Positions 1 through 64,000 of a DNA stretch of 64,000 bases are shown here, piece by piece (the stretch's first letter is position 1; each line of letters begins with the position of its first letter). The translations under genes were made by a program, and so were the position numbers. Below the pieces are notes generated by a model that saw only the letters and a program-made list of their open reading frames with translations, was not told the DNA's origin and did not search any database. This DNA is from Cellulosimicrobium cellulans. Its GTDB lineage: Bacteria; Actinomycetota; Actinomycetes; Actinomycetales; Cellulomonadaceae. The stretch is from assembly GCF_016907755.1 (NCBI RefSeq), contig NZ_JAFBCN010000001.1, positions 310,001-374,000 of the forward strand, written 5' to 3'.

Positions 1-1275
1 ATGTCGCTGTTCAGCGCGGGCACGCTGCTCGCCGCCGTCTCGCCGGGCTTCGCGTGGCTGCTGACCGGCCGCGTCGTGCAGGCGTCAGGCACGGCGATCA
101 TGATGCCGCTGCTCATGACGACGATCATGACCCTGGTCCCGCCGACGATCCGCGGCAAGGTCATGGGGAACATCTCGATCGTCATGGCCGCGGCACCCGC
201 GCTGGGCCCGTCGCTCTCCGGCCTCATCCTCAACTCGCTGAGCTGGCGGTGGGTGTTCGGGATCGTCCTCCCGATCGCGCTCGTCGCGCTCGTCCTCGGC
301 TTCCTGTACATCCGGGACGTCGCCGACCGTACGCACTCGCGCCTCGACCCGTTCTCCCTGGTCCTCGCGGCGTTCGCGTTCGGCGGCCTGGTCTACGGGC
401 TCTCCAGCATCGGTGAGGCCGCGCGCCACACGCCCGTCGTCCCGCCGGTAGTGCCGATCGCGTTCGGCGCCCTCGCGCTCGGCGCGTTCGTGTGGCGCCA
501 GCTCGTCCTCCAGCGCGAGGACCGTGCGCTGCTCGACCTCCGCGTGTTCACGCACCGTGGCTTCAGCGTGCCGCTCGGCATCATGGCGGTCGGCATGGTC
601 GCCATGTTCGGCTCCCTCATCCTCCTGCCGCTGTTCCTGCAGGACGCGATGGGTCTGGAGCCGCTCGCGACCGGCCTCATCGTGCTCCCGGGCGGGCTCC
701 TCATGGGTCTGCTCGGCCCGACCGTCGGACGGCTCTACGACCGGGTGGGCCCGCGCCCGCTCGTCATCCCCGGCGTGAGCGTCGTCGCCGTCGCCCTCGC
801 CGCGTTCACGACGATCCACGCGGACTCGTCGCCGTGGTTCGTCCTCGCGCTGCACGTGACGCTGAGCCTGGGTCTGGCGTTCATGTTCACGCCGCTGTTC
901 ACGTCCGCGCTCTCGGCGCTCGAGCCGCACCAGTACTCGCACGGGTCGGCGTCGATCGGCACCGTGCAGCAGCTCGCGGGCGCCGCCGGCACGGCCATGT
1001 TCGTCGCCGTCATGACGACCCGCTCCATCGCCTACGGCGAGGCGGGCGCGTCACCGCAGGCGGCGCTGGCCGAGGGGGTCGGCGACGCGTTCGTCTGGGG
1101 CACGGCCGTCATGCTCGTGGCCGTGGGCCTCTCGTTCCTCCTGCGTCGCAGCGCGCCGCAGGAGCACGGCCCGGGTCACGGCCCCGCGCAGGACCGCACG
1201 CAGGACGCGCCGGTCGAGGATGCGCGCATGGAAGACGTCACGGTCGAGGCTGCTCTCGCCACCGACGACGTCTGA
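1..1275 (+). CDS. DHA2-type MFS exporter, 5' end cut by window
   Basis: Drug:H+ antiporter of the 14-helix DHA2 (EmrB/QacA-like) family, inner-membrane efflux; the substrate cannot be read. The 424 visible residues are a run of hydrophobic helices. Residues near 60-75 (APALGPSLSG) match the antiporter motif C, and RGKVMG lies just before it. Family members are about 470-520 residues with two further N-terminal helices, so the ATG at base 1 is probably internal and the gene starts outside the window. The C-terminal 40 residues are a charged tail. It converges on cca; a long inverted repeat lies between them. Confidence 0.85.
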   Translation: MSLFSAGTLLAAVSPGFAWLLTGRVVQASGTAIMMPLLMTTIMTLVPPTIRGKVMGNISIVMAAAPALGPSLSGLILNSLSWRWVFGIVLPIALVALVLGFLYIRDVADRTHSRLDPFSLVLAAFAFGGLVYGLSSIGEAARHTPVVPPVVPIAFGALALGAFVWRQLVLQREDRALLDLRVFTHRGFSVPLGIMAVGMVAMFGSLILLPLFLQDAMGLEPLATGLIVLPGGLLMGLLGPTVGRLYDRVGPRPLVIPGVSVVAVALAAFTTIHADSSPWFVLALHVTLSLGLAFMFTPLFTSALSALEPHQYSHGSASIGTVQQLAGAAGTAMFVAVMTTRSIAYGEAGASPQAALAEGVGDAFVWGTAVMLVAVGLSFLLRRSAPQEHGPGHGPAQDRTQDAPVEDARMEDVTVEAALATDDV

Positions 1276-1334
1276 GTCCTCGCCGGGTCGCGCGCCCGCC
1301 CGGAGGCGACGCGACCGCCGAGGGCGAGGCCGGA

Positions 1335-1421
1335 GGGGCGGTCGTGCCGGGTCGTGGCGGGTCTGGCGGGAGCGGCGCGAGGAACGAGCGGCGCGGATGG
1401 TAGACCCGGCACGACCGCCCC
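1335..1421. repeat. 19-bp inverted repeat between convergent genes
   Basis: Arms 1335-1353 and 1403-1421 are perfect complements (19 bp) separated by 49 bases. The position between convergent stops suggests a transcription barrier, but the long loop is unlike a standard terminator. The left arm overlaps a 33-bp element that recurs between gyrB and gyrA. Confidence 0.6.
1343..1375 (-). repeat. Dispersed 33-bp repeat, copy 1
   Basis: The complement of 1343-1375 is identical over 33 bases to 33663-33695. On the minus strand it begins CCGCTCCCGCCAGACCCGCC. Both copies lie in intergenic DNA. It resembles an intergenic REP-type element; function unknown. Confidence 0.7.
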
Positions 1422-1458
1422 GGAGGTCTCGCCCGGACCGACCAGGACGCGTCGCCGC

Positions 1459-2982
1459 TCAGGAGGTGGACGACTCCGGTTGGGTCGACCACCAGGCCAG
1501 GAGGTCCGCTCGCGCCGTCTCCTCGTCGACCGGGCCGCGGTCGAGGCGTAGCTCGAGCAGGTGCTTGTACGCCTTCCCCACCACCGGTCCCGGCCGGATC
1601 CCGAGGATCGCCATGATCTGCTGACCGTCGAGGTCGGGGCGGACGGCGTCGAGCTCCTCCTTCTCCTGGAGGTCGGCGATGCGGCGCTCGAGGTCGTCGT
1701 ACGACTCGCGCAGCCGCTGGGCCTTGCGCCGGTTCCGCGTCGTGCAGTCGGCGCGCGTGAGGCGGTGCAGCCGCTCGAGGAGCGGTCCGGCGTCGGTCAC
1801 GTACCGGCGCACGGCGGAGTCGGTCCAGGCGCCGTCGCCGTAGCCGTGGAACCGCAGGTGCAGCTCGACGAGGCGGGCGACGTCCTTGACGACCTGCTTG
1901 TCGTACCGCAGCGCCCTGAGGCGCTTGGCGACCATCTTGGCGCCGACGACCTCGTGGTGGTGGAAGCTCACGCCTCCCCCCGGCTCGAAGCGGCGCGTCG
2001 GCGGCTTGCCCACGTCGTGCAGCAGCGCGGCGAGGCGGAGCACGAGGTCGGGGGCCGGGACCGCGCCGTCGGGCCCGGTCTCCTGGGCGATCGCCTGGTC
2101 GAGGACCGTGAGCGAGTGCTCGTAGACGTCCTTGTGCCGGTGGTGCTCGTCGATCTCGAGCTTGAGCGCGGGCAGCTCGGGCAGCACGTGGTCGGCGAGG
2201 CCGGTGTCCACGAGCACCTCGAGACCACGGCGCGGCGACGTCGCGCACAGCAGCTTCGACAGCTCGTCCCGCACCCGCTCGGCGGACACGATCTCGATGC
2301 GCTCGGTCATGAGGACGAGCGCGGCGAGCGTGCCGCCGTCGACGTCGAACCCCAGCTGGGCCGCGAAGCGCGCGGCGCGCATCATGCGCAGCGGGTCGTC
2401 GTCGAACGAGCGCTCGGGGGCGATGGGCGTGCGCAGCACGCGGCGCGCGAGGTCGTCGAGGCCGTCGAAGGGGTCGACGAACGTCATCTCCGGCACGCGC
2501 ACCGCCATCGCGTTGACGGTGAAGTCCCGGCGCGACAGGTCGCCCTCGAGCGTGTCGCCGAACGCGACGACGGGCTTGCGCGACGTCGGGTCGTACTCGT
2601 CGGTGCGGTACGTCGTCACCTCGACGACGAGGTCGTCGCCCGGGCCACCACGGCCGAACCGCTTCGCCCCGATCGTGCCGAACTCCTTGCCGATGTCCCA
2701 GTGGGCGTCGCCCCAGCGCGCGAGGAGCGCCTCGGTCTCGTCGGGCGACGCGGACGTGGCGAAGTCGAGGTCGTTGCTCGCCCGTCCGAGGAACGCGTCG
2801 CGGACGGGCCCGCCCACGAGCGCGAGCTCGTGACCCGCGGCGCGGAACGCCTCGCCGAGCTCGATCGCCGCGGGCGCCATCTCGGTGAGGACGGCGAGGG
2901 CTCGACGCTGCAGCTCGAGCGACTGCGGCGTCGGCTGAGATGCCGGCGGAGGTGACGGCGGGGACGACGAAGGCTGGGGCAC
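1459..2982 (-). CDS. cca: CCA-adding tRNA nucleotidyltransferase
   Basis: Adds or repairs the 3' CCA end of tRNAs in the cytoplasm. From the GTG at 2982 the protein has 507 residues. The class II nucleotidyltransferase signature LVGGPVRD (near 55-62) is followed by the metal-binding DLD at 71-73. An HD-type region further on contains LLHDVGKPPTRR. Length fits actinobacterial homologues of about 480-500. The frame stays open far upstream, but conserved sequence starts only after a Pro/Ser-rich leader; a TTG at 2991 is an alternative start. It is divergent from the Nudix gene, with 81 bases between them, the order seen in mycobacteria (pcnA/mutT4). Confidence 0.92.
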   Translation of the reverse strand: MPQPSSSPPSPPPASQPTPQSLELQRRALAVLTEMAPAAIELGEAFRAAGHELALVGGPVRDAFLGRASNDLDFATSASPDETEALLARWGDAHWDIGKEFGTIGAKRFGRGGPGDDLVVEVTTYRTDEYDPTSRKPVVAFGDTLEGDLSRRDFTVNAMAVRVPEMTFVDPFDGLDDLARRVLRTPIAPERSFDDDPLRMMRAARFAAQLGFDVDGGTLAALVLMTERIEIVSAERVRDELSKLLCATSPRRGLEVLVDTGLADHVLPELPALKLEIDEHHRHKDVYEHSLTVLDQAIAQETGPDGAVPAPDLVLRLAALLHDVGKPPTRRFEPGGGVSFHHHEVVGAKMVAKRLRALRYDKQVVKDVARLVELHLRFHGYGDGAWTDSAVRRYVTDAGPLLERLHRLTRADCTTRNRRKAQRLRESYDDLERRIADLQEKEELDAVRPDLDGQQIMAILGIRPGPVVGKAYKHLLELRLDRGPVDEETARADLLAWWSTQPESSTS

Positions 2983-3051
2983 GACACCCAAGCCTGCCAG
3001 ATGCGACGCCCGCACCGGGGAGCCGGTCCCGGGGAGCCGACGTCCACTCGG

Positions 3052-3063
3052 TAAAGTTGGGAC
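3052..3063 (+). promoter_or_regulatory. -10 element of a leaderless promoter for the Nudix gene
   Basis: TAAAGT at 3052-3057 matches the actinobacterial TANNNT -10. Six bases separate it from the ATG at 3064, so transcription would start at the start codon. No Shine-Dalgarno sequence is present. Leaderless transcripts are common in actinobacteria. Confidence 0.5.
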
Positions 3064-3783
3064 ATGTCCACCCCTGCGCACGCCCACGAGCCCCGGAGGG
3101 ATCCGGTGGGCGGGCGTGACAGCGGTCGCGGGCAGCCTCTCCCGGTCCCCGCCCCGCCCGGCGGGCACGCGCTGCGCATCGACCCGCGCTCGCGCCCGGC
3201 CCCCGCGCCGCCGCCGCTGCCCGTGGTCGACGAGGTCTCGGCCGGCGGGCTCGTCGTCACGGTCGCGGGCGGCGACCTGTGCGCGGCGATCATCGCGCGG
3301 CGCAACCGGGGCGGGCGCCTCGAGTGGTGCCTGCCCAAGGGCCATCTCGAGGGCGACGAGACGCCGGAGCAGGCCGCGGTCCGCGAGATCGCGGAGGAGA
3401 CGGGCATCCACGGAGCGGTGCAGGAGCCGCTCGGCGTCATCGACTACTGGTTCACCGGCGACGACCGCCGCGTGCACAAGGTCGTGCACCACTTCCTCCT
3501 GCGCGCGACGGGCGGGTTCCTCACGGTCGAGGGCGACCCGGACGGCGAGGCCGAGGACGTCGCGTGGATCCCCGTGGCGGACCTGCCCGACCGGCTCGCC
3601 TACCCGAACGAGCGCCGGATCGCCGTCGTCGCGCAGAGCGTCCTCGAGGGCAGACCGGCGCGGTTCCACGGGGTGGTCGAGAGTAGGGTGACCCGGACGA
3701 TCGTCCGCTCGCCCGGCCGTCCGCACGACGGCCGCGGCGGCCCGGCACCGCCCGCCCCACGGAGCTCGACCGACCACTCATGA
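3064..3783 (+). CDS. Nudix hydrolase (MutT4-like)
   Basis: Hydrolyses a nucleoside diphosphate linked to another moiety; the substrate is not readable. The Nudix box is complete at residues 93-115 (G, five residues, E99, then R107-E108, E111-E112-T-G-I). The first 55 residues are Pro/Arg-rich and probably disordered, giving 239 residues. The stop overlaps the next ATG (ATGA at 3780-3783), so it is translationally coupled to the DUF6049 gene. Mycobacterium tuberculosis has mutT4 in the same place. Confidence 0.9.
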   Translation: MSTPAHAHEPRRDPVGGRDSGRGQPLPVPAPPGGHALRIDPRSRPAPAPPPLPVVDEVSAGGLVVTVAGGDLCAAIIARRNRGGRLEWCLPKGHLEGDETPEQAAVREIAEETGIHGAVQEPLGVIDYWFTGDDRRVHKVVHHFLLRATGGFLTVEGDPDGEAEDVAWIPVADLPDRLAYPNERRIAVVAQSVLEGRPARFHGVVESRVTRTIVRSPGRPHDGRGGPAPPAPRSSTDHS

Positions 3784-6050
3784 CGCCCTCCCCCAGCAGC
3801 GGCGCGCGCCTCGGCGGCGCCGCGTCGGCCCCGCTCCTCGGCAGGTCCGCTCGCCTCCTCGTCGCCCTGGTCGTCCTGCTGGTCCTGACCGTCGGCGTCG
3901 TCCTCGGCGGGTCCCTCGCCGCGGCGGCCACGCCCCAGGGCACGACGGCGGGTGCCGCCACGGAGACCGAGGACGCGGTGACGCTCGAGGTGTCCTCGCT
4001 GCAGCCGACCGTCCTCGGTCCGGGCGCCACCCTCACCGTCACCACGCGCGTGACCAACGGGACCGCGGAGACGCTCGGGGCGCCCGAGGTGGCGCTCGGC
4101 GTCGACCGGCGCGTGCTGAGCACCCGGTCGGCGCTCGAGAGCTGGACCACGACCGGGCTCGACGGCCGTGTCGGGGTCGGCGTCACCAGCCAGGGCCTCG
4201 GGGCCCCCCTCGCGCCGGGCGAGAGCGCGGAGGTCACGCTCACCGCGACGGTCGCGGAGCTCAACCTGAACGCAGGCAGCGACTGGGGACCGCGCGGCAT
4301 CTCCCTCACGGTGTCCGACGGCGGCGCGCGCCTGGCCGTGCAGCGCACCTTCGTCCTGTGGGAGCCGTCGAGCGAGGTGACCCCGCTGCGCCTGAGCGTG
4401 GTCGCCGCCATGACCGGTCCCCCGGTGGACCCCGACCCGCAGGCCTACGACGACGCGCTCTCCACCGCGATGGGGACGGACGGTCGCCTCGGGCGCCTGC
4501 TCGCAGCGACCGGCGGTACGCCGGAGGTCGCGTGGGTCGCCGACCCGGCGCTGCTCGCCGCAGCCGCGGCCGCGGCCGACCCGGCGGTGAACGGCTGGGC
4601 CGACGCCGTGAGCGCTGGCTCGGCGGGCCGGTCGACGTTCGCGCTGCGCGCCTACGACCCGGACGTCGCGGCGTTCGCGCACGCCGGTCTCGCGCTGCCG
4701 GCGGGGACCCCGCTCCCCACCGCACCCGACCTGACGACCGACGACGACGCGACGACGGACGGCACGAAGGCCACGAGCGCGAAGTCCGGCGAGCCGACCG
4801 ACCCGGCGTCCGGGTGGCGGACGGACCTCGCCTGGCCGGGTGACGCCGTCCCCGACCTGGCCACGACGACGCTCGCCGCGGCGTCGGGCGCGTCCGCGAC
4901 GGTCGTCGGTCCCGGCGGGCTCGTACCGGACGAGTCGCTGACCTACACGCCGTCCGGCGTCGCCGAGGTCGCGACCGCCGCCGGCCCCGTGAAGGCGCTG
5001 GTCGCCGACGCGGTGCTCACCGCCCTCCTGTCCGCCGGCGACGGGTCGGGCGTCACCGCGACGCAGCGGATCCTCGCCGAGACCGCGGTGATCGCCCGCG
5101 AGCGCCCGGCCGAGCAGCGCCACGTCGTCGTCGCACTGCCCCGGAGCTGGGAGGCCGAGCCGACGCTCTTCACGGCGCGGCTCGACGCCCTCCGGTCGGC
5201 CGCCTGGGTCGACCTGGCCCCGGTGGACGACCTCCTGGCGTCGGCGCCGCCCGCCGTCGAGCGCGCGCCGCTCCCCGACTCCGCCGCCCCCGAGGGCGAG
5301 ATCACCGTCGCCCAGCTCCGTGCGCTCGACCGGTCGCGCACGGACCTCGCCGCGTTCGCGACGGTCGCCGCCGACCCCACGACGATCACGCGCCCGCTCG
5401 AGCCCGGCTTCGTCACGCCGACCGCCGTCGCGTTCCGCGCAGCGGAGCCCTCGCGCGCGCTCGCCGTCCAGCACGCGGAGCAGCAGTCCACCGCGGTCCA
5501 GGGAAGCCTGTCCGTCCAGACCCGCGCCCCGTTCCTCTTCGTCGCCGAGGAGGAGGACCTCCCCGTCCGGGTGCGCAGCACCCTCGATCAGGACGCGACG
5601 GTCGAGGTCGTGCTGCGGCCGGACGACCCCCGGCTGCGCGCCCCCGAGCGCAGGACGGTGACGATCCCGGCCGCCACCCGGGACGCGGACGGCGACCTGG
5701 TGGCGACCGAGACGAGCGTGGGGGTTCCGGTCGAGGGATTCGGGAGCGGGAACGTCACGGTCGAGGTCGAGCTCGTCAGCGCGGCGCAGCCCCAGGTCCG
5801 CGTCGCGGAGCCGCAGGAGTTCATCGTGCGCGTCCGCGCCGACTGGGAGTCGGTCGGCACCGCGGTCATCGCGGTCCTCCTCGCGCTGACGCTCGTCGCC
5901 GGTATCTGGCGCACCGTGCGCCGGGGTCGCTCGCCCCGCCGTCTGGCGGGCGCCACGGCGGACCAGCCGGCGCCGCCCACGCAGGACCGGGCGCACGCAC
6001 AGGAGCCGCCCACGCCGCCCGCCCGCCGGGACGAGGAGCGCGTCGAGTGA
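3780..6050 (+). CDS. DUF6049-type membrane-anchored exported protein
   Basis: A 756-residue protein with an N-terminal hydrophobic segment (about 22-47), a long extracytoplasmic region and one C-terminal membrane helix (about 690-712), followed by a basic, Pro-rich cytoplasmic tail. No catalytic motif is recognisable. The position between a Nudix gene and murJ matches Rv3909 of M. tuberculosis, a family named DUF6049. ATGA and GTGA overlaps tie it to both neighbours in one operon, suggesting a role in cell-envelope assembly with MurJ. That role is inferred from context only. Confidence 0.8.
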   Translation: MTPSPSSGARLGGAASAPLLGRSARLLVALVVLLVLTVGVVLGGSLAAAATPQGTTAGAATETEDAVTLEVSSLQPTVLGPGATLTVTTRVTNGTAETLGAPEVALGVDRRVLSTRSALESWTTTGLDGRVGVGVTSQGLGAPLAPGESAEVTLTATVAELNLNAGSDWGPRGISLTVSDGGARLAVQRTFVLWEPSSEVTPLRLSVVAAMTGPPVDPDPQAYDDALSTAMGTDGRLGRLLAATGGTPEVAWVADPALLAAAAAAADPAVNGWADAVSAGSAGRSTFALRAYDPDVAAFAHAGLALPAGTPLPTAPDLTTDDDATTDGTKATSAKSGEPTDPASGWRTDLAWPGDAVPDLATTTLAAASGASATVVGPGGLVPDESLTYTPSGVAEVATAAGPVKALVADAVLTALLSAGDGSGVTATQRILAETAVIARERPAEQRHVVVALPRSWEAEPTLFTARLDALRSAAWVDLAPVDDLLASAPPAVERAPLPDSAAPEGEITVAQLRALDRSRTDLAAFATVAADPTTITRPLEPGFVTPTAVAFRAAEPSRALAVQHAEQQSTAVQGSLSVQTRAPFLFVAEEEDLPVRVRSTLDQDATVEVVLRPDDPRLRAPERRTVTIPAATRDADGDLVATETSVGVPVEGFGSGNVTVEVELVSAAQPQVRVAEPQEFIVRVRADWESVGTAVIAVLLALTLVAGIWRTVRRGRSPRRLAGATADQPAPPTQDRAHAQEPPTPPARRDEERVE

Positions 6051-7963
6051 GCCCCGACCAGCCCCGCCACGTCCGGCCCGCGGGCGCCGGGCACGGCACG
6101 CGGCCCGGCACGACGCGCGACGTCGTCCCGTCCGGGGCGCTGCCCGGCGACCCGGCGGCGCCCGGCACCCCGGACGAGACCGCGGAGGCCGGCGCCACGG
6201 AGGCGCCCGCCCCCCGCACGGGCGGGCTCGGCCGCTCGTCCGCGCTCATGGCGTCGGGCACGTTCGTCTCGCGCGGGCTCGGCCTCGTGCGCAACGTCCT
6301 CCTCGTGGCCGCGATCGGGACCACGGGCCTGGTCGCGGACGCGTTCGATGTCGCGAACAAGATCCCCAACGTCCTCTTCGCGATCCTCGCGGGCGGCGTC
6401 CTCAACGCCGTCCTCGTGCCGCAGATCGTCCGCGCCTACCGCGCGCACAACACGCAGGAGCGGCTCGACAAGCTGCTCACGCTCTCCGGCGTCGTGCTGG
6501 TCGCGCTCTCGGCGCTGCTCACCGCGGGGTCGAGCATCCTCGTCGCGCTCTACACGGGGCCGGGGTGGACGGCGCCGCAGACGTCGCTCGCGGTCGCCTT
6601 CGCCTTCTGGTGCACGCCGCAGCTCTTCTTCTACGGGCTGTACACCCTGCTCGGGCAGGTGCTCAACGCGCGGGGCCAGTTCGGCCCGTTCATGTGGGCG
6701 CCCGTGCTCAACAACGTGGTGTCGATCGTCGGGTTCGGGGCGTTCATCGCGATCTACGGCCCGGCGGCGGTGGGCAACGTCGACGACCTCACGCAGTGGG
6801 ACGGATCCAAGATCGCGCTCCTCGCAGGGACCGCGACGCTCGGGGTCGCGGCGCAGGCGCTCATCCTCGTGGTCCCGCTGTGGCGGGCCGGCTTCCGCTG
6901 GCACCTGCGGTTCGGCCTGCACGGCATCGGGCTGCGGTCCGCCGGCCAGGTGGCGCTGTGGACGTTCGCCGCCGTCCTCCTCGAGCAGGTCGGGGTCCTG
7001 TTCACCACACGCTTCGCGAGCGAGGCGCCCCGCGCGGCGCTGGCGCAGACCTTCGGTCCCTACCGTGACGACCCCGGGACCCTCGGGGCCGTCACAGGCC
7101 TGATCACGGGCGCGCCCGACGCGTTCTCGGGGGCCCTCGCGGTCGCGGGCAACGCCGCCTACACGCAGGCGCTCATGATCTACCTGCTGCCCCACTCGCT
7201 CGTGACGGTGTCGATCGCGACGGCGCTCTTCACGGGCATGAGCGCCGCAGCCCACGCGGGCGACCTGGCGCGCGTCCGGCACGACCTCTCGCGCGGCGTG
7301 CGCACCGTCGGCGTCTTCACCGTCTTCGCGACCGTCGTGCTGGTCGTCCTCGCCCTGCCGATCACCAAGCTCCTCGTCCCCTCCGTCGACGCCGCGTCCG
7401 GCGAGGCCGTCTCCGAGGTGCTGCGCGCCATGGCGCTCGGGCTCGTCCCCCTGGGCGGCATGGTGCTCATGAAGTGGGTCTACTACGCGTTCGAGGACGG
7501 CCGGACCGTCTTCTGGATCCAGGTGCCGGGCACGCTCGTGCTCGTCGGCGTCTCCTGGCTCGCGACGCAGGTCCTGGCGCCCCAGCTCTGGGTCGTGGGC
7601 ATCGGCCTCGCGATGAGCCTGTCCAACCTCGTGGCCGTCGCGCTGCGCACGGTCGGGCTGCGACGCACGCTGCGGGGGCTCGACGGCGCCCGGATCCTGC
7701 GCCTGCACGTCAAGGCCGGGCTCGCCGCGCTCGTCAGCGCCGTCGCGGGCTGGGGCGTCCTGCGCGGGTTCGTCGTCGTCACCGGCGACGGCCCGGACGG
7801 CATCTACGGGCTCTCGTGGTGGCAGGCCGTCGTCGTGGTGTCCGTCGCCGGGGCCGTGATGGCGCTCGTCTACGCGGGCGGGCTCAAGCTCATGCGGGTG
7901 CGCGAGCTCGACCAGCTCGCCGGTCCGATCGTGGGCCGCGTCCGCCGGCTCGTGCGGCGATGA
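6047..7963 (+). CDS. murJ: MurJ (MviN) lipid II flippase
   Basis: Moves the peptidoglycan precursor lipid II across the cytoplasmic membrane. 638 residues: about 65 polar N-terminal residues, then a polytopic MviN-type core starting SSALMASGTFVSRGLGLVRN and including the typical DAFDVANKIPN segment; roughly 14 helices. The GTG start overlaps the upstream stop (GTGA at 6047-6050). Mycobacterial MviN continues into a pseudokinase and an extracytoplasmic domain. Here the protein stops after the transporter, and those parts form the next gene. Confidence 0.93.
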   Translation: MSPDQPRHVRPAGAGHGTRPGTTRDVVPSGALPGDPAAPGTPDETAEAGATEAPAPRTGGLGRSSALMASGTFVSRGLGLVRNVLLVAAIGTTGLVADAFDVANKIPNVLFAILAGGVLNAVLVPQIVRAYRAHNTQERLDKLLTLSGVVLVALSALLTAGSSILVALYTGPGWTAPQTSLAVAFAFWCTPQLFFYGLYTLLGQVLNARGQFGPFMWAPVLNNVVSIVGFGAFIAIYGPAAVGNVDDLTQWDGSKIALLAGTATLGVAAQALILVVPLWRAGFRWHLRFGLHGIGLRSAGQVALWTFAAVLLEQVGVLFTTRFASEAPRAALAQTFGPYRDDPGTLGAVTGLITGAPDAFSGALAVAGNAAYTQALMIYLLPHSLVTVSIATALFTGMSAAAHAGDLARVRHDLSRGVRTVGVFTVFATVVLVVLALPITKLLVPSVDAASGEAVSEVLRAMALGLVPLGGMVLMKWVYYAFEDGRTVFWIQVPGTLVLVGVSWLATQVLAPQLWVVGIGLAMSLSNLVAVALRTVGLRRTLRGLDGARILRLHVKAGLAALVSAVAGWGVLRGFVVVTGDGPDGIYGLSWWQAVVVVSVAGAVMALVYAGGLKLMRVRELDQLAGPIVGRVRRLVRR

Positions 7964-7997
7964 GCGGCATGTGCCCACCGAGAACCAATCGGGTGAT

Positions 7998-8020
7998 ACG
8001 CGGGCAATCAGGGCCCGCGT
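7998..8020 (+). other. Hairpin between murJ and the pseudokinase gene
   Basis: ACGCGGGC (7998-8005) pairs with GCCCGCGT (8013-8020), about 8-9 bp with a short loop and no T tract. It lies in the 97-base gap before the pseudokinase. It could attenuate read-through or be an mRNA processing signal; no test is possible here. Confidence 0.35.
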
Positions 8021-8060
8021 ACCATGGTGTGTCGACCACGAGTCCCACGGAGGAGGTCCG

Positions 8061-9926
8061 GTGAACGGCGTGGCCCCAGGAACACTGCTCGTCGCGCGCT
8101 ACCGGCTCGACGAGCAGCTCGCGTCCGACCTGTCGGACGTCACGGCATGGTCGGCGCACGACCAGATCCTCGACCGACCCGTCCGGATCTCGTTGGTCTC
8201 CGGCGCGCACGTCGCCGACGCCCTCGACTCCGCCCGGCGTGCCGCGCTCGTCGTCGACCCGCGCCTGACGCGCGTCCTCGACGTCGGGACGGAGGACGGC
8301 GTCGCGTACGTCGTGACCGAGCGCTACACGGGCATCACGCTGAGCGAGGTCGTCGCGGGCGGCATCGTCGACCCGCAGCAGGCGCGCGCGATCGTCGGCG
8401 AGGCCGCGGCCGCGCTCGAGGTCGCCCGGAGGCGGGGGGTGCACCACCTCGCGCTCCGCCCCGACGCGCTCCGCGTCGACGGCAGCCGCGTCCTCCTCAC
8501 GGGCCTCGGCCTCGACGCGGGCGTGGCGGGCCATGACCAGCACGACGCCGACCAGACGTCGCGCACCGACGCCGTCGGGCTCGTCGCGCTCCTCTACTAC
8601 GCGATGACGGCGCGCTGGGCCGGACCGTCCTTGGACGTCCCCTGGATCGCCCCCGAGGCCATCCACCCCCTCCCGGCGCAGCGCGCGGGCGACGAGGTCC
8701 TCGCGCTCTCGGCCGTCCGCCCCGACGTCCCCACCGAGCTCGACACGCTCTGCGCGCGCGCCTTCGCGGGCACGCACGGCACGGCGGCGGAGTGGACGGC
8801 GCCGCCTGCCGGCGACGCGCCCCGCTCCCCCGCCGACGTCGTCGGCGCGGTCGAGCCCTGGGGCGAGGTCTCGGTCGTCGCGGCCCTGCCCTCGTTCGTG
8901 CAGCCCGCGACGGCGGGCGTGAGCCGCCAGTCGGTCCGCACGGCGTTCGACGGCGCGACGACCGCGCCTCCGGGGACGCCGCCGCCGGCGCCGCCGGTCC
9001 GACGCCCGACGACGGGCCGCATCCACCGCGTGGGGGACGTGCCGGGCTCCGCCGGTCCCGGCGTCGCGTACGCCACCGGGGTCGCCACCGGCGCCACGGC
9101 ATCGGTCCCGCCGCCCGCGCCGGACCCCGCGACCGCGGCGTACGCGGTCCCGCCGCCCCCGGTGGGCTACGACGTCGGGACCGCGACCGTCCAGTACGCA
9201 GCCGCGCCACCGCCCGTGCCCCCGACCACGGACGCACCGCAGGCCTGGAGCGAGCCCGCACCGCGACGGCGAGGCCCGCGCCGGTTCAACGCCACCCCGA
9301 TCGTCCTCGTGCTCGTCCTCGGCATCGTCGTCTGGGGCGTCGTCTGGGCGGTGGGCACCGCGTTCGACGGCTTCCGTCCGCCCTTGCAGACGAGCGAGCA
9401 GGAGACCGGCGACGGGTCCGAGGCCACGTCCGAGGGGGACGGTGGCACCGCAGAGGGTGAGCAGGCCCCCCCGGCGACGGACATCCGGCCCGTGATCGCG
9501 TCCGGCCAGGCCCTCGACCCCGAGGGCGACGCCTCCGGGAACAACGACGGGGAGCACCCCGAGCTCGCACCGCTCGCCTACGACCAGAAGCCCGACACGA
9601 CCTGGTTCTCGCGCCGGTACAACGCCGCGGACTTCGCCGGCCTGCGCTCCGGGATCGGGTTCTCGGTCACGCTCGAGCAGAAGGCACCGGTCTCGACGGT
9701 CGTGCTCGACACCGCCGTCACGGGCGGCAACGTCGAGATCCGCGCCACGAGCCCGGACGCCCCGACCGAGGGCACCGTCCTCGCCTCCGGACCGCTCGCT
9801 CCCGGCGTGGAATTCACGTTCGACCAGCCGGTCGAGGCGGAGTCGATCGTCCTGTGGTTCACCGAGCTGCCACAGAACCCTTCCGGGGAGTTCCGCGCGG
9901 AGATCAACGAGATCCTCGTCTCCTGA
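8061..9926 (+). CDS. Membrane pseudokinase with C-terminal discoidin-like domain
   Basis: A 621-residue protein. Residues about 8-215 follow a Ser/Thr kinase fold, but the catalytic HRDIKP is HLALRP and the DFG position reads GLGLD, so catalysis is unlikely. A Pro/Ala-rich linker (about 230-408) leads to one membrane helix (about 412-434), an acidic stretch and a C-terminal beta-sandwich-like region with a DTTWFSRRY signature. These are the modules that follow the transporter in mycobacterial MviN, where the phosphorylated pseudokinase recruits FhaA. GTG at 8061 is chosen because GGAGG lies five bases upstream; GTG 8070 is possible. Confidence 0.85.
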   Translation: MNGVAPGTLLVARYRLDEQLASDLSDVTAWSAHDQILDRPVRISLVSGAHVADALDSARRAALVVDPRLTRVLDVGTEDGVAYVVTERYTGITLSEVVAGGIVDPQQARAIVGEAAAALEVARRRGVHHLALRPDALRVDGSRVLLTGLGLDAGVAGHDQHDADQTSRTDAVGLVALLYYAMTARWAGPSLDVPWIAPEAIHPLPAQRAGDEVLALSAVRPDVPTELDTLCARAFAGTHGTAAEWTAPPAGDAPRSPADVVGAVEPWGEVSVVAALPSFVQPATAGVSRQSVRTAFDGATTAPPGTPPPAPPVRRPTTGRIHRVGDVPGSAGPGVAYATGVATGATASVPPPAPDPATAAYAVPPPPVGYDVGTATVQYAAAPPPVPPTTDAPQAWSEPAPRRRGPRRFNATPIVLVLVLGIVVWGVVWAVGTAFDGFRPPLQTSEQETGDGSEATSEGDGGTAEGEQAPPATDIRPVIASGQALDPEGDASGNNDGEHPELAPLAYDQKPDTTWFSRRYNAADFAGLRSGIGFSVTLEQKAPVSTVVLDTAVTGGNVEIRATSPDAPTEGTVLASGPLAPGVEFTFDQPVEAESIVLWFTELPQNPSGEFRAEINEILVS

Positions 9927-10049
9927 CGCCCACCGGCCGCCGCGACCGGTGGGCGGGCTCCCACGGATCGGGACCGTCCGCGCCGCGGTGCGTGGACGGC
10001 GCGCGCACCGTGCGCCTGGTCGCCGTAGCGTCGCGAACACCCGTACCGT

Positions 10050-10075
10050 GGAACAGAAGCCGCCCTGGCGGCGTT
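10050..10075 (+). promoter_or_regulatory. SigR/SigH-like promoter of trxBA
   Basis: GGAAC at 10050-10054 and GTT at 10073-10075 are separated by exactly 18 bases. This matches the GGAAT/GGAAC-N18-GTT pattern of the thiol-oxidative-stress sigma factors SigR (Streptomyces) and SigH (Mycobacterium), whose regulons include trxBA. Transcription would start about 40 bases before trxB. Confidence 0.65.
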
Positions 10076-10124
10076 CACACTCTCGCGTGGTCGGCCGCCA
10101 CGCACCGAGCACCGAGGAGAGCAC

Positions 10125-11153
10125 GTGACCGAGCAGTCTGCCGTCCAGAACCTGATCGTCGTCGGGTCCGGTCCCGCGGGGTACACCGCGGCGATCTACG
10201 CGGCGCGTGCGGGGCTGGCCCCGCTCGTGCTCGCAGGCTCCGTCACCGCCGGTGGCGCGCTGATGAACACGACCGACGTCGAGAACTTCCCCGGGTTCCC
10301 CGACGGGATCATGGGCCCGGACCTCATGGAGAACATGCGCAAGCAGGCCGAACGGTTCGGCGCGCGCATCGAGTGGGACGACGCCACGCTGCTCGACCTC
10401 GAGGGACCGGTCAAGACCGTCGTGACCGGCAACGGCGAGACCTACCGCGCCCGCGCGGTCATCCTCGCCACCGGGTCCGCCTACCGCGAGCTCGGCCTGG
10501 ACGACGAGAAGCGCCTGTCCGGGCGCGGCGTGTCCTGGTGCGCGACGTGCGACGGGTTCTTCTTCCGCGACCAGCACATCGCCGTCGTCGGCGGCGGTGA
10601 CTCGGCGATGGAGGAGGCCACGTTCCTCACCCGCTTCGCGGACAAGGTCACCCTCGTCCACCGCCGCGACGAGCTGCGCGCCTCGAAGATCATGGCCGAC
10701 CGTGCCCTGAACGACCCGAAGATCGAGTTCGCCTGGAACAGCGAGGTCGCCGCGATCGGCGGCGAGAACAAGGTCGAGGCGGTGACGCTGCGCGACACCG
10801 TGACCGGCGAGGAGCGCGAGCTCCCCGCGACCGGCCTGTTCGTCGCGATCGGTCACGAGCCGCGCACCGAGCTCGTCAAGGGGCAGATCGACCTGGACGA
10901 CGAGGGCTACATCCAGGTCGTCGGGCGCACCACCGCGACCAACCTCGAGGGCGTGTTCGCGTGCGGCGACGCCGTCGACCACACCTACCGCCAGGCCATC
11001 ACGGCGGCGGGCTCCGGCTGCGCCGCGGCGCTCGACGCGCAGCGCTACCTCACCGAGCTCGCCGACGCCGCCGGCCTGGAGGACCTCGTCGGCACCCCGG
11101 CGACGCCGAACCCGGACGAGCTGCCCGAGGCGCTCGCCGAGCTCCAGGCCTGA
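10125..11153 (+). CDS. trxB: Thioredoxin-disulfide reductase
   Basis: FAD enzyme that uses NADPH to reduce thioredoxin. 342 residues: FAD-binding [10 protein letters not shown] at 14-23, redox-active CATC at 139-142, NADPH-binding [10 protein letters not shown], and a second FAD signature FACGDAVD near the C-terminus. The GTG start has GAGGAGAG six to eight bases upstream. trxA follows after 47 bases, so the two form a thioredoxin operon. The sigM gene that lies between mviN and trxB in mycobacteria is absent. Confidence 0.97.
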
Positions 11154-11200
11154 CGCAGCGACCGTCCACACACCACCGAGTCCTACCGCAGGAGGTCACC

Positions 11201-11533
11201 ATGCCGACCGTTCCGGTCACCGACGACACCTTCCGTGCCGAGGTCCTCGAGTCCGAGGTCCCCGTCCTCGTCGACTTCTGGGCGACGTGGTGCGGCCCGT
11301 GCCGCCAGGTCGCGCCGATCCTCGAAGAGCTCGCCGAGGAGTACGGCGGCAAGATCAAGATCGCCAAGCTCGACACGGACGCGAACCCCGAGACGACCGG
11401 CGCCTACGGCATCGTGTCCATCCCCACGCTGAACGTCTACGTGGGCGGCGAGCTCCAGAAGTCGATCATCGGGGCGCGCCCCAAGCGCGCGCTCACCGAG
11501 GAGATCGACGCCGTGCTGGCCACGGCCGTCTGA
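11201..11533 (+). CDS. trxA: Thioredoxin
   Basis: Small dithiol reductant, 110 residues, with active site WCGPC (cysteines 31 and 34) and the cis-proline segment SIPTL. Residues FWATWCGPCRQVAPILEEL are canonical. A strong GGAGGT lies four bases before the ATG. It is the second gene of the trxBA unit and ends at a strong hairpin terminator. Confidence 0.97.
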   Translation: MPTVPVTDDTFRAEVLESEVPVLVDFWATWCGPCRQVAPILEELAEEYGGKIKIAKLDTDANPETTGAYGIVSIPTLNVYVGGELQKSIIGARPKRALTEEIDAVLATAV

Positions 11534-11552
11534 GCCTCACCCGTCCACCGCC

Positions 11553-11591
11553 CCGGAGGGCGGACCGCGAGCACCGCGGTCCGCCCTCCGG
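11553..11591 (+). terminator. Terminator hairpin after trxA
   Basis: A perfect 17-bp stem (11553-11569 with 11575-11591) and a five-base loop start 19 bases after the trxA stop. No T tract follows, which is common in high-GC actinobacteria. Confidence 0.8.
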
Positions 11592-11635
11592 CGTCTTCAC
11601 GGGATCCCCCGATGCACCGTGCCACACTGGGGGTC

Positions 11636-12964
11636 GTGACTGGACCGACACCTCCCCCGCAGCAGCCCGCTCCCAGCGGCACCCGCCTCGACCCGTGGTT
11701 CGGTGCCTACGCAGAGCGAGCGCACGGGATGCGAGCGTCGGAGATCCGGGCCCTGTTCGCGGTGGCGAACCGCCCCGAGGTCGTGTCGCTCGCCGGCGGC
11801 ATGCCGTACCTCGAAGGACTCCCGCTCGACCAGATCGCCGACACCATGCAGCGCCTCGTCGCGACGCGTGGCGCGACGGTCCTCCAGTACGGCTCCGGGC
11901 AGGGCGACGAGACGCTCCGTGAGCAGATCCTCGACGTCGTCCGGCTCGAGGGCATCGAGTGCCACCCCGACGACGTGGTCGTGACGACGGGATCGCAGCA
12001 GGCGCTCGACCTCGTGACCAGGATCTTCGTCGACCCCGGTGACGTCGTCGTCGCCGAGGCGCCGAGCTATGTGGGAGCCCTCGGCGTCTTCCGTTCCTAT
12101 CAGGCGGACGTCGTGCACGTGCCCCTCGACGAGCACGGTCTCGTCCCCGAGGCGCTCGAGGAGACGCTCGCCCGGCTCGCCGCGGACGGTCGCCGCGTCA
12201 AGCTGCTCTACACCGTGCCGAACTTCCACAACCCCGCCGGGGTGACCCTCGCCGCGGAGCGCCGCCCGCGCATCCTGGAGATCGCGCAGCGGTACGGCGT
12301 CCTGGTCATCGAGGACAATCCCTACGGCCTCCTCGGCTTCGACGGGCAGACCCTTCCCGCGCTCCGCTCGCTCGACGAGGACGGCGTCCTGTACCTCGGG
12401 TCGTTCTCCAAGACCTTCGCGCCCGGGTACCGGGTCGGCTGGGTGGTCGCGCCGCACGCCGTGCGCGAGAAGCTCGTGCTCGCGAGCGAGTCGGCGATCC
12501 TGTGTCCCTCCAACGCCTCGCAGCTCGCGATCGCCGCGTACCTCGACACGTGCGACTGGAAGGGTCAGATCAAGCAGTTCCGCGAGCTCTACCGGGAACG
12601 CCGAGACGCCATGATCGGCGCGCTCTCCGAGCACCTCCCCTCAGCGAGCTGGACCGTGCCCGACGGCGGCTTCTACACGTGGGTGCAGCTCCCCGAGGGC
12701 CTCGACGCGCGGTCCATGCTCCCCCGCGCCGTCACCGCACGCGTCGCGTACGTGCCGGGTACCGCCTTCTACGCGGACGGCACCGGCTCGAGCCACGTGC
12801 GCCTCTCCTACTGCTTCCCGACCCCCGAGCGGATCCGTGAAGGAGTCCGACGCCTCGCTGGGGTCGTCAACGCCGAGCAGGAGCTCGTCGAGATCTTCGG
12901 GACCAACGCCGAGCTCGACCCCGACGTCACGGACGTCGAGAACCCCTCGCCCAACCTGGCCTGA
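11636..12964 (+). CDS. PLP-dependent aminotransferase (class I/II, MocR/LysN-like)
   Basis: Fold-type I aminotransferase, cytosolic; the substrate cannot be assigned (2-aminoadipate, aromatic or branched-chain amino acids are all possible). From GTG 11636 it has 442 residues. The cofactor lysine is K259 in GSFSKTFAPGYRVGW; VPNFHNPAGV and IEDNPYG carry the usual PLP contacts. There is no N-terminal GntR domain. The GTG at 11636 is preferred because a -10-like CACACT ends seven bases before it; ATG 11612 is the alternative. It precedes the D-Ala-D-Ala-ligase gene, with a 69-base gap. Confidence 0.88.
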   Translation: MTGPTPPPQQPAPSGTRLDPWFGAYAERAHGMRASEIRALFAVANRPEVVSLAGGMPYLEGLPLDQIADTMQRLVATRGATVLQYGSGQGDETLREQILDVVRLEGIECHPDDVVVTTGSQQALDLVTRIFVDPGDVVVAEAPSYVGALGVFRSYQADVVHVPLDEHGLVPEALEETLARLAADGRRVKLLYTVPNFHNPAGVTLAAERRPRILEIAQRYGVLVIEDNPYGLLGFDGQTLPALRSLDEDGVLYLGSFSKTFAPGYRVGWVVAPHAVREKLVLASESAILCPSNASQLAIAAYLDTCDWKGQIKQFRELYRERRDAMIGALSEHLPSASWTVPDGGFYTWVQLPEGLDARSMLPRAVTARVAYVPGTAFYADGTGSSHVRLSYCFPTPERIREGVRRLAGVVNAEQELVEIFGTNAELDPDVTDVENPSPNLA

Positions 12965-13033
12965 AGCACCTCACCACGACGCCGAGGCGGCCCTCACCGG
13001 GCGATGCCGGCACCGAACAGGAGTCCGTCAACA

Positions 13034-14089
13034 GTGGACACGACCACGGGTACCCCGGCGGCCACGGGCGAGGCTGCCACCGCAGCCAAGACCGACACGC
13101 AGCGCCCTGACCAGCACCTTCACCTTCTTCGTCCTGACGACGCCGTCCCCCCGGGCGGGCACGTCGCCATCCTCGCGGGCGGCCTCTCCCACGAGCGCGA
13201 GGTCTCGCTGCGGTCGGGACGCCGCGTCGCCGAAAGCCTGCGCGCCGCCGGCCTCGAGGTGACCGTCCACGACGTCGACGCCGATCTCCTCCCCTTCCTC
13301 GCCGCGTCCCGTCCCGACGTGGTGTGGCCGCTCCTGCACGGCGCGAGCGGTGAGGACGGATCGATCCGCGACGTGCTCGAGCTCGTCGGTGTGCCGTACG
13401 TCGGCACCGGGCCGCGGGAGAGCCGCGCGGCCTGGAGCAAGCCCGTCGCGAAGAGCGTCGTACTGGGTGCAGGCCTGTGCACGCCCGAGTACGTGACCCT
13501 CCCCCAGAGTCTGTTCCGTGAGCTCGGCGCCCAGCCCGTCCTGGACGCCGTCGTCGCGCGGCTGGGCCTCCCTCTCGTCATCAAGCCCACGCACGGCGGT
13601 TCGGCGCTCGGCGTCACCCTCGTCGAGCGTGCCGACCAGCTCCCGCGCGCCATGGTGGACTGCTTCGCCTACGGCGACGTCGCCCTGATCGAACGTGCCG
13701 TGCGCGGCGTGGAGCTCGCGGTCAGCGTCGTCGACCTCGGTCAGGGGCCGGAGGCGCTGCCGCCGGTCGAGATCGTCACGACCGGCCCGTACGACTTCGA
13801 CGCGCGGTACAACCCCGGCCGGACCGAGTACTTCGCTCCGGCGCGCCTCGACGACGACGTGCTGGCCGTCGTCCGCGAGGTGGCGGTTCGGGCACACGTC
13901 GCGCTCGGCCTGCGCGACCTGTCCCGCACCGACGTCATCCTCGACCCGGACGGCGTCGTGCAGTTCCTCGAGGTCAACGTCGCACCGGGCATGACCGAGA
14001 CGTCCCTCCTCCCCCAGGCCGCGCGCGCTGCCGGCCTCGACCTGGGTCATCTCTACCGCTCGCTCGTCAACGCCCACGTGCGCCACTGA
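13034..14089 (+). CDS. ddl: D-alanine-D-alanine ligase family ATP-grasp protein
   Basis: Probably joins two D-alanines with ATP to supply peptidoglycan precursors. 351 residues. Seen: GGLSHEREVSLRSG near the N-terminus, LLHGASGEDGSIRDVLE, VIKPTHGGSALGV (ATP-grasp) and FLEVNVAPGMTETS (metal and substrate site). GTG 13034 has AGGAG ten bases upstream; ATG 13004 would add ten residues. Mycobacteria carry the amidase gene cwlM in this interval, so this is a different envelope gene. Another ddl may exist elsewhere, and related ligases such as a D-Ala-D-lactate type are not excluded. Confidence 0.85.
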   Translation: MDTTTGTPAATGEAATAAKTDTQRPDQHLHLLRPDDAVPPGGHVAILAGGLSHEREVSLRSGRRVAESLRAAGLEVTVHDVDADLLPFLAASRPDVVWPLLHGASGEDGSIRDVLELVGVPYVGTGPRESRAAWSKPVAKSVVLGAGLCTPEYVTLPQSLFRELGAQPVLDAVVARLGLPLVIKPTHGGSALGVTLVERADQLPRAMVDCFAYGDVALIERAVRGVELAVSVVDLGQGPEALPPVEIVTTGPYDFDARYNPGRTEYFAPARLDDDVLAVVREVAVRAHVALGLRDLSRTDVILDPDGVVQFLEVNVAPGMTETSLLPQAARAAGLDLGHLYRSLVNAHVRH

Positions 14090-14125
14090 GCCTCGTCGCG
14101 TGCCGCCATACTCGACGGCACGCCA

Positions 14126-14141
14126 TGTTTCACGTGGAACG
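14126..14141. other. parS site 1
   Basis: TGTTTCACGTGGAACG, 14 of 16 matches to the ParB-binding consensus TGTTTCACGTGAAACA. It lies 36 bases after the ddl stop. Confidence 0.75.
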
Positions 14142-14270
14142 TCGGTTCGTCGTCGACGACCGCCCGGCTCGTCCGGCCGCCCTCGATCCTCGTCGTTCGC
14201 GCCGGTCCCTCGGGCGATACGTGAGGTGACGCGCCGTGTCGACTCACTGGCGAGAGGGCACGATCGGCGC

Positions 14271-14591
14271 ATGACTGCGCTCACCCTCTCGGGCGAATGG
14301 TGGCTTTGTCCTGGCTCGGGACGACGTTCGGAGCGAAACTGTGACGCGGTGCTCCGCGAGATGGACCTGGAACTGAGCCCCGACCACGAGCTGGCGGGCA
14401 AGATCGCAGGTGTCGAGGCCCGGTTCCGGTCCACCGACGACGTCGTCGTCAGGCTCGTCGACGAGACGTTCGCACTGGTCCGCCCGACCTGGACGGGCCG
14501 TGTCGAGAGTCCACCGTGGCCGGCATGGACCCGACTCGGCGACGCGGCAGCGGCCTCTGAGGCGATCGCACGGTGGGAGAAGTGGCGTTGA
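14271..14591 (+). CDS. Small hypothetical protein
   Basis: 106 residues starting MTALTLSGEWWLCPG. I do not recognise the family. Its protein-like composition (many Glu, Asp, Val and Trp, no low-complexity Arg runs) and the use of G/C third positions support coding. A tryptophan-rich patch (PTWTGRVESPPWPAWTRLG) sits in the second half. No membrane segment or signal is seen. A GAGAGGG lies about ten bases before the ATG. It stands alone between parS site 1 and the gene-poor partition region. The start is uncertain, as the frame is open further upstream. Confidence 0.5.
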   Translation: MTALTLSGEWWLCPGSGRRSERNCDAVLREMDLELSPDHELAGKIAGVEARFRSTDDVVVRLVDETFALVRPTWTGRVESPPWPAWTRLGDAAAASEAIARWEKWR

Positions 14592-15350
14592 GTCCTCGGC
14601 GATCCCTCCGTCGCGCGGTCACGTGATGAGGGCGGCGGGCCCCCCGAACGTCGGGCCATCGTGTTCGTGTCCTTGAGGCCATCTGTCCTCGCCACTGCGT
14701 GAACAGGTGACCGGACTGCCCGATCATGTCGCGCCGCGTGTCGGTCGCCCGATCTTGCCCCTGCAGGCGAGCGACCACGTGTGCGCGAAGCGATCAGGTC
14801 TACCTGCTGGTCGAACGCTGCAGAGGTCACGGCTCGGAGCCCGCTCCGAAGCAGCGTGCCCCGCTTCCTGACGAGCGGTCGTGCCGCCTCCCCGCACACC
14901 GATGTCGGGCATTCTCCGGGTCGCGCGACGCCGATTCGAGGAACTGCGATGCTTGGCAGGAATGAGCTCCACGGTTCACCCGTCGAGCGACGCGTCCGGG
15001 GAGGCGGCCAACCTGACGCTGATCTCTTCCGTCGACGGCGCCGTTGACGCCTGCCCGTCAGGCCGCCGTGCGGCCGTCCGATGCCGTCATGCGCGGGTTT
15101 CGGTGGATGAATCCCGGCCACACGATGCTCGTCCTACGACGACCACGGCCCCGAGTGCTGCGCCGGGCGGTTCGCGGGGTGGCGCGTTCTGTCCCGAACG
15201 GCGCCTGAGCGGCGTGTGCGGCACTCTCACGGAAGCAGGATTGCGCGCGGATGGCTCGCGGAGTTGCTGGAGCTTTCGGCACTCCGGCGTCTGTCGCGGT
15301 CCCACTCCTCAACCATGCCCGGGGCTCCCCGGCGGCGCTGGGAGGATGCC

Positions 15351-15366
15351 CGCTTCACGTGAAACA
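15351..15366. other. parS site 2
   Basis: CGCTTCACGTGAAACA, 14 of 16 matches to the parS consensus. Intergenic. Confidence 0.75.
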
Positions 15367-15401
15367 CCGTGCCCTTGCTGGTACGGGCCGCTGGGGCGCG
15401 A

Positions 15402-15417
15402 CGTTTCACGTGGAACA
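15402..15417. other. parS site 3
   Basis: CGTTTCACGTGGAACA, 14 of 16 matches to the consensus. It starts 51 bases after the start of site 2. Confidence 0.75.
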
Positions 15418-15621
15418 TGCCGCTCCCTGCGCGTGGCCACTCGGTCTCGTGATGTGCGAGCGGTGCCCCGCGCGATAGCCCTCTTCGCCATTGCCCCCGA
15501 GTCGCGGGGCACTGCGATTGCGGCGCGCCGTCCGCAGGACCGGTGAGCGAAGTCCTCCGGGCCGTCGACACGCACGCGAGGCGATCGATGAGGTAGCCGA
15601 TACCGCCTCGCGCTCCATGGA

Positions 15622-15637
15622 CGTTCCACGTGAAACG
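15622..15637. other. parS site 4
   Basis: CGTTCCACGTGAAACG, 13 of 16 matches to the consensus, about 60 bases before the tandem repeat. Confidence 0.65.
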
Positions 15638-15699
15638 TAGCCGTGCTAGAGGGCGCGGTGCGCATGTGTGCCGAAGAACCGGGCGGTCGGGGCCACCGA

Positions 15700-15808
15700 T
15701 CGAGAACTCGGCTGGTCGAGAACTCGGCTGGTCGAGAACTCGGCTGGTCGAGAACTCGGCTGGTCGAGAACTCGGCTGGTCGAGAACTCGGCTGGTCGAG
15801 AACTCGGC
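15700..15808. repeat. 16-bp tandem repeat, 6.8 copies
   Basis: Six full identical units of TCGAGAACTCGGCTGG starting at 15700, 15716, 15732, 15748, 15764 and 15780, plus a 13-base seventh unit. Each unit contains the near-palindrome CGAG-AA-CTCG. There are no spacers, so it is not CRISPR. Identical units imply recent expansion, so copy number may vary among strains. Confidence 0.95.
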
Positions 15809-16095
15809 CATGACGCGGCGCTGCAGTCCCGCGGGACACCTCACGAGTGCGCGTGATCGCCGTCGTAACCTCCTCGCACGGAGGGCGCCGCGACGCCCCT
15901 CCCCCGCGTACCGGTCACGTGTACCGTCGGTACCGGAATCACCGCCAGCGCGTGCCGTGGCGCACACGACATGCACGGAGCCCGCCTCCTGGCGGCGCAG
16001 CATGAGGCCGGGACCACCGCTGGTACTCACGAGCACCCCATGGCGGTCCCGGCCGGGTTCCGACGTCGCCTCACACGTCGGCAGTGCGCATCTGG

Positions 16096-17484
16096 CTACT
16101 TGCGCAGGAGGCCCGGGTCTTCCGGGGCCATCACGTCCAGGATCCGGTTCAAGTCCTCGACCGACGCGAACTCGACCGTGAGGCGCCCCTTGTTCTTGCC
16201 AAGATCGACCTTGACCCGCGTCTCGAAGCGGTCCGAGAGTCGATGCGCGAGCTCGTCGATCGCCGCAGACCGTTGACCCGCCCGAGGGGCGCGCGGCGCA
16301 CGACGCTCACCGTCCAGTCCGCCCATCGCGACGATCTCCTCGGTCGCGCGCACCGAGAGCCCTTCGGCGACGATCCGCTGGGCGAGACGTTCGATGTCCG
16401 CGCCGTCAGTGAGGCCCAGGAGAGCGCGGGCGTGTCCGGCGGAGAGGACGCCTGCGGCGACCCGTCGCTGCACGAGGGGCGGCAGACGCAGCAGCCGGAG
16501 GGTGTTCGAGATCTGCGGGCGACTGCGCGAGATCCGCTCAGCGAGTTCCTCATGCGTGCAGCCGAAGTCGTCGAGCAGCTGACGGTACGCCGCTGCCTCT
16601 TCCAGGGGGTTGAGTGCGCTGCGGTGCAGGTTCTCGAGAAGCGCGTCGCGCAGCAGGTCGGCGTCGTCCGTCTCGCGGATGATCGCGGGAATGACGTCGA
16701 GGCCGGCAGCTTGCGTCGCGCGCCAGCGCCGCTCGCCCATGATCAGCTCAAAGGAGCCGTCCTCTCCGGGGACCGGTCGAACGACGATCGGCTGAAGAAC
16801 GCCGATCTCGCGAATCGATCCGATCAGCTCGTCGAGGTCACCCTCGTCGAAGACGGTGCGCGGCTGACGGGGGTTCGGACGGATCGAGGCCGTCGGCACC
16901 TCGGCGAAGCGTGCCCCAGGGACGGGGACGAGGTCGGCAGCGGCGCTGCCTGCCCATTCCTCAGTGACGGCACCGTCGCCATCAGCGGGAGACTCCGAGG
17001 TCGACTTCGCGCCGGAGACCGCCGATCCGTCCCCGTTCTGGGCCTGAGGCGCCGTTTCACGTGAAACCACGTCGTCCGGGCTGTCGGCGGGAGGCGGCGC
17101 CGTGTCGCCACCACCTGGTGAAGTGACCTGCGTGCCCGACCGCTCGTCCTCAGCGTCGCTCGCACCAAGCGGTCCGCGCCCGCCCGCACTCAGTGCGTCC
17201 AGCTCGGCAAGGTCGTGTGCGGACAGCGACGTCAAGGAATCCAGATCTGCCGGGCCCGATCCGGCGTCAGCGACAAGCGTCACGACCGGAACGGGACCAG
17301 TGCCTTTCTCGGCCGCATCGCGGTCCTCCCCCGGCGCTGCGAGCGCGTCCTCGCTCGAGACGTCGTCGTGCACCGGCTCCTCGGTCGGGCTCGGGAAGAA
17401 GACGTCGACTGGGCGCTTCCCCTCCGAACTGGTCGGGATCAGAGCACCCAGCCCCCGACCGAGCCCTCGACGCTTCTCGCTCAT
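16096..17484 (-). CDS. parB: Chromosome partitioning protein ParB
   Basis: CTP-dependent clamp that loads at parS and spreads to organise the origin. 462 residues: N-terminal [13 protein letters not shown] (ParA-stimulating peptide, 5-17), a long acidic linker (about 20-188), the NTP-binding region with GERRWRA at 250-256 and [10 protein letters not shown] at 284-293, then a helix-turn-helix including [20 protein letters not shown], and a C-terminal dimerisation region. Typical ParB is 300-350 residues; the extra length is in the linker, which also contains a parS site (17053). The ATG overlaps the parA stop (ATGA, 17481-17484), with AGGAGG upstream. Confidence 0.97.
17053..17068. other. parS site 5, inside parB
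   Basis: CGTTTCACGTGAAACC, 14 of 16 matches to the consensus, in the part of parB that codes the disordered linker. Read in the parB frame it encodes V-S-R-E-T. Confidence 0.8.
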
Positions 17485-18659
17485 CGCAGTTCCTCCTGCC
17501 GCAGGCCGGGACCACCGATGGTGCCGGCAAACTCGTGTTCGGTTCGGACCGTCGGGGACAAGCTGTCAGGCACAGGAGTGGAGCCCCGCTCCTGCGCCGA
17601 GTCCCGCCCAGACAGAGCGTCGAGGTCGCGATCGTCGGGCCTGTTCGCGCCGCGTTGCGTCAGCTCACGCGCTGCCTCCAGGTACGCGAGCGCACCCGTC
17701 GAGCCAGGATCGTAGGTCATGACCGTCTGCCCGTGACTCGGTGCCTCGGAGATCCGTACCGAGCGGGGGACTGTGGTCCGCAGTGTCTGGTCGGGAAAGT
17801 GCTCCCTGACCTCTGCCGCGACCTGCTGCGCAAGGTTGGTGCGCCCGTCGTACATCGTGAGAAGGATCGTCGAGACGTGCAGACCGGGGTTCAGATGCGA
17901 CTTGATGAGCTCGATCGTCTTCAGGAGCTGGCTCAGGCCCTCCAGTGCGTAGTACTCGCACTGGATCGGGATGAGCACCTCGCGGCCGACGACGAAGGCG
18001 TTGACGGTCAGGAGGCCCAGGCTCGGGGGGCAGTCGACCAGGACGTAGTCGATGGGTGCCAGGCCCTCTCGTTCCCGCCCCGCCAGGTACTCGTCGAGCG
18101 CGCGACGGAGCCGTGTTTCACGTGAAACGAGCGAGACCAGCTCGATCTCAGCCCCTGACAGATCGATCGTCGCCGGCACGCACCAGAGCGTGGGAATGTC
18201 AGGGCACTGCTGGACCGCGCTGGCGAGGGGGTCTCCGTCGACCAGGACCTCGTAGACCGACGGTGTCCCGGCGCGGTGTTCGACACCGAGCGCCGTCGAG
18301 GCGTTTCCCTGGGGGTCGTTGTCGATGACGAGGACGTTGAGACCCGCCAGCGCGAGGCCTGCCGCGAGGTTGACGGTCGTGGTGGTCTTCCCCACGCCGC
18401 CCTTCTGGTTCGCCACGGTGATGATGCGCGTCGAGACTGGCCGTGGGAATCGCCGACCCTGGAGGTCGATGCGACGCCGAGCGTCTTCGGCGAGCTGAGC
18501 GGCAAGCGGTGTCGACTCGTCCGTGTCCGGCAAGCTCGCCATCAGCGCTGCTCGCCGGTCATCCTCGTTGCCAGAGCTTCGGGCCCCTCCCCTGTCCTCC
18601 GAGAGAGACGTCGCCGACCGATCCTGGAGCTCTCCAGGGTCGACAGGGCTTTCCGTCAC
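17481..18659 (-). CDS. parA: Chromosome partitioning ATPase ParA
   Basis: Walker-type ATPase that binds the nucleoid and pulls ParB-parS complexes apart. From GTG 18659 it has 392 residues. The deviant Walker A KGGVGKTT is at 86-93, IDNDPQGN follows, and [14 protein letters not shown] is the Walker B region. About 80 polar N-terminal residues precede the ATPase. GTG 18659 is chosen because GGAGAGG lies nine bases upstream; ATG at 18668, 18713 or 18737 would lengthen it. It overlaps parB by four bases. A parS site at 18114 lies inside the coding region. Confidence 0.96.
18114..18129. other. parS site 6, inside parA
   Basis: TGTTTCACGTGAAACG, 15 of 16 matches, the best site in the window. In the parA frame it again encodes V-S-R-E-T. 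Confidence 0.85.
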
Positions 18660-18779
18660 GCGCCTCATCCTCTCCGTCGTCGCGTCCCAGCATGCGCCGT
18701 CCGGCCCACTCATCGGTGGATGTCGGGCGCACGTCATCCCCGTGTCGTCAAGACATCCGTGCTGACGTCAGGGGCGGTT

Positions 18780-19442
18780 TCAGCGTGCCCCAGTCTGCCG
18801 CACGATGCGCACGACCGTGGTGGTCTCCACACCAGGAATCGTGGGTGCGTCCACGATCTCGGGTTCGCCCCCCTTGAGCCGTCGAAGCACCTTCCGGGCG
18901 GGCTCGATCTCTCGCGCCACGTTGCGGCCCTTCAGGACGATCATCTCGCCACCCGGTCGAACCAACGGCAACGACAGCCGCGCCAGCTTGTCCAGTGCTG
19001 CCACAGCGCGAGAGGTCACGGCGTCACACTCGAACGCACCGTGATACTCCTCCGCGCGGCCCCGCTTCACCTCGACGTTCGCGAGGCCCAGATCCGCCGC
19101 GATCTCCGACAACCAGGCACATCGCCGCTCCATCGGCTCGACCAGGTAGACGGAGGCCTGCGGGCGCATCGCGGCGATCACGATCCCTGGAAGGCCCGCG
19201 CCCGATCCGATGTCCGCGATGAGACCGGTCTGCGGGAGGAACGGGACGACCGCCGCGGAGTTCAGGATGTGCCGGTCCCAGATACGTGGGACCTCGCGCG
19301 GTCCGATGAGACCACGCAGTTCGCCCTCCTCACGGAGGCGGTCCGCGAACCGTTCAACGGTCGGGAACGACGCGCCGAAATACTCGGTCAACGCCTCCCG
19401 CGAGATCTGCGGTTCGGCGTCGCCGTCAGCCAGGCCGTGCAT
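18780..19442 (-). CDS. rsmG: 16S rRNA (guanine-N7) methyltransferase RsmG (GidB)
   Basis: Methylates N7 of a guanine in the 530 loop region of 16S rRNA using SAM; loss of it gives low-level streptomycin resistance in many bacteria. From ATG 19442 it has 220 residues. DRHILNSAAVVPFLP and the SAM-binding IADIGSGAGLPGIVIA are typical, and GRAEEYHG and AVTSRAVA follow. The ATG at 19487 lies within a parS site, so the downstream ATG, preceded by GAGGAG, is preferred. It lies between jag and parA. Confidence 0.93.
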   Translation of the reverse strand: MHGLADGDAEPQISREALTEYFGASFPTVERFADRLREEGELRGLIGPREVPRIWDRHILNSAAVVPFLPQTGLIADIGSGAGLPGIVIAAMRPQASVYLVEPMERRCAWLSEIAADLGLANVEVKRGRAEEYHGAFECDAVTSRAVAALDKLARLSLPLVRPGGEMIVLKGRNVAREIEPARKVLRRLKGGEPEIVDAPTIPGVETTTVVRIVRQTGAR

Positions 19443-19479
19443 CGGCTCCTCTGTCTCCTCGTGATGGGGCACGCCACAT

Positions 19480-19495
19480 CGTTTCACGTGAAACG
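19480..19495. other. parS site 7
   Basis: CGTTTCACGTGAAACG, 14 of 16 matches and perfectly palindromic, just upstream of the chosen rsmG start. ParB binding could influence rsmG expression. Confidence 0.8.
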
Positions 19496-19625
19496 CCCGA
19501 CGGCGTGCCCGATCACCAGGTGATCCCGTCGACCGTGCGACTCTCCAGGTCCCCGCGCGCCCACCCAGCGCCGCCAGGCCTCTGCCACCGGCACGACACC
19601 TGCTTCTCAGGTGCCGTACAAGACG

Positions 19626-19659
19626 TTCGCCCCCCGTTTCACGTGAAACGGGGGGCGAA
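19626..19659. other. parS site 8 within a 34-bp perfect palindrome
   Basis: The 16-mer CGTTTCACGTGAAACG (19635-19650) is flanked by CCCCC and GGGGG and then by CGAA-type complements, so 19626-19659 is a perfect 34-bp palindrome without a loop. It lies 22 bases beyond the jag stop, where a terminator is expected. It may serve as both parS and a transcription stop. Confidence 0.75.
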
Positions 19660-19681
19660 GGGCGTCTGACACGCGACTGCG

Positions 19682-20209
19682 TCAGTCGGCGGGGTAGATC
19701 ACCACGTAGCGCTGGGGCTCCACGCCCTCGGAGTCGCTCCGGAGACCGGCTGCGGCCACCGCGTCGTGGATCACCTTGCGCTCGAACGCGTTCAGGGGCT
19801 CCAGCGACACCTTCGCCCCCTCGGACCGAACGCGTGAGATCGCGTCCTCGGCCTGTGCGGTGAGCTCACGGCGCCGAGCAGCACGGAAGCCGGCGACGTC
19901 CAGCATCAGTCGACTCCGCTCCCCGGTCCGCGCCTGGACGGCGAGTCGGGTCAGCTCCTGGAGCGCGTCGAGGACGTCACCGTCGTCACCGACGAGGGAA
20001 CGCAGTGCCGCGGGGTCGTCGGCGACGATCTCGACGGCCGCGCGGTCGTGCTCGACGTCGATGTCGATGTCACCGTCGAGGTCGGCGATGTCGAGCAGCT
20101 CCTCGAGGTAGTCCGCCGCGATCTCACCCTCCTCTTCCAGGCTGGTGGTCTCGCGCGTCGACTCGTCGGTGACGGCCTCTTCAGGCGCAGGGGTCTCTGT
20201 GGGGGTCAT
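19682..20209 (-). CDS. khpB: Jag/KhpB-type R3H-domain RNA-binding protein
   Basis: RNA-binding protein usually encoded after yidC. 175 residues: an acidic N-terminus, a KH-II-like middle (EIVADDPAALRSLVGDDGDVLDALQELTRLAVQ) and a C-terminal R3H domain (LEPLNAFERKVIHDAVAA). The ATG at 20209 has GAGGAG seven bases upstream; an earlier start at 20224 lacks one. In firmicutes the protein pairs with KhpA and affects cell size; the actinobacterial role is not settled. It follows yidC after 38 bases, in one transcript. Confidence 0.92.
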   Translation of the reverse strand: MTPTETPAPEEAVTDESTRETTSLEEEGEIAADYLEELLDIADLDGDIDIDVEHDRAAVEIVADDPAALRSLVGDDGDVLDALQELTRLAVQARTGERSRLMLDVAGFRAARRRELTAQAEDAISRVRSEGAKVSLEPLNAFERKVIHDAVAAAGLRSDSEGVEPQRYVVIYPAD

Positions 20210-20247
20210 GACGGTGCTCCTCACGGCGGGCGCGCTCGGGCGCGGGT

Positions 20248-21339
20248 CTACTTCTGCTTCTTCTTCTTGGGCGCAGGCTTGGGCGTCTCGGTGGACGACG
20301 AGCCCTTCGCGCCGTCGTTCGTCCCGGAATCGACGTCGCTCACCGGTGCGTCCTCCACAGAGGCGTCGTCAGCACCCACCGCTGCGGACGTCTCGACCGG
20401 GCGCGCAGCACCCTTCTGACGGTCCTTGCGCTTCGGCTGCTGACGCTGGCCGCGGGGCTGCTCGATCACGGGCGTGGCGTCCTCGACGATGCCCTTGGCC
20501 GCCTTCTTGCGGGCCTGCCGCTCCTTGAGGAGTCGCTCCGCCTCGGAGCCCGGCGCGGGCATGCGTCGGATCGTGTAGAACTGCTGCCCCATCGACCAGA
20601 GGTTCGTCGTCGTCCAGTACACGAGCACACCGACGGGGAAGTTGACGCCCGACACGGCGAAGATGAACGGGAAGACGTAGAGCATCATCTTCTGCGTCGA
20701 CGCCATCGGACCCTCGAGCGCCGCCTTCGGCATGTTCTTCATCGTGAGCTGGCGCTGCGTGAAGAACGTCGTCGCGCACATGGCGACGATGAGCACGGCG
20801 ATGACGATCTTCGTCTGCAGGTCGTCCGTCTGAAGAAAGACGTCGGACAGCTTCGCACCGAAGACGGACGAGCTCTCGATGTCGCTCGCGACCGCGGAGT
20901 TGATCGGACCGATCGGGTCATCCGTACCGTTGGAGATCGGCACCAGGCCGTTCAGGACCCGGAAGAGCGCGAAGAAGATCGGCGACTGCAGCAGGATCGG
21001 CATGCACGACGCGAAGGGGTTCGTCCCGTGCTTGCGGTACAGGTCCATGGTCTCGCGGCTCATGGCCTCGCGGGACGCCGGGTCCGTCTTCCCCTTGTAC
21101 TTCTTCTGGATCGCCTGCATCTCGGGCTGCAGCATCTGCATCCCGCGCGAGGCCTTGATCTGCTTGAAGAACAGCGGGATCAGCAGGATACGGATGATGA
21201 TGACCAGGCCGACGATCGACAGCACCCAGGCCGGGCCCGGACCGTCGGAGAACCCCAGATACGTCAGGCCCTGGTGGCACAGGTACATGATCCAGGCGAC
21301 TACCCACTCGATGGGGTAGAGGATCGCGAAGAAGTCCAT
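20248..21339 (-). CDS. yidC: Membrane protein insertase YidC
   Basis: Inserts and folds inner-membrane proteins with or without SecYEG. 363 residues. The gram-positive-type core begins with a membrane helix in the first 30 residues, then VLSIVGLVIIIRILLIPLFF, the cytoplasmic QPEMQAIQKKYKG loop, and further helices ending at GVLVYWTTTNLWSMGQQF. The conserved arginine of the groove is in IIIRILL. The C-terminal 90 residues are basic and Lys-rich. ATG 21339 is preferred to the TTG at 21357; GAGGGAG lies about ten bases upstream. Confidence 0.96.
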   Translation of the reverse strand: MDFFAILYPIEWVVAWIMYLCHQGLTYLGFSDGPGPAWVLSIVGLVIIIRILLIPLFFKQIKASRGMQMLQPEMQAIQKKYKGKTDPASREAMSRETMDLYRKHGTNPFASCMPILLQSPIFFALFRVLNGLVPISNGTDDPIGPINSAVASDIESSSVFGAKLSDVFLQTDDLQTKIVIAVLIVAMCATTFFTQRQLTMKNMPKAALEGPMASTQKMMLYVFPFIFAVSGVNFPVGVLVYWTTTNLWSMGQQFYTIRRMPAPGSEAERLLKERQARKKAAKGIVEDATPVIEQPRGQRQQPKRKDRQKGAARPVETSAAVGADDASVEDAPVSDVDSGTNDGAKGSSSTETPKPAPKKKKQK

Positions 21340-21399
21340 CGGTGACTGCTCCCTCAACTTCGGACAAAGCTTGTGAATCGCCCGTGATCGGGCTGCGGT

Positions 21400-21738
21400 C
21401 TAGTGCGTGTGTCGTGCCGGCGGAACGTCGTCGACCCCACCGAGGCTCCAGGGGTTGCAGCGCAGCAGCCGCCAGAGGGCGAGGCCCGTTCCGCGCAGCG
21501 CGCCATGACGACGCACCGCCGTGAGGGCGTACTGGGAGCAGGACGGGTAGTACTTGCACGTGGGCCCCGTCATCGGGGAGATCACCGACTGGTAGGCCCG
21601 GATCATGCCGATGAGAGTGAGCGCGGGGACGCGGCGCAGGACGGCGACGACGCGGCGCACGATGCCGGGAGCTCCGCGGCCGTCGACATCCTCGGGGGAC
21701 GTGACGCCGGGACCGTCGACCGGGTGCGTGGTCGTCAT
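21400..21738 (-). CDS. yidD: Membrane protein insertion efficiency factor YidD
   Basis: Small membrane-associated helper of YidC. 112 residues with the family signature: [20 protein letters not shown], then a conserved HG and [14 protein letters not shown]. The three cysteines of the family are present. The N-terminal 25 residues are extra and polar. Its ATG overlaps the rnpA stop (ATGA, 21735-21738), the conserved rpmH-rnpA-yidD-yidC order. Confidence 0.95.
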
Positions 21739-22103
21739 CGATCCACGCCCGAGCGCTCATGGAGGCGCTGCACGGCGCGATCGAGGCCGCTGTCGAGATC
21801 GGCGCTCAGGACGGCGAAGGGCGCGGCGGCGGAGGAGGGGAGCGCGCGGACGACGGCGCGCCCGTGCGCGGGCAGCATGTCGAGGCGTGACGCGGTCGCG
21901 GCACGCAGACGACGCTTCACGAGGTTGCGGTGCACCGCGTTCCCCACTGCCTTGGAGACGACGAAGCCGACCTGTGGCTGCGCGTCCCCCTCACGATCCT
22001 CCGAGAGGTGCACGACCACGGTCGACCTACCCGCACGCACGCCGCGGCGCACCGCCCGCTCGAAATCGACGGAACGGCGCAGTCGGTGCGCCGCGGGGAG
22101 CAC
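21735..22103 (-). CDS. rnpA: Ribonuclease P protein component
   Basis: Protein subunit that helps the RNase P RNA cleave tRNA 5' leaders. 122 residues, close to the family norm. [22 protein letters not shown] contains the RNR-type basic signature. The N-terminus reads [21 protein letters not shown], typical of actinobacterial RnpA. GTG start; it follows rpmH after six bases. Confidence 0.95.
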
Positions 22104-22109
22104 GTGGGA

Positions 22110-22247
22110 TCAGGCAGAGAGCTCGGTGCGGCCCTTGCGACGGCGGGCAGCCAGGATGGCGCGGCCGGCACGGGTCCGCATGCGCAGCCGGAAGCCGTGG
22201 GTCTTCGCCCGGCGCCGGTTGTTCGGCTGGAAGGTCCGCTTGCTCAC
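22110..22247 (-). CDS. rpmH: Ribosomal protein L34
   Basis: 45-residue basic protein of the 50S subunit. It starts [19 protein letters not shown] and ends KGRTELSA, the standard L34 pattern. GTG start at 22247 with GGAG about seven bases upstream. First gene of the leftward rpmH-rnpA-yidD-yidC-jag-rsmG run, divergent from dnaA. Confidence 0.97.
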
Positions 22248-22793
22248 GAGGTACTCCAAGAACGTCGGGGAGGTACACCGTCTATGTCCTCGACGATGCA
22301 GTGACAGGTTCCGGTTGGAGCCTGTCGGTGGTTCAGGTGGTGCGCCGTGCGGTCGCCCGCTCGGGTCGTCGTCCAGGCACGCAGATCGAGTGGGCCATTG
22401 CTGGGGGCACCGGATCCTTGCAGGCAGCTCACGACGCGAGGCCTCGTGTCGAGTCTCCTCCACGCGGGCGCGCCAAGATCACCTGGAACGGCTGTCTGAC
22501 GTTACGCTGAGCGACCCCTCCAGGTCAAACCAGGACGGGTGAGGTGTGCCCCCGGACGCGCACCGCGGTGTCGAGTCGCCACCGGCAGCGGAACGGCGCT
22601 GAGACCATGCTCACCCTATAACCCACAGCCTGTGGACAACTATGTGGACGAGGGGTTCCCATGGCACGATCGACCTCAGCATCACCACACCCGTGACCTT
22701 TCTTCGTCGGCGCACCCCGCCCGGCCCGTCAGCGCGCGCTCGACGGTCGGCCCTGCGCGCCGACGCACACCCTCGACCTGTGAGGAACTGCCC
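22248..22793. promoter_or_regulatory. rpmH-dnaA divergent intergenic region
   Basis: 546 bases without a credible gene. Candidate -10 elements toward dnaA are TACGCT at 22503-22508 and CTATAA at 22615-22620; neither has a good -35. Two DnaA boxes (22631 and 22643) lie about 150 bases before dnaA, consistent with autoregulation. The rpmH promoter should lie in the left part but is not clear. Confidence 0.5.
22631..22651 (+). promoter_or_regulatory. DnaA-box doublet upstream of dnaA
   Basis: TGTGGACAA (22631-22639, perfect complement of TTGTCCACA) and TGTGGACGA (22643-22651, one mismatch), starting 12 bp apart. The same doublet recurs upstream of and inside gyrB. Probably mediates DnaA autoregulation. 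Confidence 0.75.
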
Positions 22794-24212
22794 GTGGCCA
22801 ACCCGGACGAGAACATCGCCGACGTCTGGGCGCAGACCCTGAGCATCCTCGAGGCGAGCCCGGACATCACGCCGCGGCAGATCGCGTTCATCCGGCTCGC
22901 CAAGCCCCTCGCGATCCTCGACGACACGGTCTTCATCGCGGTGCCGCACGAGCAGACCCGGACGTATCTCGAGACCCGCGTGCGCGACGAGCTCGTGACG
23001 GCGATGTCCTCCTGCCTCGGCCGCGACGTCCGCTTCGGCATCACGGTCGACCCGGAGCTCAGCTCGGACCCGGTCGTGGCACCTGCCTCTCGCCCCGCCG
23101 TGGAGCGACCGTACATCGAACCGGACGACGGTCTGCCCGACCTCCCGCCCCCTCCCCCGCCTCGCCCGCAGGCCGAGCCGAGCCGGCTCAACCCCAAGTA
23201 CGTCTTCGAGACGTTCGTCATCGGGTCGTCGAACAGGTTCGCGCACGCCGCGGCCGTCGCCGTCGCCGAGGCGCCTGCCAAGGCCTACAACCCCCTGTTC
23301 ATCTACGGGGACTCGGGCCTCGGCAAGACGCACCTGCTGCACGCGATCGGCCACTACGCGCACAACCTCTACCCCAACGTCCGCGTGCGCTACGTGAACT
23401 CCGAGGAGTTCACCAACGACTTCATCAACTCGATCGGCGAGGGCAAGGCCGGTGCGTTCCAGCGCCGCTACCGGGACGTCGACGTCCTCCTCATCGACGA
23501 CATCCAGTTCCTCCAGGGCAAGGAACAGACGATGGAGGAGTTCTTCCACACCTTCAACGCCCTCCACAACGCCAACAAGCAGGTCGTCATCACCTCGGAC
23601 CTGCCGCCCAAGCAGCTCAACGGGTTCGAGGACCGGCTCCGCTCGCGGTTCGAGTGGGGCCTCATCACCGACGTGCAGCCGCCGGACCTCGAGACGCGCA
23701 TCGCGATCCTCCGCAAGAAGGCGTCGAACGAGCGGCTCGCGGCCCCGGACGACGTCCTCTCCTACATCGGCTCTCGCATCTCGACGAACATCCGCGAGCT
23801 CGAGGGCGCGCTGATCCGCGTGACGGCCTTCGCGAACCTCAACCGCCAGCAGGTCGACCTCCCGCTCGCCGAGATCGTCCTCAAGGACCTCATCACCGAC
23901 GAGGACAGCGCAGAGATCACCCCCGCCGCGATCATCGCCCAGACGGCCGCGTACTTCGGCCTGACGATCGACGACCTCTGCGGGAGCTCGCGCTCGCGCG
24001 TCCTCGTCACCGCGCGGCAGATCGCCATGTACCTGTGCCGTGAGCTGACCGACCTCTCGCTGCCGAAGATCGGCCAGCAGTTCGGTGGCCGCGACCACAC
24101 GACGGTCATGCACGCGAACCGCAAGATCACGGAGCAGATGGCGGAGCGACGGTCCACCTACAACCAGGTCACCGAGCTGACGAGCAGGATCAAGCAGCAG
24201 CGCCGGGGCTGA
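22794..24212 (+). CDS. dnaA: Chromosomal replication initiator DnaA
   Basis: AAA+ ATPase that binds DnaA boxes and opens oriC. 472 residues: N-terminal interaction domain (1-85), a short Pro-rich domain II (about 90-130), an ATPase core with Walker A GDSGLGKTH at 172-180 and Walker B LLIDDIQFL near 231-239, and a C-terminal DNA-binding domain with GGRDHTTVMHANRKI. GTG 22794 is preceded by GAGGA eight bases upstream; the open frame before it is not conserved-looking. Domain II is short compared with Streptomyces DnaA. Confidence 0.98.
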   Translation: MANPDENIADVWAQTLSILEASPDITPRQIAFIRLAKPLAILDDTVFIAVPHEQTRTYLETRVRDELVTAMSSCLGRDVRFGITVDPELSSDPVVAPASRPAVERPYIEPDDGLPDLPPPPPPRPQAEPSRLNPKYVFETFVIGSSNRFAHAAAVAVAEAPAKAYNPLFIYGDSGLGKTHLLHAIGHYAHNLYPNVRVRYVNSEEFTNDFINSIGEGKAGAFQRRYRDVDVLLIDDIQFLQGKEQTMEEFFHTFNALHNANKQVVITSDLPPKQLNGFEDRLRSRFEWGLITDVQPPDLETRIAILRKKASNERLAAPDDVLSYIGSRISTNIRELEGALIRVTAFANLNRQQVDLPLAEIVLKDLITDEDSAEITPAAIIAQTAAYFGLTIDDLCGSSRSRVLVTARQIAMYLCRELTDLSLPKIGQQFGGRDHTTVMHANRKITEQMAERRSTYNQVTELTSRIKQQRRG

Positions 24213-25243
24213 GGCCCGTCGCCGTGGGGGCCCGTACCCACCGCCCGCCCATGGAGTCCGGTCCGGGCTGTCGACAGGCAGCCGTGTCGGGGACCACCCA
24301 TGACCAGGACCACCGTGCCGTGTCGTCCTCCGCACAGATCCACAGAGATGCCCACCGGGGTGCATCATCCTGTGGATACAGCTCGCCAGAGCGTCTCCGC
24401 ACAGTCCACGGCTCCTCCATCACCGTGTCGTACACAGCGTGTGGGTCGAGTTGTCCACAGTCATCCACAGGGCGCCTGTGAGTTGTGACATCCGCGTGAT
24501 CCAGGGATCGACGATCGACCACAGCGCTCGGCGGCGTTCCGCAACCCGCGGAGTGACGAGGGTTTTCCCCGGAATGGCTGTGGAAACGATGCACCGTGCA
24601 CAGTCTGTGGACGGCTCTCCGATGACACGGTTGTGCATGCGTCTGTGGATAACTGTGGACGACGGGCCCTCAGGTGTGGATGACATGGCACCCGTCGGTG
24701 GACGACGTGTGGGGACAGATCAGTTGCCCACAGGGCGTGCGACTTTCCCACAGCGGGACCACCAGCTCGTCCACACGCAGTTTCGCCCTCTGACCTGCGA
24801 GGACACCTGTTTTCCACGCATTCCACAACCCCTATGACGACGACGAAAGTGTTATCAAGGGGGAATTCCACACGCCTTCATCAGGCTCCGACGGCCGACG
24901 TGCGCGACCGCTCCGACCACCCTGCCCGACGGTCCCACCGGCGACCAGCGGATCGCCCGTCGGCACACCGCGGACGCTCGCGACGATGCCCTGACGACGT
25001 CGGTGCACAGGACTGTCCCCAGCGACGTCGTTCCAGTTCCTCCCGACCGCCTCCTCGCGTAGGGTTCATGCACGACACGTGTGCGCGGACCTGCGACCCG
25101 AGCTCCTCGCGTCCCCCGCCACGGGCCTTCCCTCGAGCGGTCAGGACGTCCTCAGCCCGACGACGAGCCGTGCGCCGAGGCGCAGCCGGACGGCACATGT
25201 GAAGATCGAGTCCGATCAGGACGTTGGGACGAGAGGGTGTGGG
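24213..25243. other. oriC: chromosomal replication origin
   Basis: 1.03 kb between dnaA and dnaN with a cluster of DnaA boxes at about 24336-24775. Perfect boxes: TTGTCCACA 24451-24459 and TGTGGATAA 24644-24652. One-mismatch boxes: 24371-24379, 24461-24469, 24654-24662, 24675-24683, 24724-24732 and 24767-24775. Weaker ones occur at 24336, 24579, 24606, 24698 and 24744. Boxes lie in both orientations. A relatively AT-richer stretch (about 24800-24875, with TTTTCC, TATGACG and GTTATCAAG) follows and is a candidate unwinding element. No gene is seen; the frames across it are not protein-like. Confidence 0.93.
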
Positions 25244-26374
25244 ATGAAGTTCCGGGTTGAGCGTGATGTCCTGGCCGACGCGGTGACCTGGACGGCGCGG
25301 ACCCTGCCGACCCGCCCGCCCGCCCCGGTGCTCGCCGGTGTACGGCTCGAGGCGGACGCGTCCGGGACGATCGGCCTGTCGAGCTTCGACTACGAGGTCT
25401 CGGCCCGCTCGGAGATCCCCGCCGAGGTGAGCGAGCCCGGCACGGTGCTCGTGTCCGGGCGTCTGCTCGCCGAGATCTCCCGTGCGCTCCCGGCGAAGCC
25501 GGTCGACGTCGTCCTCGAGGGCAACAAGGTCACGGTGACCTGCGGAGCGAGCCGCTTCACGCTGCTCACCATGCCTGTGGACGAGTACCCCGCCCTGCCC
25601 GCGATGCCCGAGCTCACGGGAACGGTCTCGGGCGACGAGCTGACGAACGCCGTCGCACAGGTCACGGTGGCGGCGAGCCGCGACGACACCCTTCCCCTGC
25701 TCACCGGGGTCCGGGTCGAGATCGAGGGCGAGAAGATCACGCTCCTCGCCACCGACCGCTACCGCCTCGCGCTCCGGGAGCTCACCTGGACGCCCGTCAC
25801 CCCCAGCTACTCGGCGGTGGCGCTCGTCCGGGCCCGCACGCTCAACGACGTGGCCAAGTCGCTCGGCAGCTCGGGCCTCGTGAACGTCGGCCTGAACACC
25901 GGCGCCGGGGTGGACCTCGTCGGCTTCGAGGCGGGCGGTCGCCACACGACGTCGCAGCTCGTCGACGGCGACTACCCCGCCGTGCGCCGGCTGTTCCCCG
26001 ACGAGACCCCGATCCACGCCGTCGTGCCGACGGCGCCGCTCATCGACGCCGCCAAGCGTGTGTCGCTCGTCGCGGAGCGCAACACCCCGATCCGGCTGTC
26101 GTTCACGGACGGGCAGGTCGTGCTCGACGCGGGCCAGGGCGACGACGCACAGGCGTCCGAGGCGCTGGAGGCCGTGCTCGTGGGCGAGGACATCTCGGTG
26201 GCCTTCAACCCGCAGTTCCTCCTCGACGGACTCGGGGCCCTCGGGACGGACTTCGTGCGCCTGAGCTTCACGCACCCGAACAAGCCCGTGGAGTTCACCG
26301 GGCAGGACTCGCTGGACGGCGAGGACTCGTCGCACTACCGCTACCTGCTCGTGCCGATCCGCTTCGCGGGCTGA
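25244..26374 (+). CDS. dnaN: DNA polymerase III beta subunit (sliding clamp)
   Basis: Ring-shaped clamp that tethers the replicative polymerase. 376 residues starting MKFRVERDVLADAVTWTAR, with the three-domain clamp pattern, and ending in YLLVPIRFAG, close to the YxxMPxR C-terminal signature. ATG 25244 is chosen because GAGAGGG lies six to seven bases upstream and the conserved N-terminus starts there. It follows oriC and precedes gnd by 62 bases. Confidence 0.98.
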   Translation: MKFRVERDVLADAVTWTARTLPTRPPAPVLAGVRLEADASGTIGLSSFDYEVSARSEIPAEVSEPGTVLVSGRLLAEISRALPAKPVDVVLEGNKVTVTCGASRFTLLTMPVDEYPALPAMPELTGTVSGDELTNAVAQVTVAASRDDTLPLLTGVRVEIEGEKITLLATDRYRLALRELTWTPVTPSYSAVALVRARTLNDVAKSLGSSGLVNVGLNTGAGVDLVGFEAGGRHTTSQLVDGDYPAVRRLFPDETPIHAVVPTAPLIDAAKRVSLVAERNTPIRLSFTDGQVVLDAGQGDDAQASEALEAVLVGEDISVAFNPQFLLDGLGALGTDFVRLSFTHPNKPVEFTGQDSLDGEDSSHYRYLLVPIRFAG

Positions 26375-26436
26375 CACCGCGAGGACCGCTCTCGCACCAC
26401 CGCCTCGACCGCATCACCGCACCCCGGAGGACTCGC

Positions 26437-27342
26437 ATGGTCACGCGCATCGGACTCGTCGGCCTGGGCAAGATGGGCAACAACATGCGGGCGCGCATCC
26501 GTGCCGCCGGCATCGAGGTGGTGGGCTACGACCCGCGGCCCGAGGTGTCGGACGTCGCGACCCTCGCCGACCTCGTCGCGGCCCTGCCCGACGACGGTCC
26601 GCGCATCGTGTGGGTCATGGTCCCCGCGGGAGAGCCGACCCGGGGCGTGGTGACGGAGCTCGGCGACCTGCTCGGCGCGGGCGACTTCGTCATCGAGGGC
26701 GGCAACTCGTACTACGCCGAGGACCAGGCGCGCGCCGCCGAGCTGAGCGAGAAGGGCGTGGGGTACCTCGACGTCGGCGTCTCGGGCGGGGTCTGGGGCC
26801 TCGAGAACGGCTACGGCCTCATGGTCGGCGGCGACCGCACGCACGTCGAGGCCGCCATGCCGGTCTTCGACGCCCTGCGCCCGGAGGGTCCCCGCGAGGA
26901 GGGCTTCGTCCACGCGGGCGAGGTCGGCGCGGGCCACTTCGCGAAGATGGTCCACAACGGCATCGAGTACGGGCTCATGCAGGCGTACGCGGAGGGCTAC
27001 GAGCTCCTCGCCGCGAAGAGCGAGCTCGTCACGGACGTGCACGGCACGATGAAGGCGTGGACGCGCGGCACGGTCGTGCGGTCCTGGCTCCTCGACCTCT
27101 TCGTCAAGGCGCTCGAGGAGGACCCGCAGCTCGCCGCGATCGACGACTGGGTCGACGACTCCGGCGAGGGCCGGTGGACCGTCGACGAGGCCATCGACAA
27201 CGCCGTGCCGCTGCCCGTCATCTCGGCCGCGCTGTTCGCGCGCTTCGCCTCGCGTCAGGAGCAGTCCCCGGCGCTCAAGGCCGTCGCGGCGCTGCGTCAG
27301 CAGTTCGGCGGGCACGCGGTGAAGGCCGCCGACCCGGCCTGA
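26437..27342 (+). CDS. gnd: 6-phosphogluconate dehydrogenase (short, YqeC/GndA type)
   Basis: Oxidative decarboxylation of 6-phosphogluconate in the pentose phosphate pathway. 301 residues: the short bacterial form, against about 470 for the classical enzyme. N-terminal dinucleotide fold [34 protein letters not shown] and the catalytic [21 protein letters not shown] lies before the ATG. The location between dnaN and recF is as in Streptomyces; mycobacteria lack it there. Cofactor choice (NAD or NADP) is not settled by sequence. Confidence 0.94.
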
Positions 27343-27379
27343 CCGGTCGGCCGACCCTCACCCGGCACGTCCTCCCGCG

Positions 27380-28687
27380 ATGTACGTCTCCCACCTGTCC
27401 CTCGTCGACTTCCGCTCGTACGAGTCCGTCGACGTCGAGCTCGTCCCGGGCGTGAATGCCCTCGTCGGGCCGAACGGTCAGGGCAAGACGAACCTCGTCG
27501 AGGCGATCGGGTACGTGGCGACGCTCGCGAGCCACCGGGTCGCCGGGGACGCGGCGCTCGTCCGGGCCGGCGCCACGCGTGCCGTCGTCCGGACCCGGGT
27601 CGTCCGGGGCGACCGCGCGAGCACCGTCGAGCTGGAAATCGCCTCCGGCCGCGCGAACCGGGCCCGGATCAACCGGTCCCCCGCGAAGCGGCCGCGCGAC
27701 GTCCTCGGCATCGTGCGCACCGTCCTCTTCGCCCCGGAGGACCTCGCCCTGGTCAAGGGCGACCCGGACGGTCGCCGCCGGTTCCTCGACCAGCTCGCCG
27801 TCCTCCTGGTCCCGCGCGTCGCCGCGCTCCTCGCGGACTACGAGCGGGTGCTGCGCCAGCGGGGGGCGCTCCTCAAGTCCGCGACCGCGCTCCGGGGTCG
27901 CCGTGCGACCCGCCGCACCAGGGCCGCGGAGCCACCACCCGACGACGACGCGGCCGAAGGCACGTCGTCCCCGCTGGCGACGCTCGAGGTCTGGGACGCA
28001 CGGCTCGCGAGCCTCGGTGCCGAGATCACGGCCCTGCGTCTCCAGCTCGTCGCGGCGCTCACGCCGTACGTCGCGGAGGCGTACGAGCAGGTCAGCGCCG
28101 GGCAGGGCGAGGCACAGATCGCGTACCGCTCGTCGGTCGACGAGGCGCTCGACCCGGACGGGGCCGCTGACGGTGTCCCCCCGCGGGGCGAGCCGGGCAC
28201 CGACGGCGACGGCCCGACGTCGGGCCTCCCCGACGCGCCGACGCTCGAGAAGCGCATGCTGGATGCCATGCGGGCGGTGCGGGCGAAGGAGATCGAGCGC
28301 GGGGTGAACCTCGTCGGACCCCACCGCGACGACGTCGTCCTCACCCTGGGCGGCCTGCCGGCGAAGGGGTACGCGAGCCACGGCGAGTCGTGGTCGTTCG
28401 CCCTCGCCCTGCGCCTCGCGTCCTACCGGCTGCTCAAGGACGGGGCCCCGGCGGGGCTCGACTCCCTCCTGTGGGCGGACCAGTGGGGTCCGGACGGCGA
28501 GCCCGTGCTCGTGCTCGACGACGTGTTCGCCGAGCTCGACGTCCGGCGCCGCGAGCGGCTGGCCGAGCTCGTCGCGGGCGCGGGCCAGGTCATCATCACC
28601 GCCGCCGTCCCCGACGACGTCCCCGCGCTCCTGGACGGGGCGCGTTTCGCCGTCCATGACGGGACGGTGAGCCGTGTCGAGGACTGA
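27380..28687 (+). CDS. recF: DNA replication and repair protein RecF
   Basis: SMC-like ATPase that helps load RecA at gaps. 435 residues, longer than the usual 360-390. Walker [10 protein letters not shown] at 30-38; Walker [12 protein letters not shown] near the C-terminus; ABC-type signature around [14 protein letters not shown]. Two low-complexity inserts (a [18 protein letters not shown] stretch and a [12 protein letters not shown] stretch) explain the extra length. No Shine-Dalgarno sequence is seen before the ATG; it follows gnd by 37 bases. Its 3' end overlaps the DUF721 gene by 14 bases. Confidence 0.95.
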
Positions 28688-29336
28688 GGGTGGCGCGTTC
28701 TCGTCCCACCACGGCGACGACCGCACCGAGCACGATGCGGCCCAGCCGTCCGCCCCCGGTGACCCTTCGCGGCGTGGCTCCACGGACGGGGAGAGCGCGG
28801 CGCCTCGGGCGACGGGGCTGCCCGTGGGGGACGTCGTGGAGCTGACGCCGCCGGCGGAGGTGGCGCGGCAGGCGCTCAACCGGGCGAAGGCGGCGGCGCG
28901 GGCGAAGGGGCTGCGGCCGGGGCAGGAGCCGCGCCGCCGGATCCTGGCCGACCCCCCGACGTCGGGCGCCCGACCGGGCGGCCGCGACCCGCAGCTCCTG
29001 GGCGACGTCGTCGCGCGGCTGCTGCGGGAGCGCGACTGGGTCGCCGACGTGTCGGTGGGTGGCGTCGTCGGGCGGTGGCGCGAGGTGGTCGGCGACCAGG
29101 TGGCGGACCACTGCGAGCCGGAGACGTTCGAGGACAAGGTCCTCGTGGTGCGGGCGGACTCGACGGCGTGGGCGACGCAGGTGCGCCTGCTCGCACCACA
29201 GCTCCTCGAGCGTCTCGCGCGCGAGGTCGGCGAGGGCGTCGTGGAGACGGTGACGGTCCTCGGGCCGGCAGGCCCGAGCTTCCGGCGCGGCAAGAAGTCG
29301 GTCCGCGGACCCGGCCCGCGCGACACCTGGGGCTGA
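28674..29336 (+). CDS. DUF721 protein, DciA-like helicase-loading factor candidate
   Basis: 220 residues. The C-terminal half carries the DUF721 pattern: [22 protein letters not shown], then [31 protein letters not shown]. The N-terminal half is polar and Arg/Pro-rich. It corresponds to Rv0004 of M. tuberculosis, placed in the DciA family that helps load the replicative helicase. The GTG start lies within the recF end, so translation is probably coupled. The conserved next gene is gyrB, but here a leftward gene intervenes. Confidence 0.88.
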
Positions 29337-29402
29337 GTGCCCGACGGCGCGGCCTCGCGCCGTCCTGAGGGCCGCGCCCGGGCGCGGCGTGCTCGGACAC
29401 GA

Positions 29403-29437
29403 CGAGGCCCGCCGTGACCGGGGCACGGCGGGCCTCG
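29403..29437. terminator. Bidirectional terminator hairpin
   Basis: A perfect 14-bp stem (29403-29416 with 29424-29437) with a seven-base loop between the convergent DUF721 and LAxTG genes. Confidence 0.8.
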
Positions 29438-29469
29438 CGGGTGGTGACGGTCAGGTCACCACGTCGGGG

Positions 29470-31011
29470 TCAGGACTGCACGCGGCGGCGCAGCCAGAAC
29501 ACCAGGACACCGCCGCCGACGAGCAGGGCGGCGAAGGCCGCGGCGCCCGCGACGGTGGCGCCAGTCGTGGCGAGCGCGGGGCCGCCGGGCTCGGCGGGAC
29601 CGGCGACGTTCTCGACCGCGACCGGGGCGACGGGCGGGTTCGCGCAGGCGCTGGTCGCGGGCGGGTAGGTGACGACCGTCGAGTACGACGGGTTCACCTC
29701 GAAGAGGACCTCCACGCCGTCACGCGTCCACGCGAAGTTGCCCTCGGTCTCCGTGTACGAGCCGTCCTCGTTGCGGACGAACCCGGGCCACTGCTGGGGC
29801 TCCGCGGCCGAGGCGCCGGGCCACAGGAGCGTGCCGCTGAGCGGCTGGCCGGTCACGACGTGGTCCTCGCCGCCGTTGGGGTGCAGGAACGTGATGGTGA
29901 GCGGGTTCTCCTCGTCGACGGTGACGCCCTCGGGCAGCGCGACATCGTAGCCGAGGTAGGGGACGTCGCCCTGGCAGACCGCCTCGATCGCGCCCGGGAC
30001 GAGCGCGCACGCCTCCTCCGCGGGAAGCAGGTCCGCCACCGGGAACAGGGCGCTGCGTCCGTCCTCGGCGACGACGTAGCCGAGCTGCGCCGTCTCCTCG
30101 GAGAACTCGACGGTGGCGTTCTTCGGCTCGGCGACGACGCCCTCGGCCGTCGCGGTGTAGCGGAACTGCTCGGACTCGGCCGGGACGTTCTCCCCGGTCA
30201 GCTCGGTGCCGCACACCTCGACGGCGGCGGGGACCTCCGGCGTCGCGGGGGCGACCACCTCCTCGTCGACCGGCCCGGGGGTGTCGCACGCGCCCTCGGG
30301 GAAGAGGTTGGCGAGGTCCTGGTGGTCCCACGAGATCAGCGTGCCGTCGGGGAACTCGCCGAGGTGCTTGCCGTCGGGCGAGTAGCGGATGTCCGTCGGG
30401 AGCTCGTCGAGCCCGCCGGGCAGGTCCACGAGGTCCTGCTGCACGGCCCACGCGGTGCACAGGTCCTCGGTGGTGACGTCGGGGACGATGGTGCGCGCGA
30501 CGGCGCGCACCTCCTCCAGGTCGAGAGGCGCGACGAGCCAGGTCTTGTCCCACGGCTTCTCGGGCAGGGCGAGCTCGTCGCTCGTGACGAGCTTCTGCGG
30601 GCCGGAGTTCTCCCAGGCGGCGGGGCTCTTCGGGTCGAGCTTGGGGTAGACGTACACCCCGACCTGGACGGGTGCGTCGGCGGGCTGGCACGGCTTGGTG
30701 GTGCCCTCCCAGGCCGCGTCGTAGCGGTCGTGGTCGGAGGCGTCGACGGCGACGCTCCACGTGTGGGCCACGGTCGGGTCGAGCTGATACGTCTTCGAGA
30801 ACCGGCCGTCGAAGTTGCGCGGCTCGAGCGTCTTCCCGTCGACGACGACGGTGAGCCCGTTCCCGGAGGCGTACGCCCAGAGATCGACCTTGAGGCTCTG
30901 GCAGTCGGCGACGGGCTCGCCGCTGTGGGCGGAGGCAGGTGCCGCGGTGGCCACGAGCAGGCCGCCGAGTGCGAGCACTGTCGCTGCAGCGCTCGCGAGG
31001 AGTCTCTTCAC
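29470..31011 (-). CDS. Secreted LAxTG-anchored surface protein (sortase substrate)
   Basis: 513 residues. A signal peptide (KRLLASAAATVLALGGLLVA...ASA) is followed by an extracellular region with repeated Cys residues. The C-terminus is a sorting signal: LATTG at 480-484, a hydrophobic helix and the basic tail RRRVQS. LAxTG is the motif of class E sortases, and a SrtE gene lies at 42244. The body has no domain I recognise. GTG 31011 is chosen because the signal peptide starts there. It is transcribed leftward inside an otherwise conserved rightward block. Confidence 0.85.
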   Translation of the reverse strand: MKRLLASAAATVLALGGLLVATAAPASAHSGEPVADCQSLKVDLWAYASGNGLTVVVDGKTLEPRNFDGRFSKTYQLDPTVAHTWSVAVDASDHDRYDAAWEGTTKPCQPADAPVQVGVYVYPKLDPKSPAAWENSGPQKLVTSDELALPEKPWDKTWLVAPLDLEEVRAVARTIVPDVTTEDLCTAWAVQQDLVDLPGGLDELPTDIRYSPDGKHLGEFPDGTLISWDHQDLANLFPEGACDTPGPVDEEVVAPATPEVPAAVEVCGTELTGENVPAESEQFRYTATAEGVVAEPKNATVEFSEETAQLGYVVAEDGRSALFPVADLLPAEEACALVPGAIEAVCQGDVPYLGYDVALPEGVTVDEENPLTITFLHPNGGEDHVVTGQPLSGTLLWPGASAAEPQQWPGFVRNEDGSYTETEGNFAWTRDGVEVLFEVNPSYSTVVTYPPATSACANPPVAPVAVENVAGPAEPGGPALATTGATVAGAAAFAALLVGGGVLVFWLRRRVQS

Positions 31012-31104
31012 GAGGTGAGGGTCCCTTCGGGGTGAGGCCGCCCGCACGCGGATCACTCCTGCGCGGACGACGCGCGAATCATGATTGTGTGTGGTATTAG
31101 ACCA

Positions 31105-31120
31105 CTTTCCACGTGAAATG
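31105..31120. other. Degenerate parS-like site
   Basis: CTTTCCACGTGAAATG keeps the CCACGTGAAA core but matches the consensus at only 11 of 16 positions. It may be a weak ParB site or chance. Confidence 0.3.
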
Positions 31121-31218
31121 CCGATTCCCGACTTGTCACCGGAGGGAGCGTTCCCACGACCTGGACGGCGAGCCCGGCGTCCGGGCTGCGGCGCGCGTGC
31201 CGAGGCGTCTCTCCGAGC

Positions 31219-31252
31219 GGTGGACAACACCTGTGGACAACTTTGTGGAGGA
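31219..31252 (+). promoter_or_regulatory. DnaA boxes upstream of gyrB
   Basis: GGTGGACAA (31219-31227), perfect TGTGGACAA (31232-31240) and TGTGGAGGA (31244-31252). The last two start 12 bp apart and nearly repeat the doublet upstream of dnaA. Confidence 0.7.
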
Positions 31253-31549
31253 GTCTCGACGACGGGGCGCGGATCGCGTCGTGATAGCCCGGGACGTCGT
31301 CCCCAGGAGGGCCACAATCCGCGGAATTCGGCTCGTGGCGGGTAGACTGGGGAGGTCATTCCGGGTCTGTTCACCACCCGTGCGCGCAGCCCTTCCGAGG
31401 AGGCGCGGCCAGCCGTCCACGGCCGACCGTCCGCCGTCGCGGAGGAGCCGACGCCGGTCGTGGTGCGGGCCCGGAACCCTTGAGCAGCGGCGACCGCTTC
31501 CGCACGAACGCGGGCGCTGCGTGCACGACGACGAGGAGCAGTCCTGCCC

Positions 31550-33646
31550 GTGGCAGACCACACCGACACCGCCATCTCCGACCCGACGGCGTCCGCGGAG
31601 GCGGCACCCTCGGCGGGCGGCGGCTACGACGCGAGCAACATCACCGTCCTGGAGGGCCTCGAGGCGGTCCGCAAGCGTCCGGGCATGTACATCGGCTCGA
31701 CCGGCGAGCGGGGCCTCCACCACCTTGTGTACGAGATTGTGGATAACTCTGTGGACGAGGCCCTCGCCGGGCACGCGGACACGATCGACGTGACGCTCCT
31801 GGCCGACGGCGGCGTCCGCGTCGTCGACAACGGCCGCGGCATCCCCGTCGCGATCCACCCGACCGAGGGGAAGCCGACGCTCGAGGTCGTCATGACGATC
31901 CTCCACGCGGGCGGCAAGTTCGGCGGCGGCGGGTACGCCGTCTCCGGCGGGCTGCACGGCGTCGGCATGTCGGTCGTCAACGCGCTGTCGACGCGCATGG
32001 TGTCCGAGGTCCGTCGCGACGGCTACTCGTGGCGCCAGGAGTTCACCGAGGGTGGCAACCCGGTGGCCCCCGTCGAACGGCTCGAGCCGTCGGACGAGAC
32101 GGGGACGACGCAGACCTTCTGGGCCGACCCCGGGATCTTCGAGACCACCGAGTACGACTTCGAGACCCTGCGGGCGCGCTTCCAGCAGATGGCGTTCCTC
32201 AACAAGGGGCTGCGCATCACGCTGACGGACGAGCGTCCCGCCCACCTCGACACGGGCGACGAGGTCACGGGGGGCGACGGGACGACCGACGCGGACGGCG
32301 TCTCCGAGGCGGACGGCGCGACGTCGGGGGCCTCCACCCCGGCCCGCACCGTCTCGTACAAGTACGACGGCGGTCTCGTGGACTACGTCAAGCACCTCAA
32401 CTCGGCCAAGAAGGTCGAGCTCGTCCACCCCGACGTCATCGACTTCGAGTCGGAGGACACCGAGAAGCGCATCTCCGTCGAGATCGCGATGCAGTGGACC
32501 AGCTCGTACTCCGAGTCCGTCCACACGTACGCGAACACGATCTCCACGACGGAGGGCGGCACGCACGAGGAGGGCTTCCGTGCGGCGATGACCTCGCTGG
32601 TCAACCGGTACGCGCGCGACAAGGGCATCCTCAAGGAGAAGGACGACAACCTCACGGGCGACGACATCCGCGAGGGTCTGACCGCCGTCGTCTCCGTGAA
32701 GCTCGGCGAGCCCCAGTTCGAGGGCCAGACCAAGACGAAGCTCGGCAACACCGAGGCGAAGACGTTCGTCCAGCGCGTCGTCCACGAGCAGCTCACGGAC
32801 TGGTTCGACTCGCACCCGAACGAGGGCCGCGACGTGATCCGCAAGGCGATCCAGGCGTCCCAGGCGCGGCTCGCCGCCCGCAAGGCGCGCGAGGCGACGC
32901 GACGCAAGGGTCTGCTGGAGTCGGGCGGCATGCCCGGCAAGCTGCGGGACTGCCAGTCGAACCGCGCCGAGGAGTGCGAGATCTTCATCGTGGAGGGTGA
33001 CTCCGCGGGCGGCTCCGCCGTCCGTGGTCGCAACCCGCGGACGCAGGCGATCCTCCCGATCCGCGGCAAGATCCTCAACGTCGAGCGCGCGCGCCTCGAC
33101 CGGGCCCTGTCCAACCAGGAGGTCCAGTCGATCATCACCGCGTTCGGCACGGGGATCGGCGAGGACTTCGACCTCACCAAGCTGCGGTACCACAAGATCG
33201 TCCTCATGGCCGACGCGGACGTCGACGGCCAGCACATCGCGACGCTCCTGCTCACGCTGCTCTTCCGGTACATGCGCCCCCTCATCGAGAACGGGCACGT
33301 CTACCTCGCGCAGCCGCCGCTGTACCGGCTCAAGTGGTCGAACGCCCCGCACGACTACGTCTACTCGGACAAGGAGCGCGACGCGTTCCTCGCATCTGGG
33401 CAGGCCGCGGGCAAGCGGATCCCCAAGGAGAACGGGATCCAGCGCTACAAGGGTCTGGGCGAGATGGACTACTCGGAGCTGTGGGACACGACCATGGACC
33501 CCGAGCACCGCACGCTCAACCAGGTCACCCTGGACGACGCGGCCGCCGCGGACGAGATCTTCTCCGTCCTCATGGGCGAGGACGTCGAGTCCCGCCGCAG
33601 CTTCATCCAGCGGAACGCGAAGGACGTGCGGTTCCTTGACATCTGA
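31550..33646 (+). CDS. gyrB: DNA gyrase subunit B
   Basis: ATPase subunit of the enzyme that supercoils DNA; target of aminocoumarins. 698 residues: GHKL ATPase with [10 protein letters not shown] (62-71) and [19 protein letters not shown], transducer domain, TOPRIM with [15 protein letters not shown] and DADVDGQHI, and C-terminal [15 protein letters not shown]. An acidic, Gly/Asp-rich insert after [10 protein letters not shown] is common in actinobacteria. GTG start with GAGGAG about eleven bases upstream. Codons 63-67 (ATT GTG GAT AAC TCT) are AT-rich for this genome and form DnaA boxes. Confidence 0.98.
31738..31758 (+). promoter_or_regulatory. DnaA-box doublet inside gyrB coding sequence
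   Basis: TGTGGATAA (31738-31746, perfect) and TGTGGACGA (31750-31758) start 12 bp apart within codons for I-V-D-N-S-V-D-E. Three neighbouring codons use T at the third position (ATT, GAT, TCT), which is rare here, as if the DNA word were kept. Confidence 0.6.
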
Positions 33647-33662
33647 GCAGCTCGTCGCGCGG

Positions 33663-33695
33663 CCGCTCCCGCCAGACCCGCCACGACCCGGCACG
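33663..33695 (+). repeat. Dispersed 33-bp repeat, copy 2
   Basis: Identical over 33 bases to the complement of 1343-1375. It begins 17 bases after the gyrB stop and ends 68 bases before gyrA. The following bases stay similar (CCGCC..CTCCGG). Confidence 0.7.
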
Positions 33696-33763
33696 GCCGC
33701 CGCTCCGGTCCCGACACCGGCGGCGACAGCAGCACCTGCACGAGACGACGAACGAGGTAGACC

Positions 33764-36459
<2,696 letters not shown>

Positions 36460-36463
<4 letters not shown>

Positions 36464-37425
36464 GCAGCGAGAACAACGCACCGCCGACGATCACGCCCCG
36501 GCTGACCGTGCCGCGTCCCGACACGGACACGACGTCGCGCGCCGGGGGCGCGACCACGGCGAGCAAGCACGCGGAGTCGAACGGCGCGTCGAACGGTTCG
36601 GCGTCCGGCGCCGTCCCCCCGCCGCCCCCGCCACCGCCGCCGAGCCAGACCGGAGGTCAGGCCGCCCCGCAGCGGGGTGTCGACGACGACGGGATGGAGC
36701 GCGCGTCCGGCGAGAGTCGTGTCGCGGTCGCCCGCGCCGGCGCCGTGAAGGCTGCCGCTGCCGCCATCGCCGCGGCGAAGAGCGCGGCCAAGAAGGTGTC
36801 GGCCGCGGTCCCGGCCGCACCGGCGGAGACCGGCCCCCAGCAGCCCGGTCACGACGAGATCGACGACGAGACGGTGAGGCGCGTGCCCACGACCACCTCG
36901 ACGGTCCCCAGCGCCTCGGCGGCGGCCTCGGCGAGCGCCCCGGCGCCGGCCGCGGTGCACTACTCCGCCGCGGGCGTGTCGGGATCCGCCACCCCGCTCA
37001 CCGGTGCCACACCCGCCGTCGGCCCGGCGACGGGGGCGACGCCCACGGTCCGGAACGAGGGCGGCCCGCGACGCGTCCGGCTCGCGGTCTCGCGCATCGA
37101 CCCCTGGTCCGCGATGAAGCTCGGCTTCCTGCTGGCGGTCGCGATCGGCATCATGACCGTCGTCGCGACGGCCGTGGTCTGGTACGTCCTCGACGGCATG
37201 ATGGTCTTCGCGAAGATCGAGGACCTGTTCACGCAGATCGTCGGCACCGAGACCGACGTGGACATCCAGCAGTACGTCGCGTTCGGCCGCGTGATCTCCA
37301 TCGCTACGCTGCTCGGCGTCGTGAACGTGGTGATCATCACCGCGCTGTCGACGATCATGGCGTTCCTGTACAACATCGTCGCCGCGCTGGTGGGCGGCGT
37401 GCACCTCACGCTCACGGACGACTGA
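36460..37425 (+). CDS. DUF3566 transmembrane protein
   Basis: 321 residues. The first 200 are disordered, rich in Pro, Ala and Thr, with a run of prolines. The C-terminal part is the DUF3566 domain: [19 protein letters not shown], a first membrane helix, a short loop with VWYVLDGM and [10 protein letters not shown], and a second helix ending in a conserved [10 protein letters not shown]. The family always lies after gyrA in actinobacteria (Rv0007 in M. tuberculosis). Function not established; the coupling to gyrA is by overlap. Confidence 0.9.
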
Positions 37426-37466
37426 CCCAGCACGGCTCCCCGACCGGGGGCCACGGACCTCTCGGT

Positions 37467-37496
37467 TTGGGTCTGCGGCTCCCGGTGGGGTAACCT
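37467..37496 (+). promoter_or_regulatory. Candidate promoter of tRNA-Ile
   Basis: TTGGGT (37467-37472), 18-base spacer, TAACCT (37491-37496). Transcription would start about 50 bases before the tRNA. Confidence 0.4.
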
Positions 37497-37551
37497 CAAT
37501 CGCTGCCTGCGAGCGGAGCGGCCCCCTGGGGCTGTCCGGCGAGGCGCGTAC

Positions 37552-37625
37552 GGGCCTATAGCTCAGACGGTTAGAGCGCTTCCCTGATAAGGAAGAGGTC
37601 AGAGGTTCAAGTCCTCTTAGGCCCA
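37552..37625 (+). tRNA. tRNA-Ile (GAT)
   Basis: Acceptor GGGCCTA pairs with TAGGCCC. Anticodon stem CTTCC/GGAAG encloses loop CTGATAA with anticodon GAT at 37586-37588. T arm contains GGTTCAAGTCC. 74 bases; CCA is not encoded. The tRNA-Ile/tRNA-Ala pair after gyrA is conserved in actinobacteria. Confidence 0.97.
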
Positions 37626-37653
37626 CTGCCGAACCCACTCGAGGGGGAACGTC

Positions 37654-37773
37654 ATGAAGAAGCTTCTCGTCCTGCTCCTCGCCGCCGGCGCCGGATATCT
37701 CCTGTGGCGCAAGTACACGGAGGACAACGCCGAGCGTGACCTCTGGGCAGAGGTCACCGACACCTTCGAGTGA
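37654..37773 (+). CDS. DLW-39 family small protein
   Basis: 39 residues: MKKLLVLLLAAGAGYLLWRK, then a polar half containing D-L-W at 29-31. This matches the DLW-39 family, named for its length and motif and found in this spot in actinobacteria. The N-terminal half is one membrane helix; the rest is probably cytoplasmic. GAGGGGG lies about six bases before the ATG. Function unknown. It lies between two tRNA genes. Confidence 0.88.
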   Translation: MKKLLVLLLAAGAGYLLWRKYTEDNAERDLWAEVTDTFE

Positions 37774-37812
37774 GCACGTCTCACTCCTGACCGGCCCCAG
37801 GCCGCGTCACCC

Positions 37813-37885
37813 GGGGCCATGGCGCAATTGGTAGCGCACCTGCTTTGCAAGCAGGGGGTTGGGGGTTCGAGTCCCCCTGGCTCCA
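37813..37885 (+). tRNA. tRNA-Ala (TGC)
   Basis: Acceptor GGGGCCA pairs with TGGCTCC. Anticodon stem CCTGC/GCAGG encloses loop TTTGCAA with anticodon TGC at 37846-37848. T arm GGGGGTTCGAGTCCCCC. 73 bases; CCA is not encoded. Confidence 0.97.
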
Positions 37886-37891
37886 CTCCGT

Positions 37892-37922
37892 CGACCAGCA
37901 TCGAGAGCCTCGATGCTGGTCG
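37892..37922 (+). terminator. Terminator after tRNA-Ala
   Basis: 14-bp perfect stem (37892-37905 with 37909-37922) with a three-base loop, seven bases after the tRNA. Confidence 0.8.
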
Positions 37923-37956
37923 TCTGCGTTTCACCGAACCCTCGAAGCCGTCCTGA

Positions 37957-37999
37957 GACGACGACGGGCCCCACCATGAAGGTGGGGCCCGTCGTCGTC
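37957..37999 (-). terminator. Terminator of the Ala/Lys-rich gene
   Basis: 19-bp perfect stem (37957-37975 with 37981-37999) with loop ATGAA, starting 32 bases beyond the stop of the leftward gene at 38032. Confidence 0.8.
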
Positions 38000-38031
38000 C
38001 GTGCGCGACCAGCGCGCCGCTCCTGGCTGGG

Positions 38032-39165
38032 TCAGACGTCGTCGGCCTTCTTGGCGGCGTCCTCCGCGACGTCCTCGGCCGCCTCGCGGGCCTTCTTGCC
38101 GGCGTCGCCGAGGTCGTCCTTCGCGTCAGCGGCGGCGTCCTTGGCGGACGACGCTGCGCTGCGGGTGGTGCTGCGGGCGCGGCTGGTGGCCTTCTTGGCC
38201 GCGTCCTTGGCGTCGGAGACGGCGTCGCTGACGCGGTCGCTGACGTCGTCACGCACCTCGGCGGCGCGCTCGGCGAGCTTGTCGGTCGCCTCGCGGCCCT
38301 TCGCGACGGCGACGCCCGCAGCCTCGCCCAGCGACTCGGCGGCGTCCCCGACGGCGTGGCGTGCGTCGCCGACGACGTCGTCGAAGTGGACCTGCTGCTC
38401 CTCCTGCTCCCACGGCTCGGCCCAGGGGTCGGTGGTGGGCTGGGCACGGCGGTAGAGGACGTAGCCGACGCCGGCGGCGGTGACGCCTCCGGCGATCCAC
38501 CAGAGGGTGCGACCCTTGCCCTTCGAGGCGTCGGCCTCGGCGGCCTTCGCCGCGGCCTTGTCGGCCGCGGCGGCGAGCTTGGCTGCCGCCTTCTCCGCCG
38601 CCTTGTCCGCGTGCTTCGCGGCCTTCTTGCCCGCCTTGCCCGCGGCCTTCTGGGCCTGCTTCGCAGCCTCCGTGGCAGCCTTCTGCGCCTCCTTGGCGAG
38701 CTTGCGCGCCTTCTTGCCGGTCGCCGCCGCCGTGGCCGCGGACGCGGCGGCGGTCGCCTCGGCCGCGTTGTCGGCCGCGCGCTGGGCGGAGTCGGCGGCG
38801 CTGGCTGCGGCGGCGTTGAAGCTCGCGACGATCTTCGGCAGCACGTCGTCGACGAGCTTGTCGTGCGCGGTGTCGATGGCGGGCGCGGCCTTGCCCGCAG
38901 CCTTCTCGACGCGCGGCGCGGCGGCCTGGATGCTGTCCTGCCACGCCTTCTCGACGCGCGGCTGGAGCCACTCGAGGAACGCCTCGACCTTGGGCGTCCC
39001 CCACTCCTTGGCCTGCACCGCCGCGTCCTTGGCCTGGTCCGCGAGCTGGCTCGCGGCATTCTGCGCGGTCACGGCGGCCTGCGCGGCCTGGTCCTTGAGC
39101 TTCTCGGTGTCGATCGACTCGAGCGTGTCCTTGACGGAGTCGCTCGCTGAGCGAGAACGGGTCAT
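38032..39165 (-). CDS. Ala/Lys-rich helical membrane protein
   Basis: 377 residues; about a third is Ala, with many Lys, Asp and Glu. It looks like long amphipathic helices with apolipoprotein- or LEA-like 11-residue patterns (KDAAVQAKEWG, KKAAKHADKAAEKAAAKLAA). One membrane helix (LWWIAGGVTAAGVGYVLYRR) splits it into two helical arms; a WAEPWEQEEQQ acidic patch follows. I do not recognise a defined function. GGGGAG lies six bases before the ATG. It is transcribed against its neighbours with its own terminator. Confidence 0.75.
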   Translation of the reverse strand: MTRSRSASDSVKDTLESIDTEKLKDQAAQAAVTAQNAASQLADQAKDAAVQAKEWGTPKVEAFLEWLQPRVEKAWQDSIQAAAPRVEKAAGKAAPAIDTAHDKLVDDVLPKIVASFNAAAASAADSAQRAADNAAEATAAASAATAAATGKKARKLAKEAQKAATEAAKQAQKAAGKAGKKAAKHADKAAEKAAAKLAAAADKAAAKAAEADASKGKGRTLWWIAGGVTAAGVGYVLYRRAQPTTDPWAEPWEQEEQQVHFDDVVGDARHAVGDAAESLGEAAGVAVAKGREATDKLAERAAEVRDDVSDRVSDAVSDAKDAAKKATSRARSTTRSAASSAKDAAADAKDDLGDAGKKAREAAEDVAEDAAKKADDV

Positions 39166-39307
39166 GCGTGCTCCCCGGGGTCGTCGTCCGACGGGACGAA
39201 AGGGCGGATGCGATGGGCGTTTCCGACCACTCTGCCACCACCGTGCCCGCCCCGCGAGACATCGCGCCCGACGGGTCGCGCGCGGGTCTCGTGGGAGGAT
39301 GGTGCCC

Positions 39308-39847
39308 ATGTTCGCAACCCTCCACACGACCGCAGGTGACATCCGGATCGAGCTCCTGCCGAACCACGCCCCGAAGACGGTGGCGAACTTCGTCGGGCTC
39401 GCGCAGGGCACCACGACGTGGTCCGACCCCCGCACCGGCGCAGAGCGCACCGAGCCCTTCTACGACGGCCTGATCTTCCACCGCGTGATCCAGGACTTCA
39501 TGATCCAGGGCGGCTGCCCGCTGGGCACCGGCACGGGCGGTCCCGGCTACACGTTCAACGACGAGATCCACCCCGAGCTGCAGTTCGATCGCCCCTACCT
39601 CCTGGCGATGGCCAACGCGGGCCTGCGTCGCAACCCGGTCACGGGTGAGGCTGAGGGCACCAACGGGTCGCAGTTCTTCGTCTCGACCGTGCCGACGCCG
39701 TGGCTCAACGGCAAGCACACGATCTTCGGCGAGGTCGCGGACGACGCGTCCCGCGCGGTCGTCGACGCGATCAACGCGACGCCGACGCGCCCGGGCGACC
39801 GCCCGCAGGAGGACATCGTCATCACGTCCGTCACGATCGAGGACTGA
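39308..39847 (+). CDS. ppiA: Cyclophilin-type peptidyl-prolyl isomerase
   Basis: Speeds cis-trans isomerisation of proline bonds; cytoplasmic, as there is no signal peptide. 179 residues: FHRVIQDFMIQGGCP, GTNGSQFFVSTVPTPWLNGKHTIFGEV are the cyclophilin signatures, with the catalytic Arg in FHRVI. GGGAGG lies nine to ten bases before ATG 39308; the ATG at 39299 is too close to it. A rhomboid gene follows with overlap. Confidence 0.95.
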   Translation: MFATLHTTAGDIRIELLPNHAPKTVANFVGLAQGTTTWSDPRTGAERTEPFYDGLIFHRVIQDFMIQGGCPLGTGTGGPGYTFNDEIHPELQFDRPYLLAMANAGLRRNPVTGEAEGTNGSQFFVSTVPTPWLNGKHTIFGEVADDASRAVVDAINATPTRPGDRPQEDIVITSVTIED

Positions 39848-40767
39848 CCATCTCGACGACACCTCCCGGGCCGCCCGGCCCGCCGGCGTACGGGACGGCC
39901 GGACCGCACGACGGTCCTGCCGTCCCGCCCGTCTGCCCGCGGCACCCGGACCGGGTGTCGTACGTGCGCTGCCAGCGCTGCGGTCGGCCCGCGTGCCCGG
40001 AGTGCCAGCGGCCCGCAGCCGTCGGCGTCCAGTGCGTCGACTGCGTGCGCGAGGCGGCCCGGCAGGCGCCGTCACAGCGCAGCGCGCTGGGCGGAAAGGT
40101 CCGCGGCGGCCCGCCGGTCGTGACGTTCACGATCATCGGCCTGTGCGTCGTGAGCTGGATCCTCCAGTTCGTCACGGGCGGGACCTGGACGGCACTTCTC
40201 GCTTTTCGTGCCGACCTCGCAGAGGTCGAGCCCTACCGGTTCCTTTCGTCGGCGTTCATCCACTCGACGAGCCCGGTCCACATCCTCTTCAACATGTACG
40301 CCCTGTGGGTGACAGGACCATTCCTCGAGCAGATGCTCGGCCGCTGGCGCTTCGTCGCGCTCTACCTGCTCGCGGCAGTCGGCGGATCCGTCGGATACCT
40401 CTTGCTCGCCGGCGGGCCGACCGAGCAGGCATGGTACGTCTGGGTCTTCGGTGCGTCCGGAGCCGTGTTCGGGCTCTTCGGCGCGATCTTGCTGGTGCTG
40501 CGCCGGACCGGTCGCAACGCGATGCAGATCGTCGTGCTCATCGGCATCAACTTCGCGATCGGGCTCTTCTTCACCGGCATCGCGTGGCAGGCGCACCTCG
40601 GCGGGCTCGTCGTCGGCCTCGTCCTCGGGGCCGCGTACGCGTACGCGCCGAAGGAACGCCGCACCCTGGTGTCCGTGGGCGCGACGGCGGTCGTCGCCGT
40701 GGGGCTCGTCGTGGCGGCATGGCTGACGTACGCCTCGGCGGACCAGCTCGGCCACCTCGTCGGGTGA
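39844..40767 (+). CDS. Rhomboid intramembrane serine protease with zinc-finger N-terminus
   Basis: Cleaves membrane proteins within the bilayer. A B-box-like zinc module (CPRHPDRVSYVRCQRCGRPA then CPEC..CVDC) precedes six membrane helices. The active site is GASGAVFGLFG (catalytic Ser) with His in AHLGGLVVG; the HILFNMYAL loop is typical. No ATG, GTG or TTG lies between the cyclophilin stop and the first zinc ligand. CTG 39844, overlapping that stop (CTGA), is taken; ATG 39700 would overlap ppiA by 148 bases and translate poorly. About 307 residues. Confidence 0.85.
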   Translation: MTISTTPPGPPGPPAYGTAGPHDGPAVPPVCPRHPDRVSYVRCQRCGRPACPECQRPAAVGVQCVDCVREAARQAPSQRSALGGKVRGGPPVVTFTIIGLCVVSWILQFVTGGTWTALLAFRADLAEVEPYRFLSSAFIHSTSPVHILFNMYALWVTGPFLEQMLGRWRFVALYLLAAVGGSVGYLLLAGGPTEQAWYVWVFGASGAVFGLFGAILLVLRRTGRNAMQIVVLIGINFAIGLFFTGIAWQAHLGGLVVGLVLGAAYAYAPKERRTLVSVGATAVVAVGLVVAAWLTYASADQLGHLVG

Positions 40768-40862
40768 CCCCCGGGGCGGCCCGTGGAGAGTTATCCCCAG
40801 GGTTACTCACAGGTGTGGAACTACGCCGGTGTCATTCCCCAGGGCACCGGTCGACCCGAGCG

Positions 40863-40883
40863 CCGCGCGCCCGAGGCGCGCGG
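40863..40883. terminator. GC-rich hairpin between convergent rhomboid and crgA
   Basis: CCGCGCGCC (40863-40871) pairs perfectly with GGCGCGCGG (40875-40883), three-base loop. The position between convergent stops suggests bidirectional termination. Confidence 0.5.
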
Positions 40884-40897
40884 TCGCCGTCGGACCG

Positions 40898-41149
40898 CTA
40901 CTTCCAGCGTGTGGTGAGCGCGAAGCCCGCGATGATGAACGCGAAGCCGACGCCGAGGTTCCAGGCACCCAGCGGCGGGATCGGGAGCTGCTTGGGCCCG
41001 CTGAGGTAGAACAGCACGATCCACGCCAGCCCGAGGAGCATCAGCCCGAGCATCGTGGGCACGAGCCAGCGTGGGTTGCCCGACTCGGGCTTGGGCACGC
41101 TCGGCGGGCGCTGCGGCTTGGGCTTCTTGCGCGACTTCGACTCGGGCAC
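40898..41149 (-). CDS. crgA: Cell division protein CrgA
   Basis: Small actinobacterial division regulator that contacts FtsZ, FtsQ and PBPs in mycobacteria and Streptomyces. 83 residues: basic N-terminus (ESKSRKKPKPQRPP), NPRWLVP, first membrane helix, a GPKQLPIPPLGAWNLG loop and second helix ending TTRWK. GTG 41149 has AGGAG about nine bases upstream. Context next to the srtE and pknB clusters is conserved. Confidence 0.93.
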   Translation of the reverse strand: MPESKSRKKPKPQRPPSVPKPESGNPRWLVPTMLGLMLLGLAWIVLFYLSGPKQLPIPPLGAWNLGVGFAFIIAGFALTTRWK

Positions 41150-41470
41150 GAGGGTGGGCTCCTGTCCTGGTGGGGTCCGCTGCCGGCGGCGTCGGGACGC
41201 ACCGCGGGAGCGGACGCCTGCCGTCGTCGTGCAGGAACCGTGCATGGCTCGGGCGAAGGTCGTCGACGCGCCGCGAGGCTCCGTAGGAGCACGGGTCCGT
41301 CACGATCGTGGACGACGTTCGTCGACTAGCGTAGTGGGCGCACACAATAGGCACGGACACCGCGCGCGGGCAACGGCCCTGTCGCGGCGACGACGACACG
41401 ACAGACGCACGGCAGAGACACGTCGGAGAGACGGTCGACGCCCTCGTCCGCCCAGGAAGGAGACGGTCGC
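41150..41470. other. Divergent crgA-DUF881 intergenic region
   Basis: 321 bases; no gene seen. Contains a 10-bp palindrome CACGATCGTG (41301-41310) and a -10-like TAGCGT (41327-41332) toward DUF881 without a convincing -35. Confidence 0.35.
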
Positions 41471-42247
41471 GTGAGCAGCACCGGCCCCGCCTCCGCGACG
41501 CCGGACGAGCCCGCAGCACCCCCGCGCTCGCGCCGGGTGCGGTCGGCCGTCACGGTCGCGCTCGTCCTCGCCCTCGCCGGCGTGATGTTCACGGCGAACG
41601 CGCGCCTCGCGCGGGGCGACGACTCGCGTCACCCCGAGAACCTCGCGCAGCTCGTCGACCGCGAGTCAGACCGCGTGGCGGACCTGTCGGCCCAGGTCGA
41701 CGCGCTCACGGCGGAGATCGCGGGACTGTCGCAGACCGGAGACGCCCCGGCCGGCGTCGACCCCGACCTCGCGTCGCGCACCGCGGTCGCGGCCGGCACC
41801 GCGGCGGTCAGCGGCACGGGACTGTCCGTCTCGCTCGACGACGCGCCCCCGGAGGGCAACTACCCGCCGCAGATCCGCCCGGACGACCTCGTCGTGCACC
41901 AGCAGGACATCCAGTCCGTCGTCAACGCCCTGTGGGCCGGCGGGGCGGAGGCGATGACCCTGCAGGGCCAGCGAGTCACCGCGACGTCGGCGTTCCGCTG
42001 CGCGGGCAACATCCTCCTGCTGCACGGGCGCGTGTACTCGCCGCCCTACGTCGTCGAGGCCGTGGGTGACCCGGACGCGCTGCGCGACGCCCTGGAACGG
42101 TCGCCGGGCGTGCAGGTGTACCAGGAGTACGTCGACGCCGTGAACCTGGGCTGGTCCGTCGAGGACAGGACCGACCTCGAGCTCCCCGGTTACCAGGGCG
42201 CGCTCGAGCTCCGCTACGCGCGCCCGTCCGACGCGGTGGCGTCGTGA
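41471..42247 (+). CDS. DUF881 membrane protein
   Basis: 258 residues: one N-terminal membrane helix (AVTVALVLALAGVMFTANA), a coiled-coil segment (LVDRESDRVADLSAQVDALTAEIAGL), then a DUF881 domain with GTGLSVSLDDAPP, DLVVHQQDIQSVVNALWAGGAEAM and YSPPYVVEAVGD. Extracytoplasmic; function unknown. It lies beside crgA in M. tuberculosis (Rv0012). GTG start with AAGGAG eight bases upstream. The stop overlaps the srtE start (GTGA at 42244-42247). Confidence 0.92.
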   Translation: MSSTGPASATPDEPAAPPRSRRVRSAVTVALVLALAGVMFTANARLARGDDSRHPENLAQLVDRESDRVADLSAQVDALTAEIAGLSQTGDAPAGVDPDLASRTAVAAGTAAVSGTGLSVSLDDAPPEGNYPPQIRPDDLVVHQQDIQSVVNALWAGGAEAMTLQGQRVTATSAFRCAGNILLLHGRVYSPPYVVEAVGDPDALRDALERSPGVQVYQEYVDAVNLGWSVEDRTDLELPGYQGALELRYARPSDAVAS

Positions 42248-43023
42248 CGGCCACGGCTCCTTCACCGGTGCGGCACGCGGGCCGTCGCGCGTCCGGGCGC
42301 GGGGCCGTCTCCACGGTGGTCGGCGTCGTCGGGGAGCTGCTCATCACGCTCGGCATCCTGCTGGGGCTGTACGTCGTCTGGCAGCTGTGGTGGACGGACG
42401 TGCAGGCGGACCGTGTGCAGGCGCAGGTCCTGGAGGAGATGGACGCGCCGACGCCGGACGCCGGGGACGTCGCGACGGCCGTGCGCCGGGACGAGCCTCC
42501 GGTCATGGAGGCGCCCGCCCTCGGCGAGGTGTGGGGCACGCTCTACGTGCCGCGCTGGGACGGCAAGATGATGCCGATCGCGGAGGGCACGGACAAGCGC
42601 TCGATCCTCGACCAGGGCCAGGCGGGGCACTACCCCGAGACCGTCATGCCGGGTGACGTCGGCAACTTCTCGCTCGCGGGGCACCGGCAGACGTACGGCA
42701 AGATCTTCCACGACGTGGAGGAGCTCGAGATCGGTGACCCGATCGTCGTCGAGGCGGGCGGGGTCTGGTACGTGTACCGCGTGGACCACATGCAGGCCGT
42801 GAAGCCCGACCAGGTGGAGGCCGTGGCGCCCGTGCCGTGGCAGCCGGGCGTCGAGCCGACCGAGCGGTACCTCACCCTGACGACGTGCCACCCGATCGGG
42901 CTGAACTCGCTCGTGGCGCGGTTCATCGTCAACGCGAAGCTGGACTACTGGATGCCCGTCGAGGACGGCACGCCGCCCGACCTGGTCGGTCAGACGGCTC
43001 CTGCTGCCGAAGGGAGCGCGTGA
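42244..43023 (+). CDS. srtE: Class E sortase
   Basis: Transpeptidase that joins LAxTG proteins to the cell wall. 259 residues: membrane anchor (about 28-50), then the sortase barrel with catalytic H147 (LAGHR), C215 (TLTTCHP) and R226 (VARFIV). Class E enzymes predominate in high-GC actinobacteria. A likely substrate with LATTG is encoded at 29470-31011. The gene overlaps both neighbours. Confidence 0.93.
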   Translation: MTATAPSPVRHAGRRASGRGAVSTVVGVVGELLITLGILLGLYVVWQLWWTDVQADRVQAQVLEEMDAPTPDAGDVATAVRRDEPPVMEAPALGEVWGTLYVPRWDGKMMPIAEGTDKRSILDQGQAGHYPETVMPGDVGNFSLAGHRQTYGKIFHDVEELEIGDPIVVEAGGVWYVYRVDHMQAVKPDQVEAVAPVPWQPGVEPTERYLTLTTCHPIGLNSLVARFIVNAKLDYWMPVEDGTPPDLVGQTAPAAEGSA

Positions 43024-43217
43024 TGTACGGGGCGCTGTGGCGCGTGCTGCCCGGCCCGGCGTGGGTCCGGGTGCTGATCCTGCTCGTCCTCGCGGCAGCC
43101 GTCGTGCTCGCGTGCTTCGAGTGGCTGTTCCCCCTCGTGTCCGAGTACATGCCGTTCAACGACCCCAACATCCAGACCGACGCCGCCGGCGCAGTGTCCG
43201 TGGAGGCCCCGCGATGA
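43023..43217 (+). CDS. Small single-pass membrane protein
   Basis: 64 residues: MYGALWRVLPGPAWVRVLIL opens a membrane helix, followed by CFEWLFPLVSEYMPFNDPNI and a short polar tail. I know no function; similar short proteins sit between srtE and pabA in related actinobacteria. Start overlaps the srtE stop (TGATG) and its stop overlaps pabA (ATGA), which supports translation as part of the operon. Confidence 0.75.
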   Translation: MYGALWRVLPGPAWVRVLILLVLAAAVVLACFEWLFPLVSEYMPFNDPNIQTDAAGAVSVEAPR

Positions 43218-43873
43218 CCCACCAGACCCGCATCCTCGTCGTGGACAACTACGACTCGTTCGTCTACACGATCGTCGGCTACCTCGACCAGCTCGGCGCC
43301 CAGACCGTCGTCGTGCGCAACGACGCCGTGCCCGAGCCCGACGCCGAGGGGCGGTTCCACGACGTCGACGGGACCGTGTTCGACGGCGTCCTCGTCTCGC
43401 CCGGGCCGGGAACCCCCAAGGAGGCCGGCCAGAGCGAGCAGGTCATCCGTGCGTGCGCCGCGTCGCGCACGCCGATGCTGGGGGTGTGCCTCGGGCACCA
43501 GGCGCTCGCCGAGGTGTACGGCGCGACAGTCACGCACGCGCCCGAGCTCATGCACGGCAAGACCAGCCTCGTCGAGCACGAGGGCGAGGGCGTCCTCGCC
43601 GGGCTCCCGGTGCCCTTCACCGCGACGCGCTACCACTCGCTCGCCGTCCTGACCGACACCGTGCCCGCCGAGCTCGAGGTGACCGCCTCGACCGCGGGGG
43701 GCGTCATCATGGGCCTGCAGCACCGCGACCTGCCCCTGCACGGCGTCCAGTTCCACCCCGAGTCCGTGCTCACCGAGGGTGGCCACCGCCTGCTCGCGAA
43801 CTGGCTCGAGGCCTGCGGCCTCGACGGCGCCGTCGAGCGCTCGGCCGGGATGGCGCCGCTCGTCCGGCAGTAG
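43214..43873 (+). CDS. pabA: Aminodeoxychorismate/anthranilate synthase glutamine amidotransferase
   Basis: Releases ammonia from glutamine for p-aminobenzoate (folate) or anthranilate synthesis. 219 residues: DNYDSFVYTI, VSPGPGTP oxyanion region, nucleophile C92 in GVCLGHQALAE, H181 and E183 in QFHPES. The synthase subunit is not adjacent. The mycobacterial gene here was called trpG but serves folate synthesis; the same is inferred. Last gene of the DUF881-srtE run. Confidence 0.92.
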   Translation: MTHQTRILVVDNYDSFVYTIVGYLDQLGAQTVVVRNDAVPEPDAEGRFHDVDGTVFDGVLVSPGPGTPKEAGQSEQVIRACAASRTPMLGVCLGHQALAEVYGATVTHAPELMHGKTSLVEHEGEGVLAGLPVPFTATRYHSLAVLTDTVPAELEVTASTAGGVIMGLQHRDLPLHGVQFHPESVLTEGGHRLLANWLEACGLDGAVERSAGMAPLVRQ

Positions 43874-43959
43874 CCCGGTCGGCCCGGCGGGGCCTCCCGG
43901 GCGCACGGACCGCTGCCGTGCCGACCGCCGCACCCCGCGCTGCTCCCGCTGCACGACGG

Positions 43960-43991
43960 ACGGGCCCCCACCTCGCGAGGTGAGGGCCCGT
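43960..43991. terminator. Bidirectional terminator between pabA and pknB
   Basis: 15 of 16 paired positions in an extended hairpin (43960-43975 with 43976-43991), with one C-A mismatch; ends in TTCG. Convergent genes on both sides. Confidence 0.75.
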
Positions 43992-44016
43992 TCGTCAGGG
44001 GGTGCCGGGTGGCGGC

Positions 44017-46074
44017 TCAGCCGTCGTTGTTCCCGCCGCCGCCACCTCCGCCGCCGGGGCCACCACCGTTGTCACCCCCGGTCGACGGGCCGGGGCCGGT
44101 CGAGACGATGAGCGAGACCTCGGTGCCGACGGGGACCTCGGAACCACCACGCGGGTCGGACCCGATGACCGTGCCGGCGGGCCACTGGTCGGACTCCTGG
44201 TTCTGCTGGGCACCGGGGTTGAGCCCGGCCCCGCCGAGGGCGTCCTGGGCCTGCGCGAGGGTCATCCCGACGAGGTTGGACGGGACGGTCGTCGTCTCTG
44301 CGGCGCGCGGGATCGCGACCTTGAGGGTCACGCGCGACCCCTGCGGGACGCTCCCGGCGTTGGGCTGCTGCGAGAGGACCTGGTTCTCGGCCTCGTCGGA
44401 CTCCTCGTCGCTGCGGTCGACCCCGAGGCCGAGGGCCTCGATCGTCGACTTCGCGGCGTCGAACTGCTGACCGGTGACGTCGGGCAGGGCGACGAGCCCG
44501 CTGGACACGAACAGGTTCACCGTCGACCCGGCGGGCACGGACTGGCCCGCTCCCGGGTCGGTCTTCGTCACGGACCCCTTCGCGACGTCCGGAGAGTCCT
44601 CCGTGGCGACGTCGCCGACGTTGAGGCCGGCGTCGGTGAGGTACTGCCGCGCCTCCTCCTGGGTCTTCCCCTTGAGGTCCTGGAGCGTGACGGCGTCGGG
44701 CCCGGCGGAGAAGAACGCCGTCACCGTCGAGTTGAGCTCCTGCGTGGTGCCGCCCGCGGGATCGGTCTTCGTGAACGTCCCCTCGGGCTCCGTCGACTCC
44801 TGGTCGATGGCCTGCTCGTACACGAACCCGGCGTCGGTGATCGCCTTCTCGGCCTGCTCGGGCGTCACTCCCGCTGAGAGGGTCGGGACCGTGCCCGTCG
44901 TCGGCTCGTCCTCGCCCTGGCTGTTGATGACGAGCATCGTGATGATCGCCGCGAGGGCGAGCACGCCGATCGCGATGAGGGTCCACATGAGGCCCTTGCG
45001 GCTCTTGGGCTCCTCCTCGTCCTCCCCCGGGACCTCGTCCCCGGGCGGGACGGCCGGCGCCACGCTCGTCGCCCACGGGTTCGGGGCGGCGGCCGCGGGG
45101 GCCATGACCTGCGTCGCGGACTCGACCATCGTCGGCTGGAGGTCGGCGGCCGCGGCCGCGGCACCGAGGCCGGCCGCCGCGGCGGCGACCCCGAGCGAGG
45201 GGGCCGTGATCGCCCCGCCGCGCACGGCGTTCTCCAGGTCGGCGCGGAACTCCGCGGCGTTCGAGTAGCGGGCCGTGCGGTCCTTGGCGAGCGCCTTGAG
45301 CGTGATGCGGTCGAGGACCTCGGGCACGTCCGGCGCGACGGCGCTCGGCGTCGCCGGGGCCTCGCGCACGTGCTGGTAGGCCACCGCGACGGGCGAGTCG
45401 CCGATGAACGGCGGTCGGCCGGTGAGCAGCTCGTAGAGCAGGCAGCCCGTGGAGTACAGGTCGGAACGCGCGTCGACCGTCTCGCCGCGCGCCTGCTCCG
45501 GCGAGAGGTACTGGGCGGTGCCGATGACGGCCTGGGTCTGCGTCATCGTCGCGGCGGAGTCCGCCATGGCGCGGGCGATGCCGAAGTCCATGACCTTGAC
45601 GGCGCCCGTGGGCGTGATCATGACGTTCGCGGGCTTGATGTCGCGGTGCACGATGCCGGCGTGGTGCGAGTACTCGAGCGCCGCGAGCACGCCCGCCGTG
45701 ATCTCGACGGCCTCGTCGATGGGGACGGCCTGGCCGTCGCGGAGGATGTCGCGGACGGTGTGGCCCTCGACGTACTCCATGACGATGAACGGGACGTGCA
45801 CCGAGTTGCCGGTGACGTCCGCGTGGACGTCCTCGCCCGTGTCGTACACCGCGACGATGGCGGGGTGGTTGAGGGACGCCGCGGCCTGGGCCTCGCGGCG
45901 GAAGCGCGCGAGGAACGTGGGGTCGCGGGCGAGGTCGGACCGCAGGATCTTGATCGCGACGGTGCGACCGAGGCGGTTGTCGTGCCCGATGTGCACCTCG
46001 GCCATGCCACCACGGCCGATGAGCTCACCGACCTGGTAGCGCCCGGCAAGCACTCGGGGAGCGTTGTCCACCAC
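44017..46074 (-). CDS. pknB: Ser/Thr protein kinase PknB with PASTA domains
   Basis: Membrane kinase that senses muropeptides and controls cell-wall synthesis. 685 residues: kinase domain (about 12-270) with glycine loop GRGGMAEV, HRDIKPANVM, DFG and activation loop TQTQAVIGTAQYLSPEQ; one membrane helix at about 355-380; four PASTA repeats; and an unusual glycine-rich C-terminal tail. GTG start with AAGGA about nine bases upstream. Last gene of the fhaA-to-pknB operon. Confidence 0.97.
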   Translation of the reverse strand: MVDNAPRVLAGRYQVGELIGRGGMAEVHIGHDNRLGRTVAIKILRSDLARDPTFLARFRREAQAAASLNHPAIVAVYDTGEDVHADVTGNSVHVPFIVMEYVEGHTVRDILRDGQAVPIDEAVEITAGVLAALEYSHHAGIVHRDIKPANVMITPTGAVKVMDFGIARAMADSAATMTQTQAVIGTAQYLSPEQARGETVDARSDLYSTGCLLYELLTGRPPFIGDSPVAVAYQHVREAPATPSAVAPDVPEVLDRITLKALAKDRTARYSNAAEFRADLENAVRGGAITAPSLGVAAAAAGLGAAAAAADLQPTMVESATQVMAPAAAAPNPWATSVAPAVPPGDEVPGEDEEEPKSRKGLMWTLIAIGVLALAAIITMLVINSQGEDEPTTGTVPTLSAGVTPEQAEKAITDAGFVYEQAIDQESTEPEGTFTKTDPAGGTTQELNSTVTAFFSAGPDAVTLQDLKGKTQEEARQYLTDAGLNVGDVATEDSPDVAKGSVTKTDPGAGQSVPAGSTVNLFVSSGLVALPDVTGQQFDAAKSTIEALGLGVDRSDEESDEAENQVLSQQPNAGSVPQGSRVTLKVAIPRAAETTTVPSNLVGMTLAQAQDALGGAGLNPGAQQNQESDQWPAGTVIGSDPRGGSEVPVGTEVSLIVSTGPGPSTGGDNGGGPGGGGGGGGNNDG

Positions 46075-46184
46075 TCATTCGTCCTTCGGTGTCGTCGGAG
46101 CCGCGGGCGCGTCCGCGCGCGGCACATCTGGCGCAATCATCCCACTGGAGGGCGTGCGGGAAAGCGGGGAACACAACGATGTCG

Positions 46185-47777
46185 TCACGATGTCACCCGT
46201 CCCGCGGGACCCGGGGAGCCCGGCGCGGCGTCGTCGGGCACCGTCTCGACGACGCCCACGGTCGACGCGTCGGCGTCGCCCCCGTCCCGGTCCCCCAGCG
46301 ACGCGATCGTCGCGACGACCAGCACGAGGAGCAGTCCCAGCAGGGCCACCAGGGGCCACGTGAGGCCGTTCGGCAGCCCCCCGAGGCGGCGCCCCGTGGT
46401 CGTCGACGTGCGTCGGCCGGAGGACGACCGCGACGGGGCCGCCTGCGACTGGCGTCGTGCCTCGGCCCGCGTGGCGGGTGCCGCCGACGGGGTGCTCGCG
46501 GCGGTGCCGGTGCCCGGCCGCGGGGCGCTCCGGGCCGGCTGCGGGCGGCGGGACGAGCGGGTGCCGCCGTGCATCTCGCGACGCGCCGGGTAGGCGCGTG
46601 GACCGACCGGTTCCTCGCCCGCCGCGGCCGCGGGGACGGGGCGTTCCCACGGCAGTGCGGGGCCGGGCGCGGGTGGCGTTCCGGAGGGCGCGGCGGTCGT
46701 CCGACCGTCGTGCTCCGCGACGCTCTCCGCGGGGTGCCCGGCGGCGGGGGCGACCGGTCGAGGTTCCGGGGCGACCCACGGCATCGCCGGGTCCACCGGG
46801 TGCGGGTCGCGCACGGCGGCCGGGATGACGAGCGGCGTGATGACGGGAGCGGGGTCGGGCTCGGGTGCCGGAGGGGCGTCGTCCGCCGTCGCGCGCGCGC
46901 GCCGGGCGCGCCGGGTGTTGGCGGTCGCGCCGGCGCGGGCGGACCAGGGGTCGGCCGCGAGGCGCGCCTGGATCTCCTCGAAGACCCGCGCGAGGGCGTC
47001 GGCCGGGTGCGGCCTCGCCAGCGGGTCCTTGGCGAGCATGACCATGACGAGCTCGGAGAGCTCCGGGTCGACCGACGACGGGAGCGGTGGCACGGGCTCG
47101 TTGACGTGCGCGACCGCGATGTCGACGGGGGTGGACCCGGTGAACGGCCGGTTCCCGAGGATCGACTCGTACGCGACGATGCCGAGCGCGTAGATGTCCG
47201 ACGCCCCGGTGGCGGCCTGCCCGACGGCCTGCTCCGGCGACAGGTACTGGGCGGTACCCATGACCATGCCGGTCGCGGTCATCGGGACCTGGTTGGCCGC
47301 GAGCGAGACGCCGAAGTCGGTGATCTTCACGGTCCCGGAGCGGTCGATGAGGATGTTGCCCGGCTTGACGTCGCGGTGCACGACGCCGGACAGGTGCGCC
47401 GCGTGGAGGGCGCGCGCCGTCTGGGCGAGGATCGGCAGGAGCCGCGCGGGCGGGAGGACGGGCTCGCGCTCCAGCAGGTCCGCCATGGGCTCGCCCACGA
47501 CGAGCTCCATGACGAGGTACCCGGAGCCGTTCGTCTCGCCGTAGTCGTACATCTGGGCGATGTTGGGGTGCGAGAGCGCGGCGCTGTTGCGGGCCTCGGT
47601 CCGCAGCCGGTTGAGGAAGTCCTCGTTGCCCGCGTACTCGGTCCGCAGGACCTTGACGGCCACCTCGCGCCCGAGCGCGTCGTCGGCCGCGACCCACACC
47701 TCGCCCATGCCGCCGACGGCGATGCGCCGCACCAGGCGGTAGCGGTTGCCGAGCGTCAGCCCCCTCACGGGCTTCAT
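46185..47777 (-). CDS. pknA: Ser/Thr protein kinase PknA
   Basis: Kinase that regulates cell shape and division. 530 residues: kinase domain from about 10 to 270 with AVGGMGEVW, HRDVKPGNIL, DFG and TATGMVMGTAQYLSPEQA; a 190-residue Pro/Ala-rich linker; one membrane helix near the C-terminus (LTWPLVALLGLLLVLVVATI); short acidic exterior tail without PASTA. ATG overlaps the pbpA stop (ATGA, 47774-47777). 110 bases separate it from pknB. Confidence 0.96.
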   Translation of the reverse strand: MKPVRGLTLGNRYRLVRRIAVGGMGEVWVAADDALGREVAVKVLRTEYAGNEDFLNRLRTEARNSAALSHPNIAQMYDYGETNGSGYLVMELVVGEPMADLLEREPVLPPARLLPILAQTARALHAAHLSGVVHRDVKPGNILIDRSGTVKITDFGVSLAANQVPMTATGMVMGTAQYLSPEQAVGQAATGASDIYALGIVAYESILGNRPFTGSTPVDIAVAHVNEPVPPLPSSVDPELSELVMVMLAKDPLARPHPADALARVFEEIQARLAADPWSARAGATANTRRARRARATADDAPPAPEPDPAPVITPLVIPAAVRDPHPVDPAMPWVAPEPRPVAPAAGHPAESVAEHDGRTTAAPSGTPPAPGPALPWERPVPAAAAGEEPVGPRAYPARREMHGGTRSSRRPQPARSAPRPGTGTAASTPSAAPATRAEARRQSQAAPSRSSSGRRTSTTTGRRLGGLPNGLTWPLVALLGLLLVLVVATIASLGDRDGGDADASTVGVVETVPDDAAPGSPGPAGRVTS

Positions 47778-49234
47778 CCGTTCAACACCGCCTCCATGAC
47801 CGCGCGCGCGATCGGTGCGGCGATCGCGCCGCCCGTCGCCTCGCTGCCCATCGAGCCGCCGTTCTCGACGATGACCGCGACCGCGACCTGGGGGTCGTCG
47901 GCGGGCGCGAAGCTCGTGAACCACGCGTGCGGTGCGGCCTCGCCGCCCGTCTCTGCGGTGCCGGTCTTGCCCGCCACCTGCACGCCCGGGATCTGCGCGG
48001 CCTTGCCGGAGCCGTTCTGCACGACGCCCAGCATCATCTGCGTGAGCTGCTCGGCGGTCGACGGCGACACCGACGTGCGCAGGCGGCGCGGCTCGGACTG
48101 ACGGACGACGTCGAGGTCGGGGTTGCGGATCGTCTCCACCGTGTACGGCGCCATCTGCACGCCGTCGTTCGCGATCGCGGCGGACACCATCGCCATCTGG
48201 AGCGGGGTGACGCGCACGTCGCCCTGCCCGATCGCGGCGTTGGCCGTGGCGCCCGGGTCCGCCTCCTCGTCGGTCGGGAAGTGGCTCGCGGTGACGTCCA
48301 TCGGGATCTCGAGCGACTGGTCGAAGCCGAAGTCCTCGGCCTGGTCGCGCAGCACGTCGTCGCCCAGCGTCACGCCCAGCTCGGCGAACGCCGTGTTGCA
48401 GGAGATGCGCAGGGCGTCCGCGAGCGTCATCTCGCCCGACGGGGAGCAGCGGGAGCCGCCGAAGTTCTTCATCGTCGCCGTGGACTGCGGGAACTGGAAG
48501 ACGTCCGGGGCCGGGATGACGCTCTCGGACGTGTACTGCCCGCTCTCGATCGCGGCGGCCGAGGTGACGATCTTGAACGTCGAGCCCGGCGGGTACGTGT
48601 TGCCGCGGATGGCCCGGTTCGACATCGGGTTGCCGTCGGCGTTGAGGAGCTCCTGGTAGCGGTCGCGCGCGGCGGCGGTGTCGTGCGTCGCGAGCTCGTT
48701 GGGGTCATAGCTCGGCTTCGACACGAGGGCGAGGACGCGCCCGGTCTTGGGCTCGATCGCGACGACCGCGCCGCGCTGGTCGCCCAGGGCGTCCCAGGCG
48801 GCCTGCTGCGCCGCCGGGTTGATCGTCAGCTCGACGGACGCGCCCTGGGGCTGCTTGCCGGTGAACAGGGCGCTCAGGCGGTCGAGCCACAGCGAGCTCG
48901 CCTCGCCGTTGAGGTAGTCGTTCTCCTTGTCCTCGATCTCCGTGCGCCCGTTGGTGAGCGAGAGGAAGCCGGAGACCGGGGCGTACAGCGGGCCGTTCGA
49001 GTACTGCCGCTGGAAGCCGAACGCGTCGTCCACCGGGGTCGACGACGCGATCGCGTCGCCCGCGACGACGATCGGGCCGCGGAACTTGTTGTACTCGCGG
49101 TAGATCGTGCGGGCGTTGCGCGAGTCGTTGTTGAGCGAGTCCGCCTGGACGAACTGGATGTACGTGGTCGACACCATGAGCGCGAGGAACATGACGAGGA
49201 CGACCGTCGCGACGCGACGCAGGGGGACGTTCAC
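47774..49234 (-). CDS. pbpA: Class B penicillin-binding protein PbpA
   Basis: D,D-transpeptidase that cross-links peptidoglycan; beta-lactam target. 486 residues: N-terminal membrane anchor (VATVVLVMFLALMVSTTYIQ), then dimerisation region with RGPIVVAGD, and transpeptidase motifs STFK (catalytic Ser), SCN and KTGT. Partner of the SEDS protein encoded just before it. GTG start overlaps the rodA stop (GTGA at 49231-49234). Confidence 0.96.
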   Translation of the reverse strand: MNVPLRRVATVVLVMFLALMVSTTYIQFVQADSLNNDSRNARTIYREYNKFRGPIVVAGDAIASSTPVDDAFGFQRQYSNGPLYAPVSGFLSLTNGRTEIEDKENDYLNGEASSLWLDRLSALFTGKQPQGASVELTINPAAQQAAWDALGDQRGAVVAIEPKTGRVLALVSKPSYDPNELATHDTAAARDRYQELLNADGNPMSNRAIRGNTYPPGSTFKIVTSAAAIESGQYTSESVIPAPDVFQFPQSTATMKNFGGSRCSPSGEMTLADALRISCNTAFAELGVTLGDDVLRDQAEDFGFDQSLEIPMDVTASHFPTDEEADPGATANAAIGQGDVRVTPLQMAMVSAAIANDGVQMAPYTVETIRNPDLDVVRQSEPRRLRTSVSPSTAEQLTQMMLGVVQNGSGKAAQIPGVQVAGKTGTAETGGEAAPHAWFTSFAPADDPQVAVAVIVENGGSMGSEATGGAIAAPIARAVMEAVLNG

Positions 49235-50886
49235 CGGGCTCCTCCCCAGGGGTCGGTCTCCGGGTGGGTGGTCTCGGTACCGGGGCGTCGCACGACCTCC
49301 GTGCGGAGCTCGTCGGGGTGGCCGGGGACCTCGCCGGTCTGCCCGACGGCGGGCTGGACGCCCGTCGTCGCGCGCGTCGGACCTGTGGCGGGTCCCGTCA
49401 CGGGGCCTACGGCGGGCGCGCCGACCGTGGTGGGCGCGTCGTCGGGCCGCGCGCCGACGGCGGGAGCCCCGCTGCCGACGACCTCGACCGGATCGGAGTC
49501 GGGGCGCGTGCGCGCCCCGCCAGGGGCGACCTGCCCGCGCACGGGCAGGGACGAGGGCCGCCGCGCGTCGTCGGAGATGCGCAGCAGCAGGCCCACGACC
49601 AGCCAGTTCGCGAGGAGCGACGACCCGCCCTGGGCGACGAACGGCATGGTGAGGCCCGTGAGCGGGATGATCCGCGTGATCCCGCCGACGACGACGAAGA
49701 GCTGCCACGCCATGACGAACGCGAGGCCGCCCGCGAGGAGCTTGCCGAACCCGTCGCGGACCCCGATCGCGGTGCGCAGGCCGCGCTCCACGAGGATGAG
49801 ATAGGCGAGCAGGATGCCGATGAGGCCGGTGAGCCCGAGCTCCTCGCCGAGCGAGGCGTAGATGAAGTCGGAGAACGCGTACGGGACCGTGCGCGGGTAG
49901 CCGGCACCCCAGCCGGTGCCGAACAGACCCCCGTTGCCGAGGGAGAACAGACCGCCCACGAGCTGGCCCGAGCCGCCGGGGCTGCGGCCGAAGATCTCGG
50001 CGTCGAACGGGTGGAGCCACACGTCGACGCGCGCCTGCACGTGGCCGAACGTCGACGCCGCGAGCACCGCGCCGACGGCGATGAGGATCAGACCGATGAC
50101 GACCCAGCTCACGCGCTCGGTCGCGATGTACAGCATCGCCACGAACAGGCCGAAGAAGAGGAGCGACGTGCCGAGGTCGCGCTCGAACACGAGGATCGCG
50201 AGCGAGACCAGCCAGACGATGATGATCGGCCCGAGGTCGCGCAGGCGCGGGAGCTGGAGCCCGAGCACCTTGGGCCCGGCGAGCGCGAGCGTGTCGCGGT
50301 TCGTCACGAGGTAGCCGGCGAAGAAGATCGCGAACGCGATCTTCGCGAACTCCGCGGGCTGGAGCGAGAAGCCGAAGACGTTGATCCAGATCTGCGCGCC
50401 GTTGATGCGCGTGCCCAGGCCCGGGACGAGCGGCAGCGCGACGAGCACGATGCCCGCGATCATCGCGGTGTAGGTGTAGCGGCGCAGGGTCCGGTGGTCG
50501 CGCAGGAACCAGATCACGGCGAACGCGCAGAGGATGCCGAGCGCGGTCCACTGGAGCTGGCGCGGCGCGAGGTCCTGGGTGCCGCCCGTGACCTGCGAGC
50601 CGAGGTCGAGGCGGAAGATCATCGCGAGGCCGATGCCGTTGAGCGCGACGGCGATCGGCAGGATCACCGGGTCCGCGTACGGCGCCTTGAAGCGCAGCAG
50701 CAGGTGCGCGGCGCCCGCGAGCACCACGGTGCCGATGCTGTACACGTAGAAGCGGCCCGGGAGCTCGCCCGTGAGCTGCAGGCCCACGAGCGCGTACGCC
50801 CCGATGCCCAGCGCGAGCGCGAGGACGAGCAGACCGAGCTCCGCGCCCCGGCCGGGGCGCACCTCGGTGGTCTCCACCGTGGCCAT
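49231..50886 (-). CDS. rodA: SEDS peptidoglycan polymerase (RodA/FtsW family)
   Basis: Polymerises glycan strands from lipid II for elongation together with PbpA. 551 residues, about ten to twelve membrane helices. Signature WINVFGFSLQPAEFAKIA and the catalytic-aspartate region VFERDLGTSLLFFG, then GYPRTVPYAFSDFIYASLGEELG. The C-terminal 120 residues are a disordered Pro/Thr/Gly-rich tail. Named rodA by operon position; FtsW identity cannot be excluded from sequence alone. Start overlaps the pstP stop by one base (TGATG). Confidence 0.94.
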   Translation of the reverse strand: MATVETTEVRPGRGAELGLLVLALALGIGAYALVGLQLTGELPGRFYVYSIGTVVLAGAAHLLLRFKAPYADPVILPIAVALNGIGLAMIFRLDLGSQVTGGTQDLAPRQLQWTALGILCAFAVIWFLRDHRTLRRYTYTAMIAGIVLVALPLVPGLGTRINGAQIWINVFGFSLQPAEFAKIAFAIFFAGYLVTNRDTLALAGPKVLGLQLPRLRDLGPIIIVWLVSLAILVFERDLGTSLLFFGLFVAMLYIATERVSWVVIGLILIAVGAVLAASTFGHVQARVDVWLHPFDAEIFGRSPGGSGQLVGGLFSLGNGGLFGTGWGAGYPRTVPYAFSDFIYASLGEELGLTGLIGILLAYLILVERGLRTAIGVRDGFGKLLAGGLAFVMAWQLFVVVGGITRIIPLTGLTMPFVAQGGSSLLANWLVVGLLLRISDDARRPSSLPVRGQVAPGGARTRPDSDPVEVVGSGAPAVGARPDDAPTTVGAPAVGPVTGPATGPTRATTGVQPAVGQTGEVPGHPDELRTEVVRRPGTETTHPETDPWGGAR

Positions 50887-52307
50887 CAGGCCCCCGAGCC
50901 GGCGCCGTCGGTGGGTGCCGGGGTCACGTCGGGTGCCCCGGCCTCCGGGGTCTCGGCGGCACCCTCGGTAGGCGCCTCCGTGGTGTCGTCGGTCGCGGGC
51001 GCGTCGGTGGACTCCTCCGCGGCCTCCTCGGTGGACTCAGTGACGAGGCGCTCCGCCCGCGCGCGGGCGTCCTCGAGCGACTCCGCGGGGATCGTGGTCT
51101 CCAGGCGGTCGACGACGTAGCCCGGCAGGTCCGCGACGCGCGTCCCCGTGAGCTCGATCGGCGTCGACAGCGTCACCGGGCCCGCGTTCTCCGGGATGCC
51201 GCGGAACACGGCGACCTGGCCGTCGGCGACACCGACGTAGTACTGCGTCTGCGTCCACCGGTAGCCCGCCCACCCGGCCACGCCCAGGCCCGCGACGACG
51301 AGGAGGATCGCGACGACGGTGATCCAGCGGCGCGGCGCGCGGCCGGGCCGCAGGTCGTCGCCGTCACCCGGGGTCTCCCCCGGTGCCTCGCCCTCCGCCG
51401 GGTCGGCCGCACCATCCGCGGCGGGCTCCTCGGTGGCGGCAGGGGCGTTCGCGCTGGCCATGAGCGCCGCCGCCCGCGCGGCAGGGCCGTCCGCGGCCGA
51501 CGTCGGGGCGTCGCGGTCGATCGCCGCGGACCCGACGATCTGCGCCCCGGTGCCGGGCGCCGCGCCGTCGGGCAGCGCGTCGACGTCGACGACGTCCGCC
51601 ACCACGACGGTCACGTTGTCCGTGCTGCCGGCGCGCAGCGCGAGCTGGAGAAGGTGGTCGGCGCACTCGTCGACGTCGGGGACGTCCGCGAGCGTCTGGC
51701 TGATGGTCTCGGGGCTGACGAAGCCCGACAGGCCGTCGGAGCAGAGGAGCCAGCGGTCGCCCGGCTTGGCCTCCCGCACCGACATGTCCGGCGTGAGGTC
51801 GATGTCGAAGTCGCCGAGCACGCGCATGACGACGTTGCGCTGCGGGTGGGTCTCCGCCTCGTCGGGCGAGATGCGCCCCGTGTCCACGAGGTGCTGCACG
51901 AACGTGTGGTCGGTCGTGACCTGGGTGAGCTCGCCGTCGCGCAGCAGGTACGCGCGCGAGTCGCCGAGGTGCGCCATCGCGAGCTTGTTGCCCGCGCGCA
52001 GGATCGCGGTGACGGTCGTGCCCATGCCGACCAGCTCGGGGTCGGTCACGCTGCGGTCCACGAGGTCCTGGCGCGCGTGGTCGATCGAGCGCTCGAGCTC
52101 GGCGAGCGCGTCGTCCGGGCCGTGCGACTCGCCGTCGAGCGGGGCGAGCGCCGCGATGGCGATCGACGACGCGACGTCGCCCCCGGCGTGGCCGCCCATG
52201 CCGTCGGCGACGACGAGCAGGTGCGGCCCGGCGTAGCCGGAGTCCTGGTTGTTCGAGCGCACGAGCCCGACGTCGGAGCGCGCGGCGTAGCGCAGGGCGA
52301 TGTTCAC
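50886..52307 (-). CDS. pstP: PP2C-family Ser/Thr phosphatase PstP
   Basis: Removes phosphates placed by PknA and PknB. 473 residues: PP2C domain (1-240) with metal-site motifs RSNNQDSGY, ADGMGGHAGGD, GDSRAYL, and LCSDGLSGFV..STDNVT; Ala/Pro-rich linker; one membrane helix (ITVVAILLVVAGLGVAGWAG); a 170-residue exterior part ending in a Thr/Glu/Pro-rich tail. GTG start; six bases after fhaB. Confidence 0.96.
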   Translation of the reverse strand: MNIALRYAARSDVGLVRSNNQDSGYAGPHLLVVADGMGGHAGGDVASSIAIAALAPLDGESHGPDDALAELERSIDHARQDLVDRSVTDPELVGMGTTVTAILRAGNKLAMAHLGDSRAYLLRDGELTQVTTDHTFVQHLVDTGRISPDEAETHPQRNVVMRVLGDFDIDLTPDMSVREAKPGDRWLLCSDGLSGFVSPETISQTLADVPDVDECADHLLQLALRAGSTDNVTVVVADVVDVDALPDGAAPGTGAQIVGSAAIDRDAPTSAADGPAARAAALMASANAPAATEEPAADGAADPAEGEAPGETPGDGDDLRPGRAPRRWITVVAILLVVAGLGVAGWAGYRWTQTQYYVGVADGQVAVFRGIPENAGPVTLSTPIELTGTRVADLPGYVVDRLETTIPAESLEDARARAERLVTESTEEAAEESTDAPATDDTTEAPTEGAAETPEAGAPDVTPAPTDGAGSGA

Positions 52308-52313
52308 TGCGGG

Positions 52314-52817
52314 CTACCTCTGCAGCTCGACGACGGACTGACCGATCCGCACCCGCGTGCCCGGACCCAGCGGCGTCACCTGGCTGATGCGCTGGTCCTC
52401 GACGTAGGTGCCGTTGGTGGAGCCGAGGTCCTCGACGAACCAGGACCCGTGCTGCGGGAAGATGCGCGCGTGGCGCGACGAGGAGTAGTCGTCGTCGAGC
52501 ACGAGCGTGCAGCTCGGCGCGCGGCCGATGAGGATCGACGACGTCGTGAGGGGGATCGTCGTGCCGGTCAGCGGGCCGGCGGTAACGACGAGCCGGGACG
52601 GCCCCGCGGGCGCGGCGGGGCGCGCGGGCTCCGGTGCCGCGGCAGGGGTGGGGCCCGACGTCGGGCGCGCGGCCTGCGCGGTGCCCTTGCGGCCCCGGCG
52701 CGGCGTGATCTTGGTGCCGTACAGGTCCCGACGCAGCACCCCGATCGCGGAGAGCACGAACACCCAGAGCAGCACCAGGTAGCCCAGCCGCAGCAGGGTG
52801 AACGTGAGATCGGTCAT
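52314..52817 (-). CDS. fhaB: FHA-domain protein FhaB (FipA)
   Basis: Phosphothreonine-binding adaptor of the kinase operon, linked in mycobacteria to the FtsZ-FtsQ division complex. 167 residues: N-terminal membrane helix (LGYLVLLWVFVLSAIGVL), linker, and a C-terminal FHA domain with GRAPSCTLVLDDDYSSSRHA and LGSTNGTYV. Ten-base gap from fhaA. Confidence 0.95.
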   Translation of the reverse strand: MTDLTFTLLRLGYLVLLWVFVLSAIGVLRRDLYGTKITPRRGRKGTAQAARPTSGPTPAAAPEPARPAAPAGPSRLVVTAGPLTGTTIPLTTSSILIGRAPSCTLVLDDDYSSSRHARIFPQHGSWFVEDLGSTNGTYVEDQRISQVTPLGPGTRVRIGQSVVELQR

Positions 52818-52827
52818 GCGGGCCGGA

Positions 52828-53535
52828 TCACCACTCCTCGTTGTCGGACGCGCCGGTCCAGAACATGATGCGGGTACGGCCGATCGTCAGGGAGTTGCCG
52901 TCCAGCAGCGTCGCGGCCGGCACCTGGTGGCCCTCGACGAACAGGCCGTTGGTCGAGCCGAGGTCCGTCGCGATGACGCCCTCCGGCGTCACGCGGATCT
53001 CGAGGTGGCGGCGCGAGACCCCCGGGTCGTCGACGACGATGTCGGCCTCCGAGCCGCGGCCGATGACCGTGACCGGGCCGGTGAGCAGGTAGCGCTGCCC
53101 GTCGATGTCGACGAGCGGGTGCCGCGTGCTCGGGGACGCGGACGTCGCGGGCGCCACGTTGCCCCGCACGCTGGCCGAACGGAGCTGGAAGCGGCCGACG
53201 TCGAGCGTGTCGTTCTGCTCGAAGCTCACGCTCACCGGGCCGACGAACGCGTAGTGCTGCGACGCCGCGTACTGCGTGACGTTCGACGCCAGCTCGTCGG
53301 CGAGCGTCTCCGCGCCCCACCCCTCGACCTGGCCGAAGTCGTCCACCGACAGCTCGATGGTGAACTCGTTGGGCACGACGGTGCGCTCGCGGTCCACGAC
53401 GGCGGCGCGGTCGTCGACCTCGCGCCGCAGCGCGCTCGCGAGCTCGACGGGCTTGACCTCGCTGCGCCCGACCTTGGCGAACGCGTTGTTCACCACGCGC
53501 TCCACGCCCTTCTCGAAGCGGTCCAGGACTCCCAT
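52828..53535 (-). CDS. fhaA: DUF3662 and FHA-domain protein FhaA
   Basis: Phosphothreonine-binding protein. 235 residues: N-terminal DUF3662 region (MGVLDRFEKGVERVVNNAFA...) and C-terminal FHA domain with GRGSEADIVVDDPGVSRRHL and LGSTNGLFV. In mycobacteria its FHA domain binds the phosphorylated pseudokinase of MviN to restrain peptidoglycan synthesis. The pseudokinase is a separate gene here (8061-9926). The central linker is shorter than in M. tuberculosis (527 residues). Strong GGAGGAGG before the ATG. Confidence 0.95.
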   Translation of the reverse strand: MGVLDRFEKGVERVVNNAFAKVGRSEVKPVELASALRREVDDRAAVVDRERTVVPNEFTIELSVDDFGQVEGWGAETLADELASNVTQYAASQHYAFVGPVSVSFEQNDTLDVGRFQLRSASVRGNVAPATSASPSTRHPLVDIDGQRYLLTGPVTVIGRGSEADIVVDDPGVSRRHLEIRVTPEGVIATDLGSTNGLFVEGHQVPAATLLDGNSLTIGRTRIMFWTGASDNEEW

Positions 53536-53860
53536 GCCACCTCCTCCCTCGTGCTCGCTCGTGCCGCGGTCCGTGCCGCGCGGTCGTCGTCTGCTCCTCC
53601 GGACGTGCTCCTGGTGCCCCCGTGCATACCCGCGTCCCGGGCAGACTACCTAGATCGTATCGATCACGTCTGCGACGGAGGCCCGATTCGTCGCACGATC
53701 TCCGGACGGATGTGGCGCGTTCGGGGCGGAGCGTGTGAACGTCGGGCGTGCAGCCGTCGGCACCTCGTCGGCGGTGCGCGACGACCGGCACGTGGCGGCC
53801 GTCACGTCCGGCCGAGCGGTTCCAGGCGCCGTCGTGCATCGTGCTAGTCTTCTGCGGCAC
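53536..53860. promoter_or_regulatory. Region between fhaA and tRNA-Leu
   Basis: 325 bases without a gene. It should hold the promoter of the leftward fhaA operon: TACGAT on the minus strand (53659 to 53654) is a possible -10, with no good -35. A -10-like TAGTCT (53845-53850) sits 11 bases before the tRNA on the plus strand. Confidence 0.4.
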
Positions 53861-53943
53861 GCGCGAGTGGCGGAATGGCAGACGCGCTGGCTTCAGGTGC
53901 CAGTGTCCGAAAGGGCGTGGGGGTTCAAGTCCCCCCTCGCGCA
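53861..53943 (+). tRNA. tRNA-Leu (CAG)
   Basis: Acceptor GCGCGAG pairs with CTCGCGC. Anticodon stem CTGGC/GCCAG encloses loop TTCAGGT with anticodon CAG at 53894-53896. A long variable arm follows, as expected for leucine. 83 bases; CCA is not encoded. Confidence 0.96.
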
Positions 53944-53983
53944 CGTGGCGAGGGTTTCGACTTCTGAGTCGGAAGACCTTCGG

Positions 53984-54019
53984 AAAGTCCCGGTCAGGTG
54001 ATCCTGACCGGGACTTTTT
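53984..54019 (+). terminator. Rho-independent terminator after tRNA-Leu
   Basis: 15-bp stem (AAAGTCCCGGTCAGG with its complement), loop TGAT, ending in TTTTT at 54015-54019. The most canonical terminator in the window. Confidence 0.9.
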
Positions 54020-54397
54020 GCGTCTCGGCGGCCATCGACCTCTCCGTGGCCGTCGATCTCCCTGCGACGGGAGCGCGGCGCCCGCCGCCGTCGCCGCGCG
54101 CTGCTCACGACGGTGCGGTGGTCAAGCGGGAGTCAAGAACACCCGGCTTGCGCAATGGGAAACCGGTATCCTACGATCGAGAAACCGGTTACCCAGATCT
54201 CCACCTCCTCCGAGGGTCTCGACGAGCCTGTCGAGGCGGGCCAGCCCGACGTCGTCGTCGGGGGCCGCGCAGGGCGCACGACCCGGCGCCCGCGCACCAG
54301 GACGAGGTCGCCGCGTCGACCGACGCGAGCGCGGACCTGGCCGCCGCGAGTCACCACGCACTGCCCCCAGTTCGATGACGAAAGGTGAGGCACCACG
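54020..54397. promoter_or_regulatory. Pectate lyase upstream region
   Basis: 378 bases without a credible gene. Contains one promoter with two operator-like palindromes (54148-54193), then a 200-base leader to the ATG with no other motif seen. Confidence 0.5.
54148..54193 (+). promoter_or_regulatory. Promoter and tandem operators of the pectate lyase gene
   Basis: -35 TTGCGC (54148-54153), 18-base spacer, -10 TACGAT (54172-54177). Two near-palindromes, GGAAACCGGTATCC (54158-54171) and AGAAACCGGTTACC (54180-54193), flank the -10, with centres 22 bp apart (two helical turns). The central CG resembles LacI-family operators; repression by such a regulator is inferred. Confidence 0.6.
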
Positions 54398-57091
54398 ATG
54401 AGACGACCCGTCGCACGACGACTGCTCGCGGCCACCGCCGCGACGGCCCTGGCGGCCACCATGGGCGTGACCGCCCTGACCAGCACCGCGAACGCCGCCG
54501 TGACCGGCAGCCCGACCGGCTACGCCACCCAGAACGGCGGCACGACCGGTGGCGCCGGCGGCCAGACCGTCCGCGCCACGACCGGCACCCAGATCCACGC
54601 GGCCCTGTGCGACAGGGTCGCCGACGACACCCCGATCACGATCGAGGTCGAAGGCACCATCAACCACGGCAACACCGCGAAGGTGTCGGGCGACAGCTGC
54701 AACACCGCGGCCGGGGTGATCGAGCTCAAGCAGATCAGCAACGTGACGATCGTCGGCGTCGGCAACGGTGCGACGTTCGACCAGCTGGGCATCCACCTCC
54801 GTGAGGCCAGCAACATCATCATCCAGAACGTCACCGTGAAGAACGTCAAGAAGTCCGGCTCGCCCACGTCGAACGGCGGCGACGCGATCGGCATGGAGAG
54901 CGGCGTCCGCAACGTGTGGGTGGACCACGTGACGCTCGAGGCGTCGGGCGGGGAGTCCGAGGGCTACGACGGCCTCTTCGACATGAAGGCGGGCGTCCAG
55001 TACGTGACGCTGTCCTACAGCATCCTGCGCAACTCCGGCCGCGGCGGCCTCATCGGCTCGAGCGAGAGCGACACGTCCAACGGGTTCGTGACGTTCCACC
55101 ACAACAAGTACGAGAACCTCGACTCGCGCACGCCGCTGCTGCGCGGCGGGATCGCCCACATCTACAACAACCACTACGTGCACCTCAACGAGTCCGGGAT
55201 CAACTCGCGGGCCGGGGCGAGGGCGAAGGTCGAGAACAACTACTTCGAGGACTCCAAGGACGTCCTCGGCACCTTCTACACGGACCAGAAGGGCACCTGG
55301 CAGGTCGCCGGGAACGTCCTCGACGACGTCACGTGGTCCAGCCCGAGCGGTGACATCCAGCCCGCCGGCCCGAACCTGACCTCCACGACGTCGGTCAGCA
55401 TCCCGTACTCCTACACGCTCGACGGCGCGAGCTGCGTGCCGAACCTCGTGAACCAGACCGCGGGCGCGAACAAGGGGCTCAAGGTCTCGGACGGCTCGTG
55501 CACGCCGCAGACGCCGGACCCCGACCCCACCGACCCGACGGACCCGACCGACCCGACGGACCCGGGTCCCGTCGACCCGACGGACCCGCCCGAGCCGACG
55601 GCGGAGACGATCTACGTCGCCCCGAACGGCAGCGCGAGCGCGGCCGGCACGCTGTCGGCGCCGACGACGCTCCCCGTCGCGATCGAGCGCGTCGCCTCGG
55701 GCGGTGAGATCTTCCTGCGCGGCGGCAGGTACGACCTGTCGTCGACCGTCACGATCGAGCCGGGCAACGACGGCACGTCGGGCGACCGCACCCTGCTGTC
55801 CGCGTACCCCGGGGAGCGGCCGGTGCTGAACTTCTCCGCGCAGGCGGAGGACCCGGCGAACCGCGGCCTCGCGATCGGCGGCGACTGGTGGCACGTCTAC
55901 GGCATCGTGGTCGAGCACGCGGGCGACAACGGCATCCTGCTCGGCGGCAGCAACAACGTCATCGAGCGCGTCGTGACCCGCTACAACCACGACACCGGTC
56001 TCCAGCTCTCCCGTCTCGTGGCAGGCGCCCCGGCGAGCGAGTGGCCGTCGAACAACCTGATCCTCAGCAGCGAGTCGCACGACAACGCGGACTCGGACGG
56101 CGAGGACGCGGACGGCTTCGCGGCGAAGCTCACGTCCGGCCCGGGCAACGTGTTCCGGCACACCGTCTCCCACAACAACATCGACGACGGCTGGGACCTG
56201 TACACGAAGTCCGACACGGGACCCATCGGCGCCGTGACCATCGAGAGCTCGCTCGCGTACGAGAACGGCACGCTCTCCGACGGTGGCCAGGCCGGTGCGG
56301 GCGACCGCAACGGGTACAAGCTCGGCGGCGAGGACATCAAGGTCGACCACGTCGTGCGGAACTCGTTCGCGGTGGACAACGGCAAGCACGGGTTCACGTA
56401 CAACTCGAACCCGGGCTCGATCACGGTGAGCGGCAACGTCGCGGTCGGGAACGCGGAGCGCAACTTCAGCTTCGACGCCGGGACCCACCGGTTCAGCGGC
56501 AACGTGTCGTGCGACTCCGGCGCGAACGACAAGACGGTCGGCACGGACGCGGGCGGCAACTCGTTCTGGTCCGGCTCGAACGGGTCGGCGTGCTCCGCCT
56601 ACGACGGCGAGCTCGGCTGGTCGTTCGCGGCGGACGGCTCGCTCCGGGTCACCTTCGGCGGCGAGCCGACGAACCCGACCGACCCGACCGACCCGACGGA
56701 CCCGACCGACCCGACCGACCCGCCGTCGGGCACCAACCTCAGCATCGGCGCCGGTGCGGATGGCTCGAGCAAGGGCAGCGGGACGAGCTACGGCAACGTG
56801 ATCGACGGCAGCACCGCGACCTGGTGGTCGCCCAGCGGCTCGACGGGGACCATCTCCGTCAAGTGGGGCACCGCGACGACCGTGGGCAGGGTCGTCGTCA
56901 AGGAGGCCGCGGGCGGCGGCAGCATCGGGACGTGGCGCCTCGTGAACAACGACACGGGCGCCGTCCTCAAGACGGGCAGCGGTGCGGGGACGATCACGTT
57001 CACCGCGACGTCGCTCACGAAGATCAACCTCGAGATCACCGGCGCCTCGGGCACGCCCCGCGTCGCCGAGCTCGAGACCTACGCCGGGTAG
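54398..57091 (+). CDS. Bimodular secreted pectate lyase (PL1-PL9 with C-terminal binding module)
   Basis: Degrades polygalacturonate outside the cell. 897 residues: signal peptide (1-33); PL1 domain (about 35-370) with VWVDHVTL and the SRTPLLRGG arginine region; DPT-repeat linker (about 371-403); PL9 beta-helix domain (about 404-757), whose DADGFAAKL holds the likely catalytic K577, with Ca-binding Asp clusters (DNADSDGEDADG, DDGWDLY); second DPT linker; and a C-terminal beta-sandwich (about 783-897, TWWSPSGSTGTISVKWG) resembling an F5/8-type or carbohydrate-binding module. AAAGGTGAGG lies about eight bases before the ATG. Confidence 0.9.
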   Translation: MRRPVARRLLAATAATALAATMGVTALTSTANAAVTGSPTGYATQNGGTTGGAGGQTVRATTGTQIHAALCDRVADDTPITIEVEGTINHGNTAKVSGDSCNTAAGVIELKQISNVTIVGVGNGATFDQLGIHLREASNIIIQNVTVKNVKKSGSPTSNGGDAIGMESGVRNVWVDHVTLEASGGESEGYDGLFDMKAGVQYVTLSYSILRNSGRGGLIGSSESDTSNGFVTFHHNKYENLDSRTPLLRGGIAHIYNNHYVHLNESGINSRAGARAKVENNYFEDSKDVLGTFYTDQKGTWQVAGNVLDDVTWSSPSGDIQPAGPNLTSTTSVSIPYSYTLDGASCVPNLVNQTAGANKGLKVSDGSCTPQTPDPDPTDPTDPTDPTDPGPVDPTDPPEPTAETIYVAPNGSASAAGTLSAPTTLPVAIERVASGGEIFLRGGRYDLSSTVTIEPGNDGTSGDRTLLSAYPGERPVLNFSAQAEDPANRGLAIGGDWWHVYGIVVEHAGDNGILLGGSNNVIERVVTRYNHDTGLQLSRLVAGAPASEWPSNNLILSSESHDNADSDGEDADGFAAKLTSGPGNVFRHTVSHNNIDDGWDLYTKSDTGPIGAVTIESSLAYENGTLSDGGQAGAGDRNGYKLGGEDIKVDHVVRNSFAVDNGKHGFTYNSNPGSITVSGNVAVGNAERNFSFDAGTHRFSGNVSCDSGANDKTVGTDAGGNSFWSGSNGSACSAYDGELGWSFAADGSLRVTFGGEPTNPTDPTDPTDPTDPTDPPSGTNLSIGAGADGSSKGSGTSYGNVIDGSTATWWSPSGSTGTISVKWGTATTVGRVVVKEAAGGGSIGTWRLVNNDTGAVLKTGSGAGTITFTATSLTKINLEITGASGTPRVAELETYAG

Positions 57092-58182
57092 CCCGACCCT
57101 CCTCCGGGAGACCCGTGCACGACCCCGGGCGGGACCACCCGGTCCCGCCCGGGCTCGACGACGGCCCCGCCGCGCCGTCCGCGGCGGGGCCGTCCTTCTG
57201 CGGGGGCGTCGTCTGCCGCCCCGTAGCGCCGCGCGGTCGCGACGGCGCGGTCCCGCAGCAGGTCGCGGAGTCGTGCCGGCTCCAGCACCTCGGCGTCCGG
57301 CCCGAGCTGCCACACGGCCCAGACGGCGTGCCGGAGGTCCTGGAAGCTGACGTCGAGCACCAGCAGGCCGTCGTCGGCGGCGGACTCGGCGCGGACGCAG
57401 ACCGCGGTGCCCAGGAGCGCCTCCCGGCGGTCCGGCACGAGCCGGACGCGCGCGACGATCTGGTCGGCACCCGCCCGGAAACGGGCGCTGCGCTCGCGCC
57501 AGAGCTGCTCGAGGTCGACCACGTCGGGACGGTCCGCCGGTTCGGCGAGCGCCTCGGCAGCAAGGATCCGGGAGAGGCGGTAGGTGCGGTCCGCCCCGCC
57601 GACGGTGGCGAGCAGGTAGCCCGTGCCGCGGGCGGTCACCATCCCCACCGGGTCGACCTCGCGCGAGGACGGCGGCCGTCCGACGGCGGCGTAGCGGATC
57701 CGGAGCCGCCACCCGCCGAGCACGGCGCGCCGGACCTCGCGCAGGACTACCGCGGGGACCACCTCGGCATCCTGCCGACGAGCGAGCAGGTCGATCTCCG
57801 GCTCGACGAGGATTCGTCGGGCCGCGTCGTCGGCGGCGTCACGGTGAGCATCCGGGAGCGCGTCGACGACCTTGCGGACGGCCGACGCCAGCGCGGGTCC
57901 GAGGCCGAGAACCTGCTCGCCACGCCGCGACGCGGCGGCGAGGACGGCGAGGGCCTCGTCCGGGTTCAGGCCGGTGAGCTCCGTGCGGAAGCCGGGCAGG
58001 AGCGCGAAGCCGCCGTGCCGGCCGCGCTCGGCGTAGATCGGCACGCCTGCGGCGGAGAGCGCCTCGACGTCGCGCAGGACCGTGCGGGTCGACACCTCGA
58101 GCTCGCGCGCCAGGGTGGTCGCGGACAGCCGGCCGCGCTGCCGGAGCAGCAGCACCAGGGAGACCAGCCGGTCGGCGCGCAC
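57079..58182 (-). CDS. YafY/DeoR-type transcription regulator with WYL domain
   Basis: DNA-binding regulator, possibly ligand-sensing. From GTG 58182: 367 residues. N-terminal winged helix VRADRLVSLVLLLRQRGRLS then STRTVLRDVEALSAAGVPIY; the middle has the WYL-type beta domain (RYAAVGRPPSSREVDPVGMVT..GYLLATV). The last 45 residues are Arg/Gly/Pro-rich, run through two hairpins and overlap the end of the pectate lyase gene by 13 bases. It is divergent from ridA; an imperfect GACA-N5-TGTC repeat (58206-58218) lies between and may be its operator. Confidence 0.85.
   Translation of the reverse strand: MRADRLVSLVLLLRQRGRLSATTLARELEVSTRTVLRDVEALSAAGVPIYAERGRHGGFALLPGFRTELTGLNPDEALAVLAAASRRGEQVLGLGPALASAVRKVVDALPDAHRDAADDAARRILVEPEIDLLARRQDAEVVPAVVLREVRRAVLGGWRLRIRYAAVGRPPSSREVDPVGMVTARGTGYLLATVGGADRTYRLSRILAAEALAEPADRPDVVDLEQLWRERSARFRAGADQIVARVRLVPDRREALLGTAVCVRAESAADDGLLVLDVSFQDLRHAVWAVWQLGPDAEVLEPARLRDLLRDRAVATARRYGAADDAPAEGRPRRGRRGGAVVEPGRDRVVPPGVVHGSPGGGSGYPA
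57124..57153 (+). terminator. Terminator of the pectate lyase gene
   Basis: 13-bp perfect GC-rich stem (57124-57136 with 57141-57153), 33 bases after the stop. It lies inside the 3' coding part of the convergent WYL gene. A second perfect 13-bp stem (57162-57174 with 57180-57192) follows. Confidence 0.65.
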
Positions 58183-58310
58183 CTGAGAAACGTACCGGGA
58201 TACCTGACAGAGGGTGTCGTCTATCGCCGAGAGGCTCGGAGACGGGCGTGCGGGACGTCGGCCACGAGGGTCGGCGGGCGCCCGGGCAGGACGAGTCGGA
58301 CGGAGTCGGC

Positions 58311-58712
58311 ATGGCACTGGAACGAACGGCGATCAACCCCGTGACGTGGTCGCAGGAGCTGGGGTTCAACCAGGCGGAGCTGGTCTCGGGGCACACCCGG
58401 ACCCTCTTCTGCTCCGGGCAGACGGCGATGTCGCACGACGGCCGTCCTCAGCACGAGGGCGACGTCGCGGCGCAGCTCGCGCTGAGCCTGGACAACCTGG
58501 AGGCGGTGCTCGCGGAGGCGCGCATGACGCTCGCGGACGTCGTCCGGCTGAACGTCTACACGACCGACGTCGACGCGCTCCTCCCGCACTACGGGGTGCT
58601 CGCCGCGCGACTCGGAGCTGCGCGCGTGGCGCCGGCGACGACGATGCTCGGGGTGACCCGGCTGGCGGTGCCAGGACAGCTCGTCGAGCTGGAGGCGACC
58701 GCGGTCGCCTGA
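58311..58712 (+). CDS. ridA: RidA-family protein
   Basis: Small trimeric protein; family members hydrolyse reactive enamine/imine intermediates. 133 residues: ALERTAINPVTWSQELGFNQ, LFCSGQTAMS, DVVRLNVYTTDVDALLPHYG and the C-terminal LVELEATAVA are consistent. The usual C-terminal arginine before the VE.EA motif is replaced in a TRLAVPGQLVELEA context, so this may be a Rid subgroup without deaminase activity. ATG has GGAG six bases upstream. It is divergent from the WYL regulator, which may control it. Confidence 0.88.
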   Translation: MALERTAINPVTWSQELGFNQAELVSGHTRTLFCSGQTAMSHDGRPQHEGDVAAQLALSLDNLEAVLAEARMTLADVVRLNVYTTDVDALLPHYGVLAARLGAARVAPATTMLGVTRLAVPGQLVELEATAVA

Positions 58713-58741
58713 CCGAGCCGGACGGCGGCGCCGGGAACGGT

Positions 58742-61504
58742 TCAGCCGGCCCCGGCGCCGTCGACCTCCTCCCCGTCGGTGCTCAGCGCGCGGGCGAGCT
58801 CGGTCCGCGACGCGACGCCCAGCTTGGGGAACACGTGGTACAGGTGCGACCCGACCGTCCGGGGTGACAGGTAGAGCCGGTTGCCGATCTCCCGGTTGGT
58901 GAGTCCCTGCGCCGCGAGGGCGACGATCTCGCGCTCCTGCGCGGTGAGGAGCGCGAGCGACGACGCGGTCGACCCGGCGACGGACTCCCCTGCGGCGCGC
59001 AGCTCCTGGCGCGCCGCCTGCGCCCACGGCTGCGCGCCGAGCGCGTCGAAGCCGTCCCGCGCGGCGCGCAGGACGGCGCGCGACTCGGCGACGCGGCGCT
59101 GCCGTCGCAGCCAGCGCCCGTGCGCGAGCCGCGCCCGTGCCCGGAGGAACGGCCACCCCGCGAGCTCGTCGCCCGCGGCGCGCAGGAGCGGCTCGGCGTC
59201 GTCCTCCGGGGCGAGCACCGCGTCGACGTAGGAGATCGAGGCGGCGAGCAGGGGCGAGCCGTGCCGGCGGAGCGTCGTACGCAGCGGCTCGACGGCGGCG
59301 CGGGCGTGCTCGTCCCGGCCCGCGCGTCGGGCGGCGTCGGCGTACAGGGGCACGAGGCCGTGGTGCAGGCTCGCGACCGACTCCGGGCGGCGGTCGTGGT
59401 CGACGTCCTCGAAGCCGGGGCGGAGCGCCTCGTACGCCTCCTCGACCCGGTCGAGCACGAGCAGGGCGGTCGCCCGCGCGGACGTCGCGACCGCGGCGAG
59501 CGTGGGCGACCCCGTGGCGGCGACGGCGTCCCGCGTGCTCTCCCACCCGCGCAGGGCCGCGTCGCCGTCGCCCCGGACGGCGAGCAGCAGCGCCTCGACG
59601 AGGACGGCCGAGACGAGCGGGCGCTCGCGGGCGCGCCCGACGTCGCGGACCTCCTCGGCCGCGGCGGCGGCCTCCTTCCACCGACCCAGGTGCCAGCAGT
59701 TCCACGCGTACGTGACGAGGCTGGCCGTGAGCAGGCCGAGGCGGCCCTGGGCGTGCAGCGGCCCGAGCGCCCGCCCGAGCAGGGCCGTGCCCCCGACGAC
59801 GTCGCCGACGACCGAGGCCGCGCGCCCGGCGAGCGCGAGCGCCTCGGCGTCCGTGAGCGATCCGGCGTCCAGCGCGGCGACCCCCAGGCGGACGGTCTGC
59901 GAGCGTGACACGGGTGCCGTGAGCGCGAGCGCCGTGAGCAGGCGCGGGTCGGGGGCCGAGGTGAGGCTCTCGACGGCGCCGCAGAACAGGTCCCGGCACC
60001 GGGGCTCGACGCCGCGCCAGAAGGCGACGTCCGCCGCCGGCGCGAGCGAGTCGAGCGCGGCCTCGGCCTGGCCGGCGGCGTGGAGCCCGGCCAGCACCTC
60101 GACGAGCCGCGACATCCGCTCGAAGTCGCCGACGGCGTCCTGCGGCCGGTACCGCAGCCAGGTCGCGCGAGCGCGGTCCGACTCTGCGAGCGGGAGGACG
60201 TCGGCCTCGTCGAGCAGCCGGACGAGGGCGTCGTCGTGGCCCACGTCGGAGGCGTGGAAGGCCGCCAGGACGAGGCGTCGCCCCCGGGCGACGGGGTCCG
60301 GCGTGTGCGCAGCGGCGAGCTCGAGCGTCGCGACCGACTCGAGGACGGCGCCCCGCCGCCGGGCGCGGTCGGCGCTCGACTCGAGCGCCCCGGCGACGGA
60401 CTCGTCCGGTGCGGTCGCGGCCCCGGCGCGGTGCCAGGCCGAGCGGTCCGGGTCGCCCGTCACGCCGGCCAGGGCGGCGTGGGCGTCGCGGCGCTCGGCG
60501 GACCCGGCCCGGCTGTGGACCGCGGAGCGGACGAGGGGGTGGCGGAAGGTGACGGCCTGCGGCTCGACGGCGACGAGCCCGGCGTCGACGGCGGGCGCGA
60601 GGGCGGACGTGTCGGAGACGTCGTGCCCGAGGGCGCGCGCCGCGGCGACGAGCTCGGCCGACCGCCCGTCGCCCGGGTGGAGGGCGGCGAGGAGGAGCAG
60701 GGCGCGGCAGCCCGCGGGGAGGTCGTCGACGCGCGCGGCGAACGCCGCCTCGACCCGCGCGGTGACGGGCACGGGCGAGGTGACCAGCGCGCCGTCGGGC
60801 AGCCGGCGCCACGCGTCCGCGAGCTCGACGAGCGCGAGCGGGTTGCCCTGGGCCTCGCGCAGGAGCCGGTCGCGCAGGACGGGGTGGAGGTCGGGGGCGG
60901 CGCGACGCGCGAGCGTCGCGGCGGCGGCCTCGTCGAGCGGCGCGAGGTCGACGGGGAGGAACGGGACGTCGTCCAGCGGCGGACGCAGCGGCTCGCGGCT
61001 CGAGCAGACGAGCAGGACCCGGTCGTCGTCGACGCGGCGCGCGACGAAGGCGAGCACGACCGCGCTCGACGCATCGAGCCACTGGACGTCCTCGACGCCG
61101 AGGAGCAGCGGGGTCGTCGCGGCCCGCTCGCGCAGCAGGTCGAGCGTGGCGAGCGCGACGGCGACGGGCTCGGGCGCGGGGCCCGTCGGGTCGTCGCGCG
61201 TGGGGACGGAACCGACGGCGCGCCGCACGAGCGCGGTGCGCGCGTCGCGCGCGGGCCCGGCGAGGAGGGGCTGGAGCAGCTGGTGCAGCGCGGCGTAGGC
61301 GACGTGCGTCTCGGACGGCACGCCCACGCACCGCAGTGCGAGCACTCCCTCCGCCCGTGCGGTCGCGGCGAGGTCGTCGAGCAGGGAGGTCTTGCCGATG
61401 CCCGGCTCGCCGTGGAGCAGGACGCGCGCGCCCCGGGTGCGCGCCGAGGTCAGGGCGTCGCGCAACGCCCGACGTTCCGCCGCCCTCCCGACGAGCTCCC
61501 GCAC
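58742..61504 (-). CDS. LAL-type LuxR-family transcription regulator
   Basis: Large ATP-binding regulator of the LuxR family, a STAND-type activator. 920 residues: AAA-type ATPase with Walker A GEPGIGKTS at 32-40 and Walker B LLLGVEDVQWLD; a long helical repeat region; C-terminal LuxR helix-turn-helix (about 850-905, LTAQEREIVALAAQGLTNREIGNRLYLSPRTV). GTG start. The adjacent divergent hydrolase, 89 bases away, is the probable target. The ligand is unknown. Confidence 0.92.
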   Translation of the reverse strand: MRELVGRAAERRALRDALTSARTRGARVLLHGEPGIGKTSLLDDLAATARAEGVLALRCVGVPSETHVAYAALHQLLQPLLAGPARDARTALVRRAVGSVPTRDDPTGPAPEPVAVALATLDLLRERAATTPLLLGVEDVQWLDASSAVVLAFVARRVDDDRVLLVCSSREPLRPPLDDVPFLPVDLAPLDEAAAATLARRAAPDLHPVLRDRLLREAQGNPLALVELADAWRRLPDGALVTSPVPVTARVEAAFAARVDDLPAGCRALLLLAALHPGDGRSAELVAAARALGHDVSDTSALAPAVDAGLVAVEPQAVTFRHPLVRSAVHSRAGSAERRDAHAALAGVTGDPDRSAWHRAGAATAPDESVAGALESSADRARRRGAVLESVATLELAAAHTPDPVARGRRLVLAAFHASDVGHDDALVRLLDEADVLPLAESDRARATWLRYRPQDAVGDFERMSRLVEVLAGLHAAGQAEAALDSLAPAADVAFWRGVEPRCRDLFCGAVESLTSAPDPRLLTALALTAPVSRSQTVRLGVAALDAGSLTDAEALALAGRAASVVGDVVGGTALLGRALGPLHAQGRLGLLTASLVTYAWNCWHLGRWKEAAAAAEEVRDVGRARERPLVSAVLVEALLLAVRGDGDAALRGWESTRDAVAATGSPTLAAVATSARATALLVLDRVEEAYEALRPGFEDVDHDRRPESVASLHHGLVPLYADAARRAGRDEHARAAVEPLRTTLRRHGSPLLAASISYVDAVLAPEDDAEPLLRAAGDELAGWPFLRARARLAHGRWLRRQRRVAESRAVLRAARDGFDALGAQPWAQAARQELRAAGESVAGSTASSLALLTAQEREIVALAAQGLTNREIGNRLYLSPRTVGSHLYHVFPKLGVASRTELARALSTDGEEVDGAGAG

Positions 61505-61581
61505 CCGAGCATGATCCCGTCGCCGGGTGCCCGGCGTCCACTGCAGTCACGTGACCGATGCGCGCGGGCCGCGGCCGTCCG

Positions 61582-61593
61582 TAGCGTCGGTTC
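61582..61593 (+). promoter_or_regulatory. Leaderless promoter of the hydrolase gene
   Basis: TAGCGT at 61582-61587 fits TANNNT, six bases before the ATG; no Shine-Dalgarno sequence. The palindrome GTCACGTGAC (61546-61555) lies near the -35 position and could be a regulator site. Confidence 0.5.
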
Positions 61594-62412
61594 ATGGCCA
61601 CCTCTCCCGACACCATCGTCCTGGTCCACGGCTTCTGGATGACCCCCCGCAGCTGGGAGGACTGGAAGAGCCGCTACGAGGCGCGGGGCTTCCGCGTCCT
61701 CACCCCGGCGTACCCCGGCCTCGAGGTCGAGGTCGAGGCGCTCAACGCCGACCCGTCCCCGCTGGTGCGCCTCACGGCGCAGGCGGTCGTCGAGCACCTG
61801 GAGGCGGTCGTCAAGGAGGTCGCGACGCCGCCGATCATCATCGGCCACTCCGCGGGCGGCGCCTTCACGCAGGTGCTGCTCGACCACGGCCTCGGCGCCG
61901 CGGGCGTCGCGCTGAACTCGGCGCCGACCGAGGGCGTGCGGACCATCCCGCTCTCCCAGGTGCGCTCGACGTTCCCCGTGCTGCGGTCCCCCGCCAACCG
62001 TCACAAGGCCGTGCCGCTCACGTTCGAGCAGTTCCAGTACGCGTTCACGAACGTCGGGTTCACACCCGAGCAGTCGCGCCGCGTCTACGAGCGGTACGCG
62101 ATCCCCGCGTCCGGCGGCATCCTCTGGAACGGCGTCCTGGCGAACTTCCAGCCCGGCCCGCAGGACATCTGGGTCGACTACGCGAACGCCGGCCGCGCGC
62201 CGCTGCTCTTCCTCTCGGGCGAGCAGGACCACATCATGCCGCCGTCGGTGCAGCGGTCCAACGCCGGCAAGTACCACGGCGAGGGCACGGTGACCGAGCA
62301 CGAGACCTATCCCGGCAAGGCCCACCTCATGACGTCGCAGGAGGGCTGGGAGGAGATCGCGGACCACGCCCTCGAGTGGGCGCTGGCCCACGCCCGCCCC
62401 GCCCAGGGCTGA
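61594..62412 (+). CDS. Alpha/beta hydrolase
   Basis: Serine hydrolase of the alpha/beta fold; the substrate is not known. 272 residues, no signal peptide. Oxyanion region VLVHGFWMTPRSWEDW, nucleophile S86 in GHSAGG, acid D212 in GEQDHIMP, and H244 in GKAHLM complete a triad. Start codon follows a -10 element directly. Divergent from a LAL regulator, which may activate it; a role as esterase or lactonase is open. Confidence 0.9.
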   Translation: MATSPDTIVLVHGFWMTPRSWEDWKSRYEARGFRVLTPAYPGLEVEVEALNADPSPLVRLTAQAVVEHLEAVVKEVATPPIIIGHSAGGAFTQVLLDHGLGAAGVALNSAPTEGVRTIPLSQVRSTFPVLRSPANRHKAVPLTFEQFQYAFTNVGFTPEQSRRVYERYAIPASGGILWNGVLANFQPGPQDIWVDYANAGRAPLLFLSGEQDHIMPPSVQRSNAGKYHGEGTVTEHETYPGKAHLMTSQEGWEEIADHALEWALAHARPAQG

Positions 62413-62428
62413 CGGGTCGCCCGCCGGG

Positions 62429-62878
62429 TCAGGGCTCCAGGGTGAGGGGGACGCGGGTGCCGTACCCGTCGTGGCCCTCCACCCGGCCGGGGACGCGCGA
62501 CCGTCCCCGCGCCGCGGCGTCCCACACCTCGGCGACCCACGCGGCGGCGGTGTCGACGACGAGGTCGCGCGCGTCGTACGCCGCCCGCCCGGGGGCGACG
62601 AGAGGCACGGCGGGGACGGGTCCGTCCTCGCCGTGCACGACCTCGAAGAGCGTGCGGAACGGCTCGACCGCGCGGTCGAGGACGAACGCGTCGGGACCGT
62701 CGAGGGAGACGACGACGTCGAGCGTGCCCTCGCCGTCCTGGTCGGGGAAGACCGTCACGACGACCTCCTCGGCGGCGTCGGGCAGCGCGTCGACGACGGC
62801 GCGCAGGCGACGCACCGCGTCCGGCGTCGAGGCGTCGAGGTGGTCGCGCAGCCGGCGGGCGTGGGTCTCGGCGTCCAT
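62429..62878 (-). CDS. Small uncharacterised protein (possibly DUF6389)
   Basis: 149 residues: MDAETHARRLRDHLDASTPD then a beta-rich part with VVVTVFPDQDGEGTLDVVVSL. Mostly acidic, no membrane helix or signal. It resembles a family I recall as DUF6389, but I cannot confirm this. It lies four bases after the glycosyltransferase stop, so the two are probably cotranscribed. Convergent with the hydrolase, with 16 bases between stops. Confidence 0.7.
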   Translation of the reverse strand: MDAETHARRLRDHLDASTPDAVRRLRAVVDALPDAAEEVVVTVFPDQDGEGTLDVVVSLDGPDAFVLDRAVEPFRTLFEVVHGEDGPVPAVPLVAPGRAAYDARDLVVDTAAAWVAEVWDAAARGRSRVPGRVEGHDGYGTRVPLTLEP

Positions 62879-62882
62879 CGGG

Positions 62883-64000
62883 TCACCGTAGCGGCGGTGC
62901 GGAGCCCTGGGGATCGAGGTCCTCGAGCTCGGCGACGAGCGTGCTGTGCTCGGCGTCGCGACGAACGGCTGCTCCGAGCGCGGCGGCCCGGCGCGTGTAT
63001 GCCGGGTCGTCGAGGACCCGGCGGACGGCCCGCGCGACTCGTTGCGCGGACGCCTTCCGTGAGAGCGCGACGCCCGCGCCGCGCAGCGTGACGCGCACGG
63101 CGTTGTCGCCCTGGTCGCGCCCGTGCGGCAGGACGACGACGGGGCAGCCGGCAGCGAACGCCTTGAGGAGCGTGCCGTGCCCACCGTGCGTGACGACGAG
63201 CGCGGCGTCGCGCAGCACCTCGTGGTGGGGAGCGGACGCGACCACGGTGACGTTCGCCGCGCCCGGCACCGCGTCGGGCGCGAGCCCCTGCCCGGTCGTG
63301 ACGACGCCGCGCACGGGCAGCGTCGCGAGCGCCACGACGATCCGCCGCAGGAGCGCGGCCTGGTCCTGGAACGTGGACGACAGCGCGACGAGGACGAGCG
63401 GGTCGTCGCCCGGCGGCGCGGCCCACGGGACGTCGTCGGCCCACGCCGGGTCGTCGAGCACGGGCCCCACGTACCGGGCGTTCGCGGGGAGCGGGCCGGG
63501 GAGGTCGAACGCCGGGCTCGTCATGACGAGCTGGCGGCGCGCGGCGCTCAGCTGCTCCCACGAGCGCGCGAGCGGGTCGAGGCCCAGGTCGGCGCGCAGG
63601 GCGTTGAGCCGGTCGCGCGTGTAGCGGTCGAACACGCGCGTCGAGAGGCCGGTGATCGTGCGGTCGCGCAGCCGGCCGAGCGGCCCCCGCGCGGGCTTGA
63701 GCCCCGCGCCGAACGGCGTGCGGCCGGGCGTGGGCAGCGCGTAGACGTTGGGGACGAGGACGTCGAACGGGACGTCCCTCGACTGCGCCGCGATCATCGC
63801 GCCGAACGCGAAGACGGACGTCACGACGAGGTCGGGGCGCTCGTCGTCGACGGCGTCGAGGACGTCGCGCGCGTAGTCCGGCGCCGGCCCGGCGATGAGG
63901 CGGTCGCCCATGTCGCGTGCCTGTGCGAGCAGGCTGGGCGCCGCCCAGTCCTGGAGGGGGTCGTGCGCCGGGTCACGGTCGGGCCGGTTCGGCGCGGTAG
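62883..64000 (-). CDS. Macrolide/UDP-type glycosyltransferase (GT1), 5' end cut by window
   Basis: Glycosyltransferase that uses a nucleotide sugar; the acceptor is unknown. The frame is open to the window edge, and the residues before the first in-window ATG (63911) look coding (DPLQDWAAPSLLAQARDMG), so the start is outside. The C-terminal donor-binding motif THGGHGTLLKAFAAGCPVVV is typical of GT1/MGT enzymes; LVLVALSSTFQDQ precedes it. The ATG at 63911 is therefore not taken as the start. Confidence 0.85.
   Translation of the reverse strand, partial: TAPNRPDRDPAHDPLQDWAAPSLLAQARDMGDRLIAGPAPDYARDVLDAVDDERPDLVVTSVFAFGAMIAAQSRDVPFDVLVPNVYALPTPGRTPFGAGLKPARGPLGRLRDRTITGLSTRVFDRYTRDRLNALRADLGLDPLARSWEQLSAARRQLVMTSPAFDLPGPLPANARYVGPVLDDPAWADDVPWAAPPGDDPLVLVALSSTFQDQAALLRRIVVALATLPVRGVVTTGQGLAPDAVPGAANVTVVASAPHHEVLRDAALVVTHGGHGTLLKAFAAGCPVVVLPHGRDQGDNAVRVTLRGAGVALSRKASAQRVARAVRRVLDDPAYTRRAAALGAAVRRDAEHSTLVAELEDLDPQGSAPPLR

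Follow-up and report, generated by a model that had tools for sequence, protein, structure and literature searches.

Paired DnaA boxes at replication genes and within the gyrB codons of Cellulosimicrobium cellulans suggest that DnaA helps set DNA gyrase supply

Introduction

Clusters of DnaA boxes are known from Streptomyces, and a DnaA-handling locus of the datA/DARS type comprises several boxes in non-coding DNA together with sites for partner proteins; a literature search on the Streptomyces clusters returned nothing useful. Autoregulation of dnaA by its own product is described for E. coli, B. subtilis, Streptomyces and mycobacteria (review PMC8203912). In Caulobacter, predicted DnaA boxes lie upstream of dnaB and dnaQ, both of which belong to the DnaA transcriptional regulon (PMC8203912, citing Hottes 2005), and gyrB transcription coincides with that of dnaA, dnaN and dnaX at the time of replication (PMC1175088). 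DnaA of Borrelia burgdorferi binds 5' of dnaA-gyrB, dnaX, dnaE and holA, and the gyrB–dnaA intergenic region was bound in EMSA (PMC9879097). The datA and DARS loci of E. coli are non-coding multi-box loci, and a dense origin-proximal box region of this species has been linked to titration (PMC12371093). The literature searched (titles, abstract openings and some passages, with few subscription journals) held no report of a DnaA site in the gyrB coding sequence. Here we describe such a candidate site in the window, the whole stretch of 64,000 nucleotides of C. cellulans DNA that was analysed, together with its counterparts at other replication genes.

Results

Three near-identical words that the preliminary description had placed upstream of dnaA, upstream of gyrB and inside gyrB were found as reported, at 22631 (TGTGGACAACTATGTGGACG), 31232 (TGTGGACAACTTTGTGGAGG) and 31738 (TGTGGATAACTCTGTGGACG), and every word indeed consists of two TGTGGAYAA-type units, i.e. 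DnaA boxes, in one orientation and with starts 12 bp apart (Table 1). Each doublet contains a perfect 9-mer consensus box of the actinobacterial type (TTGTCCACA/TTATCCACA), and TTGTCCACA is listed for S. coelicolor and M. tuberculosis as their high-affinity box (PMC4285127, Table 1). Judged by their sequence, the doublets are head-to-tail DnaA-box pairs with a 12-bp pitch, made of one strong and one weaker box. As the unit consensus equals the known actinobacterial DnaA boxes, we infer that DnaA, whose gene is intact in this genome, is the binder.

Table 1. Features of the dnaA–gyrB region, in window coordinates
Feature	Coordinates	Strand	Details
DnaA-box doublet upstream of dnaA	22631..22651	-	TGTGGACAA + TGTGGACGA; 143-163 bp before dnaA GTG at 22794
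dnaA	22794..24212	+	NCBIfam TIGR00362, 523 bits
dnaA-dnaN intergenic region, presumed oriC	24213..25243	.	contains DnaA boxes
dnaN	25244..26374	+	NCBIfam TIGR00663
Extra DnaA box	31219..31227	-	1 mismatch, GGTGGACAA; lies 13 bp ahead of the gyrB-upstream doublet
DnaA-box doublet upstream of gyrB	31232..31252	-	perfect TGTGGACAA + weak TGTGGAGGA
Promoter-like conserved block of gyrB, predicted	31318..31367	+	-10-like TAGACT at 31343-31348
gyrB	31550..33646	+	NCBIfam NF004189 1028.6 bits, TIGR01059 927.8 bits, both over cut-off
Possible third weak 12-bp repeat unit	31726..31734	-	TGTGTACGA, from CTT GTG TAC GAG, before the intragenic gyrB doublet
DnaA-box doublet within gyrB	31738..31758	-	codons 63-70; perfect TGTGGATAA + TGTGGACGA

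Within the window, TTRTCCACA with at most one mismatch occurs 20 times against 4.77 expected, and none of 100 shuffles reached 20. A scan of the 4.79-Mb genome, which the preliminary description had proposed, found the exact doublet in three copies, all at the reported places; allowing up to two mismatches added one genome site, and the reversed pattern gave none. A looser scan for 12-bp pairs at 0–1 mismatch matched exclusively at these three places and at a site some 250 bp upstream of dnaB, which encodes the helicase. The original set of three was therefore correct but incomplete, having at least four members, the fourth of which lies ~14 kb beyond the window. At two mismatches the same scan added six rows, of which one is a third unit at gyrB while the other five are dispersed; the reversed control gave two. 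Perfect TTRTCCACA boxes number 14 in the genome (reversed-pattern control, six), roughly what base composition predicts by a rough estimate of about nine, and five of the 14 fall between positions 22631 and 31746, a 9.1-kb dnaA–gyrB stretch. Eight others were considered, and for seven of them a single adjacent gene was checked; these genes (cation efflux, GNAT, YgjP-like, a weak kinase match, HerA-like, phosphorylase and Fic) include no evident replication-initiation gene. The single DnaA-like box at 25576, within dnaN, was rejected as another conserved intragenic site, its CCT GTG GAC being present in just 6 of 16 recovered dnaN genes of the genus.

A 12-bp-pair pattern similar to that of the own-genome scan was then applied to the 17 genomes of the genus set, and the rows were counted from the list. 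It gave 79 rows, 68 at the four places and 11 elsewhere, and the reversed control gave 11. The gyrB-internal doublet is present in 17/17 genomes (two with TCG for TCT), and the doublets upstream of dnaA, gyrB and dnaB in 16/17 each. In an alignment of 13 genus genomes the dnaA-upstream doublet forms a conserved island. The gyrB-upstream doublet, ~90 bp upstream of the -10-like TAGACT, stands in otherwise diverged DNA ahead of the promoter-like block, which is kept in the alignment of 13 of the 17 members; the extra box at 31219 occurs in part of the genus only. As in a DnaA regulon, boxes thus stand at the promoters of the candidate genes and are conserved in relatives, the promoters being predicted and the dnaB region being shared with a divergent MATE-family gene.

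The presumed oriC follows another spacing. It contains perfect units at 24451 and 24644, and across the genus its boxes are spaced mainly by 10, 21 or 31 bp and seldom by 12, with 28 pairs at 10 bp versus 2 at 12 bp over 16 genomes. Pairs at 12 bp also occur in the apparent oriC of some other family genera, so that this spacing is not exclusive to promoters. The gyrB-internal site, with two boxes and at most three units, does not resemble an origin, where many boxes and an unwinding element share one intergenic region, and with two boxes in coding DNA it does not resemble a datA/DARS-type locus.

Upstream of dnaB, a box with at most one mismatch is found in 46 of 47 genomes. At 45 of 47 loci the region is divergent and common to the MATE-family gene, and dnaB may therefore not be the target. 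For strict pairs in the genus, spacings of 12 and 32 bp are tied (nine pairs each), and 12 bp leads in other family loci (19 pairs). In a distant genus, g138, the dnaB doublet was not seen in the doublet scan; the matches there were near dnaA, beside PadR-like and inositol-phosphate-synthase-like genes (named from translations) and, in one case, on a small contig.

We then considered whether the gyrB word reflects the codons or the DNA. Codons 63–69 read ATT GTG GAT AAC TCT GTG GAC. In 16 gyrBs of the genus GC3 is 0.94–0.98, and among 671 aligned columns codon 63 is the sole one ending in A/T in 16/16; codon 67 is TCT in 15/16, and the median third-position identity is 0.80. In 50 doublet-bearing gyrBs of the family the first codon is GTT (30) or ATT (20) and the fifth TCT (45) or GCT (5), which means that the T is retained whether the residues are Ile or Val and Ser or Ala. 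A paralogue with a nearly identical peptide writes it in GC-ending codons and carries the second box in 0/62 cases, versus 33/60 for gyrBs. Based on the gene's own usage, the codon combination of the window gyrB has a chance of p 2.2e-5 (median 3.9e-5 and largest 1.4e-3 over 52 gyrBs). Out of 18 T-ending codons in the window gyrB, 12 others end in T in at most 10/16 members, and four others keep their T in at least 13/16, namely a CTT near the 3' end (15), a GGT (14), a CGT (13) and the CTT of the third unit (13). One of the 12 less-kept codons is the GAT of the doublet itself, where GAC would equally give a box. The codon-63 column, the usage p, the paralogue and the other T-ending codons together led us to reject chance or ordinary codon usage as the origin of the word; the preliminary description, which had regarded chance as weakened, is borne out by a p of about 2e-5 as well as by the genus alignment and the paralogue. 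Its proposal that the codons were selected at the DNA level is likewise well supported by the codon alignment, the residue swaps, the paralogue control and recurrence in distant genera. Such selection is open to gyrB because the conserved peptide (I/V)VDN(S/A)VDE happens to permit boxes spaced by 12 bp.

Across the family, the expectation that relatives keep the gyrB site held only in part, as 48 of 107 classified genomes (not a random sample) have neither box; the site is therefore lineage-specific rather than universal in Micrococcales, and dispensable. None of 193 gyrB rows, counting duplicates, has box 2 while lacking box 1, and over 15 independent well-supported tree pairs box 2 follows box 1 in nine, runs against it in none and shows no difference in six (p 0.004). 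The doublet changed repeatedly on the tree, and distant actinomycete genera, placed in other families and having a gyrB GC3 of 0.85–0.95, carry it again at identical codons. The third unit, CTT GTG TAC GAG, has a strong Fisher association with the doublet; as a correlated unit it was rejected, with about 2 of the 15 tree pairs going the same way versus 0.2 opposite (not significant), and it is suggestive only. At 81 loci upstream of gyrB, pairs are spaced by 12 bp in 40, 13 in 18, 20 in 3 and 11 in 1, and none by 9, 10 or 14–19 bp. A perfect box is found there in 17/17 genus members, 21/64 other family loci and 6/80 named relatives, the latter being a mix of this family and others. Upstream and intragenic gyrB doublets showed no significant association across the family (Fisher p 0.36), which weakens the idea of bracketing or looping.

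Discussion

The doublets are present, rare, conserved and constrained at the DNA level, and their position at replication genes and in the coding letters of gyrB suggests that the starter protein DnaA has a part in determining how much DNA gyrase is available. The explanation we favour, and consider somewhat more likely than not, is that they are cooperative DnaA operators that couple the expression of dnaA, gyrB and probably dnaB to the level of DnaA.

Titration near the origin had already been raised in the preliminary description. It would make the gyrB and dnaB doublets an origin-proximal sink, similar to datA or a titration region, whose early duplication shifts free DnaA, and their placement at replication genes would follow from nearness to oriC alone. 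The crowding of perfect boxes in the dnaA–gyrB stretch, the precedent of the dense origin-proximal box region in E. coli (PMC12371093), an intragenic site that requires no promoter, and the lack of association between the two gyrB sites all agree with it. We nevertheless regard titration as less likely, since four doublets per genome offer small capacity, the gyrB-upstream doublet precedes a conserved promoter-like block in otherwise diverged DNA, and the exclusive location of the 0–1-mismatch doublets at dnaA, gyrB and dnaB is left unexplained.

Much less probable still is that codon- or RNA-level selection, or chance and common descent, shaped a protein-free site in gyrB. The gene is highly conserved, the genus is closely related, and four further T-ending codons are kept; however, the other 12 of 18 keep their T in at most 10/16 members, the paralogue uses GC-ending codons for almost the same peptide, the T persists through the I/V and S/A changes, the doublet recurs in other families despite their high GC3, and three further sites with the same 12-bp pair are non-coding. 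Least probable, if only slightly so, is that a different DNA-binding protein with a motif resembling DnaA boxes uses the doublets as operators. The 10-bp rather than 12-bp pairing in the oriC of the genus would suit such a protein, yet the unit is identical to the actinobacterial DnaA box (PMC4285127), perfect units lie in the presumed oriC, and the same pair stands at dnaA, which is reported to be DnaA-autoregulated in Streptomyces and mycobacteria (PMC8203912).

If the doublets act as small cooperative DnaA operators, DnaA at the dnaA-upstream doublet would autoregulate dnaA. At gyrB, DnaA on the upstream doublet (about -123 relative to the start predicted from the -10-like TAGACT) and on codons 63–70 (about +383) would bracket the promoter-like block and may modulate transcription, possibly by a loop or roadblock. 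The dnaB-upstream pair may exert a like control on the helicase, and jointly these sites would make the availability of initiator, helicase and gyrase depend on the DnaA level. The coordination suggested in the preliminary description gains from the added dnaB-upstream doublet, while its premises, DnaA binding and regulation, stay conditional; the regulatory effect, its sign and looping are offered as hypotheses. More tentatively, and as something possible rather than probable, high-GC actinomycetes may have repeatedly made an exonic DnaA operator out of the conserved ATP-site codons of gyrB, one that brackets the promoter with the upstream operator; together with the dnaA and dnaB operators of 12-bp architecture, this would form a minimal DnaA regulon, a single feedback loop for initiator, helicase and supercoiling supply.

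If true, this would link the replication initiator directly and testably, at the DNA level, to gyrase supply, both thought to jointly control origin opening. It would also be a clear example of an essential enzyme whose codons contain a regulatory site for the initiator, a site that evolution has produced repeatedly. Through the fourth site, upstream of dnaB, what might be a near-oriC coincidence becomes a candidate small regulon.

Compared with known systems, the doublets share with datA, DARS and the origin-proximal titration regions of E. coli the presence of boxes outside oriC, but here each locus is a lone doublet, and one of them lies in coding DNA. In Borrelia burgdorferi there is a single shared divergent intergenic region, and the passages on DnaA binding in PMC9879097 mention no intragenic doublet. 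For the cell-cycle control of Caulobacter gyrB, the relevant passages of PMC1175088 discuss core-promoter sequences and an unidentified factor, not DnaA boxes. The Caulobacter DnaA regulon likewise includes dnaB, but it belongs to another phylum, and its treatment in PMC8203912 mentions no site in the gyrB coding sequence. Autoregulation at the dnaA promoter also involves boxes upstream of dnaA, which the 22631 doublet fits; what differs here is the fixed 12-bp head-to-tail doublet, repeated at gyrB and dnaB.

DnaA-box doublets in the C. cellulans genome and its genus

The preliminary description reported three near-identical words upstream of dnaA, upstream of gyrB and inside gyrB. All three are present, and each is a pair of same-orientation DnaA boxes (TGTGGAYAA-type, reverse TTRTCCACA) starting 12 bp apart. 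In the window, TTRTCCACA with at most one mismatch occurs at 20 sites against 4.77 expected, a number attained in 0 of 100 shuffles. The genome-wide copy count that the description proposed was made on 4,788,922 bases in one contig: exact TGTGGAYAACTNTGTGGA lies solely at the three reported places, and allowing two mismatches adds one match, upstream of dnaB, with none for the reversed pattern. The perfect box TTRTCCACA is found 14 times genome-wide, against 6 for the reversed pattern; five of the 14 lie between the dnaA-upstream doublet and gyrB. The generalised pair KGTGGAYAANNNKGTGGAYRA at 0-1 mismatch marks the same four places; at 2 mismatches it gives six further rows (reversed control, 2), namely a third unit immediately before the gyrB doublet and five scattered rows.

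Coordinates of the doublets and neighbouring features (window positions, or contig positions where prefixed C1; the window is C1:310001-374000; G000 is the C. cellulans assembly)
Feature	Position	Remarks
dnaA-upstream doublet	22631	
Presumed oriC	24213-25243	dnaA-dnaN intergenic
Divergent gene	29470-31575 (-)	coding part probably from 31012
gyrB-upstream doublet	31232	
TAGACT	31343-31348	
gyrB-internal doublet	31738	gyrB codons 63-70
CTT near gyrB stop	33634-33642	
TTGACA	33636-33641	
dnaB-upstream doublet	C1:296412	outside window; ~250 bp upstream of minus-strand gene starting 296163
DnaA-like box cluster, dnaB / divergent MATE-family gene interval	G000:C1:296357-296460 (locus L195, ~1958-2060)	outside window

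Across 17 genomes of the genus, KGTGGAYAANNNKGTGGANRA with at most one mismatch gave 79 rows, 68 at the four places and 11 elsewhere, including one near dnaA in G110 (place counts tallied by hand from the listed rows); the reversed control gave 11 rows, equal to the scattered number. The gyrB-internal match is present in 17/17 genomes, two of which (G112 and G122) carry TCG and hence have no second-box T. Each of the other places is matched in 16/17: the dnaA-upstream exception is G123, whose contig sequence lacks that end, and G110 is the exception both upstream of gyrB, where it has one perfect box, and upstream of dnaB. In an alignment of 13 genus members, the dnaA-upstream doublet sits inside a long conserved island and the gyrB-upstream doublet forms a short island amid diverged DNA. 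About 90 bp downstream of the latter, TAGACT falls inside a strongly conserved promoter-like block. Upstream of gyrB, a perfect box stands at 17/17 genus loci, 21/64 other family loci and 6/80 named relatives, the last a mix of this and other families. The gyrB-upstream doublet is also adjoined by a divergent gene whose translation reads as a secreted, cell-wall-anchored-looking protein, which could use the same regulatory region.

The minus-strand gene next to the fourth doublet encodes a product with a match to Pfam PF00772 (the N-terminal helicase domain of DnaB; 6e-33) and is present in 17/17 genus genomes. Upstream of dnaB, boxes with at most one mismatch occur in 17/17 genus genomes and 29/30 other family loci (46/47 in total). 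The same-strand spacings there are led equally by 12 and 32 (9 pairs each) in the genus, and by 12 (19 pairs), then 23 (7 pairs), in the other family loci. This doublet is probably a dnaB site, yet the assignment is less certain because the divergent MATE-family gene uses the same region. The MATE gene adjoins dnaB in 45/47 loci; 1-mismatch boxes remain in both loci without it (L289, which is cut by a contig end, and L290).

Codon-level constraint inside gyrB

We aligned the codons of 16 genus gyrBs (GC3 0.94-0.98), the 17th (L157) being dropped as its frame breaks. Median pairwise third-position identity is 0.80. Among the 671 columns filled by 14 or more rows, codon 63 (ATT/GTT), which supplies the T of the first box, is the sole one A/T-ending in all 16; codon 67, which supplies that of the second, is TCT in 15/16. 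The window gyrB has 18 T-ending codons. The T ending is shared by 16/16 members at codon 63, by 15/16 at the doublet's TCT and at a CTT close to the 3' end, by 14/16 at one further codon, by 13/16 at two (including the CTT that belongs to the possible third unit) and by at most 10/16 at the remaining 12. The CTT near the gyrB stop forms TTGACA; no clear -10 was seen after it, and its reading as a gyrA promoter is a guess.

Among 107 classified family genomes, a non-random sample in which doublet-bearing genera were partly chosen, gyrB has both boxes in 50, the first alone in 9 and neither in 48; the second without the first occurs in 0 of 193 gyrB rows (some genomes twice). In the 50 doublet-bearing genes, the T persists across Val/Ile (GTT 30, ATT 20) and Ser/Ala (TCT 45, GCT 5) exchanges. 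From the gene's own codon usage, the codon combination has p = 2.2e-5 in the window gyrB, and over 52 gyrBs (50 family, 2 other) the median is 3.9e-5 and the largest 1.4e-3. Other x-V-D sites in these gyrBs read xxT GTG GAY in 4/139 cases. The strongest control comes from the same genomes, in a second gyrB/parE-type gene encoding E(I/V)IDN(S/A)VDE: xxT GTG GAY GAR occurs in 0/62 of its copies versus 33/60 gyrBs, the two being separated by the third codon alone and parE versus gyrB not being settled by NCBIfam for partial sequences. Three second-type genes checked are type IIA topoisomerase B subunits. The codon 63 column, the T kept across residue swaps and the paralogue control together give good support to the earlier suggestion that the gyrB word is selected at the DNA level.

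Recurrence and spacing of the doublet

A GyrB tree built with FastTree from 188 rows of the family and other Micrococcales, in which a genome is sometimes represented both by a named row and by another, requires a minimum of 19 changes of the first box and 15 of the second. Of 15 independent pairs with good support, the second box follows the first in 9 and runs counter to it in none, and it does not differ in 6 (p 0.004). The full Ser-type doublet occurs in 9/396 genomes of the order, 2 of them outside the family, and the Ser/Ala pattern in 12/394 genomes of the class, 11 in a GyrB-type reading frame (the C. cellulans genome and G139 among them) and one (G637, locus L300) outside it. The nine gyrBs outside the family in the class sample have GC3 of 0.85-0.95. 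In genera g138 and g133 every sampled genome carries the gyrB doublet (five and three genomes, respectively), in g133 in both TCT and GCT forms. Such recurrence at the same gyrB codons in unrelated lineages is hard to account for unless the DNA word is under selection. In genus g14 (G162-G165), gyrB retains GCT and GTC replaces GTG, resembling a decayed doublet. A 12-bp box pair is also seen in g138 (L306, L313), ~31-43 kb from gyrB, beside genes whose translations look PadR-like and inositol-phosphate-synthase-like.

At the 81 family loci where the upstream DNA was long enough, box pairs upstream of gyrB are spaced by 12 bp (40), 13 bp (18), 20 bp (3) or 11 bp (1), with none at 9, 10 or 14-19 bp. 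The presumed oriC of 16 genus genomes has 28 pairs at 10 bp versus 2 at 12 bp, together with 21- and 31-bp repeats, a pitch unlike that of the promoter doublets. The 12-bp pitch is not a strict promoter mark, however, since other genera have 12-bp pairs in their apparent oriC as well.

Proposed role and comparison with known systems

Sequence, conservation and codon-level constraint are established, and the doublets are most likely cooperative DnaA operators; the later steps of the mechanism are a proposal. DnaA bound at the dnaA-upstream doublet would autoregulate dnaA, and at the other doublets may co-regulate gyrB and, probably, dnaB. Weak dimers of DnaA domain I across Actinomycetes, described in PMC13270200, would fit a strong-plus-weak box pair. 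The main rival explanation is that the doublets titrate DnaA. If they are instead operators, the two gyrB doublets could permit a loop or a roadblock, lying near -123 and +383 relative to the start inferred from TAGACT. Each may also act alone, because the upstream and internal doublets are not significantly associated across the family (Fisher p 0.36).

In the literature titles, abstract openings and passages searched, we found no prior report of a DnaA-box doublet within gyrB or of this actinobacterial set. Published accounts describe dnaB under DnaA-box control in Caulobacter and autoregulated dnaA in Streptomyces and mycobacteria (PMC8203912), binding of the Borrelia dnaA-gyrB intergenic DNA by DnaA in vitro (PMC9879097), and cell-cycle control of gyrB along with replication genes in Caulobacter (PMC1175088).
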